Source: Cyanobacteria bacterium FACHB-471 (GTDB lineage Bacteria > Cyanobacteriota > Cyanobacteriia > Elainellales > Elainellaceae). From it: a DNA stretch of 64,000 nt. The translations under genes were made by a program, and so were the position numbers. The DNA is taken from the NCBI GenBank assembly GCA_014695345.1, contig JACJOC010000111.1, positions 124,001 through 188,000 of the forward strand, written 5' to 3'. Under the pieces are notes generated by a model. The model worked only from the letters and a program-made list of their open reading frames with translations. It made no database searches and had not been told where the DNA came from. Positions 1-64,000 of this stretch are shown piece after piece (position 1 is the stretch's first letter; each line of letters starts with the position of its first letter).

Positions 1-2
1 TT

Positions 3-488
3 GAGTTGATTAATTTAACGACTTCAGCTCAGGCGGCGCAGTCTCAGTCAGACATCGGTTCTGCAAGTCTAAATCAAGGTTCGAGTGGCGACATGGTTGT
101 TGCAGATGCCCGTGAGGATTTTGAAGATTGGCTCGAACGCAACGAGCGTGACCGGGATGATGACGATGATGACGACCGTCGTGATCGTGACCGGGATGAT
201 GACGATGATGACGATGATGATGATGACCGTGTTCGCGATCGCCAGGATGAGGCGCGTGAAGATTGGGAAGAGCGGCGCGATCGCGGGGATTGGGAGGACG
301 ATTGGGAAGATCGGTTAGGCGATCGCGACCGGGATGATGACGACGACGATGACGACGATGATGATGACCGTATTCGCGATCGCGATGACAACCCCATTCG
401 GACTGGACGCGAGAACTGTGTAAACCCTAGAGACGATCATCAGGGATGGCGTTGGATCTTAGACCAAATCGGTAGGGGCTGTGAGTAA
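3..488 (+). CDS. Poly-aspartate/arginine-rich low-complexity protein, 5'-truncated
   Basis: The frame is open to the window edge, so the true start probably lies upstream; a TTG at position 6 is the first possible start inside the window. The visible part opens with a Ser/Ala/Gln-rich stretch containing AQAAQS, which could be the end of a signal peptide (inference). Most of the rest is Asp and Arg, with three pure Asp runs of 7, 11 and 12 residues. The two longer runs are each preceded by DRDR and followed by R(V/I)RDR, so a block of roughly 45 residues looks duplicated. The tail is more normal, with two Cys and several Trp. I do not recognise a family. Such an acidic chain would be disordered and could bind Ca2+ or other cations, which is speculation. 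The Ser-rich open frame on the opposite strand is a by-product of the GAT/GAC repeats. Confidence 0.6.
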   Translation, partial: ELINLTTSAQAAQSQSDIGSASLNQGSSGDMVVADAREDFEDWLERNERDRDDDDDDDRRDRDRDDDDDDDDDDDRVRDRQDEAREDWEERRDRGDWEDDWEDRLGDRDRDDDDDDDDDDDDRIRDRDDNPIRTGRENCVNPRDDHQGWRWILDQIGRGCE

Positions 489-503
489 GCGCACCACTCA
501 ATC

Positions 504-1370
504 CTAAACTTCTGCGAGAACAGGTTCCTGTTGTTCTACTGGATGTTCTACTGTCTCTGTTGCATAAACCTCGCAGGAGTTGTTTGGGCTTTCGATCAAC
601 TTAACCTTGTGTAGAGATGCCCCAATTTCTCGAATCGGCTCTTGCAGCAGGTCGCGAATGTGGATGGCAATGTTCTCTGCTGTCGGCACTACCTTTTCAA
701 AGTAGGCAATATCTTTGTTGAGGAAGGTGTGGTCAAAGGGTTCTACAACGTAATCGTCTACTGCCTTTTGAAGGGCTACCAGGTCGGCTATCATGCCGGT
801 GCGTGGATCGATTTCGCCTTTAATCGTGACTTCTAGGTGATAGTTGTGCCCGTGTCCATTGACGCGGGCACATTTGCCGTAGATTTCCGAATTTTGCTCT
901 AGTGTCAGGTGGGGTAATGCTAGGCGATGCGCGGCGCTAAAGTGAGTGCTAATCGTTAAATACGCTTCCATGTTGTTTCCTTCGTATTCAGCCCAAAGTT
1001 CGGGATGTTCAAAGAGTTGAATGCGGACAAGAGGCAGGTGTGGTGCAAGCCGCTGCCAAATGACCCGCGCCATGTTTTCAGTGGTAGGTAGAGTTTGCTG
1101 AAATTCTGGCCAGGCATCGTTGAGATAGGAGAAATCTAGTTGGCTGGTGATTTCTCGCTTAATTACCTGCTTTACGTCAGATAGGTTTAGCACCATGCCA
1201 TATTCGTCTAAATCCCCTTCCATTGAGACATAGAGGACATAATTGTGCCCATGTCCCGGCGCGCGAACGCAGGGTCCAAACTGTTGAGCGTTCTCTGCGT
1301 CGCTCAATTCTGGTAGCCAATAGCGATGGCTAGCCGAAAATTGAGCACGGCGATCGATAATGCACTTCAT
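504..1370 (-). CDS. Tandem-domain 6-carboxytetrahydropterin synthase / PTPS (QueD-like)
   Basis: This 288-residue protein contains two complete 6-pyruvoyl-tetrahydropterin synthase-like domains in tandem (about residues 1-132 and 134-275); most family members have one domain of 120-140 residues. Each copy keeps the zinc histidines (FSASHR and GHGHN in the first, FSAAHR and GHGHN in the second) and a candidate catalytic Cys in the segment before GHGHN (PCVRAPGHGHN and KCARVNGHGHN). Family members convert dihydroneopterin triphosphate to 6-carboxytetrahydropterin for queuosine and other 7-deazaguanines, or make pterins. Which product is made here cannot be read from the sequence. No other queuosine gene is adjacent. 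The ATG at 1370 fits the first domain and the reading frame is intact. Confidence 0.85.
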   Translation of the reverse strand: MKCIIDRRAQFSASHRYWLPELSDAENAQQFGPCVRAPGHGHNYVLYVSMEGDLDEYGMVLNLSDVKQVIKREITSQLDFSYLNDAWPEFQQTLPTTENMARVIWQRLAPHLPLVRIQLFEHPELWAEYEGNNMEAYLTISTHFSAAHRLALPHLTLEQNSEIYGKCARVNGHGHNYHLEVTIKGEIDPRTGMIADLVALQKAVDDYVVEPFDHTFLNKDIAYFEKVVPTAENIAIHIRDLLQEPIREIGASLHKVKLIESPNNSCEVYATETVEHPVEQQEPVLAEV

Positions 1371-1479
1371 AGGTGAGGAGATGTATTAAGTTCCGTAAAT
1401 CTGCTCCACTGCCAGGATAATCCAATTGCCACTCTATTTTCATCTGCAATTGGATGTTGTGCCATTTCTCAAAAAAGGA

Positions 1480-1528
1480 TTACAGATGGAAAGGCACCCC
1501 GCGTCGTGTGGGGCCTTTCCATCTGTAA
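1480..1528. repeat. Long near-perfect palindrome, copy A
   Basis: A 15-nt arm TTACAGATGGAAAGG is followed by CA and CCCC; after a 9-nt loop come GGGG and an exact 15-nt reverse complement. It lies between the ftsI stop and the start of the QueD-like gene. It could terminate ftsI transcription, although it sits about 115 bp after the stop. The arm shares its core (ACAGATGGAA then GGCACCCCGC) with the palindrome at 25297-25341, so it belongs to a dispersed family and is not merely a local terminator. Confidence 0.75.
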
Positions 1529-1643
1529 AATTTTCGGCAATTCCTGCAAATCGGTATTGTGATGTGGAACCAGCCCGCTGGCGCTTTCGCTCGTGCAAAT
1601 CACATCGGTGGAAGGATGAGAATAGTGTTCGTCGCTATAGTGA

Positions 1644-3566
1644 CTAATACTCGGTTGGTTCCTCAACGACTTGAGGCTGGCTTGGTGGAATCCCCTCGAT
1701 CGCAATCAGGGCCTCCATCACTCCTCTGGCGATCGGGGCAGCAACGGTAGAACCGTAGGCATCTTCCCCTTGTGGTTCATCAATCACGACTAGTACCACG
1801 TAGCGTGGTGATTCGGCAGGGAGAATGCTAACAAAGCTGGTAATGCGAGCTGATTCATAGTAGCCTCCATCCGGGCTGGGTTTTTGGGCGGTTCCAGTTT
1901 TGCCTGCAATTCGGTATCCCAAAATTTGGGCTGACTCGCCTGTACCTTCTTGAACGGCTACCTCCATCATGCCCAAAACCGACTGGGCTGTTTGGGGGGA
2001 GAATAGCCTGCGGGGAGCGGGCAACTTGGGTCGCCAGTATGCCTGTCCTTCGGCGTTATATAGTCCTCGCACCACATGGGGAACGACCATTTCACCCTGA
2101 TTGGCTAGAGCACCATGCAGTTGCAGCAATTGCATCGCCGTGACCGAGAAGCCATGCCCAAATGCGGTTGTGGCTGGTTCTACTGGAGAACCTACAAATT
2201 GCTCCAGGCTCTTGATCTGTCCCTGGCTTTCAAAGGGTAGGTCGATGCCCGTAGGTTGGCCCAGACCAATTTTCTCCAGCCAGCCGTAATAGTCTGCTGG
2301 ATCAAGGCTTTCCATGATGTGAACCATGCCAACGTTGCTGGAATATTGGATGATTTCTTGAACGCTGAGCGATCCCCGTCCGCCTCCGCGTTCATTGTAG
2401 TCAGAGTTCTGAATCGGCCAGCCATCGACTTCAATCCGGCCTTCGTCATAGAACACGTCATTGGGGCTGACGGCTCCCGACTCCAAAGCGATCGCCACAT
2501 TAATTGGTTTAAACGTCGACCCCGGTTCGTAGGAATCGGTCAAAACCCAAGTACGAAATAGGTCCAGGTCAAATTGGTAATATTGGTTGGGATCGTAAGA
2601 TGGCTCAGTCACCATAGACAGAATTTCGCCAGTTTGCACGTCCATCACCATCACGGCTCCCCGCTTGGCACCAAACTGCTGCATCTGCTGTTCTAGCGCC
2701 AGACGGGTAGCGCGCTGCAACCGACCATCTAGCGTAATTTGCAGCTGAAGGTCGTCCTGGTGCAAAAAGCTGCCCGACAGTTCATCGGGAATAATTGCGC
2801 CATCTCCAGCACGGCTAACCTGAACAGGCTCTATCGATCGCTCTAAAATACTTTGCTGGCTGTATTCCAGTCCTGCCTGACCCTGCCGCTCTGTGTTGAC
2901 ATAGCCAACTACCGTAGCAAACAGATCCTGCTGCGGGTAAAACCGCTGTTGATGTCGCTCTAGTTCCAGTCCATCCAAGCCCAGGTTAGTGATACGGTTG
3001 GCTGTCTCCTCAGGCAGGTCATACTCAACTCGGATACCACTGTCACTTGAAGAGAACAGTTGAAAAAGCTCTTGCTTTGGGCGATTTAGGATTGGGGCAA
3101 GTTGAGTGGCCATCTCCTGCCGCGACTGCTGAAACAGAAATGGGTGAGCGTATAGCGTGTGAGCAGGTTCGTCGATCGCTACTACATTACCCTGGCGATC
3201 GATAATTGGGCGACGGGGCACAAATGGACGCAGCGCAACAGTCTGCTGGTTCTCTGCTCGCTGGCGCAACATGGGAGCTTGAACGATTTGTAGCCTCACC
3301 AGGTTGAGCGCAAGCCCAGCCCCACCGATCATTAGAACTCCCCAGACTGCTAGCAAGCGCGATCGGTTAGAGGGACTGATGGGCGATCGCTCCCCAATTT
3401 CCCGACCTGAACCGTCCTCCAATCCGCGTTGGGGCGATCGCTTCAGCGACGGCTGAGTCAAAGCGCTAGCGGATTGCCCACCTCGTAGGCGCTGCCCTTC
3501 CTTCTCAGCAGCTTTACGGCTACGGAAGTTGCGAAAGGGAGGAAAAGAGATAGCCATCTCGATCAA
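1644..3566 (-). CDS. ftsI: Peptidoglycan D,D-transpeptidase FtsI / penicillin-binding protein 2 type
   Basis: This class B penicillin-binding protein cross-links septal peptidoglycan as part of the divisome. About 65 basic cytoplasmic residues precede a single membrane segment (about residues 68-92). A dimerisation domain and the transpeptidase domain follow. All three active-site motifs are present: STFK (nucleophile Ser near residue 349), SSN, and KTGTAQ. Length (640) is normal for the family with a slightly long cytoplasmic tail. The gene begins inside the last codons of the upstream FtsL-like gene (4-nt overlap), so the two are almost certainly co-transcribed and translationally coupled. 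No mraY or mur genes are adjacent, so this is a detached piece of the division cluster, which is common in cyanobacteria. Confidence 0.93.
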   Translation of the reverse strand: MIEMAISFPPFRNFRSRKAAEKEGQRLRGGQSASALTQPSLKRSPQRGLEDGSGREIGERSPISPSNRSRLLAVWGVLMIGGAGLALNLVRLQIVQAPMLRQRAENQQTVALRPFVPRRPIIDRQGNVVAIDEPAHTLYAHPFLFQQSRQEMATQLAPILNRPKQELFQLFSSSDSGIRVEYDLPEETANRITNLGLDGLELERHQQRFYPQQDLFATVVGYVNTERQGQAGLEYSQQSILERSIEPVQVSRAGDGAIIPDELSGSFLHQDDLQLQITLDGRLQRATRLALEQQMQQFGAKRGAVMVMDVQTGEILSMVTEPSYDPNQYYQFDLDLFRTWVLTDSYEPGSTFKPINVAIALESGAVSPNDVFYDEGRIEVDGWPIQNSDYNERGGGRGSLSVQEIIQYSSNVGMVHIMESLDPADYYGWLEKIGLGQPTGIDLPFESQGQIKSLEQFVGSPVEPATTAFGHGFSVTAMQLLQLHGALANQGEMVVPHVVRGLYNAEGQAYWRPKLPAPRRLFSPQTAQSVLGMMEVAVQEGTGESAQILGYRIAGKTGTAQKPSPDGGYYESARITSFVSILPAESPRYVVLVVIDEPQGEDAYGSTVAAPIARGVMEALIAIEGIPPSQPQVVEEPTEY

Positions 3567-4108
3567 TATCCTAAAGGTGCCGTCTGAATCGGTTGTGGCG
3601 CAGGTGCCGCTTGCACAGGTGCAGGCTCGGTGAGAGGTGCAGGCTGTAAAAAGATCGCGTGGGTCGGATCGGGTATAGATAGCCCAGATGCCGGATCTTC
3701 TGCCTCTTGAGCCATCCGATCCTTTAGCACCTCGGTTGCTGCGGTCAACTGACGCTCTTGGCGCTGTAGAGCGTCAAGTCGATCATATTCCTTGCCCCAA
3801 AGCTGTTGTGAGTAGACTGTCCAGCCATAGACCGCTAGCGCGGATGCAACCAGGGAAAACGTAACAACTGTAGAAGTTCGCTGGGCAAAAGTTAAAGCTC
3901 GGAGCCACAGAGGATTAGCTGCTTGAGTGGGTAGCTGCACCGTTTGGCGAACCGCCGCTTGTGAACCAATGGGCTGAAGTTGAGACTGCCCAGATCGCCG
4001 CTCAATAGAGGGTTGGAATTGAGCGACTTTAGATCCCCCCGCGTAACTGCCGGGTTGTCTGGGTGGAAAACGTCGGCTAGAAACATTGGATCTAAGTGCA
4101 GCAGTCAT
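3563..4108 (-). CDS. FtsL-like single-pass division protein
   Basis: This short bitopic protein has a basic, disordered N-terminal region, one membrane segment (about residues 80-100, containing VVTFSLVASALAVYGW), and then a coiled-coil-like stretch rich in Gln, Leu and Arg (about 105-135). A Pro/Ala-rich tail follows. The topology, small size and position directly before ftsI match FtsL, which forms a trimer with FtsB and FtsQ and activates FtsW-FtsI. Sequence conservation of FtsL is weak, so the name rests mainly on topology and context. I chose the ATG at 4108 over the TTG at 4123 because GAGGAG lies 7 nt upstream of it. The stop overlaps the ftsI start by 4 nt. Confidence 0.7.
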   Translation of the reverse strand: MTAALRSNVSSRRFPPRQPGSYAGGSKVAQFQPSIERRSGQSQLQPIGSQAAVRQTVQLPTQAANPLWLRALTFAQRTSTVVTFSLVASALAVYGWTVYSQQLWGKEYDRLDALQRQERQLTAATEVLKDRMAQEAEDPASGLSIPDPTHAIFLQPAPLTEPAPVQAAPAPQPIQTAPLGY

Positions 4109-4703
4109 GACTTTACTCCTCAACTAATGACGATGATGCTAGCCGCCTTTCTAAACATTGATGTCCACAGCAAATGTGTTGGCAACAGATGTCTTTAACA
4201 ATAAAAGCGATTTAGAGCGCTAGCGCAAATGAGAATTATGCTTTCACAATCTCGCTTAATGGGACTTTTAACCCTACTAATTGATTTGCTAATAGATTCA
4301 CAAACTAATCAATTCGCAACAGGTTCTCAACAGGGCTGCTCGAATTAACAATACTCAAGTATCCAGGTAATGTAACAAGTAAACTACTAAATTTCCCAAA
4401 ATTTCCGATTAAACTCTAGCCTTTCGGAAAAACTCTGAGGTTTTGCGACCAGGAGAAATGCTGGAGCAGCAGCTTGCCCTTGCACAAAGAATAGGCTGCC
4501 TGCTTTCTGAGAACTTCTTTGATTGCTTTGGGTCGTTTAGCGAGGTAGATGATGCCTAGTGCGAATCTAATGCAGACCCGACAAACTAAATAATTACACG
4601 ATAATCGCTGATTTCAGCAAAATCTTGCCCACAAAATTAGAAGGGGTACCTCTAAGAGATACCCCGATTTGATGATTTAGTTTCGCGCTGAATCCAGTAG
4701 TTC
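4109..4703. other. Intergenic region between ftsL-like gene and acetolactate synthase
   Basis: About 590 bp lie between the start of the FtsL-like gene and the end of acetolactate synthase. The part near 4109-4400 is AT-rich and presumably holds the ftsL-ftsI promoter; I cannot place a -10/-35 pair with confidence. On the minus strand about 4425-4615 is open for some 63 codons but has no plausible start and no recognised family, so I do not call it. The terminator hairpin is listed separately. Confidence 0.5.
4643..4665 (-). terminator. Likely terminator of the acetolactate synthase gene
   Basis: The arms GGGGTA and TACCCC enclose a second small stem (CTCT/AGAG). The element starts about 40 bp after the stop codon of the minus-strand synthase gene. 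On the minus strand it is followed by TTCTAATTTT, a moderately T-rich tail. Confidence 0.6.
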
Positions 4704-6605
4704 CTAAATTTTGGTGCCGCACTTGGGGCAGAAGTTATGAGTCGCCGAGTTCTCGGTGCCACAGCTGCTACATGGGATCACGTCAGGCTGCTGCTTTGAC
4801 TTAGGACGCTCTGGTAGACCAATCATTTGGGCATTGCTCTTGCCAGGGGCAACCATAGGGTAGCAGTTTTCATCTTTTTTGACGCGGATATCCATCAGCA
4901 CAGGACCGTCGTGAGCCAGCATTTCGGCGATCGCCCCCTCCAACTGATCCCGCTCAGTCACAATCATGCCCTTGATCCCAAATGCTTGAGCCAGGATGAC
5001 GAAATCTGGCATCCCAATTTCCATGTTGGAAGAAGAGTACCGTTCTCCGTAGAATGCTTGCTGCCACTGGCGCACCATCCCCTGCCAGCCGTTGTTAAGA
5101 ATCACGGTCTTGACGTTGATCCCATACTGAGAAAGCGTTGCAAGCTCTTGTAAGTTCATTTGGAAGCTGGAGTCGCCGCTCACGCAGATCACCTGCTCAT
5201 CAGGCAGTGCCACCTTTACACCCATTGCAGCGGGCATTCCAAAGCCCATCGTGCCCAGACCTGCACTAGAGATCCATCGACGCGGTCCATTTTTGAGAAA
5301 CTGCGCGGCCCACATTTGATGCTGTCCCACATCAGTCGTGTAGTAAGCATCAGGAGCTTGATGGTTGAGTTCGACAATAACTTCCTGAGGGGCAATGCTG
5401 TCTGGGTAGCTGGGCACAACTAACGGATAGTCCTCTCGCCAGCGGTTTATCCGACCGAGCCATGCTTGCGTCAGGTTGGGATCAGCCGGAACGCCGTCTT
5501 CCAGGTCACGGCGCAGCAGATCGGTGAGCACCTGGCGCACGTCTCCCACAATCGGCACATCAGGAGTGCGATTTTTGCCCACTTCAGCGGGATCAATGTC
5601 AATGTGAATGACTTTGGCATGAGAAGCAAATTCATCAAGCTTGCCCGTGACGCGATCGTCAAATCGCGCCCCAACTGCGATCAGCAAATCACACTCACTT
5701 ACCGCAAAGTTGGCGTAGGCTGTGCCGTGCATCCCCAACATGCCGACGGAGAGGGGATGGTTTTCGTCAAAGACACCTTTGCCCATCAGAGTTGTGGTAA
5801 CGGGCAACTGAAAGCGTTCTGCTAAGGCATGAATTTCTGCATGGGCATCAGCAGCGATCGCTCCACCGCCCACATACAGTAGCGGCTGCTTTGCCTGCCG
5901 AAGCAGCTTCAACGCCTGACTCAGCTGACGCGGATTCCCCTTCACCGTAGGACGATAGCCGGGTAGCTTAACACTTCCGGGTTCCACAGGGGTGTAGTCA
6001 AATTCTTGCAGCCCAATGTCCTTTGGCACATCAATCAAAACTGGTCCTGGACGACCCGAACGGGCAATGTAAAACGCTTCTGCCACAATCCGCGTCATAT
6101 CCTGGGGATCGCGCACCACATAGGAGTGCTTGACGATGGGCAGCGTAATGCCGTAGATATCTGTCTCCTGGAAAGCATCACTACCAATCGCAGTACTGGG
6201 AACCTGCCCAGTCACAATCACCATTGGAATCGAGTCCATCTGTGCTGTCGCAATGCCTGTAACCAGGTTGGTCGCACCAGGACCAGAAGTGCCAAAGCAA
6301 ACGCCAACTTGTCCAGTTGCCCGTGCGTAGCCGTCCGCCGCATGGGAGGCTCCCTGCTCATGTCTGACCAGAATGTGCTGAATGCCGCCAGCTGCCTCTG
6401 CTCGATAAAGCTCGTCATAAATTGGTAATATTGCGCCGCCGGGGTAGCCAAAAATGTGCTTTACCCCGTGACGCTTCAGGCTATCAATTAAAGCAAATGC
6501 GCCAGTTGCGCGAACTGCTGTCGGTTTAGGAAAGGGAATTGTGGATGCAGACGTAGTTTGAGCAGGTGCAGCAATTTGGGAACGCACAGGGAAAACCTCA
6601 CGCAT
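4704..6605 (-). CDS. ilvB: Acetolactate synthase large subunit with an added C-terminal zinc ribbon
   Basis: This thiamine-diphosphate enzyme catalyses the first common step of valine, leucine and isoleucine synthesis. The order is an N-terminal ThDP-binding domain ([11 protein letters not shown], with [16 protein letters not shown] carrying the catalytic Glu), a central Rossmann-like domain, and a C-terminal PP domain ([12 protein letters not shown] then [11 protein letters not shown]). About 30 residues precede the first domain. The unusual part is the extreme C-terminus: after a Lys/Gln-rich linker come C612-x2-C615 and C626-x2-C629, a typical four-Cys zinc ribbon of about 22 residues. The reading frame is continuous, so it is a real fusion. 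The regulatory small subunit ilvN is not nearby. Core function is secure; the ribbon's role is unknown. Confidence 0.95.
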
Positions 6606-6803
6606 AGCTTAGATCTGTATCTAATGATGCACTAAATCGTTAATGATCCAGTCTAGTTCTGATACTAGCTCCTGTCGAGAGTTGTAGAGTTATCTCGCTC
6701 AATGTCGCTCAGAGTGCTACAACCTCCTGCAGGCTCGGGTTTTGACGTTTAAGCAAGGCTTGAACGGAGTGATGCAGTTTGTCAGTGTTTTTTGACTTAA
6801 AAA

Positions 6804-7457
6804 TCAGCCCGTCAGTCTGGAATCAATTTGACGAGTTAGCAGGTCGATCAAAAATACGGCAGCAGTGATAGGGGCTCGGCGGGGGCTGTTAGGAAACAGA
6901 GATGGCGATCGCTCCTCCCCTTTAAGCTGATACCCCCAAACGGTTTGGGGCGATCGCCATAGTTCTAGATGCGGTACGGGTGGGTCAGCATAAAAACTTT
7001 CTGCTGCCGCACCCAAAGGCGCTGAACTCCAGTGCGTAAAGAAATCGTGGCTCAGGCGGTATAGCGGAAATTCACCCCTCAGAGGTACACCCCAACCATC
7101 CACTGCAATAAATGCTTTCACCTGTCCACCTGATCGCTGCCAGGTTCGGGCTGCCCCAATTGCCCCGACGACTCCAGCACTAAAACTGAGAAAAACTAAA
7201 GAAGCATGAGAGGAACTCGGTAATAGATTCGTGGATAGATTTTGATCAGGCTGTTCTGAATTCTTGCAAGGTTTCCCTATCCACGCGTAGAGCGTTTCTA
7301 GAATGTGAAATGCGGAGTAGGGGGGATAGCGATCGGATGGAAAAATGAAGTAGTTCGTTAATTCTCTCAGAGGTGTCCGAGTGACATCTTCTAGACCTGC
7401 CAAAAAGCTCGCAGTTAGCTCTGGTGGATGAATTCCTGGACAAATAATTAGGCTCAT
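6804..7457 (-). CDS. Conserved hypothetical protein, alpha/beta-hydrolase-like
   Basis: The 217-residue protein starts with MSLIICPGIHPPELT, which looks like the first strand and turn of an alpha/beta hydrolase. Near residues 90-100 it has LSFSAGVVGA, a strand-turn-helix resembling a nucleophile elbow with Ser in a FSAG context, not the classical GxSxG. A later VDGWGVPL and a conserved His (LSHDFFTHW) might complete a triad. This is inference from pattern only. It ends 5 bp after the GT2 glycosyltransferase gene start region on the same strand, so the two are probably one transcript. I know similar unnamed proteins in cyanobacteria but no function. Confidence 0.6.
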   Translation of the reverse strand: MSLIICPGIHPPELTASFLAGLEDVTRTPLRELTNYFIFPSDRYPPYSAFHILETLYAWIGKPCKNSEQPDQNLSTNLLPSSSHASLVFLSFSAGVVGAIGAARTWQRSGGQVKAFIAVDGWGVPLRGEFPLYRLSHDFFTHWSSAPLGAAAESFYADPPVPHLELWRSPQTVWGYQLKGEERSPSLFPNSPRRAPITAAVFLIDLLTRQIDSRLTG

Positions 7458-7462
7458 AAAAG

Positions 7463-8929
7463 TCAGGAACTCGAACTCGAACTCGAAGCCAAAACTGGCT
7501 CTGGTTGGGGTGTGGGTTTGCGACTATGCTGCTTGCCTCTGGGAGTAATTAGCCAATTGTTGTTGCCATGTAGGTGATCGTATAGCCCCACCAGCGCGAT
7601 CATGTTTTTGAAGGTGATATACGGGAAAAACAACAGCATGTGCTTGATGTAATAGGTCACTGGGTAGCGCACAAAAGCAATCTTTGCTGTTGCTAAAGTT
7701 TGATAAATTCCGCTAAACAGCGCCACAACTGTACTCAAAAATAGATACTGATTGTCAGAAGATTCAAATGATCCCTGATAAAGGAACAGACTTAGGACAA
7801 TCGGAATAATTTGGATGGCAGTTATGGAATAAAGCTCACAAAAATAGAGTAAATAAGTCCAGTAAACCTTTTGCCACAGACTCAGCTTGGGCGATCGCCA
7901 GACTCGGCGCTGATATTTGAGGCTAACTTCTAACCATCCCTGTGCCCAGCGTTTGCGCTGAAACCAAAAAGATTGTCCATCAACAGGTGCAAGCTCCGTG
8001 GTGATGATGCTGCGGTCATGCAAAATGCGATAGCCGTTTAGCAAGGTTCGCAGTGAAGCATCAATGTCTTCAGTCAGCATCATTGGGTTAAAGCGGATCT
8101 GTTTTAACACCGAGGTGCGCCAGTAGCCGTTTGAGCCACCAAAAATGCTGGAGTCTGTCAAGAAAGATTTGGCAGGATGGCTAATCCCGTAGAGCGTCTC
8201 AAATTCTATCGCGACGTTTTCGGTCAGCAGGTTTTGACCGTGATTGCGAATAATGTTGCGTCCTTGAATGACGTCATAGCCCCGCTCAATCCAACGCCAG
8301 GCCCGAAAGAAGCAATCTGGAGCAGGATGATGGTCTGCATCCAACACACACGCAACTTCACCCGTAACAATATCTAATGCAGCATTGAGGTTTTCGGCTT
8401 TGGAGCGACTGCCCTCAACTCGCAACAAACGTAACTCCGGATAAGACTGAGCAAGACTGTGCAGGTCATCTTCAACAGGCAGGTCTATCGGTGTGTTGTA
8501 GGTGAGAATCACTTCTAACCCACCTTCAGGGCGCTGTACGTTGAGCAAGATGTGTCTGAGTGTATCCAGGATGATCGATTGCTCGTTAGGCAGATAAGCC
8601 GCAATCAAAAACGAGCAACGCGGTGTGGGACGCTTTGGCTCAGGGAGTCTGGAGCCACCCACACCTAACAGTGATTTGGTGCGTTGGTGAAATTGCCCCA
8701 ATCCTGACTTGACGTTGTACTGGTCTGTGGCAAAGCGGCGAAATAAGGCGTTGGTGGTTTCTGCAATGATGATCAATGCACTAGCCATGTAGAAGGTGGC
8801 GATCGCCATGTGCAGGTTCATCAAATCCCATCCTCCTACTCGCAAACAGTAGTAAAAGATGGTGGGGACACCAATCAACACAACGTGGGTATAAATCAGC
8901 TTGTGTAGCTCGATTGTCCACTTCGTCAC
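7463..8929 (-). CDS. Processive family 2 glycosyltransferase (cellulose/hyaluronan synthase-like)
   Basis: This is a membrane glycosyltransferase. Two N-terminal membrane segments (about residues 10-60) precede a GT-A catalytic domain with ADHHP (metal-binding DxD-like), LTEDID (the catalytic TED) and QRKRW (QxxRW, binding the acceptor chain). Several C-terminal membrane segments follow. These motifs in this order define processive beta-glycan synthases. The product (cellulose, mixed glucan or another exopolysaccharide) cannot be told. No PilZ domain is visible. The start is a GTG at 8929 supported by GGAGGG seven nt upstream. The C-terminus is a run of Ser. The acyltransferase gene upstream could decorate the same polymer. 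Confidence 0.85.
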   Translation of the reverse strand: MTKWTIELHKLIYTHVVLIGVPTIFYYCLRVGGWDLMNLHMAIATFYMASALIIIAETTNALFRRFATDQYNVKSGLGQFHQRTKSLLGVGGSRLPEPKRPTPRCSFLIAAYLPNEQSIILDTLRHILLNVQRPEGGLEVILTYNTPIDLPVEDDLHSLAQSYPELRLLRVEGSRSKAENLNAALDIVTGEVACVLDADHHPAPDCFFRAWRWIERGYDVIQGRNIIRNHGQNLLTENVAIEFETLYGISHPAKSFLTDSSIFGGSNGYWRTSVLKQIRFNPMMLTEDIDASLRTLLNGYRILHDRSIITTELAPVDGQSFWFQRKRWAQGWLEVSLKYQRRVWRSPKLSLWQKVYWTYLLYFCELYSITAIQIIPIVLSLFLYQGSFESSDNQYLFLSTVVALFSGIYQTLATAKIAFVRYPVTYYIKHMLLFFPYITFKNMIALVGLYDHLHGNNNWLITPRGKQHSRKPTPQPEPVLASSSSSSS

Positions 8930-9083
8930 TTAGTTACCCTCCGGAGGTTTTTTAGATAAATCTTGAATCAACAGGTGTTTGATGGCTAGAGGAGGTGAAA
9001 AGAAAAGGTGAGGGAAGAAGGTGCCTAGTAAAGTCGGTTAAGGGACATAGAATGCGACAAAAAAATAATAGTGTGAGGAGTAA

Positions 9084-10523
9084 CTAAGAGAGTGAGTTGT
9101 ATTTGGAGCCATTGCGACTGATTGAGGAGTCATTCAAGGAGGAGTGGGGGTCCGGTTCCAGGTCATCCTCGTTTAGCCACAAAATTCTTTGACCATCAGT
9201 AATCTGACAGAGAAAAACCTCCTTATCGTCTAGCAGTCGCTCTATTTTTATCACGGTCCAGCCTGCTTCGTTCCGATATCGGACGCGATCGCCAACCTGA
9301 GGCAACCAGGACCGAATTTGAATCTTGGGGGCGATCGTCAGCACATAGTCAAGATCACGCAGTATGCCCATAACCACTCGCTGAAGCAGCGGAGTCGCAT
9401 GGTCTGCCACCATAGCCAAAAGTAGCGTTGCGACAATCATGGCTGGCAGCAGCAGCCAGTACAACACGCGGCTATCTTCAACCACCAGATTGATGGTTCG
9501 ATCCAGCACAAAATCGTGGATCAGAAAGTAGCTGTAGCTGTGTGCCCCCAGCCAAAGCATCGTTGATTTAGCGAGGCGAATTTGTGCTAAAGCCTGAAAT
9601 GCCACCATGCAGCAAAGGGTTAGACCAATCGGCAGCAGCAAATCAGCAAATACCCAGCCCAGGCGCGAAAACTGGCAGATGAAACCCATTACGTAAAACA
9701 GGATGCCAAATCCCAGCACCCATCGTGTCGGCCAAAACAGTGGCCCTTGCCCCGCGCGGTAAGCCCGTGCCACCACCATGCCTAGAACAAAGGTGCTGAG
9801 CTTAGCAATAAACGGTAGAAATGGCAGCCAATCTGTGGCTGTATCTAGAACAACATAAGTGGGATGTCCGTCAAATTTGTAAACTGCTAGTGCCCGATAG
9901 CCAATCGTTAAAGCAAGGCTGACAACCAGCAAATTGCGAGATCCCCACCGCCGGAGCAGATGCCACAGGAAAGGGAAAATCAGGGCAAAACTGAGAATGA
10001 GAGGCACAAACCACCAGGGTCCACTGCTCTTTAGCAGCAGTTCGCCGGAGTACTCAAACAGCAGCGGAAAGCTAGCACCCGCGAAAACGTACCACAAGTC
10101 GGGTCTGTAGCTGTTTGTTGCGATTCCAATTGCCCATAGGAAGGGGTAAGACAACCAAGCAACTGTCCAAAGGGGCCAGAGAATCCGTAAAAGCCGATGC
10201 TGCAAAAAACTGCCGACTTCTAAGGGTTTCCCTTTTAAGGACAACACCAAACTAAATCCGCTGATTAAAATGAAGACATCAACAAACTGAAACCCAAACC
10301 AGGCTGGAAAGCTAAGAATATAAGTTAGCAAGTTGTGCCCCAAGCGATCGCTTGCTACCTCAATCAAGCGGAGATTCGCAGCTAAGCCCAATGGTTTTGG
10401 GGTAAATGTATAGTCTGTAAACAGAAGCTGAGCGTGATAAACCAGAAGCATCACTGCGGCAAAAATCCGAATTCCTTCTAGCCACGCTAACCGTTGTGAT
10501 GATGAGCCTTTCACAGCAGCCAT
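9084..10523 (-). CDS. Acyltransferase 3 family membrane O-acyltransferase
   Basis: The first about 380 residues form the acyltransferase-3 fold: roughly ten hydrophobic helices, RLAWLEGIRIFAAVMLLVYH at the start with the family's conserved His, and FILISGFSLVLS in the second helix. Such enzymes transfer acetyl or succinyl groups to surface polysaccharides. An extra soluble C-terminal domain (about residues 400-465) has the pattern VGDRVRYRNEAGWTVIKIE and ends in LNEDDLEPDP. It resembles a small SH3-like beta barrel and is not part of the core family. It lies upstream of the GT2 gene on the same strand with a 154-bp gap, so a shared exopolysaccharide role is plausible but inferred. Confidence 0.82.
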   Translation of the reverse strand: MAAVKGSSSQRLAWLEGIRIFAAVMLLVYHAQLLFTDYTFTPKPLGLAANLRLIEVASDRLGHNLLTYILSFPAWFGFQFVDVFILISGFSLVLSLKGKPLEVGSFLQHRLLRILWPLWTVAWLSYPFLWAIGIATNSYRPDLWYVFAGASFPLLFEYSGELLLKSSGPWWFVPLILSFALIFPFLWHLLRRWGSRNLLVVSLALTIGYRALAVYKFDGHPTYVVLDTATDWLPFLPFIAKLSTFVLGMVVARAYRAGQGPLFWPTRWVLGFGILFYVMGFICQFSRLGWVFADLLLPIGLTLCCMVAFQALAQIRLAKSTMLWLGAHSYSYFLIHDFVLDRTINLVVEDSRVLYWLLLPAMIVATLLLAMVADHATPLLQRVVMGILRDLDYVLTIAPKIQIRSWLPQVGDRVRYRNEAGWTVIKIERLLDDKEVFLCQITDGQRILWLNEDDLEPDPHSSLNDSSISRNGSKYNSLS

Positions 10524-11153
10524 AGATCCTTACACCTCTTCAAGAAGGGCTTAAATTTGGCAGTACAAGCTGTCTGGAAAAACTTGCATTTCCAGACACC
10601 AAATGCGGCTACTTGCGCTAAAAGACCAAACTCGAAGCTAATTGGGTTAAACGGTTTGAACTAAATCAATCTGAATCCAGGATTTGAGACTAAAAGATAC
10701 AAAATCTCAATGACAAGCTGGTTTCAAAACAGCCTTTTTGTGCAAACAAAAGGGCGACCCTACTTGGCTGAGAAAAACTCTCAGCATCTACTCACATATG
10801 CTTTTCTAGAAAATTGTCACGGTTCATAACGGGTCTTCTCGCTAATTCGTCACTTGTAACAAAAATACGTGTATATTACATCACTCCGAAGTTGTACATA
10901 TTTCTTCATGTGTTGATGAAGAATAATTGAAGAATAATACCATTTTTCCTTTGGACTGCTAAATTTCCAGTCCGCGACCGCTGAAAAGTATTGCTTATCA
11001 CCCTTGGTGAAATTTTTGGGGACAAACAAATAGCAGTAGCAGGCGCAACCCCCTGCCAAAGCAAAGGGATTAGTTCAATTGCTTCTGCTATCAAACAGAG
11101 AGTGCTAGCGGAGCGCTTCGTCTCTACCAAATCTTGAAGCCTAACGACAGTCT
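10524..11153. other. Non-coding region between rel/spoT and the acyltransferase
   Basis: About 630 bp without a convincing gene. It holds a perfect 10-bp hairpin at 10571-10598 (TGTCTGGAAA, 8-nt loop, TTTCCAGACA) about 50 bp before the acyltransferase start, and a 7-bp hairpin GCTGAGA/TCTCAGC at 10767-10785. An imperfect hairpin around 11093-11132 may terminate rel. The short open frames at 10850-11130 lack family resemblance and start signals. Confidence 0.5.
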
Positions 11154-13436
11154 CTAATCATCAACCTCACTGATGCGGCGCAGGTTGATGACATCGCTCA
11201 TTTTGCGGATTTGAGTGAAGGTGCGATCGAGCTGCTGATGATCGCGAATGTCAATTCCCAAATCGATAATGGCGGTCTGCCCAGGAATGGTTTTAACTTG
11301 AGCACTGCGAACATTAATGTCGTGATCGGTGAGGCGAGACAAAATATCCTTTAGCACGCCCACTCGATCAATCACTTCAATCTGAATTTGCACCAGGTAG
11401 GTGTGGACGCGACTGCCATTTGTAACGGTTGAATTCCAGCTAACGGGAATGAGGCGATCGCCCGGAATGCTCTCCGTATTTTGGCAGCCCTGCCGATGAA
11501 TGGAGATGCCGCGACTGCTGAGGGTAACAACGCCGATAATAGACTCGCCTGGTACTGGATTGCAGCAGCGGGCCAGGTGATAAAGCAACCCTTCTACGCC
11601 AGTAATGGGGGAGTCAGACGGACGTGTGACTGGACGAGGGGCAGCGGTCGTACTGCTGGGCAATAAAACCATCTTGCCATCATCTACTTCAATCGCAGGC
11701 GCGATCGGCTGCTGGGCTTTAATGGCTTCTCTGATGCGGTTTACCACCAGATTAAGCGTCATTTCCCCGTAGCCCAGAGCAGCCAGCAGGTCTTCTACAG
11801 ACTGGTAGTTACATCGCTCTGCCGCACTTTGCATCGGGTCAGATTTGAGCAAGGCTTCAAAGCCCTTTTTGCCTAGCTCTTTCTCTAACATCTCGCGGCC
11901 GCGCAGGATGTTTTCGTCACGGTGCGATCGCTTGTACCACTGACGAATTCGGTTTCGTGCACCCGTCGTCACCGCAAAATTGAGCCAATCTAGACTAGGA
12001 CGAGAATTTTTCTGGGTAATGATTTCGACGATGTCGCCATTTTTCAATGGAGTGTCCAGGGTGACAATTCGACCGTTGACTCGTGCCCCAGCGCAATGAT
12101 TGCCAATCTCAGTGTGAATGCGATAGGCAAAGTCCACAGACGTTGCACCCCGACTTAGCGGCACCACGTCTCCGTGGGGCGTAAACACATAAACATCATC
12201 GTCGAATAGATTGTCCTTAACGCTTTCCAGGTATTCCTGGGCATCTTTAAGGTCACTCTGCCAGTCCAGCAGTTGTCGTAGCCAGGTAAATTTTTCATCT
12301 TCAGCAGTCATTCTAGAACTGCTGCCGCCCGTCTCTTTGTATTTCCAGTGAGCTGCAATCCCGTATTCTGCAACGTGGTGCATTTCCAACGTGCGAATCT
12401 GCACCTCAACGGGTCTGCCTGTGTTACCGATGACTACCGTGTGCAGCGATTGATAGCGGTTCGGTTTTGGCAATCCAATGTAGTCCTTAAACCGACCAGG
12501 AATGGGGCGAAATGCATCATGGACGACGGCCAAGGCGCGGTAACATTCATCGTTGTTTTCCACGATCATACGAATTGCAGCAACATCATAAATGTCGTGG
12601 AACTCTTTCTGCTGCCGCTGCATCTTTTGGTAGATGCCGTAGAGATGCTTAGGGCGACCGCTGATGTCATGACAGTGAACCCCTAGTTCCTCAAGGCGAT
12701 CGCGCAACAGTGCTGCAACTCGTTCTAACCGCGCTTCCCGATCGGCTCGCTTGTCGCTGACAAACTGCTGCATCTCGCGATAAGCTTCAGGCTCCAAATA
12801 TTTAAACGCCAGATCCTCAAGTTCCCACTTAAACCGACCGATCCCCAATCGGTTTGCGAGAGGGGCAAAAATTTCTCGCGTCTCTAAAGCAATACGGCGG
12901 CGTTTGTCGTCCGGTAGGTGTTCGAGCGTCCGCATATTGTGCAAGCGGTCTGCCAGCTTAACGACAATGACACGAATGTCTTGTGCCATTGCCAGAAACA
13001 TCCGGCGAAAATTTTCTGCCTGACGCTCTTTCTTACTGGAAAAGTTGAACTTTGACAGCTTGGTCACGCCGTCTACCAAACGTCGCACTTCAACTCCAAA
13101 TCGCTGCTCAATTTCTTCGGGGGTTACCTCTGTATCCTCTACCACGTCGTGCAAAAAGCCCGCCGCAATCATGACGGGACTGCCGCCTAAATCTCGCAAC
13201 AGCCCTGCAACGGCGATCGGGTGGCAAATATAAGGTTCACCAGAGGCACGATATTGACCTTCGTGAAGACTGTAACCAAATTCAAATGCCCGACAAATTA
13301 AACCCGCATCAACCGGGGAGTCACTTGAATCACCACTACTGGAACTGGCACCGTCGCTTCGCGTCCGCAGGCATTCTTGTAGCCAGCTGGGCAAATTCAA
13401 GCTGATAGGGAAGGGGGTAGTAGCCGTCACGTTCAT
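11154..13436 (-). CDS. Bifunctional (p)ppGpp synthetase/hydrolase, Rel/SpoT family
   Basis: This enzyme makes and degrades the stringent-response alarmone (p)ppGpp. The domains run in the usual order for the long RSH family. The HD hydrolase has GFLHDVVEDT and KLADRLHNMRTL near residues 90-170. The synthetase follows with GRPKHLYGIYQKM and YDVAAIRMIV. Then come a TGS domain (VYVFTPHGDVVPLSRGATSV), a helical/zinc-finger region (LLYHLARCCNPVPGESI) and a C-terminal ACT domain. Both catalytic halves look intact, so it should be bifunctional, as expected for a single cyanobacterial RSH. Length 760 is normal. The ATG at 13436 gives a normal N-terminus. It is probably monocistronic. Confidence 0.95.
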   Translation of the reverse strand: MNVTATTPFPISLNLPSWLQECLRTRSDGASSSSGDSSDSPVDAGLICRAFEFGYSLHEGQYRASGEPYICHPIAVAGLLRDLGGSPVMIAAGFLHDVVEDTEVTPEEIEQRFGVEVRRLVDGVTKLSKFNFSSKKERQAENFRRMFLAMAQDIRVIVVKLADRLHNMRTLEHLPDDKRRRIALETREIFAPLANRLGIGRFKWELEDLAFKYLEPEAYREMQQFVSDKRADREARLERVAALLRDRLEELGVHCHDISGRPKHLYGIYQKMQRQQKEFHDIYDVAAIRMIVENNDECYRALAVVHDAFRPIPGRFKDYIGLPKPNRYQSLHTVVIGNTGRPVEVQIRTLEMHHVAEYGIAAHWKYKETGGSSSRMTAEDEKFTWLRQLLDWQSDLKDAQEYLESVKDNLFDDDVYVFTPHGDVVPLSRGATSVDFAYRIHTEIGNHCAGARVNGRIVTLDTPLKNGDIVEIITQKNSRPSLDWLNFAVTTGARNRIRQWYKRSHRDENILRGREMLEKELGKKGFEALLKSDPMQSAAERCNYQSVEDLLAALGYGEMTLNLVVNRIREAIKAQQPIAPAIEVDDGKMVLLPSSTTAAPRPVTRPSDSPITGVEGLLYHLARCCNPVPGESIIGVVTLSSRGISIHRQGCQNTESIPGDRLIPVSWNSTVTNGSRVHTYLVQIQIEVIDRVGVLKDILSRLTDHDINVRSAQVKTIPGQTAIIDLGIDIRDHQQLDRTFTQIRKMSDVINLRRISEVDD

Positions 13437-13806
13437 GCTGTCACGCTTTAAGAGCTTGGAGGGCTCTGGAGTAGATGTTTGCTGATTCTACGGTATTTAA
13501 TGTGATTTAGTATACAAACCGATGAAGCAGGTTTTGGTCCGCTTCAAATCCGGTGTGCTGCTGGAGAAGGCAGCTAGTAAAGTTAAAAAGTTTCTTCTAG
13601 AGAAAAACCTTGGCGTCTAGCCAGGTCACGATGATAGAGAAGTTCTACCAGAACTATGCTGGAGTCTCGTGAAACTGCTACTTGATTTTACAGTTCACCT
13701 TAAAATGCAAAACTTTGAAGTCCCTGTTCTACTAATATATACAAACTTCTTTACGTCTGAGCCTGATTCAGAAGTTCTAATTCAAATTAGACCTTAGAGG
13801 TGTTTT
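13437..13806. other. Divergent intergenic region between rel/spoT and the patD-like gene
   Basis: About 370 bp between two divergently read genes; it must hold both promoters. It is AT-rich toward the patD-like side. TTAGAGG lies directly before the ATG at 13807. I see no strong inverted repeat. Confidence 0.45.
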
Positions 13807-14169
13807 ATGTTGTCGGGCTTGTCTTATCAACACTATCAACAGTTTCAAAATGCGCTGCGGCAGCTAAAGCTCACGGTAACTCGGTCAAACCCTGACCTTG
13901 CTTCGCTTCATGCCGACTTTTTGGAGGTGCAGCAAATGTTTCAATTGCGAATCATGGGGACAGATTTGGATCAAATTGATCCGGCGGTGGTGTCGCAGGT
14001 GCAGTCTTATCAGACAGAGATCAATAAGCAGATGCGGCTGTTAGGGATGGATGTGATGTTCTTGCAGGCAGCCCGTCAGCCCACTACAGCCCAGCAAAGA
14101 CAAGCTCAAATGAGCGATCGCATTGTTACCCTAATCCGCTATTGCGATGCTCTGTTGGGTTCCGAGTAG
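13807..14169 (+). CDS. patD: PatD-like heterocyst-frequency control family protein
   Basis: This 120-residue, all-helical protein has the pattern I associate with the PatD family: a YQxFQ start, VQQMFQLRI in the middle, QSYQTEINKQMRLLGMDV and then FLQAARQPTTAQQRQAQM, ending with LIRYCDALL. In Anabaena PatD limits heterocyst frequency; homologues elsewhere have no assigned role. The naming relies on remembered sequence pattern, not on a database match. It is followed by a zinc-ribbon protein on the same strand about 50 bp downstream. Presence here does not prove that the organism makes heterocysts. Confidence 0.65.
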   Translation: MLSGLSYQHYQQFQNALRQLKLTVTRSNPDLASLHADFLEVQQMFQLRIMGTDLDQIDPAVVSQVQSYQTEINKQMRLLGMDVMFLQAARQPTTAQQRQAQMSDRIVTLIRYCDALLGSE

Positions 14170-14219
14170 TGCTAAAAATGTCATGATTTTGTGAAAAGAA
14201 TTTGATTGGAGAAGTCGCT

Positions 14220-14774
14220 GTGCAGTGCCCTAAAGATAAGAAAGTAACCCTAACCGAGAGCCGCTTGTCCAGCGAACTGCCAGTGCAGTGTTGCCCCGAC
14301 TGCAAGGGAACCTGGATCCCGGCTGAGGAATATCAGTCTTGGCAAAATCGCCAGCCCCGTTCAAATTCCTATCCAATGCCTAAAACGTTGGATGTCGATT
14401 ACGTGCAGTCTCCGTTCGATACAAAAGCTGCTCTTTGCCCAGAATGCAACTGTTATTTGGCGCGGGCTAGAGTTGGGCTAAAAACTCCGTTCTATGTAGA
14501 GCGCTGCCCCAACTGTCATGGTATCTGGTGCGATCGGGGCGAGTGGGATGTTCTAGAGAAATTGGGGCTACATACCTCAATCGAACAGCTTTTTTCTAGC
14601 GAATGGCAGGCACGGGTAAAAGAACGAGAATACGCTGCCCGCGAACGCCGTGCCACTGTCGAAAAATTGGGCGAAGATTTGGCTGAGAAAGTATTTGAAC
14701 TAGCAGAATTGCTGGAAAATCATCCTAACGGCGATTTTGGCGTAGCTTATTTGATGCGACGGTTTGATAAATAG
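14220..14774 (+). CDS. Double zinc-ribbon protein (zf-TFIIB family)
   Basis: Two zinc ribbons are visible. The first uses CPKD near the start and CCPDC about 25 residues later (WIP follows). The second is CPECNC then RCPNCHGIWCDRGEWD, the typical zf-TFIIB signature with a Trp-Cys-Asp-Glu tail. A charged helical C-terminus of about 70 residues follows. Such proteins are widespread and uncharacterised; a nucleic-acid or metal-scaffold role is only a guess. I chose the GTG at 14220 because GGAG lies 8 nt upstream and the protein then begins MQCPKDKK, right at the first ribbon. A TTG six codons earlier is the alternative. Confidence 0.75.
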   Translation: MQCPKDKKVTLTESRLSSELPVQCCPDCKGTWIPAEEYQSWQNRQPRSNSYPMPKTLDVDYVQSPFDTKAALCPECNCYLARARVGLKTPFYVERCPNCHGIWCDRGEWDVLEKLGLHTSIEQLFSSEWQARVKEREYAARERRATVEKLGEDLAEKVFELAELLENHPNGDFGVAYLMRRFDK

Positions 14775-14930
14775 GGGTTGGGGATTGGGGACTCGGAGTT
14801 GGAGTTAGGAATTAGAAATAGCGACAGATGCAGGAGTGACATCTGGCAAAATTAGAGGTGGCGAACTAACATGAGCCAGGATTCAGTCTTTCCTAACTCC
14901 CAATCCCCAATCCCTAACCCCCAAGCTCCT
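14774..14930. repeat. Inverted pair of degenerate heptamer repeats (STRR-type)
   Basis: Positions about 14774-14812 consist of G-rich heptamers such as GGGGATT, GGGGACT and GGAGTTA. Positions about 14891-14925 are their C-rich reverse complement (CCCAATC, CCCTAAC). About 75 nt lie between, so transcripts could fold into one long hairpin. Tandem heptamers of this kind are known in filamentous cyanobacteria. It fills the gap between the zinc-ribbon and beta-glucosidase genes and ends at the beta-glucosidase start. Confidence 0.7.
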
Positions 14931-14931
14931 C

Positions 14932-16302
14932 ATGCCCAGCTATCAATTTCCTGACTCCTTCCTCTGGGGATCTGCAACTGCCTCTTATCAGATTGAGGGC
15001 GCGGTCAAAGAAGATGGGCGCAAACCTAGTGTTTGGGATACGTTCAGTGCGAAATGGGGTCGAGTGATAGATCGGCAGACGGGGGCGATCGCCTGCGATC
15101 ACTACCATCGATATCCAGAGGATGTGAAGCTGATGGCAGACTTGGGGATCAAGCACTATCGCTTTAGCATTGCCTGGCCACGAATCATCCCTGATGGGCG
15201 AGGAGCGGTGAACGAAGCGGGGGTGGACTTCTATAGACGGCTAGTAGACTGCCTGCGGGATCACGGGATTACTCCACACGCCACGTTGTTTCATTGGGAT
15301 AGTCCTCACGCATTGGAGGAGCGCTATGGCTCCTGGCGCAGTCGAGAGATGGCGCAAGATTACGCTGATTATGTGACGGCAGTGGTAACGCGACTGGGCG
15401 ATCGCATCACTCACTGGATGACAATTAACGAAATTCCCTGCTTTACCCACATGGGCTACGGCACCAAGCAACCGCCCCACGCTCCTGGAACCGTCGTCAA
15501 AACTTGGAAGGAAGTTTGGCAAACGTCTCATCACGCACTGCTGGCACACGGGTTAGGCTGTCAGGCAATTCGGGCAGCTTCTCCAGTTGCCTGCTCGGTG
15601 GTGTTAGTGGATAATCCTGCTGTAACGGTGCCCATTGACGAATCGCCTGCTAACGTGGCTGCTGCTCAAAAAGCCTTTCCCACCTGCGGTCAAAACGGTG
15701 GAATCACTTTTCCGGCGCTGACGGGTGCCTACAGTCCCGCCATGCTAGAGCAGCTTGGGGATCAGGCTCCCGATATTCAGGATGGCGACTTGGCAACTAT
15801 TCACCAACCGCTCGATGCCATTGGGTTGAACATTTACACCGGAACTTACGTCCGAGCGGCGGACAATCCGCAAGGGTACGAACTGCTCAGCTTTCCTAAA
15901 AGCTATCCTCGACTGCACATGCCCTGGCTGCATGTTGTGCCGGATGCGCTGTACTGGGGCATTCGCCATGTCAGCGAAACGTTGTGTCGGGCAGATCTGC
16001 CCGTGCTAATTACAGAAAACGGCTGTGCGGCTGAAGATGAGTTGACTCGCCAGGGAGAGGTGCTGGATTGCGATCGCATCCTCTACCTGCGCGAGTACCT
16101 CAAAGCCGTTCACCGAGCCGTCGGCGAAAACTATCCCATCCGAGGCTATTTTGTCTGGAGCCTGATGGACAACTTTGAGTGGGCATGGGGCTACAGCCGC
16201 CGCTTTGGAATTACCTACGTAGATTACAAAACCCAGGCTCGGATTCCTAAATCCAGCTTCAACTGGTACGCCGAGTGCATTCGGCAAAATCGAGTGGTTT
16301 AG
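14932..16302 (+). CDS. GH1 beta-glucosidase
   Basis: This glycoside hydrolase family 1 enzyme cleaves beta-glucosides and related aryl or disaccharide substrates. It begins FLWGSATASYQIEGAV, the family's N-terminal signature, which binds the substrate's glycone. The general acid lies in MTINEIP (usually TxNEP), and the nucleophile in VLITENGCAAEDE. The C-terminal SLMDNFEWAWGYSRRFG completes the glucose-binding site. Length (456) is typical and there is no signal peptide, so it should be cytoplasmic. The stop overlaps the end of the convergent calcium exchanger gene by 4 nt. Confidence 0.95.
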   Translation: MPSYQFPDSFLWGSATASYQIEGAVKEDGRKPSVWDTFSAKWGRVIDRQTGAIACDHYHRYPEDVKLMADLGIKHYRFSIAWPRIIPDGRGAVNEAGVDFYRRLVDCLRDHGITPHATLFHWDSPHALEERYGSWRSREMAQDYADYVTAVVTRLGDRITHWMTINEIPCFTHMGYGTKQPPHAPGTVVKTWKEVWQTSHHALLAHGLGCQAIRAASPVACSVVLVDNPAVTVPIDESPANVAAAQKAFPTCGQNGGITFPALTGAYSPAMLEQLGDQAPDIQDGDLATIHQPLDAIGLNIYTGTYVRAADNPQGYELLSFPKSYPRLHMPWLHVVPDALYWGIRHVSETLCRADLPVLITENGCAAEDELTRQGEVLDCDRILYLREYLKAVHRAVGENYPIRGYFVWSLMDNFEWAWGYSRRFGITYVDYKTQARIPKSSFNWYAECIRQNRVV

Positions 16303-17402
16303 CCAATGCCTTCAATAATGGGATGGAAGAAGAATGCAAGCCCCAGGATCGCGTAGGCAGCTAAGAGCAAAGTTCCTTCCAACCAGTTCGATCGCCCATC
16401 TGAGCTGATCGAGTTGGCAATCAGCACCGCGACCGCGACTGCAACTAACTCAAATGGATTGAAATCTAGATCCATCGGTTGTCCCATTGCCCAACCTGCC
16501 AGCACCAGCACAGGTGCAACAAATAGAGCAATTTGCAGGCTGGACCCGACTGCAACCGAAACAGACAAATCCATTTTGTTTTTGATTGCCACCGTTACGG
16601 CTGTCGCATGTTCAGCCGCATTGCCAATAATAGGTAGCACAATCACCCCCGTAAACAGTTCCGTTAGCCCTAAGCCAGAAGTGGCCTCTTCAAGCGAACC
16701 GACTAAAAACTCAGATTCGATCGCCACAAATACTGTAGCAACGAGCAATACCACCACCCAAAGCCACAAATTTGGCTTTTCTGCGTGTCCTGCCTCACCT
16801 GCCTCGCCTGCCTCAAATTCAGCTTCTCCGACATCACATAGATAGCTGTGAGTTTTCATCGAAAACAGCAGGGTCAACCCGTAAACCAAAATCAACACGA
16901 TCGCCACTGCAACAGACAAACGTTGCTGCGTCACCTCATCAATCCCGCTAGAGGTGAAATTTACTGCCGTAGGCAGCAACATCGCAATCACCGCCAAATT
17001 CATGGACGACGCATTCACCCTAGCTACCACAGGCTGAAAGCTCTGCTCCTTAAACCGCAACCCACCCAACAGCATCGCAAGACCCATCACCAATAGCAGG
17101 TTGCCAATGATCGATCCGGTGATACTCGCTTTGACCACGTTCACCAGTCCGGCTCGCAACGCAACTAAAGCGATAATCAGTTCTGTCGCATTTCCAAAAG
17201 TCGCATTCAACAGTCCTCCCAGTGTAGAACCTGCAACCACAGCGATTTCCTCGGTTGCCGCACCCATCCAAGCTGCCAGTGGCAGAATGGCAATGCTTGC
17301 AGTCACAAACACTGCAACTGCCCCCCATTCCAAATAGTGAGCCACGATTGAAATCGGCACAAAAACCAACAGGACAGTGAAAATCAAGTTCTTTGTTGAC
17401 AT
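16299..17402 (-). CDS. Ca2+/H+ antiporter, CaxA/ChaA-like CAX family
   Basis: The protein has about eleven membrane helices in two inverted halves. Each half carries the CAX family signature: GNATELIIALVAL in the first and GNAAEHATAV in the second, whose acidic residues bind the cation. The halves are joined by a short acidic loop (EAEFEAGEAGEAGHAEKP). Such proteins export Ca2+ using the proton gradient. Length 367 matches the family. The gene converges with the GH1 gene. The repeated GEAG in the loop comes from a short nucleotide repeat. Confidence 0.92.
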   Translation of the reverse strand: MSTKNLIFTVLLVFVPISIVAHYLEWGAVAVFVTASIAILPLAAWMGAATEEIAVVAGSTLGGLLNATFGNATELIIALVALRAGLVNVVKASITGSIIGNLLLVMGLAMLLGGLRFKEQSFQPVVARVNASSMNLAVIAMLLPTAVNFTSSGIDEVTQQRLSVAVAIVLILVYGLTLLFSMKTHSYLCDVGEAEFEAGEAGEAGHAEKPNLWLWVVVLLVATVFVAIESEFLVGSLEEATSGLGLTELFTGVIVLPIIGNAAEHATAVTVAIKNKMDLSVSVAVGSSLQIALFVAPVLVLAGWAMGQPMDLDFNPFELVAVAVAVLIANSISSDGRSNWLEGTLLLAAYAILGLAFFFHPIIEGIG

Positions 17403-17528
17403 GCAAGTCTCTAACCTTTTGGAAATGAACGAAGAACTATCGCTTGGCTAAACAGAAACCGCTGTAAACCTCACGCAGTTAGCATTAGACCATATTACTT
17501 CGCAGAAAATTGCCGTCCTGGAAAAGAC

Positions 17529-17553
17529 AAAAAAAAGGAAGGCTAAACCCTCC
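17529..17553 (-). terminator. Rho-independent terminator of the RRM gene
   Basis: On the minus strand GGAGGG-TTTAG-CCTTCC forms a 6-bp stem with one G-T pair, followed directly by eight T. It lies about 30 bp after the stop of the RNA-binding protein gene. Confidence 0.8.
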
Positions 17554-17582
17554 CTCTTTTCTGCCCTAACTTAAACGTGTGC

Positions 17583-17906
17583 TTAGAAGTTGCGAGAATA
17601 ATTACCGCTCTTATTGCCCCAACCGCCGCCGCCGCCACCAGAGCGTCTATCGTTACTTCCTTCTTCGCGGGGTTTGGCTTTGTTGACGCGAAGGCTGCGC
17701 CCCATCCATTCAGCGCCGTCTAGCGCCTCGATCGCTGCATCTTCTTCTGCCTCAGCAGACATTTCGACGAATCCAAAGCCACGAGGACGGCCTGTTTCGC
17801 GATCGGTAGGTAGGTGTACTCGTTGAACGGTACCATACTCCGCAAAAACAGTACTCAGATCATCCTGAGTAACATCGTAGGAAAGGTTACCTACATAAAT
17901 TGACAT
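17583..17906 (-). CDS. RRM-type RNA-binding protein (Rbp family)
   Basis: A single RNA-recognition motif covers residues 1-82: RNP2 is SIYVGNLSYD at the start and RNP1 is RGFGFVEM near residue 45. A Gly-rich, Arg/Asn-containing tail follows, ending GNYSRNF. This is the architecture of cyanobacterial cold- and stress-induced Rbp proteins, which bind U-rich RNA and, in some members, target photosynthesis mRNAs to thylakoids. It is monocistronic with a strong terminator. A long leader of about 100 bp before the next feature would fit cold regulation, but no motif is proven. The Gly-tail places it in the RbpA-like type. Confidence 0.93.
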   Translation of the reverse strand: MSIYVGNLSYDVTQDDLSTVFAEYGTVQRVHLPTDRETGRPRGFGFVEMSAEAEEDAAIEALDGAEWMGRSLRVNKAKPREEGSNDRRSGGGGGGWGNKSGNYSRNF

Positions 17907-18190
17907 GGAATATCTCCAGAACTTGAGAAAAAGGGTGTAGAGAGAACTTGATCCGGAGAGTAGCCTGTCATACTGAAAGCCAACACTGCAACCGAATTCA
18001 TACTCGGCTAGTAGTCTAACACAACCGATTCAATCGGCAAGGTTTTCAAAGTTTTGGATTGATTAATCTCGCAGTCCTAAGTTAGTTGTGAAGTGAGTGG
18101 TTCATGAGAAGCAAACCCCCAAGGAATGCGCCTCTTATCACCTATTTCGGCTTGCCATTTTTTTCTAAAAGGTTGTTTTGCAAAGCTATG

Positions 18191-18655
18191 TTAAGCTGCT
18201 GGATCGGGACTGGTTTCGTCAGCCGTAGTGGCTTTAGAAGAGAGAAATTGACTAATCCAGTAAGTGACGATATGAGAGAGCAGACCTAGAGGTCCTGCAA
18301 ACAAGCAAAGAATGAGAGAGTGAACCGTCCAAACGCCTGTCCGCTGACCTTCCCCGTAAATCCAGCGACCTACAAATAGATCCATCACTAGAAAATGAAC
18401 CCAACCTGTTGCAGCAACCTGTTCACTCGAAAATAGGCGAGCAATGTCAGCCAGTTGAGGGTTAGAGAAATCTTGAGCAGTTTCAGGAGTAATGCTGCCT
18501 GCAAACAAGTAAACGTATAAGCTGGCCAGCACCACAAATGGCAGAAAAGACTGCATGACTTTGCGAGTCACGCCCCAGTTGGGCAATAGGATCATCAGCG
18601 CCCAAAAGGGCAGGACAAAAAGGTTGGCAACGTTAAAGAGGAGGTCGAGAGACAT
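18191..18655 (-). CDS. ABA4-like membrane protein (DUF4281)
   Basis: I place the start at the ATG at 18655 (MSLDLLFNVANL), which matches family N-termini, rather than at a start 22 codons upstream. The 154-residue product has four or five membrane helices and the pattern HFLVMDLFVGRWIY, followed by FAGPLGLLSHIVTYWI, which I associate with ABA4-like proteins. Plant ABA4 is needed for neoxanthin synthesis; the bacterial role is unknown. The gene starts about 70 bp after the flavodiiron protein stop on the same strand, so they probably share a transcript. A small membrane protein also sits beside flavodiiron genes in the flv4-sll0218-flv2 operon; whether this is an equivalent I cannot say. Confidence 0.75.
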   Translation of the reverse strand: MSLDLLFNVANLFVLPFWALMILLPNWGVTRKVMQSFLPFVVLASLYVYLFAGSITPETAQDFSNPQLADIARLFSSEQVAATGWVHFLVMDLFVGRWIYGEGQRTGVWTVHSLILCLFAGPLGLLSHIVTYWISQFLSSKATTADETSPDPAA

Positions 18656-18726
18656 AAGGGAGAAATGAGGAATGAATAGTAGGTGGGAAGTAGTAGGGAA
18701 GACCTTACTTTTACCTATCACCTACC

Positions 18727-20445
18727 TTAATAGTGAGTGCCTGTTTTGCGATGATGGATAGCGGTTTTGGCTTCGGGGTCTAGCACTTTACCGCGATCGA
18801 CCGTGGCGTAAACGACCCAGTGGTCACCACATTCCATTCGTCCACTCACGGAGCATTCTAAATAGGCAGAAGCCTGATTGAGAATCGGTGAGCCATTTGG
18901 TGCTGTATCCGTATCTACGTCAACGAAGCGATCTTCTGCTGGGGCAAAGGGTTTGAGGAAATGTTTCATTAAACCCAGGTGTTTCCCTTCTGCCAAGATG
19001 TTGAGAACAAAGGAAGTGCCAGGATACATTAAGGATTCGATCGCCCGCTCTTTTGCAACCGCAATCGTAAGTCCGGGTGGGTTAAACGTAGCTTGAGAAA
19101 CCCAAGAAGCTAGCATGGCGCTGGCGACATCGCCTTGTTTTGTGGTAACGATGCAAAGCGAACCCACGATGCGTCCAACGGCTTGTTCTAAAGTAGTGGC
19201 GGGTTGGCGTGGCTCTCGTACTTTTTTCGCTTTTTTGAGAGCTTGGGCGAAGTCTGTACCAGCTTCTTCGCAGTATTTTAGGGTTACGTCGGTGGGTGTG
19301 AACTTAACACGAATGGGGTCAAAGCCAAACCGAAAACCAGCATCTTTTAGCTTCCCTTCGAGCAAATCGATCGCTTCCCCGCTCCAGCCAAAGGAGCCAA
19401 ATACGCCCGCCAATTTGTCTTGCGGCACGGTGGAGAGAATCATGCCCAGAGCGGTTTGGATTTGGGTTGGAGCATGTCCACCCAAAGTTGGAGAGCCGAT
19501 CGCAAAACCATTGCACTTTTCCAGGGCAGTCTGAATTTCGGTAGGTTCGGCCGCTTCACAGTTGATTGATTCGACGGCAACTCCAGCTTTGGTGATGCCA
19601 CGGGCGATCGCCTGAGCAATCGTTGCGGTGTTGCCATAGGCAGAGGCATACAGCAAGGCAACAGATAGATCTTGAGCCTTTTGCTGCTGGCTCCAGTTTT
19701 GGTAAGCATGCGTCAACTCGGTAAATCCATAACGCACTAGCGGTCCATGACCTGGCGCGTAAAATTTGACCGTGAAGGGGGCAATTTTTTCGAGTGCTGT
19801 GGTGACCTGACGAGCATTGGGAGCCATCAGACAGTCATAGTAATAGCGACGGTCTTCGCTCAATACAGACCAGCCTTCGTCAAACACCTGATCGCCACAG
19901 ACATGCGCTCCAAAGAACTTATCTGTATACAAAATTTGGGTCTTGCTGTCGTAGGTACAAAGGCTGTCGGGATAGCGCGGACTGGGGGTAGGAATGAAGC
20001 TCAACTGGTGTCCTTTGCCCAAATCAAGGACTTCGTCAAGTGTTCCGCGCATGATGCTAATGGTAAGCGGCACGTCTGGCAATGCAGAACGGAGGGCGAT
20101 CGCCCCTGGATTTGAGCAAACAAAAGTAATCTGAGGTGCCAGTTCTAAAAGCACCTTCAGCGTTGCCGCTCGGTTAGGGTTGACGTGCCCCAAAATGACG
20201 TAATTTATCTGCCTGGGGTCAACATGGCGCTGTAGCGCGGTCAAATAGATTTCAGTGAATGATTCACCGGGTGGGTCAACAACCGCAATCTGGTCTGCCG
20301 CAATCAAAAAAGAGTTGGCGGTCGTGCCTCGCTCCAAAGCATACTCAATCTCGAACCGGAGTCGATTCCAACTGCGCGATCGCAAAATCGTCGTATCCAG
20401 AGCGATCGGCAAAACCTGCACATCCCTCGGCTTTGACTCTGACAT
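18727..20445 (-). CDS. Diflavin flavodiiron protein, Flv1/Flv2-type
   Basis: The 572-residue protein has a beta-lactamase-like domain (1-250), a flavodoxin domain (about 265-405, beginning VALLYASAYGNTATIAQAI) and a C-terminal flavin-reductase domain (about 425-572). This is the class C layout restricted to oxygenic phototrophs, where such proteins pass electrons from photosystem I or II to O2. The diiron site is mostly lost: HVNPNR (H87, N89, N91, R92) stands where functional members have HxExDH, and PSPRYPD replaces the next His. That pattern is typical of Flv1/Flv2, which work as heteromers with Flv3/Flv4. No canonical partner lies in this window. I chose the ATG at 20445 (MSESKPRDVQ) over one 37 codons earlier. 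Confidence 0.92.
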   Translation of the reverse strand: MSESKPRDVQVLPIALDTTILRSRSWNRLRFEIEYALERGTTANSFLIAADQIAVVDPPGESFTEIYLTALQRHVDPRQINYVILGHVNPNRAATLKVLLELAPQITFVCSNPGAIALRSALPDVPLTISIMRGTLDEVLDLGKGHQLSFIPTPSPRYPDSLCTYDSKTQILYTDKFFGAHVCGDQVFDEGWSVLSEDRRYYYDCLMAPNARQVTTALEKIAPFTVKFYAPGHGPLVRYGFTELTHAYQNWSQQQKAQDLSVALLYASAYGNTATIAQAIARGITKAGVAVESINCEAAEPTEIQTALEKCNGFAIGSPTLGGHAPTQIQTALGMILSTVPQDKLAGVFGSFGWSGEAIDLLEGKLKDAGFRFGFDPIRVKFTPTDVTLKYCEEAGTDFAQALKKAKKVREPRQPATTLEQAVGRIVGSLCIVTTKQGDVASAMLASWVSQATFNPPGLTIAVAKERAIESLMYPGTSFVLNILAEGKHLGLMKHFLKPFAPAEDRFVDVDTDTAPNGSPILNQASAYLECSVSGRMECGDHWVVYATVDRGKVLDPEAKTAIHHRKTGTHY

Positions 20446-20547
20446 AAACACCTCATCAGCTAAGCAGTTGAAACCACAGCAGCACTGGTGGCAAGATTCA
20501 TTCCTCCTCACTTTATCGTCAAATGGAGATATCAATGGGGGATGGTT

Positions 20548-20586
20548 GATTTGCAATACTTTCAGCTCTCAGAAGCATTGCAAATC
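20548..20586. repeat. Perfect 10-bp inverted repeat upstream of the flavodiiron gene
   Basis: GATTTGCAAT at 20548-20557 and ATTGCAAATC at 20577-20586 are exact reverse complements with a 19-nt spacer, about 100 bp upstream of the flavodiiron start. It could be a regulator site or the terminator of the AI-2E-type gene upstream. No T-run follows on the minus strand, which favours the former slightly. Confidence 0.5.
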
Positions 20587-20726
20587 AAAAGCGAATGTTT
20601 CCTCTCAAGGCGTAGCATTCGGTAGGTCAACCCCGGAACAGACCAAAAATTTCTGCCCGAATGTCACGCTTCGACAAAGCCCTGGGTTACACCAGACTCC
20701 TCAAACATGCTCTAAAACTAAGCTTT

Positions 20727-21953
20727 TCAGCCAGAAATTTCTGACTCTTGCTGGCTAACTTCTGGGATTTGAAGTTGCCTTGTATCTCCGTTTGTCTCTT
20801 CTCTAGAAGGGTCAATTTCAGGTAAAGGATGTTCTGCTACCGGATGGGTATGATCGTCTCGATGAGTCACAGTGCGAACTGCAATCAGGAATTCTTTGAG
20901 CAACACTGCAATAGGAACGGCGACGACAACGCCTAGTAATCCTCCAATCCTGGCTCCAGCAAGAATGGCAATGAAGACCCAGAACGGATTTAAGCCTGTA
21001 ACAGTGCCTAATACTCTAGGGGCAATAAAGTTCTCAACAATTTGCTGCACAATCAGCGCAGCTGCCAAAAGTTGAAATGCCAGTCCAATATTTTGCAACG
21101 CGACGAGTAGTGTTACTAGCACAATTCCAACGGTGCCGCCGAATGGCACCAGTGCCATCAGCCCAATCGTCAAGCCAAACAGCAACCCAAAAGGAACCTT
21201 GAGCAGCAAAAATGCTGAGGTGAGTCCCAACCCCATGCAGGTAGCTGAGATGATTTGCCCAAAGAAATAGTTTTGAAAGCTGAGCCTTAACGTTCGAGAA
21301 AAGGGTTGCTGAAGGCGGGCGGGTAACCAGCCAATTAAACTGCTCCAGATGGCATGGCTGTTTTGCAGCAGGTAAAATGTCAAAACTACTGTCAGTAGAA
21401 TGTCTAGCAGCCTGACTACGGTAAACACAGTCAGGTTTAGCGCCAGGTTCAGCGTTTGTCCGGCAACACCCTGCAATTCCCCTGTGAGTCGAGCATTAAG
21501 CTGAGCCGCCAACCCATCCAGGCTGATCGGTAAGCCTAATACGCTGATACGCTCGTCTAGCATGACGAGTTGCCGTCGCCCAGAGTCAATCCATTCGGGT
21601 AATCGTGCGACTAGCTGTTGAGCTTGCGTAAAGGCAAGCGGCACCAATGTCACGCCTAGTGCCAGCACAATTAGAATCGCCACTAAAAAAACCAGAATCG
21701 CTGCCTGTCCTCGCTTGATTCTGCCCTTTTCTAACCAGCGAACTGGGTAGTTCAGCAAAAAGGCAGACAGAGCCGCTGTCAGCAAGACGATGAACAGAGA
21801 GCGAAAATAGCCAAAAATTTCAGAAAATGCCCAGGCATTCAGCACAGTCAAAGGTGCGGCTAAGGCGATCGCCAATAGCCGTGAGAGTGGGGTTAGTGCT
21901 TCCCACCACCTGACCAATCTGCTTTTGGGTGTGGATGATCTAGAACCAACCAT
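20727..21953 (-). CDS. AI-2E family transporter (PerM-like permease), paralogue 1
   Basis: The protein has about eight membrane helices with a large extracytoplasmic segment after the third, the TqsA/PerM topology. The family signature is seen in FGLTIGLMALVPFGGTVGIV and in the C-terminal IAILAGARIGGLLGVVVAVPIAV. A charged cytoplasmic tail of about 50 residues follows (HPLPEIDPSREETN). Family members export varied small molecules or act as Na+/H+ antiporters; the AI-2 name is historical and no substrate can be assigned. Two other members sit at 29249 and 43000 in this window. Confidence 0.88.
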   Translation of the reverse strand: MVGSRSSTPKSRLVRWWEALTPLSRLLAIALAAPLTVLNAWAFSEIFGYFRSLFIVLLTAALSAFLLNYPVRWLEKGRIKRGQAAILVFLVAILIVLALGVTLVPLAFTQAQQLVARLPEWIDSGRRQLVMLDERISVLGLPISLDGLAAQLNARLTGELQGVAGQTLNLALNLTVFTVVRLLDILLTVVLTFYLLQNSHAIWSSLIGWLPARLQQPFSRTLRLSFQNYFFGQIISATCMGLGLTSAFLLLKVPFGLLFGLTIGLMALVPFGGTVGIVLVTLLVALQNIGLAFQLLAAALIVQQIVENFIAPRVLGTVTGLNPFWVFIAILAGARIGGLLGVVVAVPIAVLLKEFLIAVRTVTHRDDHTHPVAEHPLPEIDPSREETNGDTRQLQIPEVSQQESEISG

Positions 21954-22171
21954 GAAATCTGATCTTGGAGTGTCCTATTGGTTATTATGCGGGACTCCAG
22001 TACCAGATGCGTGTGTCTGAAGAGGAATACCAATTTTCAACTGCCTCCAAACTGCAAACTCAGTCTGAAGAAGCTAGCGTCCTCAAGGTTCCCTCTCCCC
22101 TGAACTTCAGGTTGGAGAGCTTGACCTCAGCAAGAACCGCTAGAAATAGCCAGGAAAATGGGTTTAAAGGA

Positions 22172-22243
22172 AGCGGGTGATGGGACTCGAACCCACGACA
22201 TTTAGCTTGGGAAGCTAACGTTCTACCACTGAACTACACCCGC
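22172..22243 (-). tRNA. tRNA-Gly (anticodon CCC)
   Basis: On the minus strand the 72-nt gene folds into a full cloverleaf. The acceptor stem is GCGGGTG paired with CACCCGC. The D-arm contains TTCAGTGGTAGAA. The anticodon stem is TTAGC/GCTAA with loop TTCCCAA, giving CCC (reads GGG). The T-arm is GTGGGTTCGAGTCCCAT, and the discriminator is T. CCA is not encoded. There is no intron. Confidence 0.96.
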
Positions 22244-22460
22244 GATTTAAAGCACTTTCAACGAGAATTTGTGCTTATCAAGAATAGCATCTGTGTGATG
22301 CTATTCAATTACTAAACGGCTGTCTGTAAATAGCTGTCTGAATGCCGTAAACAACTGTAACAAGACTACCCGGTGAGGTTAGCCAGAGGGGTGAAGTAGA
22401 AGGGGGAGCGATCGCCATAAAGTAGAGGAAAGATCACCCCTTATACACAGGTGTATTGAT

Positions 22461-23084
22461 ATGGCATTCGGCATTGGCATTGACGACGTTTTTGGTGGCG
22501 TTGGCGATTTGATCGATTTAGTTGATCTCGACGACCTGATCGATAACATCAACGACATTGATCTGGATGACTTAGGCAATCTGTTTGATGACTTGAGCGG
22601 CGACATTGGTGACGTATTTGACGACCTGATTGACGACATTGACAATGCCGTCAACGGCAATAACGGCAACAATCGCATTCGAGGCAACCGTCGAGACAAC
22701 CTCCTGGCTGGGCTCAACGGCAACGACACCTTGCTCGGTCTGGGTGGCGATGATTTGCTTTTGGGTGGTGCGGGCAACGATCGCCTGGAAGGTGGTACAG
22801 GGGATGATGTTTTGCTGGGTAGCAGCGGCAGTGACACCTACGTGGGCGGCAGAGGCAGCGAAGTTTTTGTCTTAGAAATTGGCAGAGGGCGAGATTTGAT
22901 CACAGATTACAAAGACGGAACAGACAAAATTGCTCTGCTCAGTGATTTAGAATTTAGCGACCTCAAGATTAGCCAAAGAGGAAGCAATACCTTAATCAAT
23001 AAAGGCAGTGATCTGCTTGCAGTTATTCAAGGAGTAAGAGCCAGTACCATTACTGCAAACGATTTCACAAACTTCACCGTATAG
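22461..23084 (+). CDS. RTX-like calcium-binding repeat protein
   Basis: The first about 70 residues are unusually rich in Asp and Ile/Leu in a pseudo-repeat (DLID, DLDDL, DIDLDDLG), suggesting an acidic amphipathic segment. Residues about 75-130 hold hemolysin-type nonapeptides (GLNGNDTLLG, GLGGDDLLLG, GAGNDRLEG, GTGDDVLLG), which fold as a Ca2+-bound parallel beta roll. The C-terminal part (FVLEIGRGRDLITDYKDGTDKI and beyond) is the usual cap after RTX repeats. Such proteins are usually secreted by type I systems through an uncleaved C-terminal signal; no transporter is nearby. Function could be surface adhesion or S-layer. The start ATG at 22461 is clear. Confidence 0.85.
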   Translation: MAFGIGIDDVFGGVGDLIDLVDLDDLIDNINDIDLDDLGNLFDDLSGDIGDVFDDLIDDIDNAVNGNNGNNRIRGNRRDNLLAGLNGNDTLLGLGGDDLLLGGAGNDRLEGGTGDDVLLGSSGSDTYVGGRGSEVFVLEIGRGRDLITDYKDGTDKIALLSDLEFSDLKISQRGSNTLINKGSDLLAVIQGVRASTITANDFTNFTV

Positions 23085-23285
23085 CAGAATGTGTAGCAGC
23101 TTTTGGAGCAATATAAAGCAAAGCGTGGGATTGAGGCTGTTTCCTGGAATGCATGCTGAGTCAGGTTTTTGGCGATCGCTCCGCCTATCTAATTCCACTT
23201 GTCTATGCCATTCAGCCTACTACAATCCCTCATTTGGTTGATGCCTCTCTTGGAGTAGTTTGGTGAGCTAGTAAATGGAGTCGAT

Positions 23286-23837
23286 TTGAAAATACCTAAA
23301 GCAATGCGTAAGTTAAACATAGGTCTCACTGACGAACAGCGCCAGGGCGTAATTACCCTGCTCAACCGGGATTTGGCAGATGCTTACCTGCTGCTAATCA
23401 AAACAAAGAAATATCATTGGGATGTTGTTGGTCCTCAGTTTCGCTCTCTGCATCAGTTGTTAGAAGAGCACTATGAAACATTGACTGAGACCATTGATGC
23501 GGTCGCCGAACGTGCCCGCGCTTTGGGTGGCTACCCCATCGGTACGGCAAGAGAATTCTTGGAATACACTTCGATTAATGAGCATGTAGGTGACCTGCCT
23601 ACAGCTACGGAAATGGTAGCTCGCCTGATGGAAAACCACGAGCAAATCATTCGCAACCTGCGTGGACACATCGATCAGTGTTCTGAAGAGTTCCATGATG
23701 AAGGAACCGCTGACTTCCTCACCGGATTGATGGAAGGACATGAGCAAATGGCTTGGATGCTGCGTTCCTTTATTGAAGGCGAATCAATTCAGCCTTCTGG
23801 CGATCGCGTTGGTACAGAAACCGTCGGCATGAAGTAA
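23286..23837 (+). CDS. Dps family ferritin-like DNA-protection protein
   Basis: This four-helix ferritin-like protein forms 12-mers that oxidise Fe2+ with H2O2 and store iron, protecting DNA under starvation and oxidative stress. The inter-subunit ferroxidase signature is present in KKYHWDVVGPQFRSLHQLLE and EHYETLTETID. Length is about 180, normal for the family. A TTG at 23286 has GGAG 5 nt upstream, while the ATG at 23304 lacks a nearby ribosome site; either is possible. It is followed by a strong terminator, so it is monocistronic. The preceding 200 bp hold its promoter, but I cannot point to a Fur or PerR box. Confidence 0.93.
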   Translation: MKIPKAMRKLNIGLTDEQRQGVITLLNRDLADAYLLLIKTKKYHWDVVGPQFRSLHQLLEEHYETLTETIDAVAERARALGGYPIGTAREFLEYTSINEHVGDLPTATEMVARLMENHEQIIRNLRGHIDQCSEEFHDEGTADFLTGLMEGHEQMAWMLRSFIEGESIQPSGDRVGTETVGMK

Positions 23838-23894
23838 GGCAGTCTCTTAGCGTAACTACCTCCTCCTAATTCAATCTTCTTAACACAGTAGCTT

Positions 23895-23921
23895 AGCAGC
23901 CCTTGACTGGGCTGCTTTTTT
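23895..23921 (+). terminator. Rho-independent terminator of dps
   Basis: AGCAGCCC, a 6-nt loop and GGGCTGCT form a perfect 8-bp stem followed by a T-run. It lies about 60 bp after the dps stop. Confidence 0.9.
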
Positions 23922-23961
23922 GATCCGGTTAATTGTAGACTGCGGAAGGATACAAGGGTTG

Positions 23962-24819
23962 ATGCGATCAATGAAAAAATATTGGCTGCCCTTAGGTTGG
24001 CTGCCCTTAGGTTTGCTGCTAGCACTAAGCTTCCCTGATGCAGCAAGACAGGTAGACGCCCAGTCTCTCCAGGTTCGGGTAGATCGCTGGCTAGAGGTGC
24101 GCGAAGCGACAGGGACAGTCACTTATCAACAGGGGCAAAATTCCCGCAACGCCAGGGTGGGCACGAGGTTACAAGCCGTAGGTGAAACAATCCGCACGGG
24201 ACAGGGAGCAAATGCCGTATTAGCGGTAGATACAGGGATTGGGTTCGTCAACGTTTCGGAAAACACGACCTTGCGGGTGCAAAGCCTGGAAGCGACAAAC
24301 AGCGGCGGTCGAATTACGCAACTTCAGGTTTTAGGTGGGCAAGCCCGTTTACAAGTGCGGCGATTGACTAATCCTGACTCCAGGTTAGAAATTCAAACAC
24401 CTGCAGGCGTGAGCGGCGTTCGGGGAACTGATTTTGGCGTGAGTGTTCAGCCCGACGGTAAAACAGGGGTAGTGACCTTAGAGGGAGGGGTCGTTGCTTC
24501 TGCTCAAGGACAGTCGGTTGCTGTGAATGCAGGATTTCAAAGTCTGGTCATTCCAGGTGAACCGCCTTCGCCTCCGGTGCCCTTGAGAGATGATCCAGGT
24601 TTAGATTTGCGCCAGCTTACCGCAGAACCAAACCGAACTGCCCGCATTGCTGGTCAGGTTGACCCGGTAAATTTAGTGCAAATTGAGAATGAACCGTTGG
24701 TGCTCGATCGCCAGGGCAATTTTGATGTAACCGTTCCTCTACCTGCCAACAGAAGCATCGAGGCTGTCGTCACAACTCCGCTGGGCAAACAGCAAGTTTA
24801 TCAATTGTTGATTCCCTAA
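23962..24819 (+). CDS. FecR-domain secreted/periplasmic protein
   Basis: A Lys-led hydrophobic N-terminus (MKKYWLPLGW and onward, ending near ARQVDA) looks like a signal peptide. It contains an exact tandem repeat of 15 nt (encoding WLPLG twice). The mature part carries a FecR-like domain of about 120 residues: RVGTRLQAVGETIRTGQGANAV, then GGQARLQVRRL and GVSGVRGTDFGVSVQPDG, a sequence typical of cyanobacterial FecR/LysM-type surface proteins. The last about 60 residues resemble an Ig-like domain. There is no sigma/anti-sigma partner nearby, so a FecI-type signalling role is not supported. The start could be 23962 or the ATG at 23971. Confidence 0.8.
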   Translation: MRSMKKYWLPLGWLPLGLLLALSFPDAARQVDAQSLQVRVDRWLEVREATGTVTYQQGQNSRNARVGTRLQAVGETIRTGQGANAVLAVDTGIGFVNVSENTTLRVQSLEATNSGGRITQLQVLGGQARLQVRRLTNPDSRLEIQTPAGVSGVRGTDFGVSVQPDGKTGVVTLEGGVVASAQGQSVAVNAGFQSLVIPGEPPSPPVPLRDDPGLDLRQLTAEPNRTARIAGQVDPVNLVQIENEPLVLDRQGNFDVTVPLPANRSIEAVVTTPLGKQQVYQLLIP

Positions 24820-24867
24820 CACAGAGCATTTCAATCGCAGATCATGAATGTGTAGACCCTGCCTAGA

Positions 24868-25239
24868 TCAAAAGTAAGCGACTCGTGCGTCCAGTCCTCG
24901 CGATCGCAGTACTCGCGATAGGTTCTCTGCACTAGAACGATTGGGAAATGCCCCCGCCTGCACATAGTCCCCTAATCGTGAATCTGCTAGAAATGCATCA
25001 GGTACACACTGCCGCACCACATTCAGGGTATTATCTCGGCGTGCAGGCACAACCACTACATACCGAGAGGTAGGCGATCGCCCCAACACAATCACATTTC
25101 CCTGCTGTGTCGTGTTAAAGCTACTGCTTGTTGCACAGACCGACTCAGCAGTTTGAGCCTGCACGGTCGCTGTAAATAGCCCAGACAAACAACTGAATGC
25201 AGCGATCGCAAGCAATCCATGCAAAGTTTTGTGGATCAT
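24868..25239 (-). CDS. Secreted SPOR-like domain protein
   Basis: A signal peptide (ending about VQAQTA) is followed by a short mature protein of about 95 residues. Its last third has the SPOR-like pattern YVQAGAFPNRSSAENLSRVL with LRSRGLDARVAYF, which in other proteins binds denuded peptidoglycan glycans at division sites. The preceding segment (YVVVVPARRDNTLNVVRQCVPDAF) resembles the first half of a SPOR-type tandem. Three Cys are present, of which two may pair. It probably lies in the periplasm. It is separated from the MBL gene upstream by a palindrome and is likely transcribed alone. Confidence 0.75.
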   Translation of the reverse strand: MIHKTLHGLLAIAAFSCLSGLFTATVQAQTAESVCATSSSFNTTQQGNVIVLGRSPTSRYVVVVPARRDNTLNVVRQCVPDAFLADSRLGDYVQAGAFPNRSSAENLSRVLRSRGLDARVAYF

Positions 25240-25296
25240 AGACCAGAGGCAGAGTAAGTGCGTTCTACCTTTATACCAATTCCAAAAATTAGGGCT

Positions 25297-25341
25297 ACAG
25301 ATGGAAGGGCACCCCGCGGAGCGGGGTGCCCTTCCATCTGT
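25297..25341. repeat. Long perfect palindrome, copy B
   Basis: Two exact 21-nt arms (left starts ACAGATGGAAGGGC and ends ACCCCGC) flank a 3-nt loop GGA. The right arm lies 15 bp from the stop of the minus-strand MBL gene, so it may act as its terminator, but there is no T-run. The arm shares its core with the palindrome at 1480-1528. Confidence 0.8.
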
Positions 25342-25355
25342 TCAAAGAAACGCCC

Positions 25356-26123
25356 TTATAAACGCTGCTCTGCAGGACAGCCAGGTTTACGTTTAGCCTC
25401 TAGATACTCCGCCATGATTTGCTGATAGCGCGATCGCCCAAAAATGCTGTAGTGACCTGGATAAACAGTGTCAACCGGAAGTTTTTGCAGTCGCTCATAG
25501 GTCTGAATGTAAGTCGGAATGTCGCTGCAGTGGAGTTGGTCTAACAATTCGCCGTCATAAACCACATCACCTGAAAACAGATCTTGAGACTTAGCGTCGT
25601 ACAATCCAATGCAACCCGGTGAATGTCCTGGTAGGTGCAGTACCTCAAAGGCGCGATCGCCCAGATCCAGCACATCCCCCTCTTTCAAAACCTGAGTTGG
25701 CTCAGCCGCATGAAGCGTATATTGAGTCACGGTGAAATCAGCATGGGGCAGTTGCTCGAAGTGTTCTTCTAACACCCAGCCTTGCTCAGCAGTACAAAGC
25801 GCTTCGTGGTCATCTCCCGTTTCCAGAGCTTTTGCCTCTGCTGCATGAATGGCCCGGTGGTCAAACTCATGCATTCCACCTGCGTGATCAAAGTGAATGT
25901 GAGAGGCGATCGCCAACAACGGCTTGTCGATCAGCGAAGTAATGTGCTGACGCAAGCTAGAAACGCCAAGCCCCGTATCAATTAGCAGGTCCTGCTTCTG
26001 ACCTTTAATCAGCCACAAATTTGCCCGATTCCACCAGTAATAGTGAGGCTCGCTGAGCAGATAGAGCCAGTCATTGATCTTTTCGGTAACAAACCAGTTT
26101 TCACAAATAGGTTTAGTTGACAC
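25356..26123 (-). CDS. MBL-fold metallo-hydrolase
   Basis: The metallo-beta-lactamase fold is clear: SHIHFDHAGGMHEFD supplies the HxHxDH motif for two metal ions, HLPGHSPGCIGLYD supplies a later His, FSGDVVYDGELL the bridging Asp, and YPGHYSIFG the last His. It lacks a rhodanese domain or flavin motifs, so it is a general hydrolase, perhaps of thioesters, lactones or glutathione adducts. It begins 6 bp after the stop of the NMT1-type binding protein on the same strand, indicating an operon. The start is a GTG at 26123. Confidence 0.85.
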   Translation of the reverse strand: MSTKPICENWFVTEKINDWLYLLSEPHYYWWNRANLWLIKGQKQDLLIDTGLGVSSLRQHITSLIDKPLLAIASHIHFDHAGGMHEFDHRAIHAAEAKALETGDDHEALCTAEQGWVLEEHFEQLPHADFTVTQYTLHAAEPTQVLKEGDVLDLGDRAFEVLHLPGHSPGCIGLYDAKSQDLFSGDVVYDGELLDQLHCSDIPTYIQTYERLQKLPVDTVYPGHYSIFGRSRYQQIMAEYLEAKRKPGCPAEQRL

Positions 26124-26128
26124 GATAG

Positions 26129-27214
26129 TTACGCACTTGCCTGAAGTGCTTGTACATATTTTGGCTCAAGCCGCGCCTCCAGATCCGCAGGAGCCTCCGG
26201 AATTTGTTCTTGTGTGACCAAAAACTCACCTAAAGACTGTAAGTGTTTTGCTAAGTAGATGTCGCTATCAGGGTTGCTCAGCATTTCAATATTCTTTTCT
26301 AAACTGGTCAGGTCAACCCCTTTTAGCTCAGTTCCAACGTCTTCTGGCGCTAGCTCTAGGCGTTCACCCACAATCGCATACGCTTCGTCAGAATTGGTTT
26401 TCAAAAACTCGATGCCTTTGAAAATCCCGCTTACAAAAGCCTCGCCCGCAGTCGGATTTTCCTCCAAGAATTGAGGACTAAAGATGTACACATCCAAAAT
26501 AGCGGCTGGCATCTTGGAGGTGTCATAGATAATTCGTCCATCCGACTGAGCATCATTGGCTTGCTTTAAGAAGGGAGAATAGGTCACGGCAATATCAATT
26601 TGACCTGCCTGATAAGCCGCCGCTGCTGCATCGGGCGTGACATTCAAAATCGTCACATCATCAGCGGTCAAACCCGCTTCTTCTAACACTTGAAGCAAGA
26701 AAAAGTGACTGACCGCACCTATTTCAACTGCAATTTCTTTCCCCTTAAACGCAGCAATATCGGCAATGCTATTGCGGGCTAGAATTCCATCTCCCCCTAA
26801 TGAAGAGTCTGCAACTTGGATAATGCGATAATCCTGTCCTTTTGCCGCTAATGCTACTGCTTCGGAGGTGACGTTGTTTTGCCCCTGAATTTGGTTTGAG
26901 GCAAACGCCGCATCTGCTTCTGCGCTGGCACTAAACACGTTGTAGGTAAGATCTAAGCCACCTTCTTCAAAAAAGCCTTTTTCCAAGGCTACATACAGGG
27001 GCGAGTAGCCAATCCAGAGCGTGCTGCCTGTAGAAGCCGCAACGGGTTCTGCTGGTGCGCTGGCAGTGTCTGTTGCTTCAGAAGACGCTTCTGAGGTCGT
27101 TGGTGTAGACTGAGCGCAAGCATGAAGGGTCATCCCTCCGGCAAAGCCACCCATCAGATACATCGCTTGACGACGACTAAGACGACGAGTAAAAATCTGT
27201 GGCTTTTGTCCCAT
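26129..27214 (-). CDS. ABC substrate-binding protein, NMT1/SsuA/TauA type
   Basis: This periplasmic binding protein belongs to the nitrate/sulfonate/taurine or thiamine-precursor family. The N-terminus has both a twin-arginine-like motif (LSRRQAMYLMGG) and a lipobox (LHAC), suggesting a Tat- or Sec-exported lipoprotein. A Ser/Thr/Ala-rich linker is followed by two alpha/beta lobes: WIGYSPLYVALEKGFFEEGGL, the usual family start, and TADDVTILNVTPDAAAAAYQ. The ligand cannot be told from sequence. No permease or ATPase is adjacent, which is odd for this family, but the MBL hydrolase follows in the same operon. Confidence 0.85.
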   Translation of the reverse strand: MGQKPQIFTRRLSRRQAMYLMGGFAGGMTLHACAQSTPTTSEASSEATDTASAPAEPVAASTGSTLWIGYSPLYVALEKGFFEEGGLDLTYNVFSASAEADAAFASNQIQGQNNVTSEAVALAAKGQDYRIIQVADSSLGGDGILARNSIADIAAFKGKEIAVEIGAVSHFFLLQVLEEAGLTADDVTILNVTPDAAAAAYQAGQIDIAVTYSPFLKQANDAQSDGRIIYDTSKMPAAILDVYIFSPQFLEENPTAGEAFVSGIFKGIEFLKTNSDEAYAIVGERLELAPEDVGTELKGVDLTSLEKNIEMLSNPDSDIYLAKHLQSLGEFLVTQEQIPEAPADLEARLEPKYVQALQASA

Positions 27215-27400
27215 TCTTGCTACGCTCCTCTCTTGAGTGCCTGAATCACACCTGGGATGTGTCCGAAGCAGTGATAGGGACTAATTAAGCTGATTCTGTC
27301 GAGAGAAAATGTTAGGGAAACTACAGTTTGCCGTTTGAATATTACGGTTGTCATAGAATCAGGTTTGATAGCATGAGCATAATTCTGTATTCATGCTCCA

Positions 27401-27741
27401 ATGTCAATTGCCATTACTGAAGCTATTACAACAATTGCCGAAGCAGAACGACGATTTCAACTGTCGCGGATGGAAGACGAGGCATTTTTCTTAGAATGGC
27501 AGACCCGTTGTCCAAACCTTTCAAACCCTGAGCAGACGGGAATAAATGAGTTATGACGATGATATTTCTATCAGCGGTCTGAGGGGCATTTATTTTAGAG
27601 GGAACAGTCACATTGCTGTTAGCATCTCCGCTACTGACCCTTGCAGGCTTTTATGACCCGTTTACCTCAAGCCAGGAACTCTATGCAGCTTTGCAGATTT
27701 TGAAGCGGATTGGGCAGGTGATTGGGGAAGCAGGAAGGTAG
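27401..27741 (+). pseudogene. Decayed restriction-endonuclease-like cyanobacterial protein
   Basis: The first 51 codons (MSIAITEAITTIAEAERRF, then SRMEDEAFFLEW) read like the N-terminus of a roughly 200-residue cyanobacterial family often annotated as type I restriction endonuclease-like. They end in a TGA at 27554-27556. A second frame downstream, starting near 27596, resumes the same family (EGTVTLLLASPLLTLAGFYDPF) and then jumps to a tail ELYAALQILKRIGQVIGEAGR that I believe is its C-terminus. The nuclease core between them is missing. So at least a frameshift and an internal deletion are present. The family call is from memory of the pattern. Confidence 0.7.
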
Positions 27742-27819
27742 GGGCGATCGCTCATACTCGTAAAATCTGCTCCGAATCAATACCTTGCGATCGCCTCTCA
27801 GCTCCTTCATTACAAATCA

Positions 27820-27942
27820 GAGTGTGATTTAAGTCACTTGAAGTGCTTTTATTGGGGTTCAGAACTGCTACGTTGGGTGTTTGAGTGTGATTCAAGTCAC
27901 TCAGAGTGCTTTTGTTGGAGTTCAGAACTGCTTCGTTGGGTA
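27820..27942. repeat. 63-bp tandem duplication with a compensated palindrome
   Basis: Two copies start at 27820 and 27883 and match at 52 of the first 60 positions. Each contains an 11-bp palindrome: CACTTGAAGTG at 27835-27845 and CACTCAGAGTG at 27898-27908. Three of the eight differences fall inside the palindrome, and the two outside its centre compensate each other. The pair lies about 200 bp upstream of the Rieske oxygenase start. Confidence 0.75.
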
Positions 27943-28140
27943 GTCATTGCCTTCTGTTGCAGTTCCAAGAGACTCTGTTGACAACCAGAACCTCGTGAAT
28001 GCGATCGCCTTCCTGGGATTTACGGATAGTTTGTTTCTAGTCGCGTCGTTTTTCGTAGTACGCAATTCGTGATCAATAGAGCAGTAATCTTCCTCTCTCG
28101 TGACTAGATTAGAAAAAAGTTTTGAGAGGGCGATTGCACC

Positions 28141-29256
28141 ATGCACAGTCTCAATACCTGGCAGCCTCAATCTTTACCTACAGAAGCTATAACTCTTCCC
28201 GCAGAACTGTACACTTCTGAAGCAATTTATCAGTTAGAGCAAAGGCTGATCTTCGGTAAAACCTGGTGCTATGTCGGACATGTAAGTCAGCTTCAGGGTG
28301 CAGGTTCATACTTCACGGTAGAGCTTGCCGAACAGCCTTTGATTATTGTGCAAGACCAGTCAAACAGTCTGCGTGGATTCTTTAACGTTTGCCCTCATCG
28401 TGCTGCACCTTTAGCCACAGACAGCGGCAAATGTAACCGTCTCACTTGCCTTTATCATGCCTGGAGCTTTGACTTGGAGGGCAATCTCAAAGGCATTCCT
28501 GATATGCAAGAGGCAGAGAATTTTAGTTGGGCAGATCAGGCGCTAACGCCCATCCAGGTTGATACATGGGGACCATTTATTTTTGTCAACCTTGACTTGC
28601 ATGCGCCCCCTTTGGGGACTCAGTTAGGGGAATTGCCAGAGTTATTTAAGTCTTACCAGTTCAATGAATGGGCGAGAGTTCACAGCGTTGACTACTACAC
28701 CGATACAAACTGGAAGCTGTATGTAGAAAACAACGTGGAAAGTTATCACGAGTTTTCGGTTCACTCCAGCATTGCCAAATACTATAAAGCGACAAAAGCT
28801 GAAGCCAGACATCACTACTATTTACAGTACGCCCCTTTCCCACCCGATGATGAGTACTACTCAATGGACGCAGAGCTGATCTTTTCAGGATTAGGAGACG
28901 TGGAGAAACACGGTAAATGGACCGTTAGTCTGTTTCCTAATTTTGCCTGGATTATTCGTCCCTGGATTGCAATTATTTACCTGATTGATCCACAGGGGCG
29001 ATCGCGCACTCGTATTCGTTGGGATTGGCTGGTGCCAGATACAGAAGCCGCAAAATCACCCCAAAATTTGGAGCCACTGATTCAGTTTTTTGACAACATT
29101 CAGCAAGAAGATCTGCGGCTGTTGCCTGTAATTCAAAAACGCATCCAGTCCTCAGGCTATCGTCCTGGTCGGCTATCGCCCACTCGTGAAGTGGGAACTC
29201 ACTTGTTTCAAGAATTAGTCATGCGGCACTTGACTCAAACTGTAGATTCTAAGTGA
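28141..29256 (+). CDS. Rieske non-haem iron oxygenase alpha subunit
   Basis: This aromatic-ring-hydroxylating-type dioxygenase subunit uses a Rieske [2Fe-2S] cluster and a mononuclear iron to oxidise an organic substrate. The cluster ligands are C84-x-H86 (CPHRAAPL) and C103-x2-H106 (CLYHAWSF). The catalytic iron is bound by H203 and H208 in NNVESYHEFSVH plus a distant Asp. Length 371 is usual. The substrate is uncertain: candidates include choline-, stachydrine- or chlorophyll-related types; none is established. No ferredoxin reductase lies nearby. The stop overlaps the convergent AI-2E-type gene by 8 nt. The tandem repeat upstream may control it. Confidence 0.9.
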   Translation: MHSLNTWQPQSLPTEAITLPAELYTSEAIYQLEQRLIFGKTWCYVGHVSQLQGAGSYFTVELAEQPLIIVQDQSNSLRGFFNVCPHRAAPLATDSGKCNRLTCLYHAWSFDLEGNLKGIPDMQEAENFSWADQALTPIQVDTWGPFIFVNLDLHAPPLGTQLGELPELFKSYQFNEWARVHSVDYYTDTNWKLYVENNVESYHEFSVHSSIAKYYKATKAEARHHYYLQYAPFPPDDEYYSMDAELIFSGLGDVEKHGKWTVSLFPNFAWIIRPWIAIIYLIDPQGRSRTRIRWDWLVPDTEAAKSPQNLEPLIQFFDNIQQEDLRLLPVIQKRIQSSGYRPGRLSPTREVGTHLFQELVMRHLTQTVDSK

Positions 29257-30433
29257 TTGGGGCAACTTCGCTATCCATTAATTCTTCTAATTCTTCAGAA
29301 TCTGCTTCACAGGCTTCGGGGTCAAGGATGCACTCAAGCTTAGTGTTAGGCTCATCGGGGTCAAGCGGATTGACGAAAAAAGCCCCTGTTTGCGGCGGCA
29401 AGGTTGGGTCGAGCAATAGTTCTGCGATCGTTTTCACCATTCCTGCCAGCGGAATTGCCAAAATTACGCCCAATAACCCGCCAACTTTGCCACCCACCAG
29501 CAATGCAGGTAACACAATAGTGGGGCTCAGTCCTGTCAGGTTGCCCAGAATGCGCGGTGCAAGCAAGTTATCTTTGACTTGTTGAAGGGCGATCGCCGTT
29601 CCCACAACCTGCACTGCCAACCACCAATCAATAAATGCCACCACCAGTCCCACAACCACAATTCCCAAGGTTGCGCCAATGAAGGGAATCACTTCCATCA
29701 AGCCAATAAATGTGGCAAACACCAGGAAAAATGGAACTCGCAACCACCAAAACGCAAGTGATAAAGTGACTGCCATGAACAGCCCTAACAGCAGTTGTCC
29801 TGAGAAAAACCGCTGCAAATTACGCCGAAAGGAGTCGGTCAAGTATTCTTGAATAGGGGGCGCAAAAAAACTGGTGACACCATTCCACAGTCGCTCTCCA
29901 TCAAGCAACATGTAAAACGAGATCACCAGAATCAGAATTAGATCTACTACCCAGTTAAATGTGCCTAACAGCAGCCCTACTCCACTAGAGGCAATGGTTT
30001 CAGCTTGACCCTGTAGCTCAGTCAAAAGCTGCTCCTGCAATAGCGGAATTGCAAATCGTATTTGGTGAACCTTGCTCCAGTTTTGCAGCCCTTCTAACTG
30101 TTGTTGTCCAGAAGCGATAAGTTCTGGTGAGTCAACGATGAGTTGTTGTGCTTGAGTCAGAACGGGAGGGGCGATCGTAACTCCAATTAGCCCAACGGCA
30201 GCTCCAGCAAGAAGGTAGACCAGTCCAGCAGCGAGTCCACGCGGCATGAGGGTATGCAGTCTTGCAACCAGATAGTTGAGCAAAAAGGCAATTAACCCAG
30301 CCGTCACCAAGATGCTGATTAACTCACTAAAATACCTCAATGCATTGAGGGTCATCCATCCTGTAATTAAAATCAGCGCCCAAGTGATGAGAAGTCGCTG
30401 TAGTGGCGTAAATAAACGATCCATTATTTTCAA
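29249..30433 (-). CDS. AI-2E family transporter (PerM-like permease), paralogue 2
   Basis: This has the same topology as the protein at 20727, with the signature FATFIGLMEVIPFIGATLGIV and the C-terminal LLVGGKVGGLLGVILAIPLAG. An acidic tail rich in Asp/Glu (PDEPNTKLECILDPEACEAD) is the main difference. It starts 24 bp downstream of the DUF39 gene's stop on the same strand, so co-transcription with that gene is likely. Its substrate is unknown. Confidence 0.87.
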   Translation of the reverse strand: MKIMDRLFTPLQRLLITWALILITGWMTLNALRYFSELISILVTAGLIAFLLNYLVARLHTLMPRGLAAGLVYLLAGAAVGLIGVTIAPPVLTQAQQLIVDSPELIASGQQQLEGLQNWSKVHQIRFAIPLLQEQLLTELQGQAETIASSGVGLLLGTFNWVVDLILILVISFYMLLDGERLWNGVTSFFAPPIQEYLTDSFRRNLQRFFSGQLLLGLFMAVTLSLAFWWLRVPFFLVFATFIGLMEVIPFIGATLGIVVVGLVVAFIDWWLAVQVVGTAIALQQVKDNLLAPRILGNLTGLSPTIVLPALLVGGKVGGLLGVILAIPLAGMVKTIAELLLDPTLPPQTGAFFVNPLDPDEPNTKLECILDPEACEADSEELEELMDSEVAPIT

Positions 30434-30457
30434 TATAAAAACTCAATTCTAGATCTA

Positions 30458-31681
30458 TTACTCTAGACTCACCTGAGCGCCAAGTTGATCCTGCGCCAAA
30501 AAAGTTCTATCCATTGGAATAGGGGCCACAGGCTCAGTTAGAGTGAACTTTCCGGCTTCTATCCATTGCTTTAGCTCTAGTGCGACCTGCCGTGACAAAA
30601 AGATACTGGCAAGAGGAGCAACTCTTACACTTTTACCGTCAATGGTGAGACGACCCGTTTTGAGCTGAGCATAGCTAACCAACCCAAACGTAGGACGAAC
30701 TCGTCGCGGAATCGAGAAGTCTACCACAGGAGCTACCAGGTCTTGATCCTGAACAGCACAGCGAACGACGACTTCCTCATTCAAAACGGGTAGCGGAATG
30801 CCTACGCCAATCATGATCGACGGTCCGTAGCTTTTGAAATAACAGCCTTTAACCCAACGGGGACTCATCTGTTTTGCATCGCCGATCAGGGCCAGGGTAG
30901 CGGCAGGTCCAATAGGGGTACGGTTAGGCAAGCGCTTTTGTAGCGGAAAGTGCTGAGTGCCTTCCCAGGCAACATAGCCTTCACCACCGCCCAGGAAGAC
31001 GCGAGTGCCAATGCCAATCAGCTTCAAGTCGGGGTCATTCAGCAACGGGGAAACAGCTCCAGGGTTGGAATAAACAGCATTTGCTAGCTGCGGTTGGAGT
31101 GGACCTAAGTAGGTGAAGAGAGGGCGATCGCCTCCATTCACCCCAACGATAAAATTTTGGTAGACGTTGCGCGGGTTATACAAATAAAACTGATTGATCG
31201 TTTCGCGGGTAATCGTCGTTTCCAGAGAAGCGCGAGAGTAGCAGTCAGTGACCTGCCCGATCGCCCGTAGATGAACCGGTTTGCCCGCAATCAGGTCGGC
31301 GATGACATGACCGCCGCCGCGATCGCGCACTGCATTACGGGAGCGAGAATCGCGCTCATCTGCGTCAGCCAATTCGCCCATGCTAGAGTATTCTGTCATT
31401 TGGGTTGCGCCCAAATACAGGTCAACCGCGCCAAACCCAGAATAAGCTAGCACCCCATCCATCCAACATTGACGAATCTTGATCGGCGGATCAGTGTGTC
31501 CCAGGTTGAGTACCGCGCCTGAAGACTCCATCGGCTCAAAGGTGCCGGTGGTTACTACGTCCACTTCTTTAGCTGCCTGAGTCACGCCTACTTCTTTAAC
31601 TCGCGCCTTGAGTTCTTCAACCGTCCAAACGACTGCCTGTTGTTGCTTGATTTTGTGATTAATTTCATTAACGGTACGCAT
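30458..31681 (-). CDS. Homocysteine biosynthesis protein (DUF39 / L-aspartate semialdehyde sulfurtransferase family)
   Basis: The 407-residue protein matches the DUF39 pattern: EEGEVT-like start (VKEVGVTQAAKEVDVV), GTFEPMESSGAVLNLGH, GGGHVIADLIAGKPV and RAIGQVTDCYSRASLETTI, where the Cys in TDCYSR is the likely catalytic residue. In methanogens the relative MA1821 helps convert aspartate semialdehyde to homocysteine by sulfur transfer. Many cyanobacteria carry one copy with no assigned substrate. The methanogen partner ferredoxin-like protein MA1822 is absent here. A hydrophilic membrane-protein gene lies divergently upstream. Confidence 0.82.
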   Translation of the reverse strand: MRTVNEINHKIKQQQAVVWTVEELKARVKEVGVTQAAKEVDVVTTGTFEPMESSGAVLNLGHTDPPIKIRQCWMDGVLAYSGFGAVDLYLGATQMTEYSSMGELADADERDSRSRNAVRDRGGGHVIADLIAGKPVHLRAIGQVTDCYSRASLETTITRETINQFYLYNPRNVYQNFIVGVNGGDRPLFTYLGPLQPQLANAVYSNPGAVSPLLNDPDLKLIGIGTRVFLGGGEGYVAWEGTQHFPLQKRLPNRTPIGPAATLALIGDAKQMSPRWVKGCYFKSYGPSIMIGVGIPLPVLNEEVVVRCAVQDQDLVAPVVDFSIPRRVRPTFGLVSYAQLKTGRLTIDGKSVRVAPLASIFLSRQVALELKQWIEAGKFTLTEPVAPIPMDRTFLAQDQLGAQVSLE

Positions 31682-31786
31682 GAGTAAAGCGGCTTATTCC
31701 TTGAGGCAGTTGTAAATGCAGAGTCAAAAGAGGAAACTCTGTGCAATAGCTTTATCACAATTCTGCAGAGCAATGCAGGTCAAGGC

Positions 31787-32311
31787 ATGGTAAAACCGAA
31801 CGGAGTTGGGAGAAAACTAAACAGGGGTGGGAGAAAAAGACGAGACGAGACTGGAAGTGAAGGTCCCCACCAGAGACCTCGGCTACTCTTACGAGTTCTG
31901 AGCTTTTTGGCGATCGCACTCTGTATTGGTGTCATAGCAGGTTTTCTCATTAGCTTCATTGTTGAAGCCTTTTCGATTAGTTTAGGACAGGGAATTCAGA
32001 GTTTGTGTGCGGGTGCCCTGCCCTTGATCGTGATTTCCTACATCACTTACTTCACACCGCTGCTGCAGCCCCCTCGCATCATTCCCACATTCAATATCTA
32101 CTTCGTGTTTGCCCTATGGACGCTGGCACTGTTCATTTTGTCGGCACTGTGGCGAGATGGAGGAAATGATATTCCAGTCGCGGAAATGCTATTTTCATTC
32201 ACGCTCAGCATGATTTTGTCGATTTCTAATCGAATTTCTTTCGAAGCATTTCTGGCTTGCGCCTACGGCGTTCTCACTGGCTTTCTGCTGTACGTCGCGC
32301 TTTCAAATTAA
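31787..32311 (+). CDS. Conserved membrane protein of unknown function
   Basis: A basic, disordered head of about 32 residues (rich in Arg, Lys, Gly) precedes four or five hydrophobic helices beginning LLLRVLSFLAIALCIGVIAG. Segments include LIVISYITYFTPLLQPP and FVFALWTLALFILSALW. No catalytic motif is visible. It is read divergently from DUF39 and ends in a strong terminator hairpin, so it is monocistronic. I do not recognise the family. Confidence 0.7.
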   Translation: MVKPNGVGRKLNRGGRKRRDETGSEGPHQRPRLLLRVLSFLAIALCIGVIAGFLISFIVEAFSISLGQGIQSLCAGALPLIVISYITYFTPLLQPPRIIPTFNIYFVFALWTLALFILSALWRDGGNDIPVAEMLFSFTLSMILSISNRISFEAFLACAYGVLTGFLLYVALSN

Positions 32312-32334
32312 CGGGGCAAGGAAATCTCCTACAG

Positions 32335-32365
32335 AGAGGTGGAGGCGCATAACGCCTCCACCTCT
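32335..32365 (+). terminator. Hairpin terminator after the membrane protein gene
   Basis: AGAGGTGGAGGCG and CGCCTCCACCTCT form a perfect 13-bp stem around a 5-nt loop, 24 bp after the stop. The following bases are only weakly T-rich, so strength is uncertain. Confidence 0.7.
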
Positions 32366-32400
32366 TTCATTTGTAGCTGGTTGAGATGAAGCGGTAATAA

Positions 32401-32502
32401 CTAGAAATCTAGTTCAGTAAACAGTTCTGTGACAGACAGCGTGAAGCCTGGAATGATATCTTCTCCTTCCAAGCTGTCAGTCAGTTTGAGTAATTTGTCG
32501 GG
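32401..32502 (-). pseudogene. C-terminal remnant resembling Uma2-family endonuclease (DUF820)
   Basis: A 33-codon open frame on the minus strand ends LTDSLEGEDIIPGFTLSV then TELF, the typical C-terminus of Uma2/DUF820 proteins (PD-(D/E)xK nuclease-like, mobile in cyanobacteria). A TAA lies immediately upstream in this frame. Further upstream a second frame is open for about 25 codons but I cannot link it to the family. The nuclease core is missing, so this is a relic. Confidence 0.45.
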
Positions 32503-32586
32503 TTAGGCAAGAGGCATCATCGTATTCTTCAGCAATGCCGAGTGGGTCTATGTTTATGCTAACTCCGGTCAGGATTGCCTAAGCGA

Positions 32587-34545
32587 CTAGTTGACTGCGA
32601 TACCCCGTTTTGCTTGGCGATCGCGAATATGCTCCAGATCGCCCAGCGGAATGGCTGAAATCAGTTGACGCGTATAGGGTTGCTGGGGTGATCGGTAGAT
32701 TTGGTCGGCGGGTCCCATTTCCTCAATCTTGCCTCGGTTCATTACCATGATGCGATCGCTCATGAACTTCACTACCGCCAAATCATGGGAAATGAAAATG
32801 TAAGTGAGTCCAAATTCCTGCTGCAAATCCTTCAGCAGGTTTAGCACCTGCGCCTGCACTGACACATCCAGCGCAGACACCGATTCATCGCAAATGATGA
32901 ACTTAGGATTCAGCGCTAGGGCACGGGCAATGCAGATCCGCTGTCGCTGTCCGCCAGAAAACTCATGGGGATAGCGATCGATGCACTGAGGGTCTAGTCC
33001 TACCCTTGCCAGCAAATCTGCCACTCGTTCTCGCTGGTTGCGACGACTTGCGCCGATTGAGTGAATCTTCAGCGGCTCCATTACCGCTTCGCCAATCGAA
33101 ATACGTGGGTCCAGTGAACTGAAAGGGTCTTGAAAGATAATTTGCATATCTCGGCGCAGCTGCCGCAACTGCTTTGCGCCCAGCTTTAGCACATCTCGCC
33201 CTTCAAAGAAGATTTGACCACCCATCGGCTTTACCAGTCGCAGCAGCGTTCGGGCCAGGGTGGTTTTGCCGCAGCCTGACTCGCCCACCAATCCTAGCGT
33301 TTCACCCCGATAGATGTTAAAGGAAACGTCGTTCACCGCCATCATGTAGCGTTGAGTCTGCCCAAACATGCCGCGCAGAGGAAACCCAACTTGCAGATTT
33401 TGCACCGAAACGAGAGCGTCTTGCCGCTGCAACTCACTTAAGCGCTGGTTGATGTCTGCTTCGCTGACCTCAGCATTCATCCGCAAAGCCTGATTTACGT
33501 CCAGTGACTTTTCTCGAATGATCGGCTCACCTGTAGGCGTGGTTGTGACCTCCATGAAATCCGAGATGGTGGGCAAATAGCGCAGACGCCGGTTCGGTTG
33601 CGGACGACAAGTTAGAAGTCCTCTGGTGTAAGGATGTTGTGGGTCAGAATAAATTTGCCAGACAGAGCCGCATTCGACGATCTTGCCCTGATACATCACC
33701 GCAACCGTATCGGCAATTTCGGCAATGATGCTGAGGTCGTGAGTGATAAAAATCATCGACATGCCCCGGCGATCGCGCAACTCTCGCAGCAGGTCGAGAA
33801 TAGTTGCCTGCACCGTCACATCCAGCGCTGTAGTTGGCTCATCCGCAATCAGCAGCGAAGGGTTGCAGGAGATCGCCATCGCAATCATCACCCGCTGGAT
33901 CTGCCCACCCGATAGCTCATGTGGGTAGCGTTCTAAAATCGCGTGCTTCTGCCGGTTTATTTCCTGTAAAATTTCCCGTTCCGAAGGCTGCTCGGCCACG
34001 GGTGCTGAAGCTCGTCCTGCTCGGACGGGCACATCCGCAACTTTTTTCTGCCATTCCTCCAGACAGCGCTGCTTGAGTTCCTCATCGCTGGGCAACAGCT
34101 TTACCTCTTGCAACAAATTAATTGCCCTACGCCGCGCCTCTGGCACAGGAATATCCTCATGCTGCCGAATCGCCTCAATCAACTGAAACCCACAGGTAAA
34201 AACCGGATTCAGCGAACTCAGCGGTTCCTGAAAAATCATTGACACCGCTCCGCCGCGATATCGCTGCATCTGTTCTGGAACTAAAGCCAACAGATTGATG
34301 GGTGCTGCATCCTCTTCCAGGTTGCGAAACCAGATTTCGCCGCCCGTCACCCGACCGGGTGGGCAGGGAATTAACCCCATTACAGCAAGGGAGGTGACTG
34401 ACTTGCCCGACCCCGATTCGCCCACAATTCCCAGGGTTTGACCACGCTGTACTGTAAATGAGATGCCATCAACCGCTTTAACCAGGCGATCTTCTGCGCG
34501 AAACTGCACCTGGAGATTGCGAACGTCGAGAATAGTGTCACTCAT
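32587..34545 (-). CDS. Fused oligopeptide/dipeptide ABC transporter ATPase (DppD-DppF type)
   Basis: Two complete ABC ATPase domains are fused. Domain 1 (about 1-320) has GESGSGKS (Walker A), [10 protein letters not shown] (signature) and [12 protein letters not shown] (Walker B). Domain 2 (about 390-640) has [17 protein letters not shown] and [11 protein letters not shown]. Both end with the peptide-transporter tail (QHPYTRGLL and [13 protein letters not shown]). Domain 1 has an insertion of about 60 residues before its signature, rich in charged residues. The fused form is normal for cyanobacteria. It should energise import of peptides or nickel chelates. The lipoprotein at 62588 is a binding protein of the right family, 28 kb away. 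The ATG at 34545 is chosen over a TTG three codons earlier. Confidence 0.93.
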
Positions 34546-34678
34546 GGGAATCAAACAAAAGTCAGCACACGAAATTTAGATGGATCTTAACAGTGTCAAC
34601 TGGTTTGTGCTGTTAATTTAGGTATGTTTTGTTGGGGGCAGTAGACAGTACTACTTTCCATTCCCATCCTTCATCCCT

Positions 34679-35671
34679 CTAGTCATATACCCTGCCATCG
34701 GGCAACGTTGCGCCTCTCAAGTCTGCCCCCATCAGGTTGGCGCTGCTTAACTCTGCCCGGACCAGGTTGGCGTTAGTTAAATCAGCGTTCGTCAAATTAG
34801 CTCTGGCAAAGTAAGCATCAACCAGTTCTGCCTCCCGTAAATTGGCTCCCTGGAGGTTTGCCCGACTTAAATCAGCCCGAGTTAACCGAACTGCGATCAG
34901 CATCGCCTGCCTCAAGTCTGCTTTGATTAGCTTGATGTCCGGCATTACGGCTCCCTGGAAATTTACGCCTGCCAGGTCAGCTTTGGTCGCATCAGCTCGC
35001 TCTAGCTTAGCGTTTGCCAGGTTGGCTCGACGTAGATTTGCGCCCACCAGCTTTGCTTCGGTTAGGAATGCTCCTTTCAAGCTAGCTTCATCCAGATCGG
35101 CTTCGCTCAGATCGGCTCCCCGCAGTGTTGCTTCGCTTAAATTCGCACCCCGCAAATCAACTCTAGAGAGATTTGCGCCTGTTAGGTTTGCGCCGCGCAA
35201 GTCTGCCTTCCGCAAGTTTGCGCCACGCAGGTTGGTGCTGTAGCGGCGATTTTCTTCGCGCATGTTGGCTCCACGCAGGCAGGCTCCGGTTAGGTTTGCG
35301 CCGCTCAAGTTGGTGTTGCGTAAATCTGCATCTATCAGGTTGGCATCCAATAGATTCGCCAGGGTCAGGTCAGCACTACGGAGGTCGGCACTTTGCAGCA
35401 TGGCTCCGTGCAGGTCGGCATCGCGTAACTTAGCCCCGATTAAGTCGGCTTGGCTCAGGTTGGCACCACCCAACCGGGTAGACAACAAGTTTGCCTTGCT
35501 TAAAGTGGCTCGATTGAGATAGGCAAAGACCAAAATTGCATTGTGTAAGTCTGCTTGGCTCAGGTCTACGCCGATTAAATCTGAACCTGATAGGTCTGCT
35601 CCAGATAGGTTTGCACCCACAAATTTTGTTTCACCAGTTGCATATCGACTGAGCAGTTCACTTGCATTCAT
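34679..35671 (-). CDS. Pentapeptide-repeat protein
   Basis: About 300 of 330 residues are A(D/N)LxX pentapeptides, giving a right-handed quadrilateral beta helix. A short non-repeat head (MNASELLSRYATGETKFVG) is the usual cap. A small irregular break (MREENRRYSTN) occurs near the middle. There is no signal peptide, so it should be cytoplasmic. No partner or function can be read. The three-repeat protein lies upstream on the same strand with a 62-bp gap, so the two may form an operon. Confidence 0.9.
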   Translation of the reverse strand: MNASELLSRYATGETKFVGANLSGADLSGSDLIGVDLSQADLHNAILVFAYLNRATLSKANLLSTRLGGANLSQADLIGAKLRDADLHGAMLQSADLRSADLTLANLLDANLIDADLRNTNLSGANLTGACLRGANMREENRRYSTNLRGANLRKADLRGANLTGANLSRVDLRGANLSEATLRGADLSEADLDEASLKGAFLTEAKLVGANLRRANLANAKLERADATKADLAGVNFQGAVMPDIKLIKADLRQAMLIAVRLTRADLSRANLQGANLREAELVDAYFARANLTNADLTNANLVRAELSSANLMGADLRGATLPDGRVYD

Positions 35672-35733
35672 GTCCGCAGTGTTCCGAGAACGGTTGAATC
35701 TGATTGGTTGAAATAAAAGATTTTTGGCTAAGC

Positions 35734-37062
35734 CTAATTCTTAAAGAGATCTTCAACTGCGGTTAAAAAGGCTTCATAAGCCTGTTGATGAGAGTTTTGT
35801 CGCTCTAGCGAACTGTCAAGAATGGTGCTAGGAATCACTGGTGAGTTTAGTCCAGGTTGGGGATAGTCTAATGGGTTAAATGGTTCAGCAACGGGTGCAG
35901 TTGGTGAATATCCCTGAATTGGGAGCTGAGGTGGAGAGTTGATTTGAGTTGTAGAAGTGGAACGGGGCGATCGCTCAACCATCTGAGTTGAGCTGGGCAT
36001 CTGCATTTGCTGCAGACCAGCAGCATAAAAGGGTTTGGCAGCTCGGAGAATAGCACCTGCTGCTTGATGGTACTGATCAGGCTCCGCTAAAGCTTTAGCC
36101 GTATTTTCTAGCTTTACCTGAAGCTCATTCAAGCTGAGATGATTGAGGAACAGGTCACGCAAGAGGTCATCCAGAGTTTGTAACTTGAAGGCCGTCCAGC
36201 TTTCATCATTTTGGTCAAACTGATCATAAAGTGTGGAAAAGATCAGAACTTTGGCCCTGAGTGGATTGGTCTGTTTCATTAATTCCAGGCGCAGATCAAA
36301 CCAGTCAAAGGAGCGCCTGATCTGCTCAAGCACCTGTGGATTGGAGTCGGGGTTAAATTTGGGAGCAGTCGTAAGCTTTGAGGGAAAGGTAGGAAGCTGG
36401 GGCAGATTGGTAATTTGAATAGGCTCTGGCTGGTCCATGCTATCGGGCAGAAGTTCGTTGTAGAGCGGCCCAAAGGTGACGACAATTTTGTTGGCGATTG
36501 GAGTGTACTTTGACTGGCGATTGAGCGTCTTAACGATGCTGTAGAGGACGTTTTTCAGCTCTTCTAACGTAGGTGCCAGTTCGTGAATGTGCTGAACTAA
36601 ATTGAGGAAATCAATATTGTCTAGAATCGCTGGATTATTTTCCCAGTGATTGCCGCTGGCGCAAAACAACAGCTTTTTGATACCTAGCTGCTCGCGATCG
36701 CGAGCTAACTCCCGTGCAATTTTGCGGTAATGGCTTTGGAGTGACACCTCTTGAGGCAGCGGCTCATAGTCGGGATAGGCTTTCCTCAGCGCGTTGGTGA
36801 TGGCATTGGCGACTAGCGTATATTCTGCTTGCTTGTTTAAGGTTTTGACTACTCCGTTCAAGAAAAGCCTGAGTTGCTCCACCGTAGGGGCAGTGTCCAG
36901 CAGGCTTTCCAGTAAGTTTCGCAAGTCAAACTCATCTAGACGAGCTTGATTGCTCTCCCAGATATCCGTACAGGCATAGACGAGCAGCTTCTTAATTCGC
37001 GTCAGGTTTTGATCCTGCGCCAACTCCTGTAAGACTTCATTAAGGGAGCATGGGGTTGCCAT
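35734..37062 (-). CDS. Unrecognised protein with three tandem helical repeats
   Basis: The first about 345 residues form three homologous units of about 90 residues (roughly 8-97, 111-200 and 249-343). Units 1 and 2 share IKKLL, APTxExL, VVKTLN/IVKTLN and PIAN/VANAI. Unit 3 is more divergent but keeps the LSLNELQ and AKAL positions and the ending KPFY. All are predicted helical with regular Leu/Ile. A Pro/Ser/Gln-rich linker follows, then a short C-terminal helix (QQAYEAFLTAVEDLFKN). There is no signal peptide, catalytic motif or known domain. I do not recognise the family. It may be an adaptor, by its architecture only. The pentapeptide-repeat gene lies downstream. Confidence 0.75.
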   Translation of the reverse strand: MATPCSLNEVLQELAQDQNLTRIKKLLVYACTDIWESNQARLDEFDLRNLLESLLDTAPTVEQLRLFLNGVVKTLNKQAEYTLVANAITNALRKAYPDYEPLPQEVSLQSHYRKIARELARDREQLGIKKLLFCASGNHWENNPAILDNIDFLNLVQHIHELAPTLEELKNVLYSIVKTLNRQSKYTPIANKIVVTFGPLYNELLPDSMDQPEPIQITNLPQLPTFPSKLTTAPKFNPDSNPQVLEQIRRSFDWFDLRLELMKQTNPLRAKVLIFSTLYDQFDQNDESWTAFKLQTLDDLLRDLFLNHLSLNELQVKLENTAKALAEPDQYHQAAGAILRAAKPFYAAGLQQMQMPSSTQMVERSPRSTSTTQINSPPQLPIQGYSPTAPVAEPFNPLDYPQPGLNSPVIPSTILDSSLERQNSHQQAYEAFLTAVEDLFKN

Positions 37063-37681
37063 TGTTTCCTCTAGAAAAAATGCACCAAAAGAATTTACTT
37101 GATCACTTTTTCCAACGTCAGACCGATTTTATCGGGAACTTTAGGTAGAATGCCAAGACCAGTCTGCGCCAAATCGAGCTACATTCGATTTAAAAACACT
37201 TTCTTTACACCATCTTTAAATAAGCTGCCCCAGATACTACTGAACCTGAGGATGAATTTGGGTGTAGAAGAGCTTAGAACATCTCTTTCGTACGGAACTT
37301 CTACAACAGTGATCCGACAGGTCGTTCAGAGAAGTCCGTTCGGACAAGTCTGTTTGGACAAGTCTATCGATGTGGGCAGGATGAGACAGCGCGAAACCTA
37401 TTGCTCACCTAAGATTCGCTGGGTCACGCAGTCGCTTTGCCCAGCCTGTATGAAGTAATTTTGAGAGCTACCACGACGTATCATTCGTGGATAGCAGCGC
37501 TAACTGGTTCCCACTTCTAGCTCTAATTTCTAAAAGTCGTTTGTCAGCTTTGACTGAAGCCGGACACTCAACCCGTTCGCGATCGCACCCTTCTACCTAC
37601 GTACACCCATTGTAGAGGTATTATAAGCTTCATTTTCATGACTACAGCTATATCTTTAGTGCAGTAGGATGAGGGCGGAAG
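37063..37681. other. Long intergenic region without a supported gene
   Basis: About 620 bp between divergent genes. It contains a short direct repeat near 37334-37363 (GTCCGTTCGGACAA then GTCTGTTTGGACAA). A 119-codon open frame at 37099-37458 has no family resemblance and an unlikely composition (many Arg, Thr, Cys), so I do not call it. It probably carries both promoters. Confidence 0.45.
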
Positions 37682-39559
37682 TTGAGACCACCGGGGGGAA
37701 GAACTACGCGCTCTCTTAGAAGGTTAAGGATTTCTAGCTATTCCAATGGTCGCATTCTAATGATGGCGATCGCCCTGCTGACCTTTCTGTCCTATGGGGT
37801 CCTGGTCGTTAGTCTAGTGACACAGCAGTTTATGGTTTCTACGTCCAGACTTTTAACCGATCCGTTTTTGCAGCTACCGACCGAAAACTCGGTGCAGGTA
37901 GTTTGGTTCACAGAGTTTGAGGGCGATCGCCACCAGGTGGAGTATGGAGAAAATTTTGAGCAAACGGCGATCGCAGCCACCACTAAACTGAGCCGAGTCC
38001 GAGAAGATCAGAAATCTCGGGTTGGCGAACAAACCGAAGATGGACAGATTTACAACGCGCCAGTGATGCGAGAGATTTGGCGACACGAAGCTGAAATCAC
38101 AGGGTTAACTCCCAACATTCGGGTGCCCTATCGGGTGAAGAGTACGGAGGGAATTGGAACCGTTAGCAGCGACGAGTTCACCCTTGCCGCCCGCCCCCAA
38201 GCAGGCACCCCGCTCAAAATTTTGCTGACTTCCGATCACCAGTTGATGCCACTCACGCCAACCAATTTACAAAAGGTGGTAGAAACCGTCGGGCGAGTCG
38301 ATGCGGTGTTTGCGGCGGGCGACCTGATTAATATTTCCGATCGCGCTTCAGAATGGTTTGACGACAACCGGGGTGGGGCATTTTTTCCTAGCCTCCAGGG
38401 ACGCGCCAATCGGCAGCTAGATCAAGACGACCTAAAAATTTCCTCCAATGGTGGAGAAATCATTCAACATGCACCATTATTTACGGCGATCGGCAATCAT
38501 GAGGTGATGGGTCGATTTTCGATGGAGTCTGACTTAAACGAGCAGTTTAACGATCCTTACCCTCAACAGGCGGCTGAGCAGCTTTATGCTCAAATCAATG
38601 CCCAAAATTCTGCTCAGAGCAATACTCAAAACGCGAAGCAGCTTGACCTTGAAGAGCAACAGACCCGCGAACTGTGGCTAAAAGACAACACGTTCAATAT
38701 AGACACTTATCAAGAGATTTTTACCCTGCCGGAGAGTCAATCGGGTGGCGAAAAGTATTACGCTGTCAGCTTTGGTGATGTACGGCTAGTGGTGCTGTAC
38801 GCCACTAATATTTGGCGCGTTCCCAGTCTGGAGCCAAATGCTAAAGGCAGATACCGGGAGCGGCAGGATGACCTGGATGATTCGACTCGCTGGGGCTATG
38901 GACAGCATATTTTTGAGGCGATCGCCCCAGGCAGTCCGCAATATATTTGGCTGGAGTCAGAGCTAAACAGCCCAGAATTTCAGCAAGCTAAATACAAAAT
39001 CGTCATGTTTCATCACCCTCCTCATTCCCTGGGTGACAATATCGTTCCGGCTTACACCGATCCGGTGCAACTCATTGACCGCGATGTTGAGGGGCACATT
39101 CAGTCCGTGCGCTATGAGTATCCCAAAGAGGCAGACTATCTGATTCGAGATGTGGTGCCGCTGCTGGAGCAGGCAGGCGTTCAGCTTGTATTTTACGGAC
39201 ACTCTCATTTGTGGAATCGCTTTGTCGACGCCAGCGGCATGAATTTCCTGGAATCCTCTAACGTTGGCAACACCTACGGAGCCTACCAAGAAAAGCAGCG
39301 AGCGGTGCCCACCGGCTACCAGGAAGAATATATCGCAACGGGTGATCCAAATAACCTTCAGCCCGTTGTTCCTAGCCTTGCTCCCCTACAGGGAGCCAAT
39401 GGTCAGTTCTTGCCCTATATTTCCAGCAATAACATCACTGTTTTTAGCATTCTGGATACGGAGACGGGAACTGTGGACAGCTACCGCTTTGATGCAAAAC
39501 AGCCAGAACAAGGGGTAGCCAAGTTTGACGAATTTTCACTAACAGAAGGTCGAGAGTAA
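37682..39559 (+). CDS. Membrane-anchored calcineurin-like metallophosphoesterase
   Basis: A hydrophobic anchor (about residues 27-52) precedes a FN3-like domain and a metallophosphoesterase domain. The metal motifs are LLTSDHQ, AAGDLIN, IGNHEVMG, MFHHPPH and YGHSHLW, as in purple-acid-phosphatase relatives. The active site should face the periplasm. An insert of about 60 residues in the middle is Gln/Asn-rich (NAQNSAQSNTQNAKQ). Length is 625 with a TTG start at 37682; an ATG at 37760, right before the anchor, is equally likely. It converges with the M48 gene across a palindrome. Confidence 0.88.
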   Translation: MRPPGGRTTRSLRRLRISSYSNGRILMMAIALLTFLSYGVLVVSLVTQQFMVSTSRLLTDPFLQLPTENSVQVVWFTEFEGDRHQVEYGENFEQTAIAATTKLSRVREDQKSRVGEQTEDGQIYNAPVMREIWRHEAEITGLTPNIRVPYRVKSTEGIGTVSSDEFTLAARPQAGTPLKILLTSDHQLMPLTPTNLQKVVETVGRVDAVFAAGDLINISDRASEWFDDNRGGAFFPSLQGRANRQLDQDDLKISSNGGEIIQHAPLFTAIGNHEVMGRFSMESDLNEQFNDPYPQQAAEQLYAQINAQNSAQSNTQNAKQLDLEEQQTRELWLKDNTFNIDTYQEIFTLPESQSGGEKYYAVSFGDVRLVVLYATNIWRVPSLEPNAKGRYRERQDDLDDSTRWGYGQHIFEAIAPGSPQYIWLESELNSPEFQQAKYKIVMFHHPPHSLGDNIVPAYTDPVQLIDRDVEGHIQSVRYEYPKEADYLIRDVVPLLEQAGVQLVFYGHSHLWNRFVDASGMNFLESSNVGNTYGAYQEKQRAVPTGYQEEYIATGDPNNLQPVVPSLAPLQGANGQFLPYISSNNITVFSILDTETGTVDSYRFDAKQPEQGVAKFDEFSLTEGRE

Positions 39560-39590
39560 GGGTATTAGCCGCCAGTCATTTTCTATATAA

Positions 39591-39646
39591 AGCTGAATAT
39601 TTTGGAGCGTGTCCCGCGTACGCAGGACACGCTCCAAAATATTCAG
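39591..39646. repeat. Long perfect palindrome between convergent genes (copy C)
   Basis: Two exact 23-nt arms (beginning GCTGAATATTTTGGAG and ending CGTGTCC) enclose a 10-nt centre CGCGTACGCA. It lies 32 bp after the metallophosphoesterase stop and 17 bp before the end of the M48 gene. It could terminate transcription in both directions, but its length exceeds a normal terminator. Confidence 0.8.
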
Positions 39647-39662
39647 CCTTGAAGAGTCAGAA

Positions 39663-40511
39663 TTACAACAATGGGCTAATACGATTTCGGTAAGCAGCAT
39701 TGTCTAAGCCAGTGCCACTATTTGCCGTTGCTGGATCGATCGCCGCTTCTAGTGCCTCAATGCGAGCGTCCGTTGCGGGGTGAGTACTCAGGAAAGTCGG
39801 TACGGAGCCTTGCCCCATTAGTTTTTCCATGAACGCAACCATTCCACTGGGAGCATAGCCTGCTGATCGGAGCGTTTCTAGCCCGACGGCATCTGCTTCG
39901 AGTTCGTCCTGGCGACTGTTAGGTCGGCTGATCGCGAGTTCTACGCCAATGTTGACGGCGGTGTTGCGGTCAAGTCCGGCGGCGCTTGCAACCCCAGAGG
40001 CGATCGCCCGCTGCCGCATTTGTTGAACCGCGTGTCGCTCTGAGATATGACCAATTTCATGGGCAATGACGCTGGCTAGTTGCGACTCATTGTCTGCAGT
40101 TTTGATCAAACCTGTGGTGACGTAAACATAGCCACCCATCGTTGCAAAAGCATTCACCTGATCGTCACTCACGACCTGGAAAGTATAGGGAATATCAGGG
40201 CGTCCACTATTAGGGACTAATTGCTGCCCAATATCATCCACGTATTCATTAATGCTGCTGTTGGTGTAGCGTCTAAACTGTTGGCTAAGTAACTGCTGAT
40301 TAATCTGTCCGCCTAACGTAACTTCCTGGTTATCAGACAGGCTAGAAAGCTGAATCACCTGAATTCCGCGAAAAATCAGATCGAGCCAGGGAATTGCTTG
40401 TCCAGGTTGGGGCGTACCGATGATGCATCCCAGTGATACGATGACCGAAATTAAGCCATAAAACCAGCGCCGACGGATTTGGTAGGAGAGGCGAGAAAGA
40501 AGCTGGGACAT
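39663..40511 (-). CDS. M48 family metallopeptidase
   Basis: The zinc motif HEIGH (IAHEIGHISERH) is near residue 163, and the third ligand Glu lies in ELEADAVGLETLRSAGY. The N-terminus has a signal or anchor (about residues 14-35). This Ste24p/BepA-like peptidase would work in the periplasm or at the outer face of the membrane and degrade misfolded envelope proteins. The ATG at 40511 (MSQLLSRLSY) is chosen, rather than an upstream start 35 codons earlier, because it gives a normal signal-anchor. Confidence 0.9.
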   Translation of the reverse strand: MSQLLSRLSYQIRRRWFYGLISVIVSLGCIIGTPQPGQAIPWLDLIFRGIQVIQLSSLSDNQEVTLGGQINQQLLSQQFRRYTNSSINEYVDDIGQQLVPNSGRPDIPYTFQVVSDDQVNAFATMGGYVYVTTGLIKTADNESQLASVIAHEIGHISERHAVQQMRQRAIASGVASAAGLDRNTAVNIGVELAISRPNSRQDELEADAVGLETLRSAGYAPSGMVAFMEKLMGQGSVPTFLSTHPATDARIEALEAAIDPATANSGTGLDNAAYRNRISPLL

Positions 40512-40736
40512 AACAGGTTTATGAAGCGAATGGTAGAAGGATTTACTAAAAAGTTCTAGAAAGCAAGGACGAAATCTTGGATACTTATGTTGCCATTCTA
40601 AAATTTCTGGTGGCATTCAATTTGGGCTTGAGGGGTTGTAGTGATGCCCAGTTGTGATAGGCTGACCAGTGTTAAATCAGTGTTCTTGGGCTTTTAAGGC
40701 GATCGCCCCAAAGCAGAATGCTGTCATAGGTTTGAG

Positions 40737-41279
40737 ATGCGTCTGATGGCTATTCTGGATTCCCAAGGTCGATTATTTGGCAAACTCAGCATCCTGGACA
40801 TTGGGGCTGCTCTGATCATTCTGCTAGTTGTGGCAGGTATTTTTCTGTTTCCTGGCACGTCTGGCTCTGTGGCTCAGTTAGGCATTCCCACCAAGCCGAT
40901 TGAGGTCGATGTGATGGTGCGAGGGTTGACGGTTGCTGACCCTGAAGGTCTGCTGGCAGATCTGGAGGAAGCCGGAGAAACCAGCATCATTATTCGGAAT
41001 CAACCGTTTGGACGAGTCGACATTAAATCAATTCGGACTTTGCCCAGAACAGTTGCGACGCCCCAGCCTGATGGTTCCGTTACTGCGCTGGATGACCCCA
41101 GACCGGAGCTAGATTTTACAGTAGACATGCTGATGACGCTGGGTGGCGATGCCGAAATCACCAGCGATGGTCCGGTTTTAGGTAACAACAAGGTCAAAAT
41201 TGGGGTGCCGATTGAGGTCGAAGGCCCAACCTACCGATTCAATACCTCCGTTGTGGGCGTGCGGGTGCTAGAGGAATAA
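40737..41279 (+). CDS. DUF4330 family membrane-anchored protein
   Basis: The N-terminus MAILDSQGRLFGKLSILDIG followed by a single hydrophobic helix (AALIILLVVAGIFLF) and then a beta-rich domain is typical of DUF4330. The soluble part faces the periplasm or thylakoid lumen. Function is unknown. It sits next to the GGDEF-EAL gene in convergent orientation, with 13 bp between the stop codons. Confidence 0.82.
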   Translation: MRLMAILDSQGRLFGKLSILDIGAALIILLVVAGIFLFPGTSGSVAQLGIPTKPIEVDVMVRGLTVADPEGLLADLEEAGETSIIIRNQPFGRVDIKSIRTLPRTVATPQPDGSVTALDDPRPELDFTVDMLMTLGGDAEITSDGPVLGNNKVKIGVPIEVEGPTYRFNTSVVGVRVLEE

Positions 41280-41292
41280 GCTTACCAACAAG

Positions 41293-42807
41293 TTACCAAC
41301 AAGGCGATGTGGCGATCAGGGTTGCGGCAGCTTCGTGACTGAGCGGTTCTGAGAAAAGGTAGCCCTGCCCGTATTCGCAATCCAGCGATCGCAACATTGC
41401 TAACTGTTCTTGAGTTTCAATGCCTTCAGCGATCACGGTCATGCCTAAGTTGTGGGCCAGCGTGACGATGGCACGAACGATTTCATTATTTTCCTCGTCT
41501 AGCCCAATGCGGCTAACAAAAGATTGGTCAACCTTAAGCGTGTCTGCCGGAAAACGGTAAAGATGGCTGAGCGAAGAATAGCCTGTACCAAAGTCGTCGA
41601 TGCCTAACCGTACATTCAGCGCTTTAATCTGCCCAAGGGTGGCGATCGCCGCTTCAATATCCTCCATCACCATGCTTTCTGTGATTTCTAACTTTAGAGT
41701 TTGAGCATCTAGCCCGGTTTCTGCCAGGACACATTCAACCTGGTTGATCAAATTGGGCTGAGCAAACTGCCTGCTAGAGAGATTAACGCTGATCACCATC
41801 GGTGGATCAGCCGGAAACTGCTGCTGCCAGGTTCGCAGTTGTTGACAGGCTTGCAGCATTGCCCAATAGCCAACTGAGGTAATCAAGCCGCTATCTTCAG
41901 CGATCGGAATGAATTCCGCTGGTGAGATCAGTCCGTGTTTAGGATGCTGCCACCGAGCTAGTGCCTCAAACCCAGTAATCTTACCTGTTTGGAGCGACAC
42001 CAGCGGCTGATAGTGTAGGCGCAGTTCTTGTCGCTCTACGGCTCGCCTCAAGTCAGTTTCGATTTGCAGCAGCGTCACGGCCTGTACTCGCATACTCGGC
42101 TGAAACAGGGCATAGCGTGCCCGCCCTAGACTTTTGGCGTGATACATTGCCGTTTGAGCATCGCGCAGCAGATCGTCAGACCAAACATAGCCTGTCGAGC
42201 TGAGCGCAATGCCAATGCTGGTTGTCAAACAAACTTCGTGGGCATCAATTTCAAACGGTAAGTTGAGCTGAACTTGTAGGTGATGTGCCGCCCAGCTTGC
42301 CTGATCGGTAGACTGCACCTCGCGCAGCAGGATAGCAAATTCATTACCTCCCACCCGTGCTAGCAAATCCTGGCAGCCGATGCCGGTTTTGAGCCGATCG
42401 GCAATTTTGACCAGCAGGCGATCGCCATTCTTAGAACCTAATTTCTTATTGACAGACTTAAACCGATCAAGATCTAAAAACAGGACCGCAAACCCATCTT
42501 GCTTGTACTGATTAGTTTGCCGAACGCTGCACTCTAGCTGCCGCATAAACAAGGCACGATTGGGCAAGCCCGTGAGGCGATCGCACCATGCCGCATTTTG
42601 CGATCGCCAAGCTAGCAGAATTCCCCCCCCTGCCACAATCAACGCCACGATTTGCGTCAGTAGAATGCCTTTTAGTAGCAAGAAAACCAAACCAACCCCA
42701 ACTGAGACACCTAGTAGAACAGGTTGCAGCGAAAAAGTGGTAACGCCACTCAGGTTGCTCAGCTTCGAGCGGATTAAATTAGGAAATCCAGATAAGTTGG
42801 AAACCAC
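41293..42807 (-). CDS. c-di-GMP phosphodiesterase candidate with degenerate GGDEF and intact EAL
   Basis: Two or three membrane segments (about residues 27-68) are followed by GGDEF and EAL domains. The cyclase signature reads GGNEF (near residues 151-155) in place of GGDEF/GGEEF, so cyclase activity is probably lost. The EAL domain (about 235-495) is intact: GFEALARW, VNLSSRQF, ELEITES-like (KLEITESMV), DDFGTGYSSL and DQSFV. It therefore should hydrolyse c-di-GMP, perhaps regulated by GTP binding to the degenerate half. The start is a GTG at 42807. The GT2 glycan synthase at 7463 could be a downstream target in principle; this is speculation. Confidence 0.88.
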   Translation of the reverse strand: MVSNLSGFPNLIRSKLSNLSGVTTFSLQPVLLGVSVGVGLVFLLLKGILLTQIVALIVAGGGILLAWRSQNAAWCDRLTGLPNRALFMRQLECSVRQTNQYKQDGFAVLFLDLDRFKSVNKKLGSKNGDRLLVKIADRLKTGIGCQDLLARVGGNEFAILLREVQSTDQASWAAHHLQVQLNLPFEIDAHEVCLTTSIGIALSSTGYVWSDDLLRDAQTAMYHAKSLGRARYALFQPSMRVQAVTLLQIETDLRRAVERQELRLHYQPLVSLQTGKITGFEALARWQHPKHGLISPAEFIPIAEDSGLITSVGYWAMLQACQQLRTWQQQFPADPPMVISVNLSSRQFAQPNLINQVECVLAETGLDAQTLKLEITESMVMEDIEAAIATLGQIKALNVRLGIDDFGTGYSSLSHLYRFPADTLKVDQSFVSRIGLDEENNEIVRAIVTLAHNLGMTVIAEGIETQEQLAMLRSLDCEYGQGYLFSEPLSHEAAATLIATSPCW

Positions 42808-42999
42808 AAAGATTTAGAATAAGCCAAAACTGTAAACAACTTTTTCTTTTAATCGAAATGTAATCAAATGTAAATGACATGCAAGACTGGGTTGAGCAAA
42901 AAATTCTCCCTTTCCCTTTTTCCATTCCCCCTTCCGAACCCCTATACAATCTTGAAGTCCTGGCAAAATTAAAAGTATTGTTTCAGTGAGGCAGTTCGA

Positions 43000-44133
43000 T
43001 TGAAAGTTGTGCCTGAGCAGCGTATCTCTATTTCCCTGTCGAGCGTGTTGCTCATTTTTGGGATCATCCCGCTGCTAATCGTACTGTGGCAACTGCGAAG
43101 CCTGATCGTGCTGTTGATGATCTCGGTTGTGCTGGCAGCGGCGATCGCCCCTGTAGTGGATTGGGCAGAGCGTTGGCGAATTCCTCGCTGGCTCACAGTC
43201 GTTTTGGTTTACCTCGCCCTGATTGGTGGACTGACTGGAGTCAGTCTCTTGATCGGCCCAACCGTTTTTACACAAATTGAGCAACTGATCAGGCAGTTGC
43301 CCATATACATCAACAACGTACTCGCTGTTGTAGAAGATCGGCTGTTTACCCTAAACAACACCCGTCCAGAACTGGTCAACCAGATTGAGCAGTTTCTCAA
43401 TTTTCAGGGAATCACGGCCTGGGTGATCCGATCGAGTCAGCAGCTACTAATTCGGTCTTACAGCCTGACCACAGGGATCGTCGGTGGAGCTTTTAGCCTA
43501 ATTCTGTCGATATTTGTCTCAGGCTACATGCTTTCTGATAGCCGCACCTTGATTAACAGTTTGACTCGCCTTCTGCCAAAGCCTTGGGATGAGCGACTGG
43601 CTGCACAGGTTGACCCCATTGCCTATCGAATTGGTAGCTATATCCGTGGGCGAGTACTAGTTTCAGCAATTTTAGGGGTGGTGATTACTACTAGCTTGAG
43701 CTTTCTTGGACTCTCGGATTTTGCGTTGGGTTTGGGGGCGATCGCCGGGGTCACCAACCTGATTCCTTTCCTCGGTCCGATTTTGGGTGCTGTCCCTGCT
43801 TTAGTCGTAGCCCTCTCCCAAGGTTGGTGGACCTTACTCTGGGTATTCCTGCTATTTGTAATCATTCAAAATGTCGAAACCTACGTGCTAGACCCGTTGC
43901 TAGTTGGCAGTTCGGTTGGCGTTCATCCGCTGTATCAACTTTTAGCAGTGCTGGGTGGCACTCAGGTTTTGGGAATCATTGGCGCAATCATTGTGCCTCC
44001 CTGGGTCGCTGGAGCCGCCGTTTTGTTAGAAAATCTCTACCTGCAACCCAAACTTGCGGCTGAAAGGCAGGCGAGGATCAGCTCAGACAGTCCAACATCA
44101 GACAGTCCAACAACCGTTGCTTTAACAAAATAG
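43000..44133 (+). CDS. AI-2E family transporter (PerM-like permease), paralogue 3
   Basis: This has the family topology: about eight membrane helices, the signature LGAIAGVTNLIPFLGPILGAV and a C-terminal LAVLGGTQVLGIIGAIIVPP. The start is a TTG at 43000 that begins MKVVPEQRISISLSS. The tail has a short direct repeat (SDSPTSDSPT). This copy is more distant from the other two. The substrate is unknown. It is followed by the convergent Rpn-like gene with a 4-bp gap. Confidence 0.86.
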   Translation: MKVVPEQRISISLSSVLLIFGIIPLLIVLWQLRSLIVLLMISVVLAAAIAPVVDWAERWRIPRWLTVVLVYLALIGGLTGVSLLIGPTVFTQIEQLIRQLPIYINNVLAVVEDRLFTLNNTRPELVNQIEQFLNFQGITAWVIRSSQQLLIRSYSLTTGIVGGAFSLILSIFVSGYMLSDSRTLINSLTRLLPKPWDERLAAQVDPIAYRIGSYIRGRVLVSAILGVVITTSLSFLGLSDFALGLGAIAGVTNLIPFLGPILGAVPALVVALSQGWWTLLWVFLLFVIIQNVETYVLDPLLVGSSVGVHPLYQLLAVLGGTQVLGIIGAIIVPPWVAGAAVLLENLYLQPKLAAERQARISSDSPTSDSPTTVALTK

Positions 44134-44137
44134 GAAC

Positions 44138-45085
44138 TTATCTATTCTGGTTCAGCCAGGTCACCAAATCAGTCTCGTCAGAAAAATCGAGCAGCGCTTC
44201 CCCTAAGTCCTCTACCCGCTGAATCGGAAGATGGCGAATCTGTGCTTCCAAATCAGGATTAAGCTGCCCTAACCGGCGGTGAAGTTGACGCAGAATAACA
44301 GAGACTTCACCTTGCTGAATGCCCTGCTGAATGCCCTGCTGAATGCCCTGCTGAATGCCCTGCTGAATGCCTTGTTCCATCCAACTTGTAACGATCTCCA
44401 TGACTTGCTCTCGCTCGGTTAGCCCCAGTTTATCAATCTCAGCCTGGAAAGTTTGCTCTTCGGCTGCGTTTAACTTTAGATAGGTATCGACAAATCCAGA
44501 AATCAACTGCATTCGAGCCGGATCAAGGCGTAAGGTTGCTAGTAAGCGCAAGCATTCTGCTTTCACTTTAGGTCTGTCCTTTGGATCAATCTTCATTTTT
44601 GCCATTAGTGCAGCAGCAACGGGATTACGCCGTTGAAGGAAGTCTCGCCAGTTCAGGCGATTAAGCTGAATTGCAGCGTAGTTAAAATCGAGAATTTTGC
44701 GATCGGGAAACTGCACTTGATAACGGGACGGCTCTGCTCGCTGAGGTGCATCAAAGGAGAAAATTACGACTGGGTAAACTGGCAGCTGATATTTTTCGTG
44801 AAGCCGAGCGAAGTAGTGAAACATTCGTCTGGCAAACTCAGCTTGAGCTTTGGACTGATTTTCCAGATGAATCAGGAAACAAGTTTCTTGTCCTTGAAAT
44901 CGAACTTTTGCCAGCAGGTCAACCTCTCGACGTTCCCCAGAAGTTAGGTTTGTGAAGATTTCCTGATTGAGAAATGTGATGGAATTGGGTTCTAAATAGG
45001 CAAAAACTTTGGGTAAGAATAGCTGAATAAACTCGGCAAAAAAGGTGGAAAGCAATTCCTTAAACAGCCGATCGTGGTCAATCAT
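44138..45085 (-). CDS. Rpn/DUF4351-type PD-(D/E)XK nuclease-like protein
   Basis: The N-terminal part (MIDHDRLFKELLSTFFAEF) and the core (REVDLLAKVRF then CFLIHLENQSKAQ) match the Rpn/transposase-like nuclease family of cyanobacteria, with Asp and the E-x-Q pair as candidate metal ligands. The C-terminal part (DUF4351) contains the tetrapeptide GIQQ five times, from a 12-bp repeat at about 44311-44372, followed by LHRRLGQLNPDLEAQIR. These proteins promote recombination in E. coli. The ATG at 45085 is chosen as it matches family starts. It lies 2 bp after the stop of the ABC ATPase gene on the same strand. Confidence 0.82.
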   Translation of the reverse strand: MIDHDRLFKELLSTFFAEFIQLFLPKVFAYLEPNSITFLNQEIFTNLTSGERREVDLLAKVRFQGQETCFLIHLENQSKAQAEFARRMFHYFARLHEKYQLPVYPVVIFSFDAPQRAEPSRYQVQFPDRKILDFNYAAIQLNRLNWRDFLQRRNPVAAALMAKMKIDPKDRPKVKAECLRLLATLRLDPARMQLISGFVDTYLKLNAAEEQTFQAEIDKLGLTEREQVMEIVTSWMEQGIQQGIQQGIQQGIQQGIQQGEVSVILRQLHRRLGQLNPDLEAQIRHLPIQRVEDLGEALLDFSDETDLVTWLNQNR

Positions 45086-45086
45086 G

Positions 45087-46214
45087 CTATTCCTCGATCC
45101 GGTCAATCGAAGCGGCTGATGGTCGAGCAGAATTTTGAACGGGAAAGACCTTCAGTGCCGAATTTGTGACGGATAGCTGCACGGATTGTCCTACAGCAAG
45201 CAGCATGGAGGTAGGCGTACGGGCTTGAAGGATGCGGCCTGATGAGGTGTAGAGACGGTAGCTGTATTCTCGTCCCAGAAATTGCCGATCGCCCACTGTC
45301 ACGTTCCCTTCTGCATCGGGATGCAGAAGCAGGTCTTCCTGCCGAATCATCAGGTCGCCACTCATGTTTTCCAGTTCTGAAGGGCGATCGCAACTGCAAG
45401 CGCAAACAACACTGTCTGCATCAAAGTGACCAATTTCGGTTTGCCACCTTTGGTTGTGGTATTGGGCAGGCACAAAATTAGCCTGAGTCACAAAGTCAGC
45501 CACAAAGCGTGAGGCAGGTTCCCGGTAGATTGCCTCGGGGGTACCAATCTGTTCCAGGTGCCCTTGTCGCATCACAGCAACCTGGTCAGAAATAGAGAGG
45601 GCTTCTTCCTGGTCATGGGTGACAAAGATGCCAGAAGTGCCTGTTTTCTTGAGAATATCTCGGACTTCCTGTCGCAAATAAAGTCGCACTTGCACATCTA
45701 AGTTGCTTAGCGGTTCGTCGAGCAGCACCAGGGTTGGACGCGGGGCTAGGGCGCGAGCTAGGGCGACTCGCTGCTGTTGACCCCCAGAAAGCTCGTGGGG
45801 ATAGCGGTTTTCCATGCCCTGCAAGCCAACCAGGGCGATCGCCTCAATCGTTCGCTCTTGCCACAGTTTTTTGCTGTCTCGCTGCTTCAAACCAAACGCG
45901 ACATTCTCAGCGATGTTTAAGTGAGGAAATAGGGCAAAATCCTGAAAAACCATGCCAATCGAGCGATTTTCAGGCGCGATCCAGGTGCCGTTTCCAGCGA
46001 CGAGCCGTCCGGCTAGCTCAACCCGCCCGGCTTGGGGTGACTCAAACCCTGCAATCATCCGCAGTAGAGTCGTTTTGCCGCAGCCAGACGGACCCAACAG
46101 CCCCAACACATCTCCTTCCTGCAAAGTAAGCGTTATGTCATTGACTGCAGGCGCGGCAGCCCTGGAAAACTGCTTTGTGACGTTTTCGAGATGCAGGATG
46201 GCAGAGGGCAGCAT
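45087..46214 (-). CDS. ABC transporter ATPase, ferric-iron/spermidine type (FbpC-like)
   Basis: A single ABC ATPase domain (about 1-235) has GPSGCGKTT (Walker A), ELSGGQQQRVALARAL and LVLLDEPLSNLD. It is followed by a TOBE-like C-terminal domain (about 240-375) with CACSCDRP, a small Cys cluster unusual in this position. The family energises Fe3+, sulfate or polyamine import. It is read divergently from a FbpB-type permease 110 bp away. Together they would make an iron-type importer, lacking only its binding protein. The ATG at 46214 (MLPSAILHLENV) is chosen over one 12 codons earlier. Confidence 0.9.
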   Translation of the reverse strand: MLPSAILHLENVTKQFSRAAAPAVNDITLTLQEGDVLGLLGPSGCGKTTLLRMIAGFESPQAGRVELAGRLVAGNGTWIAPENRSIGMVFQDFALFPHLNIAENVAFGLKQRDSKKLWQERTIEAIALVGLQGMENRYPHELSGGQQQRVALARALAPRPTLVLLDEPLSNLDVQVRLYLRQEVRDILKKTGTSGIFVTHDQEEALSISDQVAVMRQGHLEQIGTPEAIYREPASRFVADFVTQANFVPAQYHNQRWQTEIGHFDADSVVCACSCDRPSELENMSGDLMIRQEDLLLHPDAEGNVTVGDRQFLGREYSYRLYTSSGRILQARTPTSMLLAVGQSVQLSVTNSALKVFPVQNSARPSAASIDRIEE

Positions 46215-46324
46215 AGAGGCGCAGTTTGAATTGTTCACCCTTCCCATCATTCATAACTCCGGCTCCGTAGTAAAGTAGGATTTGCCAGAAATTCTCATCA
46301 AGGGCGATCGCCTGGAGGGGTGGA

Positions 46325-48010
46325 GTGTCTTTATTATCTAGACGAGCTGAGCGCCGCGCTGTCGCGTTTCGGCTACCGCTGGGTGGTTGGACGCTGCTGG
46401 TTTGGGCGATCGCTTGCCTGATCTCGGTTCCGGTCATTTTTGTTGTAGGCAGCATTTTTACGCCCGCTGCGGATGTCTGGAGTCACCTTGCTTCAACCGT
46501 TTTGCCCCGTTATGTGATGAATTCTTTCTGGCTGATGCTGGGTGTAGGCAGTGGCGTTTTGCTGATCGGGGTTGGAACGGCCTGGCTGGTGACGATGTGC
46601 CGCTTTCCGGGTAGCCGCTGGCTAGAATGGGCACTGTTGCTGCCTTTGGCGGCTCCAGCCTATATCCTGGCTTACACCTACACGGAACTGCTGGAATTTT
46701 ACGGGCCAGTGCAGCGATCGCTCAGAAGCCTGTTTGGATGGCAGACGGTGAATGATTACTGGTTCCCAGACATTCGTTCAGTTTGGGGTGCGATCGCTAT
46801 GCTGACGTTGGTGCTCTATCCCTACGTTTACCTGCTGGCGCGGACTGCCTTCCTGGAGCAATCGGTTTGCACATTGGAAGCTAGCCGCAGTTTGGGGTGC
46901 AATCCCTGGCGCAGCTTCTTGAAAGTGGCTTTGCCATTGGCACGTCCAGCGATCGCCGCAGGAGTAGCTTTGGCGCTAATGGAGACTCTGAGCGACTTTG
47001 GCACAGTGCAGTTCTTTGCGGTAGACACCTTCACCACAGGCATCTATCGCACCTGGTTTGGCATGGGCGAACGTCAGGCTGCTTCTCAGCTTGCAGCTTG
47101 TCTGATGCTGTTCATTTTGGGGTTGATTCTGCTAGAGCGCTGGTCACGCCGTCAGGTGCGCTACTACCAAAGTGGCAGTGTGCGGCAACCGCCAAACCGT
47201 TACATTTTGCGAGGAATTCGAGCCGCGATCGCCCAAATTGCTTGCCTGATACCCCTTTGTTTGGGTTTTGTCGTTCCAACTGCGCTCTTGTTGCATATGA
47301 CTATCAAGAATGCAGATGTAACGATTACCGATCGCTTTTGGCAGTTTGCCAGCAACAGCTTTACTCTGGCGGGGCTGACAGCAGTTTTAGGTGTGGCGAT
47401 CGCCCTGATTGTGGCTTACGGGGTGCGGCTGCGTCCCACTCCTGCAATGTCTCTAGCAGCCCGGATCGCGGCAATGGGTTATGCCATTCCCGGTTCAGTC
47501 ATTGCTGTTGGTGTCCTAGTTCCGATCGGGCGATTAGACAATGCCCTGGATGCCTGGATGCGCTCAACGTTCAACATTTCTACCGGACTGTTGCTCAGCG
47601 GCACGATCATTGCCCTAGTCTTTGCGTACTTGGTGCGCTTCCTGGCAATTTCACTGGGCACCGTTGAAGCAAGTCTGGGGAGAATTAAACCCAATCTGGA
47701 CGATGCGGCGCGATCGCTAGGGCACAACCCCACCAGCACATTGCTGCGCGTTCATGCACCGCTCTTGGGCAGCGGACTACTCACCGCCGCCATTCTCGTG
47801 TTTGTCGACGTAATGAAAGAGCTTCCGGCAACGCTGATTGTCCGCCCCTTCAACTTCGACACGCTGGCGGTGCAGGTCTATCGCCTAGCGGCAGACGAAC
47901 GGCTAGCAGAAGCTTCTGCCCCAGCGCTAGCGATCATCCTGGTGGGAGTCTTGCCTGTGATTTTGCTGAGTCATCAGATCAATCGCAGTCGGGGCGATCG
48001 CCTCAACTGA
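46325..48010 (+). CDS. ABC transporter permease, ferric-iron type (FbpB-like)
   Basis: About 12 membrane helices form two fused permease halves, each with a cytoplasmic EAA-type loop (EASRSLGCNPWRSFLKVALP and EASLGRIKPNLDDAARSLGH-NP). This duplicated permease is typical of Fe3+ importers. The start is a GTG at 46325 preceded by GGAGGGG at about 46312. It is divergent from the ATPase gene; the intergenic region of 110 bp should hold both promoters and possibly a Fur site, which I cannot pick out reliably. Confidence 0.9.
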   Translation: MSLLSRRAERRAVAFRLPLGGWTLLVWAIACLISVPVIFVVGSIFTPAADVWSHLASTVLPRYVMNSFWLMLGVGSGVLLIGVGTAWLVTMCRFPGSRWLEWALLLPLAAPAYILAYTYTELLEFYGPVQRSLRSLFGWQTVNDYWFPDIRSVWGAIAMLTLVLYPYVYLLARTAFLEQSVCTLEASRSLGCNPWRSFLKVALPLARPAIAAGVALALMETLSDFGTVQFFAVDTFTTGIYRTWFGMGERQAASQLAACLMLFILGLILLERWSRRQVRYYQSGSVRQPPNRYILRGIRAAIAQIACLIPLCLGFVVPTALLLHMTIKNADVTITDRFWQFASNSFTLAGLTAVLGVAIALIVAYGVRLRPTPAMSLAARIAAMGYAIPGSVIAVGVLVPIGRLDNALDAWMRSTFNISTGLLLSGTIIALVFAYLVRFLAISLGTVEASLGRIKPNLDDAARSLGHNPTSTLLRVHAPLLGSGLLTAAILVFVDVMKELPATLIVRPFNFDTLAVQVYRLAADERLAEASAPALAIILVGVLPVILLSHQINRSRGDRLN

Positions 48011-48047
48011 AACTCAAATTTTTCATCGTTTAAGGGGTTGATTGAAT

Positions 48048-48554
48048 ATGAAATCCAAAATTTTAGTGTTGAGTGGGGCGATCGCCCTTTGTCTATTGGC
48101 TTTCGGCTGTACTCGGGCGAAACCCGAACAACAGTTACTCGAAAATAAACAGTGCCCTGAATGTGACTTGCAAGGAGCTGAGCTAAGCCAGGCTGATTTA
48201 AGTCAGGCTGATTTAACCAAAGCAGTTCTAAACACGGCTGTCTTATCTGGCGCAGACCTGACTCTGGCAAACCTGAGCGGGGCCCTGCTCGACAGCGCCG
48301 ACCTCAGCAACGCCAAGTTAAATGATGCAAACCTCAGCAGTGCAGGTTTATCAACTGCAAACTTGAGTGGGGCAGACCTCAGCGGCGCAAACCTCAGCAA
48401 CGCCTTCTTAAGAAATGCCGACTTGAGCAATGCCAACCTCAGCGGAGCCGACTTGAGCAACGCTGACCTGAGCGGCGCAAATTTGCAGGATGCCAATTTG
48501 GAAGGCGCGACCTTTAAAGGAGCAATTATGCCGGATGGGAGTATTAGGGATTAG
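48048..48554 (+). CDS. Pentapeptide-repeat lipoprotein
   Basis: A signal peptide with lipobox (LCLLAFGC) precedes CPECDLQGAELSQADL and a run of pentapeptides A(D/N)LSX to near the C-terminus, ending IMPDGSIRD. It should be anchored to the inner or outer membrane. It is the second pentapeptide protein in this window (the other at 34679), but is shorter and secreted. The ATG at 48048 is chosen; a TTG two codons earlier is possible. Function unknown. Confidence 0.88.
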   Translation: MKSKILVLSGAIALCLLAFGCTRAKPEQQLLENKQCPECDLQGAELSQADLSQADLTKAVLNTAVLSGADLTLANLSGALLDSADLSNAKLNDANLSSAGLSTANLSGADLSGANLSNAFLRNADLSNANLSGADLSNADLSGANLQDANLEGATFKGAIMPDGSIRD

Positions 48555-48740
48555 GGGTTGAGGTTGGGTTTGGGAAATTAGGTTGAGGGGTTGCGGCTCA
48601 ACATCGTTTTGTGGCTGGCAATGCCTTGTAAGGGCAAACAGGCGATCGCTCCCCCAACTAAGGTGACTAATCTACAGCTGAACTACGTGAAGTCCGCTTA
48701 TTTCCCTAACCTCCAATCCCTAACCCTTAACTCCCTTCTT
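48543..48740. repeat. Second inverted pair of degenerate heptamer repeats
   Basis: G-rich heptamers (GGGATTA, GGGGTTG, AGGTTGG) at about 48548-48592 face C-rich ones (CCCTAAC, CTCCAAT, CCCTAAC) at about 48703-48735, separated by about 110 nt. It resembles the element at 14774-14930 in architecture. It lies between the pentapeptide lipoprotein and the kinase operon, which it may separate. Confidence 0.65.
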
Positions 48741-48818
48741 GAAAGATTCAAATATGCTGCTAACAGAGTCATTTAGACTGAGTGTATAAATGATGCGTTA
48801 GACAAACTTTTTATAAAC

Positions 48819-51695
48819 ATGGTTCAGGCACCTTTGCCCGATAACGAAGCTGTCAGGGTCAAAGCATTGTGTCAACTGAATATTTTAGATACGGCACCTG
48901 AGCCTGCTTTTGATGATTTGACTCGTTTGGCGGCTTACATTTGCCAGACTCCAGTTGCCCTAGTCAGCTTGGTGGATAGCGATCGCCTGTGGTTCAAGTC
49001 AAAAGTTGGCTTAGATACCTCAGAAATTCCCAGAAATGCGACGTTCTGCGCCCAGGCAATTCTCCAGACTGGGCCGCTGGTGGTGAATGATGTGCAGCAG
49101 GATGAGCAGTTTGTCCATATTCCCTTAGCTCAGGCTGACCCAGCAGTGCGCTTTTATGCAGGGATGCCCCTGGTTACTGGCGAGGGGTATGGGTTAGGAA
49201 CCTTGTGTGTGCTGGACTATGTACCCCGTCAGCTAGATTCTGCTCAGTTAGAGGCTTTGCAAGCGCTGGCAAGGCAAGTGATGGCTCAGTTAGAACTACG
49301 CCGCAGTCTGGCTGAGCTGACCGAAACCCAAACTCACAGCAGCGATATTTTGGAGAGCATTACGGATGCGTTTTTGGCGCTAGACGACGAGTGGCGCTTC
49401 ACTTACATCAATCGTCAAGCAGAAGTGTTGCTACGCCGAAGCCGCACTGAATTGTTGGGGCGCTGTATTTGGGAAGAATTTTCTGATCTGGTTGATTCAG
49501 CCCTTTATCAAAAGTATCAGCAGGCTGTGGAAACTCAAACCAGTGTCGAGTTTGAAGAATTCTACCCGTCGCTGGAGACTTGGTTTTCAATTCATGCTTA
49601 TCCTTCTAGACAGGGTTTGTCTGTTTACTTTGAGGATATTAATGCGCGAAAACAGGCTGAGGCAGCATTGCGAAGTTCAGAAGAGCGGTATCGACTGCTG
49701 TTTGAGAACAATCCCCAGCCAATGTGGGTGTATGACCTGGAGACGCTTGCGTTCTTGGCAGTAAATCGGGCAGCGATCGCCCACTATGGCTACTCTCAGG
49801 AAGAATTCCTATCCATGACTCTGTGTGACATTCGCCCACCCGAAGACATTCCAGTACTGCTGCAAAATGTTGCGAACTTGACTTCTGGCATCGGACAGGT
49901 AGGGCTTTGGCAACATTGCAAAAAAGACGGCAGCTTGATCGATGTGGAAATCACGGTTCACGACCTGATTTTTGCTGGAAAGCAGTCCGTGATGGTCTTG
50001 GTCAATGATGTCACCGATCGCCGTCGAGCAGAGCGATCGCTTCTAGAAACAACGCTACTTCAGCAAGCCATTCTGGATGGCGCAAACTACACGATTATTT
50101 CAACCGACCTTGATGGCACCATTCGCACCTTTAACCGAGCCGCAGAGCAACTGTTGGGCTACAGCGCAGACGAGGTGGTAGGGAAAACACCTTTGCTGAT
50201 CCACGACCTTAAAGAGGTAGAGCAACGAGCCAGGGAACTGAGTGAGGAACTGGGGGAGACGATCGCCCCTGGTTTTGAATGCTTTGTCCACAAAATCCGA
50301 TCGGGTGGAGTCGAGGAGCGAGAATGGACTTACATTCGCAAAGATGGTTCTCGCTTTCCAATCGTGCTTTCAGCCACAGCGCTACGTGACTCCGATGGAA
50401 ACTTGACCGGCTTTTTGGGCATCGGCAGTGACATCAGCGATCGCAAGCAGGCAGCAGAAATGCTCCAGCTACAAAGTATGCGATCGCAGCTTTTTGCTGA
50501 AATTAGCCTGAAGATTCGCCGATCACTCCAACTTGGCGAAATCCTGCAAACAGCCGTTACCGAGGTACAAAAGATCTTTCAGTCCGATCGCGTATTGATA
50601 TTTCGGCTTGACTCAGAAAGCAAGGGACAGGTGATTCAGGAGGCAGTTGCGCCAGGGTGGTCATCTACCCTAGATCTAAAAGTTCAAGATGATTGCTTTG
50701 GAGCAGACTATCTCAGAAAATATCGGCAGGGACGCGTCTACACCGTCAACGACGTTGGTACGGCAAAGTTAGAACCCTGTTTGGTGCATTTTTTGGAATA
50801 CCTTGACGTCAAGTCAAAGCTGGTAATGCCAATTTTGCTCAAGGATCAGTTTTGGGGTTTGTTGATTGTCCATCAGTGCGATCGCCCCCGCCAGTGGACA
50901 CCCTCAGAAATTGAATTAACGCAGCAGTTGGCAGACCAGATCGGCATCGCTCTAGCTCAGTCTCAGATGCTAGAGCAAGCCAACCTTCAAAGCCAGGAGC
51001 TTGCTCGCTCTAATGCTGATTTGGAGCAGTTTGCCTACGTCGCCTCCCACGATTTGCAAGAGCCGTTGCGAATGGTCGCTAGCTATCTGCAACTGCTAGA
51101 GCGGCGCTATCGAGGGCAGCTTGACGACACGGCAGATGAGTTTATTAACTACGCCGTAGATGGTGCGATGCGAATGCAGACCTTGATCAATGACCTGCTC
51201 GACTATTCTCGCGTTGATAGTCGCGGCAAGTCCTTTGTGTTGACCCCCTGCTCTGCTATTTTGGATCGGGCGATCGCCAACCTTCAAACCACAATCAAAG
51301 TCGCTCACGCAAACGTCACCTGTGGACCTCTCCCCGAAATCATGGCAGATGCCACCCAACTGACCCAACTGTTTCAAAATTTGATTAGCAATGCCATCAA
51401 ATTTTGCAGCAACCAACTACCTCAGATCCACATCAGCAGTCAGCGTCGTGCAGATGCATGGCTATTCTCCGTGCAAGACAACGGAATCGGGATAGACTCA
51501 GAATATGTTGATCGAATTTTCTTAATATTTCAACGATTGCACAGTCGTGGCGAGTATCCCGGCACTGGCATTGGGTTGGCAATTTGTAAAAAGATTATAG
51601 AGCGTCACGGTGGAAGCATCTGGGTTGAATCGCAGCCTGGACAAGGCTCAACCTTCTACTTCACTATTCCAGACAGGGGAGGGAACTCGGCATGA
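48819..51695 (+). CDS. PAS/GAF sensor histidine kinase with a cyanobacteriochrome-like GAF domain
   Basis: The 958-residue soluble kinase has GAF1 (about 20-165), three PAS domains (about 170-540), GAF2 (about 550-720), HisKA ([13 protein letters not shown]744) and HATPase ([17 protein letters not shown]). GAF2 carries DDCF with Cys626, the DXCF motif of blue/green cyanobacteriochromes, and Cys654 (EPCLVHFL) exactly 28 residues later, the spacing of the two chromophore cysteines in TePixJ. HQC and a later Trp also fit. However, the residue after Cys654 is Leu, not the usual His. Bilin binding is therefore a hypothesis. Its stop overlaps the Rcp1-like receiver gene by ATGA, so they should be a signalling pair. 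Confidence 0.88.
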
Positions 51696-52138
51696 GCCAT
51701 GCGATATCCGGTAGACCGATCGAAATCTTACTGGTTGAAGACAATCCTGGCGATGTTCGTCTGACACGAGAAGTGCTTCGAGATGGCAAAGTTAACAACC
51801 ATCTCAACGTTGTCCAAGATGGCACCGAAGCGTTGGCATTTCTCTATCGCCAGGGCAACTATTCATCTGCTCCTCGTCCTGACTTAATTTTGCTAGACCT
51901 GAATCTGCCCAAAAAAGATGGGCGAGAGGTTTTGGTTACGATCAAGGAAGACAACAGTTTGAGGCGCATTCCGGTTGTGATTTTGACCACCTCTCAAGCT
52001 GAAGAAGATATCCTTAGAGCCTACAACCTGCACGGCAACTGCTACATCACCAAACCTGTTGACCTGGATCAATTCATCCGGATTGTGAAATCTATTGAGG
52101 AATTTTGGCTAACCATCGTAAAACTGCCGATGGAGTAG
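51692..52138 (+). CDS. Rcp1-like single-domain response regulator
   Basis: A stand-alone receiver domain of 148 residues with an acidic pocket (EDNPGD), phosphoacceptor D69 ([12 protein letters not shown]), a conserved Thr ([11 protein letters not shown]) and the Lys in [10 protein letters not shown]. The slightly long C-terminal helix and the LPKKDG pattern are characteristic of Rcp1-type regulators that pair with cyanobacterial phytochrome kinases such as Cph1. Its start overlaps the upstream kinase stop, and the LOV hybrid kinase follows after 6 bp. It has no output domain, so it acts by protein contact or phosphotransfer. Confidence 0.92.
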
Positions 52139-52144
52139 GGGTAG

Positions 52145-54439
52145 ATGGTTGATCAGCGACTCAAAGTCTTGTTAGTCGAAGATAACTCCGGCGACGCTCG
52201 TTTGCTGCAAGAAAGTTTGGCAGAGATATTGGCTCCTGTCACCCTGGTGCATGTAGAACTCTTGAGTGAGGGAGTGCAGCAGATGCAGCAAGAGGACTTT
52301 GATGTAGTTTTGCTTGACCTATCTTTGCCGGATAGCCAAGGTTTAGATACGTTGCTCCAGGCTCAAGCGCGTGGCTCAACTGCCCCAATTATTGTGTTGA
52401 CTGGGCTAGACGATACAGAGCTAGCGGTACGAGCGGTGCAGGATGGCGCTCAAGATTACTTGGTCAAAGGTCAGGTGACGGGCGACCTGCTGGTACGCTC
52501 GATGCGCTACGCGATCGAACGCAAACGGTCAGCAATGGCTTTGCAAATGGCTGCGACTGAGAATCTATTGCAGGCTCAGGCGATCGCCTCCGCCTCAGAC
52601 GGCATCCTGATCTGTGACCCTAACCAGCCCGATGATCCAGTCGTTTACACTAACCCTGCCTTTTCTCGAATTACGGGCTACCAGCCAGAGGAGGTGCTAG
52701 GACGAAACTGTCGGTTTCTCCAGGGCCCAGCCACAGATCGGGAAACTGTTGCCCAAATTCGGGAAGGCATCAACGCCCAGCGAGAAGTTAAAGTCACACT
52801 GCTTAACTATCGCAAAGACGGACAGCCCTTTTGGAATGAGCTAAAAATCTCGCCCGTCTTTTCTGCTCAGGGTAAACTGCTTTACTTTGTTGGCATTCAG
52901 ACGGACGTAACCGAACGCAAACGCGCGGAGCAAAAAATCCAAGAACAGGCTGCCCTGATCAACATTGCCACAGACGCAATTCTAGTCAAAGACCTGGGGA
53001 CTCGAATTCTGTTTTGGAATCACGGTGCAGAGCGGCTCTACGGTTGGACTGCTGCAGAAGCCCTGGGAAAACCTGCCAGTCAGCTTTTGTACGCCGAGCC
53101 ATCTCCTCAGTATTTAGAAGCCCAAGCGAGCTTACTGGCGAATGGTGAATGGCAAGGTGAACTGCGACAACTCACAAAAGACCGCCGCCAGATTATTGTC
53201 GAAAGTCGCTGGACGCTGGTTCGAGACGAACACGACGTGCCGAAATCGATTTTGATCGTCGGCACAGACATAACTGAAAAAAAGAGCCTGGAAACGCAGT
53301 TCTTAAGGGCACAGCGGATGGAAAGCATCGGCACGCTAGCAGGCGGGATTGCCCACGACCTGAACAACATGCTGGCTCCAATCTTGATGGCTGTGCAACT
53401 GCTTGAGACCAGAGTTCGCGAGGACGACGAGCAGGCCAAGCAATGGCTCGAAACCCTGGAAACCAGTGCTCGACGGGGAGCCGATTTAGTCAGGCAAGTT
53501 CTCTCATTCGCTAGAGGCATTGAAGGAGAACGCACGATGCTCCAAATTGGTCATCTAGTCAAAGAGATTGAGAAAATTGCTAAAGAAACTTTTCCAAAAT
53601 CTGTTGAAATTTGGACGGATATTCCCATCTGGGACTTGTGGGTAGTATCAGGAGACGCAACGCATCTGCATCAAGTACTCATGAATCTCTGTGTGAATGC
53701 CCGTGATGCTATGCCCGATGGCGGTAGGCTCAGCATCGTAGTTGAAAATCTGGTCGTGGATGAAAACTATGCCCGCATGAACATTCACGCGCATGTTGGA
53801 CCTTATGTGGCCGTGACCGTTTCAGACACGGGGGTAGGGATTCCGCCTGCTGTTTTAGATCGAATTTTTGAACCTTTCTTCACTACAAAAGAGGTAGGCA
53901 AAGGGACTGGGCTGGGCCTATCCACAGTTATTGGCATCGTCAAAGACCACGGTGGGTTTGTCAATGTCTATAGTGAAGTTGGTAAGGGCACCCGATTTAA
54001 GGTTTACCTGCCTGCAACGGAGACAACGTTGTCCCAAACGGCTGAAGAAAGTAATCGCCATCTACCCGGAGGAAATGGCGAGTTGGTGTTAGTCGTTGAT
54101 GATGAAGCGGCGATTTGTGAAATCACGAAAGCGACCCTGGAAGCGTATCGCTATGAAGTGATGACTGCGAATGATGGAATTGAGGCGATCGCCCTTTACG
54201 CCCAGCATCGGGACAAGATTCGGGTGGTGTTGGTAGACATGATGATGCCATCAATGGACGGCTTCACAACAATTCGCACGCTACACAAAATTGACCCCCA
54301 GGTTAATGTCATCGCCGTTAGCGGACTGAACTCTAATCAGCAGTCTGCAATGCTCTCCGGCGTTGGAGTCAAAGCATTTTTAGCAAAACCCTACACGGCT
54401 GAAAAACTACTCAAAATCCTGCGCGACGTTCTACCCTAA
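52145..54439 (+). CDS. Hybrid blue-light LOV histidine kinase (REC-LOV-PAS-HK-REC)
   Basis: Domains in order: receiver (1-130, D58), LOV (about 140-260), PAS (about 265-385), HisKA ([14 protein letters not shown]404), HATPase ([17 protein letters not shown]), and a second receiver ([11 protein letters not shown]698). The LOV domain is canonical: [13 protein letters not shown] with the photoactive Cys189, then [13 protein letters not shown] and [10 protein letters not shown] with the signalling Gln. Such domains bind FMN and form a Cys adduct in blue light. An N-terminal receiver ahead of the LOV suggests that it can also be phosphorylated by another kinase, such as the one at 48819. The gene starts 6 bp after the Rcp1-like gene. 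Confidence 0.93.
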
Positions 54440-54473
54440 AAAACTCAAAACTTAGAACCTAACGGTTTTACTG

Positions 54474-55121
54474 ATGAAAAGCATGCTACCGCTGTCCGTT
54501 TTAATATCTGGAATACTTTTGCTAGGTCTGGGAAGCTGTTCTCAGATTGAGCCAGGGGGCGATCGCCCCAACCCCAACCCTAGTACTTCCATTCAAGCCA
54601 GCTCTGAGTCTCCATCGGATGCAGCACTTGTTTCTCCCACTGCTGTATCCGAAGTCTCAACCAATAGCCAAGCTAATAATCAGGCTGATACTCGGCTAAA
54701 TTATCAAGCTGATGGTCAACCCGCCAACCAGACCGAGGCTCAAACCAACAGTGCTGCAACCCCTGAACCCGTTGCAACAGTCAGCGCTACTCTTTACACG
54801 GCGGATAGTGAATGTGAAAGCTTTGTCTCAGAAGAAATTCAACTGCCATCTGACCAGCCCGTCACCGCAGCCGTAAGTAAGGTTTTGCAGGCGCAAACCA
54901 GTAGTGACTTTGATTTGTCTGGTTTTCGGGTCAGTGTTGATAAGGGCGTAGCAACGGTTGATTTGCGTCTGGTGCCCGGTTCTCCTCGTAGAATTACTTC
55001 GCTCTCAACCTGCGAACAATTTGCTTTATTTGGCGGCTTGCGAGAAACCCTAACCCGCAATACTCAATGGCAAATTAAATCGGTCCGGTTCCTGGAAAGA
55101 GGTGTGGCGATCGCCCGTTAG
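54474..55121 (+). CDS. GerMN-domain lipoprotein
   Basis: A lipoprotein signal (LLGLGSC) is followed by a low-complexity linker rich in Ser, Asn, Gln and Ala (about residues 25-95). The C-terminal domain (about 100-215) has the GerMN pattern: ATLYTADSEC, then TAAVSKVLQAQ, GVATVDLRLVPG and EQFALFGGLRETL. Its role in cyanobacteria is unknown; it may act on or bind cell-wall components. It begins 34 bp after the LOV kinase stop, so co-transcription is possible but its function differs. Confidence 0.78.
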   Translation: MKSMLPLSVLISGILLLGLGSCSQIEPGGDRPNPNPSTSIQASSESPSDAALVSPTAVSEVSTNSQANNQADTRLNYQADGQPANQTEAQTNSAATPEPVATVSATLYTADSECESFVSEEIQLPSDQPVTAAVSKVLQAQTSSDFDLSGFRVSVDKGVATVDLRLVPGSPRRITSLSTCEQFALFGGLRETLTRNTQWQIKSVRFLERGVAIAR

Positions 55122-55551
55122 CCTCAGCCTATGAGTTGTAATTAAGCTTTAAAGAATCACAAGTCTTGAAGACACAATCTATTGTGTTCGCCCAAGTCTA
55201 TCCAAAGGGTGTTTGAAAAATTATTAAATACATTTTGCAAGGCAAAGCAGTCAATAGATAGATCCCACAATGGAGCAAGGATATTTGCTTGAAGGTTATA
55301 TCCCTAAACAGATTGGGGACAAATTGAGCTGCGTAAACCTCACTTTAAGAAGTGTAAAAGTCATTCTTTAGACAGACAACATTTCAATTTAGAAGTGTCA
55401 GAAACATCCAACTCCCGGTAGTGTGTACTTCACTACTAAAAACCTTAAAGTAAGTCATCTCAAGTTAAGCAATGCTTTCAAGAAACTGGGGGCAGCGTGA
55501 TTTGAGCCGACTTAAAGCGGTAAGTACTACATTTCTTTGGAGAATTAACTC
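55122..55551. other. Long leader region before the hydrophilic stress-like protein
   Basis: About 430 bp without a gene. A perfect 7-bp inverted repeat ACACAAT-CT-ATTGTGT lies at 55172-55187. TTGGAG near 55535 is the likely ribosome site for the next gene. The region is AT-rich; I cannot place a promoter. Confidence 0.5.
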
Positions 55552-55932
55552 ATGACTAATCAAGATTTTAATCGGGCTGGCGATCGCTCTGTTGACGTGG
55601 ATAACTACGACAGAGGTATTACCCCCGCCGAAACCGGAGCGCGCAAAGATCGCGAAGGTGAAGGCTACAAGCAGCCTACCCGTGATCCTGAAGCTGTTGC
55701 CAGAGGCGATATCGATACCACAGGAGGGTACACGGTCGATAAGGAAGGCTTGGCAAACAACTACGCGATCGAGCCTGAAATGTACATTAACGAACCTGGC
55801 GACCTGAGACAACAAGAAGAAGAAAACGCAGCAGAGCGGGCAGAAGAAGTCCGTGAAGTGAACGAAAACGACGAGACCGGCAAACTGACGATGGACAAAG
55901 ATACTCGCGGCAAGGGGACTGGCTTGATCTAG
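55552..55932 (+). CDS. Small hydrophilic acidic protein, probably disordered
   Basis: The 126 residues are rich in Asp, Glu, Arg, Gly and Asn with almost no hydrophobic stretch. The sequence runs RAGDRSVDVDNYDRG, GARKDREGEGYKQPT, GGYTVDKEGLANNYAI and ends RGKGTGLI. This looks like cyanobacterial stress-associated, intrinsically disordered proteins; no domain can be named. It has a long leader and a strong 13-bp terminator, so it is probably expressed alone. Confidence 0.7.
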   Translation: MTNQDFNRAGDRSVDVDNYDRGITPAETGARKDREGEGYKQPTRDPEAVARGDIDTTGGYTVDKEGLANNYAIEPEMYINEPGDLRQQEEENAAERAEEVREVNENDETGKLTMDKDTRGKGTGLI

Positions 55933-55940
55933 AATCAATG

Positions 55941-55971
55941 AGCTTTTCGGGCGCTTAACGCCCGAAAAGCT
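55941..55971. terminator. Bidirectional hairpin between convergent genes
   Basis: AGCTTTTCGGGCG and CGCCCGAAAAGCT form a perfect 13-bp stem around CTTAA, placed 9 bp after the stop of the hydrophilic protein gene and 28 bp before the end of the convergent permease-subunit gene. Confidence 0.8.
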
Positions 55972-55998
55972 TATCCTTGTCTAATACTCCATATAGGT

Positions 55999-56811
55999 CT
56001 AATACTCATACGGATTCTCTGGTTCCTCAATTTCCTCTAGCTCACTTGCCTGAATGGTGAGGTGACGTTGCCCATCAAGGGTTTCAGTGATCATCGAACC
56101 TTTAACCCGTAGCCAAGTGTCCTGCGGGTAAGCAGAACGGTTGCCTTCAAGCTTCACAGGCAACCCAACCGGATAGGTATCGGCTGCACAGCAGGTGATT
56201 ACAAATCGGGAAATCATCAAATAGTTGTTGGGCAGTTCGGGTGGATGAATCACAAAGCCTTCGACATTGGCTTGCTGTCCGGTGTAGGCATCAGGTTCGG
56301 GATACACATCCAGGGTGCGAATCCAGTCAATTACCGATCGCTCCTCCGGACTGGTGGTCGAGCGAAAAGACTGAGGCTGCGATCGCGTCATCGCCAGCGT
56401 ATCCGTCACACCTCGATTAAGCGCCACTTCACTGGCGAACGGCTGAGGCGTAAACTGTAGCCCAAACACTGCCACCGCTAACAGCATCGCACTGCTCCAT
56501 CCCCTTGGAAACAGCGAAAAGTGCTGCATCGTGGGCAAGCTTCTAAAATGATTGCGGGCACTGCGCTGAGTCGTAATTTGTAGAAGCTGCACCGCCTTGA
56601 GCAAGCTCAGCGCCAGCAAGCAAATCCCAGCGGTGTTTGCCAGCCACATGTAGTTCGGGTGCAGCAAAACGTTGAGCTTACCAGTCAGCCAGTATTTCAG
56701 CAGCAAAACGCCCCAAGTGGCAATCGCCAAAATATCCAGGACAACCAGCCAGAAAGCACTGCCAAGCCGTCGAGGTTGGGGTTGAGCGATCGGTTTAGGT
56801 CTAACAGTCAT
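55999..56811 (-). CDS. TIGR03943-type permease partner protein (YcgQ-like)
   Basis: The protein has two N-terminal membrane helices, another near residue 100, and a beta-rich C-terminal domain with EGFVIHPPELPNNYLMISRF, VITCCAADTYPVGLPV and MITETLDGQRHLTI. This is the pattern of the YcgQ/TIGR03943 family, always encoded with a DUF318 permease. The CCAAD segment may contact metal. It starts 100 bp after the permease gene on the same strand. The pair is thought to move an unknown ligand, perhaps metal-related. Confidence 0.82.
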   Translation of the reverse strand: MTVRPKPIAQPQPRRLGSAFWLVVLDILAIATWGVLLLKYWLTGKLNVLLHPNYMWLANTAGICLLALSLLKAVQLLQITTQRSARNHFRSLPTMQHFSLFPRGWSSAMLLAVAVFGLQFTPQPFASEVALNRGVTDTLAMTRSQPQSFRSTTSPEERSVIDWIRTLDVYPEPDAYTGQQANVEGFVIHPPELPNNYLMISRFVITCCAADTYPVGLPVKLEGNRSAYPQDTWLRVKGSMITETLDGQRHLTIQASELEEIEEPENPYEY

Positions 56812-56910
56812 GCAGTTTCCAAAACACGCAGTGTACAGGTTTAGGGGCTAGAGACTAGAGATTAGAGAGGTTAGAGGTTTTGTGAGCTTCATCCTTCATC
56901 CCTCTCTTTC

Positions 56911-57951
56911 CTAGCTGACATACAAATTGATGATCAGGGTTAGCAAAAATGTCAACTGTGCCGCCAGCGCAAATAGATAGACGATCGCTCTCCCCCGGAA
57001 CACCGATAGCAATAGCCCAATGTTTTTCACATCAATCATGGGACCAAAGACTAGAAATGCTAGCAAAGAGCCACTGGTAAACGTCGAAGCAAATGATAGA
57101 GCAAAAAAGGAATCAACCGTTGAGCAAATTGACACGACCCATGCCAACAGCATCATCGCCAAAATCGATGTAATTGGCCCTTGCCCCAAGCTGAGAATTA
57201 CTTCACGAGGAATCGCTACCTGAACGATCGCAGCGATCGCACTTCCCAAGATCAACACGCCGCCCAGTTCGCGCAATTCCTGCACCACGTTGTCTAGCAT
57301 GAGCTGGAGGCGATCGCTCAATGGCTTTGTCGTCACTGAGCTAGCTGCCAAAGCCGCCTGCGCCCCGACTGCTTCCATTCGCATTGGCTGTCCTGAGGAG
57401 TTAAGTAGGAATGTGCCAGATTGCAATAGCTCCGAGGCAGGTTCCGCAGATTGGGCAAATTTAGACCGACGCGATCGCCTTCCTTGGGGTGCAGGCATTG
57501 ACTGAGCCACCGCTGGCTGCAAAAGCGGTCGCAAATCTGCCTGCGAACTAAACACCCAGCCGATGATCGTCGCAATCAGCAGCGAAAACCCAATTCTCAA
57601 AAACACAATTTCCGGTTGACCACGAAACGCCGTCCAGGTTGCCCAAAACACAATCGGATTCACCGTCGGCGCTGCCAGCAAAAAACCAATCGCCACCGAA
57701 GCAGGCGCACCCTGTACAATGAGTCGCCGCGCCACGGGCACGTTACCGCACTCGCACACTGGAAATAGAAACCCAACCATGCTACCTGCCAGCGCTCCCA
57801 GCAGTGGATTTTTTGGCATCATCGCCACCAGCTTGCGCTCATCCACAAACAGCAGCAACGCGCTGGAAAACACCACGCCTATCAATAGAAACGGGATTGC
57901 TTCAACCAGCAGGCTAAAAAACAGGGTCAGGGCATTATTCAACTGAGTCAT
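56911..57951 (-). CDS. DUF318/ArsP-like permease (YcgR/YraQ family)
   Basis: About eight membrane helices in two halves carry the family signatures GFLFPVCECGNVPVARRL and AAPTVNPIVFWATW in the first half and AWVVSICSTVDSFFALSFA in the second. A hydrophilic linker of about 60 residues joins them. It belongs to the UPF0718 permease family, some of whose members export organoarsenicals, but the substrate here is unknown. It heads the two-gene operon with the YcgQ-like partner. Confidence 0.88.
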   Translation of the reverse strand: MTQLNNALTLFFSLLVEAIPFLLIGVVFSSALLLFVDERKLVAMMPKNPLLGALAGSMVGFLFPVCECGNVPVARRLIVQGAPASVAIGFLLAAPTVNPIVFWATWTAFRGQPEIVFLRIGFSLLIATIIGWVFSSQADLRPLLQPAVAQSMPAPQGRRSRRSKFAQSAEPASELLQSGTFLLNSSGQPMRMEAVGAQAALAASSVTTKPLSDRLQLMLDNVVQELRELGGVLILGSAIAAIVQVAIPREVILSLGQGPITSILAMMLLAWVVSICSTVDSFFALSFASTFTSGSLLAFLVFGPMIDVKNIGLLLSVFRGRAIVYLFALAAQLTFLLTLIINLYVS

Positions 57952-58227
57952 TCAGTCCGCTCACTCCTCGGTGTCTTCACCCGTCAGCGATCCCCGTTAA
58001 GGGTACAGACAGCCATTGTACCGGATCGGTATAGACACCTTCGCCTTTTCCCTCTCGCAGTCAGGATAACCTGGACAAAATCACCTCGATTTGCAGCTTC
58101 AATTTTGAATTACATATCAAAAAATTCCGTAGCTCAATCGCTTGACGACAAGCCATTCCTCCAGATATGCTCTCACGTTAAGGTTGTCTTTTTTACCCAA
58201 AAGCAGCCCTGCTACACCCAAAGATCT

Positions 58228-58469
58228 AGCGCCGCTCAGAGCTGTTACCAGCAGCAATGAGCGACTGACCCCCAAACTGAGGTACCAGTCTGGCGGCTAA
58301 TGGTGAATTTTAACACTCCCTTAGCCACCCCGACTTGTCATGTCAAAAAAGCCGTTGCTAACCCTTTAGGACATGAAAGTGAAAGTATCACTTTTAGTTC
58401 TCTCACTGGTTTTGTACAACGTGTGAATGAGTGCGGGGTGGCTAGGTTTTTGGGGTTTCCTCAAAAACC
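58228..58469 (+). promoter_or_regulatory. Candidate structured leader RNA before the small conserved protein gene
   Basis: The sequence folds into nested stems. A perfect 11-bp stem TAGCCACCCCG (58322-58332) with CGGGGTGGCTA (58434-58444) closes three hairpins: TCATGTC/GACATGA, AAAGTG/CACTTT, and TCAC/GTGA with inner GTT/AAC. Next follows GGTTTTTG/CAAAAACC (58445-58469). GAGT/ACTC then brackets the ribosome site of the 82-codon gene at 58487. An upstream domain (about 58228-58301) has further stems (CGCTCA/TGAGCG, GACTG/CAGTC). The motifs of glutamine, TPP, cobalamin, RNase P, SRP and tmRNA RNAs are absent. No conservation or transcript data are available, so function is inferred. Confidence 0.5.
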
Positions 58470-58486
58470 AAAAGGAGTCACAACTC

Positions 58487-58735
58487 ATGTCTCAATGTTT
58501 CTTGGAATCTCCCAACGCACCCACCGTTGAGAGAGAAGTTTCTGCACTTCACAACCCTGACCGCGATCGCCTGCGAGTTCTCATCATCGGCTCTCGTGAT
58601 GGTGTGATTGAAACGATTCACGACTTATATCATCGCGGTTTTGCTGAAGTGAGTGCCTGGAGTCCCCTTTTACCTGCACCGAGTTCTGGTGAAGTGATGA
58701 GTATCTTGACTGGCGATCGCAGACGAGGAGGCTAG
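58487..58735 (+). CDS. Small conserved cyanobacterial protein (82 aa)
   Basis: The protein has a disordered head and the conserved core LRVLIIGSRDGVIETIHDLY followed by HRGFAEVSAWSPLLPAP and SGEVMSILT. I remember this family from many cyanobacteria, usually misannotated as peptide-binding. It has no catalytic motif. The ATG at 58487 has AAAGGAGT about 10 nt upstream and begins MSQCFLESP. A start 20 codons earlier is unlikely because it would lie in the structured leader. Function unknown; the strongly structured leader suggests post-transcriptional control. Confidence 0.75.
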   Translation: MSQCFLESPNAPTVEREVSALHNPDRDRLRVLIIGSRDGVIETIHDLYHRGFAEVSAWSPLLPAPSSGEVMSILTGDRRRGG

Positions 58736-58897
58736 GAGAAGAGGGGCGATCGTTTGAGGAGGAGCGATCGCCCTCTAAACAAATCTCTAGAATGCTCGGT
58801 TATTATCTCCGTTTATTTTGAGAATCAAGGCAACATATTTGAATTGAATTTTTGAGAGGAATATTTTGTGAGTCTGTAAGATCATCACATCTACGCA

Positions 58898-59560
58898 TCA
58901 GCTTATGGTAGACCCCTTACTTTCCTCATCTCTTTCTAATTGAGGAACTAAAATCGTTATGGGGATACCCAAAAAGACAAGTGGGCTTAAGAAAAAGATC
59001 GCAAAAAAGTCAGTTGGAGCAACTTCTTGGGAAATAACGTTTAAGTATATCTCGCTTAACACTATGTGCACGCAAAGAACCCGTGTAAAAGTCCACATTT
59101 CTGTTCTAAGGTTTGTATTATGAGGAACAGTTTTTTGGAGAAAATTCAAGAGCGGGAAAGAAATAATAAAAAGCCCTAATACCAAGCCACTACCCCATGC
59201 ACTGTTTACCCAAAATTCTCTCATCAATAATGTTCGCTCATATATTTCCTGTGTGTAAAAGGTGAAGCATATAACTTGTGTTCCAATTAACGTAATTCTG
59301 TAGTCTAATTTATTCCATATCTTTTTCTTGAATTCAGATTCACTATTAAGTCACTCTATAGTCAATCTATATACTGTGTAGATAAGCACACATATCAAAA
59401 TGCAAGGTATTGCAGATAAATTTTTCAGCGTGACTGCTGCGGACCCAAATTTAATTGCTGCTTCTTGAATGAAATCGACACCAAGGAAAATGCATGCTAG
59501 CAATAGGACGTCGACTAGAATTACCTGATTCCTTGCATCATTGTATGGGGTAGGCATCAA
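58898..59560 (-). pseudogene. Multi-pass membrane protein gene interrupted by one in-frame TGA
   Basis: The minus strand from 59560 to 58898 is a single frame of 221 codons broken only by TGA at 59351-59353. Upstream of it are 69 codons (MMPTPYNDARNQVILVDVLL and onward) and downstream 150 codons, including LDYRITLIGTQVICFTFYTQ, that join without a shift. Together they encode about six membrane helices, the mark of one protein. The region is markedly AT-rich with few HIP1 sites, suggesting recent import. I do not recognise the family. It is probably a nonsense pseudogene; read-through is the alternative. Confidence 0.7.
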
Positions 59561-59637
59561 CCAAAACCTCGCATTTGTAGGTATACGAAAGACAACAGGG
59601 CAAACACCCCTATTCTATCTGTCGATAAAATTTTTTT

Positions 59638-59901
59638 ATGATAGGCTGGTTGACTTCCAAAACTTTCGTGCAGAGAGATCACATTTTGCTGGTTAGTGCG
59701 ATCGCCATGGCTGTAGGGTGCGTTCCTAATGTAAATCCTACTACTCTGCCGATAGTTTTTTGGGAACGTATCACACCTAGTAAATTCCTCGAAGTAAGTG
59801 ATCTCAAGCTAACAGTGCTCATGCACACCAACTGCCGAAAAAACGATGGTTTGATGCAGATTGTATCTGCTACAGGTGATGGGCGATATTGTCCAATTTG
59901 A
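59638..59901 (+). CDS. Possible small lipoprotein or secreted protein, unrecognised
   Basis: An 87-codon frame has a hydrophobic stretch HILLVSAIAMAVGC resembling a lipoprotein signal ending at a Cys, but it is preceded by a long, poorly charged head (MIGWLTSKTFVQRD). The remainder (SDLKLTVLMHTNCRKNDGLM) shows no known domain. No clear ribosome site precedes the ATG. It may be real or a chance frame in a relic-rich stretch. Confidence 0.35.
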   Translation: MIGWLTSKTFVQRDHILLVSAIAMAVGCVPNVNPTTLPIVFWERITPSKFLEVSDLKLTVLMHTNCRKNDGLMQIVSATGDGRYCPI

Positions 59902-60105
59902 TTTCGTGTTTAAGCCGAGCATTCATGTGAAGTTATTTATGATCATTGGTGATCGCCCTTTCCCACCTGCCCCTGCATCCTCACCAAACCAAACATAGAG
60001 GCAAAAGCATAGGAGGGGCGATCGCTCCCACCCTCGTAAGCCTTGATACTTCTGTGTTGCGTCTGTTCTGGTAACGTTGTCCCATTGTTACAGAATTAAA
60101 CATTT

Positions 60106-60933
60106 ATGGTGCGGGAAGTAGTAGGGTCGATCGCGTCACTCTGGCGTTATCCGGTGAAGTCCATGTTGGGAGAGGAAGTAGAGGTTTCAAAAGTAACTAC
60201 TCGTGGACTAGCGGGCGATCGCGCCTATGCGCTACTGGATGTGCAAAGTGGCAAAGTAGCTAGCGCCAAAAATCCTAAGAAGTGGGCGAAGCTACTTGAT
60301 TATCAGGCGGCTCTTACAGAAACACCCCATGACTATGAGTTTCTCCCTGCTGTGAAAGTTTCCCTGCCCAATGGCGACACGGTTACCAGTGAAGCACCCG
60401 ATGTTAGCAAAGTCCTTTCAGCGGCACTGGGGCGAGATGTGGAGTTGCTTTCTTGCCCACCTGAAGCTCCCACTCTGGAACAGTACTGGCCATCTGTTGA
60501 AGGCACGGCTCACCAGGATACAGTGACTCAACTGTTGATGCCAGCAGGAACATTTTTTGACTCTTGCTCCATTCACGCTATGACAACAGCAACCCTTGCT
60601 CGGTTACAGGAGCTTTATCCTGAAGGGCAATTTGAGCGCTGCCGATTTCGCCCGAATTTTGTCATTGAACCTACTTCGCGTGAAACTGCATTTTTGGAAG
60701 ATGAGTGGGTAGGAGGAATTTTGGCGATCGGTGAAACAGTTCGTCTCAGCATCGATACTGCCTGTCCCCGTTGTGTGGTGACGACCTTGGCGCAATCTGG
60801 TCTACCCGAAGATTTGAATATCCTCCGCACCACTGCTCGCTATAACAATGTTATTGCTGGCATTCGCATGTCTGTCTTGCAGGGCGGCACGATTCGCCGT
60901 AATGACTCCGTATGGTTAGAAAAGGCTACTTAG
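60106..60933 (+). CDS. MOSC-domain protein (YcbX/mARC-like)
   Basis: The N-terminal beta-barrel (VVGSIASLWRYPVKSMLGEE) and the C-terminal MOSC domain with the sulfur-carrier Cys in TACPRCVVTTL define the family. Related proteins carry molybdenum cofactor and reduce N-hydroxylated compounds, or bind sulfur. The conserved Cys is present (CPRC). It is a single gene preceded by a non-coding region. No molybdopterin gene is adjacent. Confidence 0.9.
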   Translation: MVREVVGSIASLWRYPVKSMLGEEVEVSKVTTRGLAGDRAYALLDVQSGKVASAKNPKKWAKLLDYQAALTETPHDYEFLPAVKVSLPNGDTVTSEAPDVSKVLSAALGRDVELLSCPPEAPTLEQYWPSVEGTAHQDTVTQLLMPAGTFFDSCSIHAMTTATLARLQELYPEGQFERCRFRPNFVIEPTSRETAFLEDEWVGGILAIGETVRLSIDTACPRCVVTTLAQSGLPEDLNILRTTARYNNVIAGIRMSVLQGGTIRRNDSVWLEKAT

Positions 60934-61078
60934 CCGATCTTCAGAAGAACCTTTTCAGAACTGGTTACTATAGCAGTCCCAAATGATTTGTGAGAAGTTC
61001 ACCTAAAGAGGTGAGTTTCTTAGAACTCGCTCATCTCATAACTGATTTAGGATTGCTATTCTATCCAGGGAAAGTGCT

Positions 61079-62419
61079 ATGAAACGACTATGGATTGCTC
61101 TAGGTGGCTTGCTGCTGAGCGTTGTTTCTGGCTATAGCTTGTATTATTTTTCTCTGAGTGCTAGAGCAGTGGTTCGTCGAGAGCTAAGTACCATCTGCCC
61201 AGAAGATTGGACAGCAAAAGATTTTCATCTTATCGGAACTCAAACACAGTCACAAGAGACGATCGCCATCTATCGGCTCAATTGCTTTGATGGGGATAGC
61301 AGGATTAGCCGAGCTAGAAGAAGCTTCTTAGGCTATGAAGTTCTAGAGCGCAAAGGTTTAGGGTGGCGATCGCCCGAACTTGGCTCTCACCTTGAGGTCT
61401 TACCAGAGTTTTCTCAAGAATACGTCGAATACGGGACGGTGAACCGTGAGAACCAACAGAGCGATCGCCCTGCCATGATCTACGGTGAAATTCTTAGCCC
61501 TGATGTGACAGCTATAGAAGTCATCTTTGATACAGGAGAAAGCCTGCGACAAGAGAACAAAGATGGCGTGTTTGCAATAGCGTCACCAGAAGCCACTGAG
61601 GTTCGTGAAATCAGAGTCTTAGGTGAAAACGGTCAGATTTTGCAGCGGGATACGAATCGGCTGCCGACAGTTTATACCGATGCCCAATACTACGTACCTG
61701 TTGCGCCCAGTTCTGAAGATATTATTCGTCATTCCTACTTCTCTGGTAATCTTTGTCTTGAGCAGGGAGTTCAGGAAGCTTCGGTTCTGGGAGATTTTCG
61801 GATTCTGCGTACACTTCAACCTTCGCCGAACAAAAAAGTTGTGTTTTTCAAGCTGCTTTGCCGCAGTGACGATAGGGCAATACAATCTGCTTTGATTGGA
61901 ATGAAGACTGTTGACCAGAGAAATTTGCGTTGGTGGCCGTCGGAGGTTACTTATTCAAAGCATTCTATAGATTATGATGCCAATTCTCCAGCGCAACAAA
62001 GTAATGTCTGGATAGGAGCTTCCTACATCCCTTTCTTAAATTTCCATGCTCCTTTTTTGTTTGAAGGAAAAACTTTGAGCAGCAATTCCTTCACCTCTGA
62101 AACAACGATTACTATGACAACGCCAGAAGAAGGCTATACCTTCTATTTTGGAAGCCGCTTTGGATGTAGAGATTTGTCCCCGCCCGCCGAAGTGTCTGCT
62201 GATGAGAACTATAGCTTCTACTCTGGCAGCACCTTTGAGTACAGAGATTTGTTTGCGCCTGATGAATCCAATGCTGTAGAGGTGACTTTTAGTACTGGGG
62301 AAACCTTGCAAGACCAAATTGTGAACGGGTTTTTTAGTGTGATGCTACCCAAAAATGCAGGAGTTTGTCAGGTCAAGTTTTTAGGAAGCGACGGTCGAGT
62401 TTTAGCAGAACTAGGTTAG
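61079..62419 (+). CDS. Internally duplicated membrane-anchored protein, unrecognised
   Basis: A signal or anchor helix (MKRLWIALGGLLLSVVSGYS) precedes two related halves of about 180-200 residues. Half 1 has IAIYRLNCFDGDSR, then GWRSPE, and later TAIEVIFDTGESL and VLGENGQIL. Half 2 repeats these as VVFFKLLCRSDDR, RWWPSE, NAVEVTFSTGETL and FLGSDGRVL. In half 2 a further small repeat occurs: YTFYFGSRF-x-CRDL and YSFYSGSTF-x-YRDL. So there are two levels of duplication. The domain is probably periplasmic and beta-rich. I do not know the family. Confidence 0.75.
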   Translation: MKRLWIALGGLLLSVVSGYSLYYFSLSARAVVRRELSTICPEDWTAKDFHLIGTQTQSQETIAIYRLNCFDGDSRISRARRSFLGYEVLERKGLGWRSPELGSHLEVLPEFSQEYVEYGTVNRENQQSDRPAMIYGEILSPDVTAIEVIFDTGESLRQENKDGVFAIASPEATEVREIRVLGENGQILQRDTNRLPTVYTDAQYYVPVAPSSEDIIRHSYFSGNLCLEQGVQEASVLGDFRILRTLQPSPNKKVVFFKLLCRSDDRAIQSALIGMKTVDQRNLRWWPSEVTYSKHSIDYDANSPAQQSNVWIGASYIPFLNFHAPFLFEGKTLSSNSFTSETTITMTTPEEGYTFYFGSRFGCRDLSPPAEVSADENYSFYSGSTFEYRDLFAPDESNAVEVTFSTGETLQDQIVNGFFSVMLPKNAGVCQVKFLGSDGRVLAELG

Positions 62420-62587
62420 TCTTTAGCAAATTTAGAATCATCGCAATGTAGGCTTTCAAAAAGCTAACTCTCAGTACAGGGTCATTAGTAGATGTGCTGA
62501 TTCTGATTGAGTTATTGCTGCTAGCAGTGTATAAAGTTCTGGATATAGACAGATGACAAGCTGTATTGGGATATCCAGGTGGAGTTT

Positions 62588-64000
62588 ATGAGCGGGTCTG
62601 GTTTTGCGGGTCGGTTTGGCTTTTCTCGGCGGGGGTGGCGATCGCTCCTCCAATTCTTTACGCTATTCAGCCTTTGTGTTGCACTGATTGTCGGCTGTGG
62701 TGGTGCGCCTGATACCGAGCAACCCGCCAGCCCAGCCGCTAGCGAGGAAGCGGGCAGCAGTCGAATCACGATGGGCACGACGCAAAAAGTGGAGACGCTT
62801 GACCCGGCAGATGCCTACACGATTTTTACGGGCATTTTGCTCTACAACATGGGCGATCGCCTCTACACCTACGAACCTGGCACCACAGACCTAGTTCCCC
62901 AACTGGCAACCGAGATGCCCACCGTTAGCGATGACGGATTAACTTACACTATTCCACTGCGAGAAGGCGTAACGCTGCATGATGGCACTGCCTTTAACGC
63001 CGAAGTAATGAAATTTTCTATCGATCGCTTCATTCAAAATGGGGGCGGACCAGCCTTCTTGCTAGGAGACGTAGTCAATTCGGTTGAAGCTTCTGGTGAA
63101 TACGAACTGACCATCACACTCAAGGCTGAGTTTGCTGGATTCCCGGCACTCCTGTCCTTTTGGGGCGTAACCCCAGTTCCACCTGATGCCTACGAAATTG
63201 GCGAAGGCAGCTTCAAACCTGACTCCTTCATTGGCACCGGACCTTACAAACTAGCTTCCCTCAATGCCGACTCGATCAAGCTGGATGTGAACGAGGACTA
63301 CTGGGGCGAAGCTCCGGCTAATCAGGGCATCGACATTCAAATTTACGCAAGTCCGGCAAACCTGTACAACACCTTCCGCACGAGCGGTTTAGACATTGCT
63401 TACCAAACGCTTGACCCTGACCAGATTGCCAGCCTACAACGAGAGGAGGAAAGCGGTGGCTGGGAAGTGATCGAAGCTGGCACGAATGTAATCAACTACA
63501 TGACGCTAAACCAGAAGATTGAGCCAACCAGTGATCTAAATGTAAGAAAGGCGATCGCTGCGATGATCGACCGCAACCTGATCAACGAGCGAGTCTTTCA
63601 AGGCAACGCAGAGCCGCTCTACAGCATGGTTCCGACTAGTTTCGAGATTTATAAACCTGTCTTTGAGCAAGCTTACGGGGATGGCGATTTCAACAAAGCC
63701 AGAGCATTCCTGGAAGAAGCTGGATATTCGGAATCCAACCCGCTCAACTTTGAAATCTGGTATCCCTCTGCCTCCACCGAGCGCAGCATCATCGCCAACA
63801 CGCTTAAGGAATCGATTGAACAAGGGCTTCCAGGCTTAGTCACCGTTGCTGTCAATAGCGCAGAACGTGCCACGCTCTCTGAAGGGGTTGACACCGGGCT
63901 CTACGAAACCGTTTTGCTCAACTGGTATCCCGATTTCTACGACCCGGATAACTTCACCCAGCCTTTCTTTAGCTGTGACCAGGGTTCACCCGAAACGCTT
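62588..64000 (+). CDS. Oligopeptide/nickel-type ABC substrate-binding lipoprotein, 3'-truncated
   Basis: The open frame runs off the window end (471 codons visible). It begins MSGSGFAGRFGFSRRGW, then a lipobox (ALIVGCGG), and a family 5 binding-protein core: VETLDPADAYTIFTG, LREGVTLHDGTAFNAEVMKF, GTGPYKLASLNADS and FNKARAFLEEAGY. GGAG at 62581 precedes the ATG closely. It should deliver oligopeptides or related ligands to a membrane permease, likely encoded just past the edge. The fused peptide ATPase at 32587 may serve it. The C-terminal portion, including the last lobe, is missing. Confidence 0.9.
   Translation, partial: MSGSGFAGRFGFSRRGWRSLLQFFTLFSLCVALIVGCGGAPDTEQPASPAASEEAGSSRITMGTTQKVETLDPADAYTIFTGILLYNMGDRLYTYEPGTTDLVPQLATEMPTVSDDGLTYTIPLREGVTLHDGTAFNAEVMKFSIDRFIQNGGGPAFLLGDVVNSVEASGEYELTITLKAEFAGFPALLSFWGVTPVPPDAYEIGEGSFKPDSFIGTGPYKLASLNADSIKLDVNEDYWGEAPANQGIDIQIYASPANLYNTFRTSGLDIAYQTLDPDQIASLQREEESGGWEVIEAGTNVINYMTLNQKIEPTSDLNVRKAIAAMIDRNLINERVFQGNAEPLYSMVPTSFEIYKPVFEQAYGDGDFNKARAFLEEAGYSESNPLNFEIWYPSASTERSIIANTLKESIEQGLPGLVTVAVNSAERATLSEGVDTGLYETVLLNWYPDFYDPDNFTQPFFSCDQGSPETL

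Follow-up and report, generated by a model that had tools for sequence, protein, structure and literature searches.

What kind of element is the densely paired region that precedes the gene of an 82-residue protein in Cyanobacteria bacterium FACHB-471, and what might it do for that gene? The window analysed here is a stretch of 64,000 nucleotides from contig JACJOC010000111.1, and the nearest named relatives of its DNA are the MAGs Leptolyngbyaceae cyanobacterium SM1_4_3 and RM1_406_9. It contains a leader RNA of ~300 nt at 58178-58486, located 5' of this small uncharacterised protein gene (58487-58735); the features described below lie on the plus strand unless stated otherwise. The initial annotation had proposed a structured leader at 58228-58486, with more exact pairs than chance would produce. 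Shuffle tests bear out the excess of pairing, the fold stability reaching z = -5.2 for residues 58228-58495 and z = -6.5 for 58318-58450 (0/200 shuffles as stable in each case). The interval itself was too short, as the leader starts at ~58178 and the 5' strand of its long-range closing helix, PL (58217-58230), lies mostly outside it. Upstream, a promoter-like sequence, TTGACG-18-TATGCT, covers 58142-58171. One match of this kind is also expected by chance in the promoter scan of the window, and the evidence for the promoter is therefore its conservation: TTGAC-N-TANNNT occurs ~74 nt upstream of the PL 5' strand in 57 of 99 homologues, as compared with ~1 expected by shuffling. Transcription is accordingly expected to start near 58178. 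A start downstream of the structure had been named as the result that would speak against a leader, and the conserved promoter instead precedes every part of the structure. A hairpin P1 (GGTTGTC...GCAGCC, 58182-58208), close to the 5' end of the leader, was identified by eye, as were compensatory changes among the copies of the same genome (GGTTGTC/GACAACC, GACGGCC, GCAGCC). The Shine-Dalgarno (SD) sequence AGGAG is assigned to 58473-58477 from its sequence and position, and a terminator search of the same strand returned no intrinsic terminator in the leader. Two adjacent genes on the minus strand (55999-57951), encoding an ArsP_1 permease and a DUF1980 protein, are located upstream and diverge from the leader. 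Right behind the stop codon, GCGATCGC palindromes (HIP1-type) are clustered, at 58738-58780 in the window and likewise in many copies.

The core of the leader is enclosed by PL, in which the 5' strand CCCAAAGATCTAGC (58217-58230) pairs with the 3' strand GCTAGGTTTTTGGG (58441-58454). In an alignment of 100 sequences, 12 of its 13 pairs exhibit changes on both sides, and pairs 8-249, 12-247 and 13-246 are significant against a phylogenetic null. Judged by this covariation, PL is the true closing helix, with the junction of P2, P3, P4 and a short P5 inside. P2 (58231-58265) is a hairpin with a 6-7 nt loop of the YUNNNAN type; all 14 of its pairs covary, five of them significantly, and it is directly followed on its 3' side by a near-invariant U(A/G)ACC (58266-58270). 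P3 (58272-58293) is a hairpin with a hypervariable loop of 6-7 nt (50 different sequences among 58 loops of 7 nt), and covaries in 6/7 pairs, three of which are significant. The P4 hairpin (GGCTAA..TTAGCC, 58295-58326) carries a conserved apical AUUUUAACA, and its stem is paired in 89% of the cells, with two-sided changes in 5/9 pairs and no pair individually significant. Lastly, P5 (58327-58439) associates ACCCC (58327-58331) with GGGGT (58435-58439) and displays two-sided changes in 5/5 pairs, pair 165-239 being significant. The P5 loop accommodates an optional insert of ~80 nt (58350-58432, approximate boundaries), which is absent from the paralogues L056, L057, L061, L067 and L068. Two elements of the initial annotation have to be read differently in this light. 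Of its 11-bp closing stem (~58324-58334 with 58434-58444), the inner ACCCC/GGGGT segment covaries, but no outer pair is significant; its three enclosed hairpins (~58350-58432) belong to the optional insert that several paralogues lack. An extended P5 was rejected for the role of conserved closing stem, since none of its pairs is significant under the phylogenetic null, and at the columns where the two helices compete, PL is paired in 95% of cases vs 79% for the extended stem.

This structure is recovered in several ways. When 24 leaders are aligned by MAFFT without structural information, 25/48 pairs of the hand-drawn structure show two-sided changes, amounting to 132 cells vs 17-30 in slid controls. 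In the 100-sequence alignment, which was fitted to the model and is therefore biased toward the model structure, two-sided changes affect 42/48 pairs, with 711 such cells vs 79-110 in slid controls. The helices of the model also emerge from a covariation score computed without any structure. The phylogenetic null, obtained by reshuffling substitutions along the tree with a simplified R-scape-like script, not R-scape itself, leaves 13 of 10,731 column pairs significant at E 0.05. Twelve are model pairs (in PL, P2, P3 and P5), and the thirteenth is a non-canonical contact between the first and last bases of the P2 loop. The alignment of homologous upstream regions with a covariation analysis, suggested at the outset as the way to check the proposal, was thus passed decisively, with both alignments and under the null. 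With its secondary structure supported by covariation, the leader is, on comparative grounds, a structured cis-regulatory RNA. The P2 and P3 loops (58231-58293, and homologues), with their 6-7 nt, YUNNNRN pattern and hypervariable apices, resemble U-turn, anticodon-like loops. Kissing between them was considered and rejected, as they show no excess complementarity (2.76 vs 2.70, sd 0.07).

The 3' strand of PL is also part of a second helix. The P6 hairpin (58445-58469), GGTTTTTGGGG-TTT-CCTCAAAAACC, competes with PL and includes the anti-SD stretch TTTCCT. The order of elements is PL3' (TTTTTGGGN), the anti-SD stretch (TTTCCT or TTCCTT), and the SD 15-25 nt further on, and in many homologues the stem is perfect over ten bases, for instance GGGATTCCTT/AAGGAATCCC. 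The base that follows GGG and its P6 partner occur in the four Watson-Crick forms (T-A 41, A-T 16, G-C 10, C-G 9), and the anti-SD/SD score within a leader is 16.4 vs 13.3 (sd 0.3) when the segments are swapped between leaders, ~10 sd higher. This covariation and within-leader complementarity indicate that P6 is a genuine helix and that GGG is contested between it and PL. PL and P6 are therefore mutually exclusive helices that have the GGG strand in common and both covary, at the ribosome site, which supports the placement of an expression platform there, as first annotated. The SD is inside P6 in at least 37 homologues (37/86 scored), while in 44/86, the subgroup of the window included, P6 is a hairpin that precedes or excludes the SD. 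Folds constrained to PL are 0.5-2.6 kcal/mol above the MFE in the five leaders tested, that of the window among them. A shortened P6 can coexist with PL, which would weaken the switch. As extended P5 has no significant covariation, P6 is the sole basis of the window's alternative state; and as P6 in the window's subgroup forms a hairpin immediately 5' of the SD, the sequence there would allow either sign of regulation.

The comparative data show the conserved promoter, the multihelix core, the near-invariant junction nucleotides, the linkage of leader and small protein and the competition between PL and P6, with P6 or its anti-SD strand located at the SD. If we assume that the two helices alternate in the cell, the RNA would switch between a PL state and a P6 state, and ribosome access would follow the state of the core. 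A trans-acting signal, be it a small molecule, a protein or an RNA, may bind to the conserved junction and set this state. In the homologues with the SD in P6, P6 becomes shorter when PL forms or is extended, and more translation is then expected. Regulation would most likely bear on translation, through the PL/P6 exchange, and the leader probably belongs to a novel family of riboswitch-like RNAs that control in cis the translation of the small protein.

Leader copies were sought with a covariance model within the cyanobacterial class. Matches are reported in 95/388 sampled cyanobacterial genomes belonging to 47/159 genera, and in 29/36 genomes of the family; weak matches on the antisense strand were attributed to self-complementarity and dropped. 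In the FACHB-471 genome, protein and DNA searches return ~15 close copies of the promoter-leader-ORF unit, whose flanks are unrelated, as well as divergent copies, and the covariance model identifies 23 leader copies, 22 of which are then followed by the small protein, the exception being a truncated leader-only copy (L042/L179). The location of the leader between promoter and start codon is conserved across species: the start codon of the small protein domain lies 24-120 nt downstream in 95/100 aligned leaders, and two of the five others reach the end of the available sequence. The largest number in one genome is found in G055, with 61 leader matches, the weakest of which may include chance ones. 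Many of the leaders sampled in G055 precede other multicopy small-gene families, some cases being ambiguous and one having the usual domain. A GC-rich hairpin often takes the place of P6 in this genome (L234, L275-L299, L330-L349). In genome G139, one leader copy (L315) is directly 5' of a DNA methyltransferase-like gene. A different ORF lies behind leader L208. Since unrelated small-gene families also follow it in one lineage, the leader acts as a module and not solely as an autoregulatory site of the small protein. This modular use before different genes would suit a strict metabolite riboswitch, in which a small molecule bound at the conserved junction decides between PL and P6, as would the near-invariant unpaired nucleotides, the variable peripheral loops and the competing helices at the SD. 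However, the controlled genes encode orphan small proteins, neither enzymes nor transporters, and therefore suggest no ligand; we regard this narrower form as possible, if somewhat doubtful.

The small protein belongs to an unnamed multicopy family, with 21 matches in its own genome at E<=0.001. It had been annotated as conserved, and this holds: the ORF is real, with relatives in many genomes, and the median dN/dS of 0.17 over 66 pairs of copies from its own genome indicates that it is under purifying selection. Searches with 67 family members returned no convincing Pfam, NCBIfam, PADLOC or PHROG match, and a profile search of the PDB with the family gave chance-level matches only. Its AlphaFold model is a beta-alpha-beta arrangement, for which the best Foldseek E is 0.2 and the VIA-align Z is below 5; with such weak scores, the fold is not assigned. 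A type III toxin-antitoxin system was rejected, as the aligned leaders exhibit, by inspection, a single multihelix core and no tandem repeats, and the protein has no PADLOC match. The small size and predicted beta-alpha-beta fold would agree with autogenous control, whereby the protein binds to its own leader and represses its own translation in the manner of ribosomal-protein leaders, and the linkage between leader and protein is tight across many genera (95/100, and 22/23 in its own genome). Yet the comparison of the model recognised no RNA-binding fold, the protein also has many homologues that lack a leader, and the leaders in front of the unrelated families of G055 and the methyltransferase-like gene of G139 reveal that the leader is separable from the gene family, which counts against pure autoregulation. 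This explanation is rather unlikely.

The leaderless homologues differ in their neighbourhood. An HTH relative is present at 42/61 leaderless loci vs 0/100 leader-bearing loci, in two sets that also differ in taxa and available flank length, although L092 and L094 come from close relatives of the FACHB-471 genome. Pfam HTH_3 is above cut-off for the four neighbour genes tested beside leaderless homologues. Adjoining XRE/HTH genes are observed at L092, L094, L099, L102 and L135, and at L093, L095, L103, L104, L108, L117, L129 and L130, and are either co-directional (~160 residues, DUF7662 plus HTH_3) or divergent (~80 residues) with inverted-repeat, operator-like sequences. A broader scheme can be put forward tentatively, and might prove true or false with almost equal ease. 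A riboswitch or a factor-sensing RNA of a novel class, amplified to dozens of copies per genome, would replace the neighbouring XRE factor that controls an undescribed small-protein family, and further multicopy small-gene families would have adopted this RNA as well.

Could the RNA itself be the functional product, as a trans-acting RNA or the RNA of an RNP, with the small protein as its partner and the specificity residing in the hypervariable P2 and P3 loops? The YUNNNRN-type loops with variable apices in an otherwise conserved RNA, and the many paralogues per genome, could be read in this way. Nevertheless, the loops have no mutual complementarity and may simply be unconstrained, and the conserved pairing of SD and anti-SD points to control in cis, making this reading improbable. 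An RNA thermometer, with heat melting P6 to free the ribosome site, is very unlikely. The SD is paired within P6 in at least 37 homologues, though not in the window's subgroup, but an SD hairpin would suffice for a thermometer, and the conserved 160-nt core, the near-invariant junction bases and the long-range helix would be superfluous. A mobile cassette whose RNA fold serves the spread of the repeats would account for the ~15 similar units with unrelated flanks, but is very unlikely given the purifying selection on the ORF and the lack of a transposase partner, of a constant neighbour and, by eye, of terminal repeats or target duplications.

A riboswitch-like regulator of translation therefore remains the preferred reading of the leader, and it does not correspond to any described family that we could find. 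No Rfam 15 family reaches its gathering threshold with the window leader or with 20 divergent homologue loci, in line with the absence of known cyanobacterial RNA motifs noted initially; a distant tRNA is the sole Rfam match of the window, and a permissive scan of 58000-58800 gives chance matches only. Literature searches found no description of the leader RNA, and a plasmid search returned no match. A large RNA family proven by covariation that occurs in roughly one in four of the cyanobacterial genomes sampled, yet is missing from Rfam, amounts to a sizeable annotation gap. The leader also opens the way to a multicopy protein family that has not been described, and if an RNA leader has taken over from a DNA-binding regulator within a single gene family, this would be of evolutionary interest.

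The closest counterpart by position is the Downstream-peptide/glutamine-II RNA (RF01704), a cyanobacterial 5' UTR element that precedes ORFs of 17-100 residues of no known family (PMC2864571). The present leader is likewise a cyanobacterial 5' UTR element before short family-less ORFs, but a search with the RF01704 model returned no match, and the leader RNA is far larger, with a long-range closing helix. With translational riboswitches, in which the platform sequesters the SD, it shares a conserved core in which the junction bases hardly vary, and a pair of helices that compete at the ribosome site; unlike the known ones, it is tied to orphan small proteins, reaches up to 61 matches per genome and has no Rfam family. 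As in the autoregulatory leaders of ribosomal proteins, a structured leader is mostly linked to one protein family, but this protein is non-ribosomal and multicopy, and the leader is also found before other genes. Lastly, the leaderless homologues of the small protein resemble XRE/HTH-controlled small genes in adjoining XRE/HTH genes, whereas copies with the leader lack this neighbour and possess the RNA instead.
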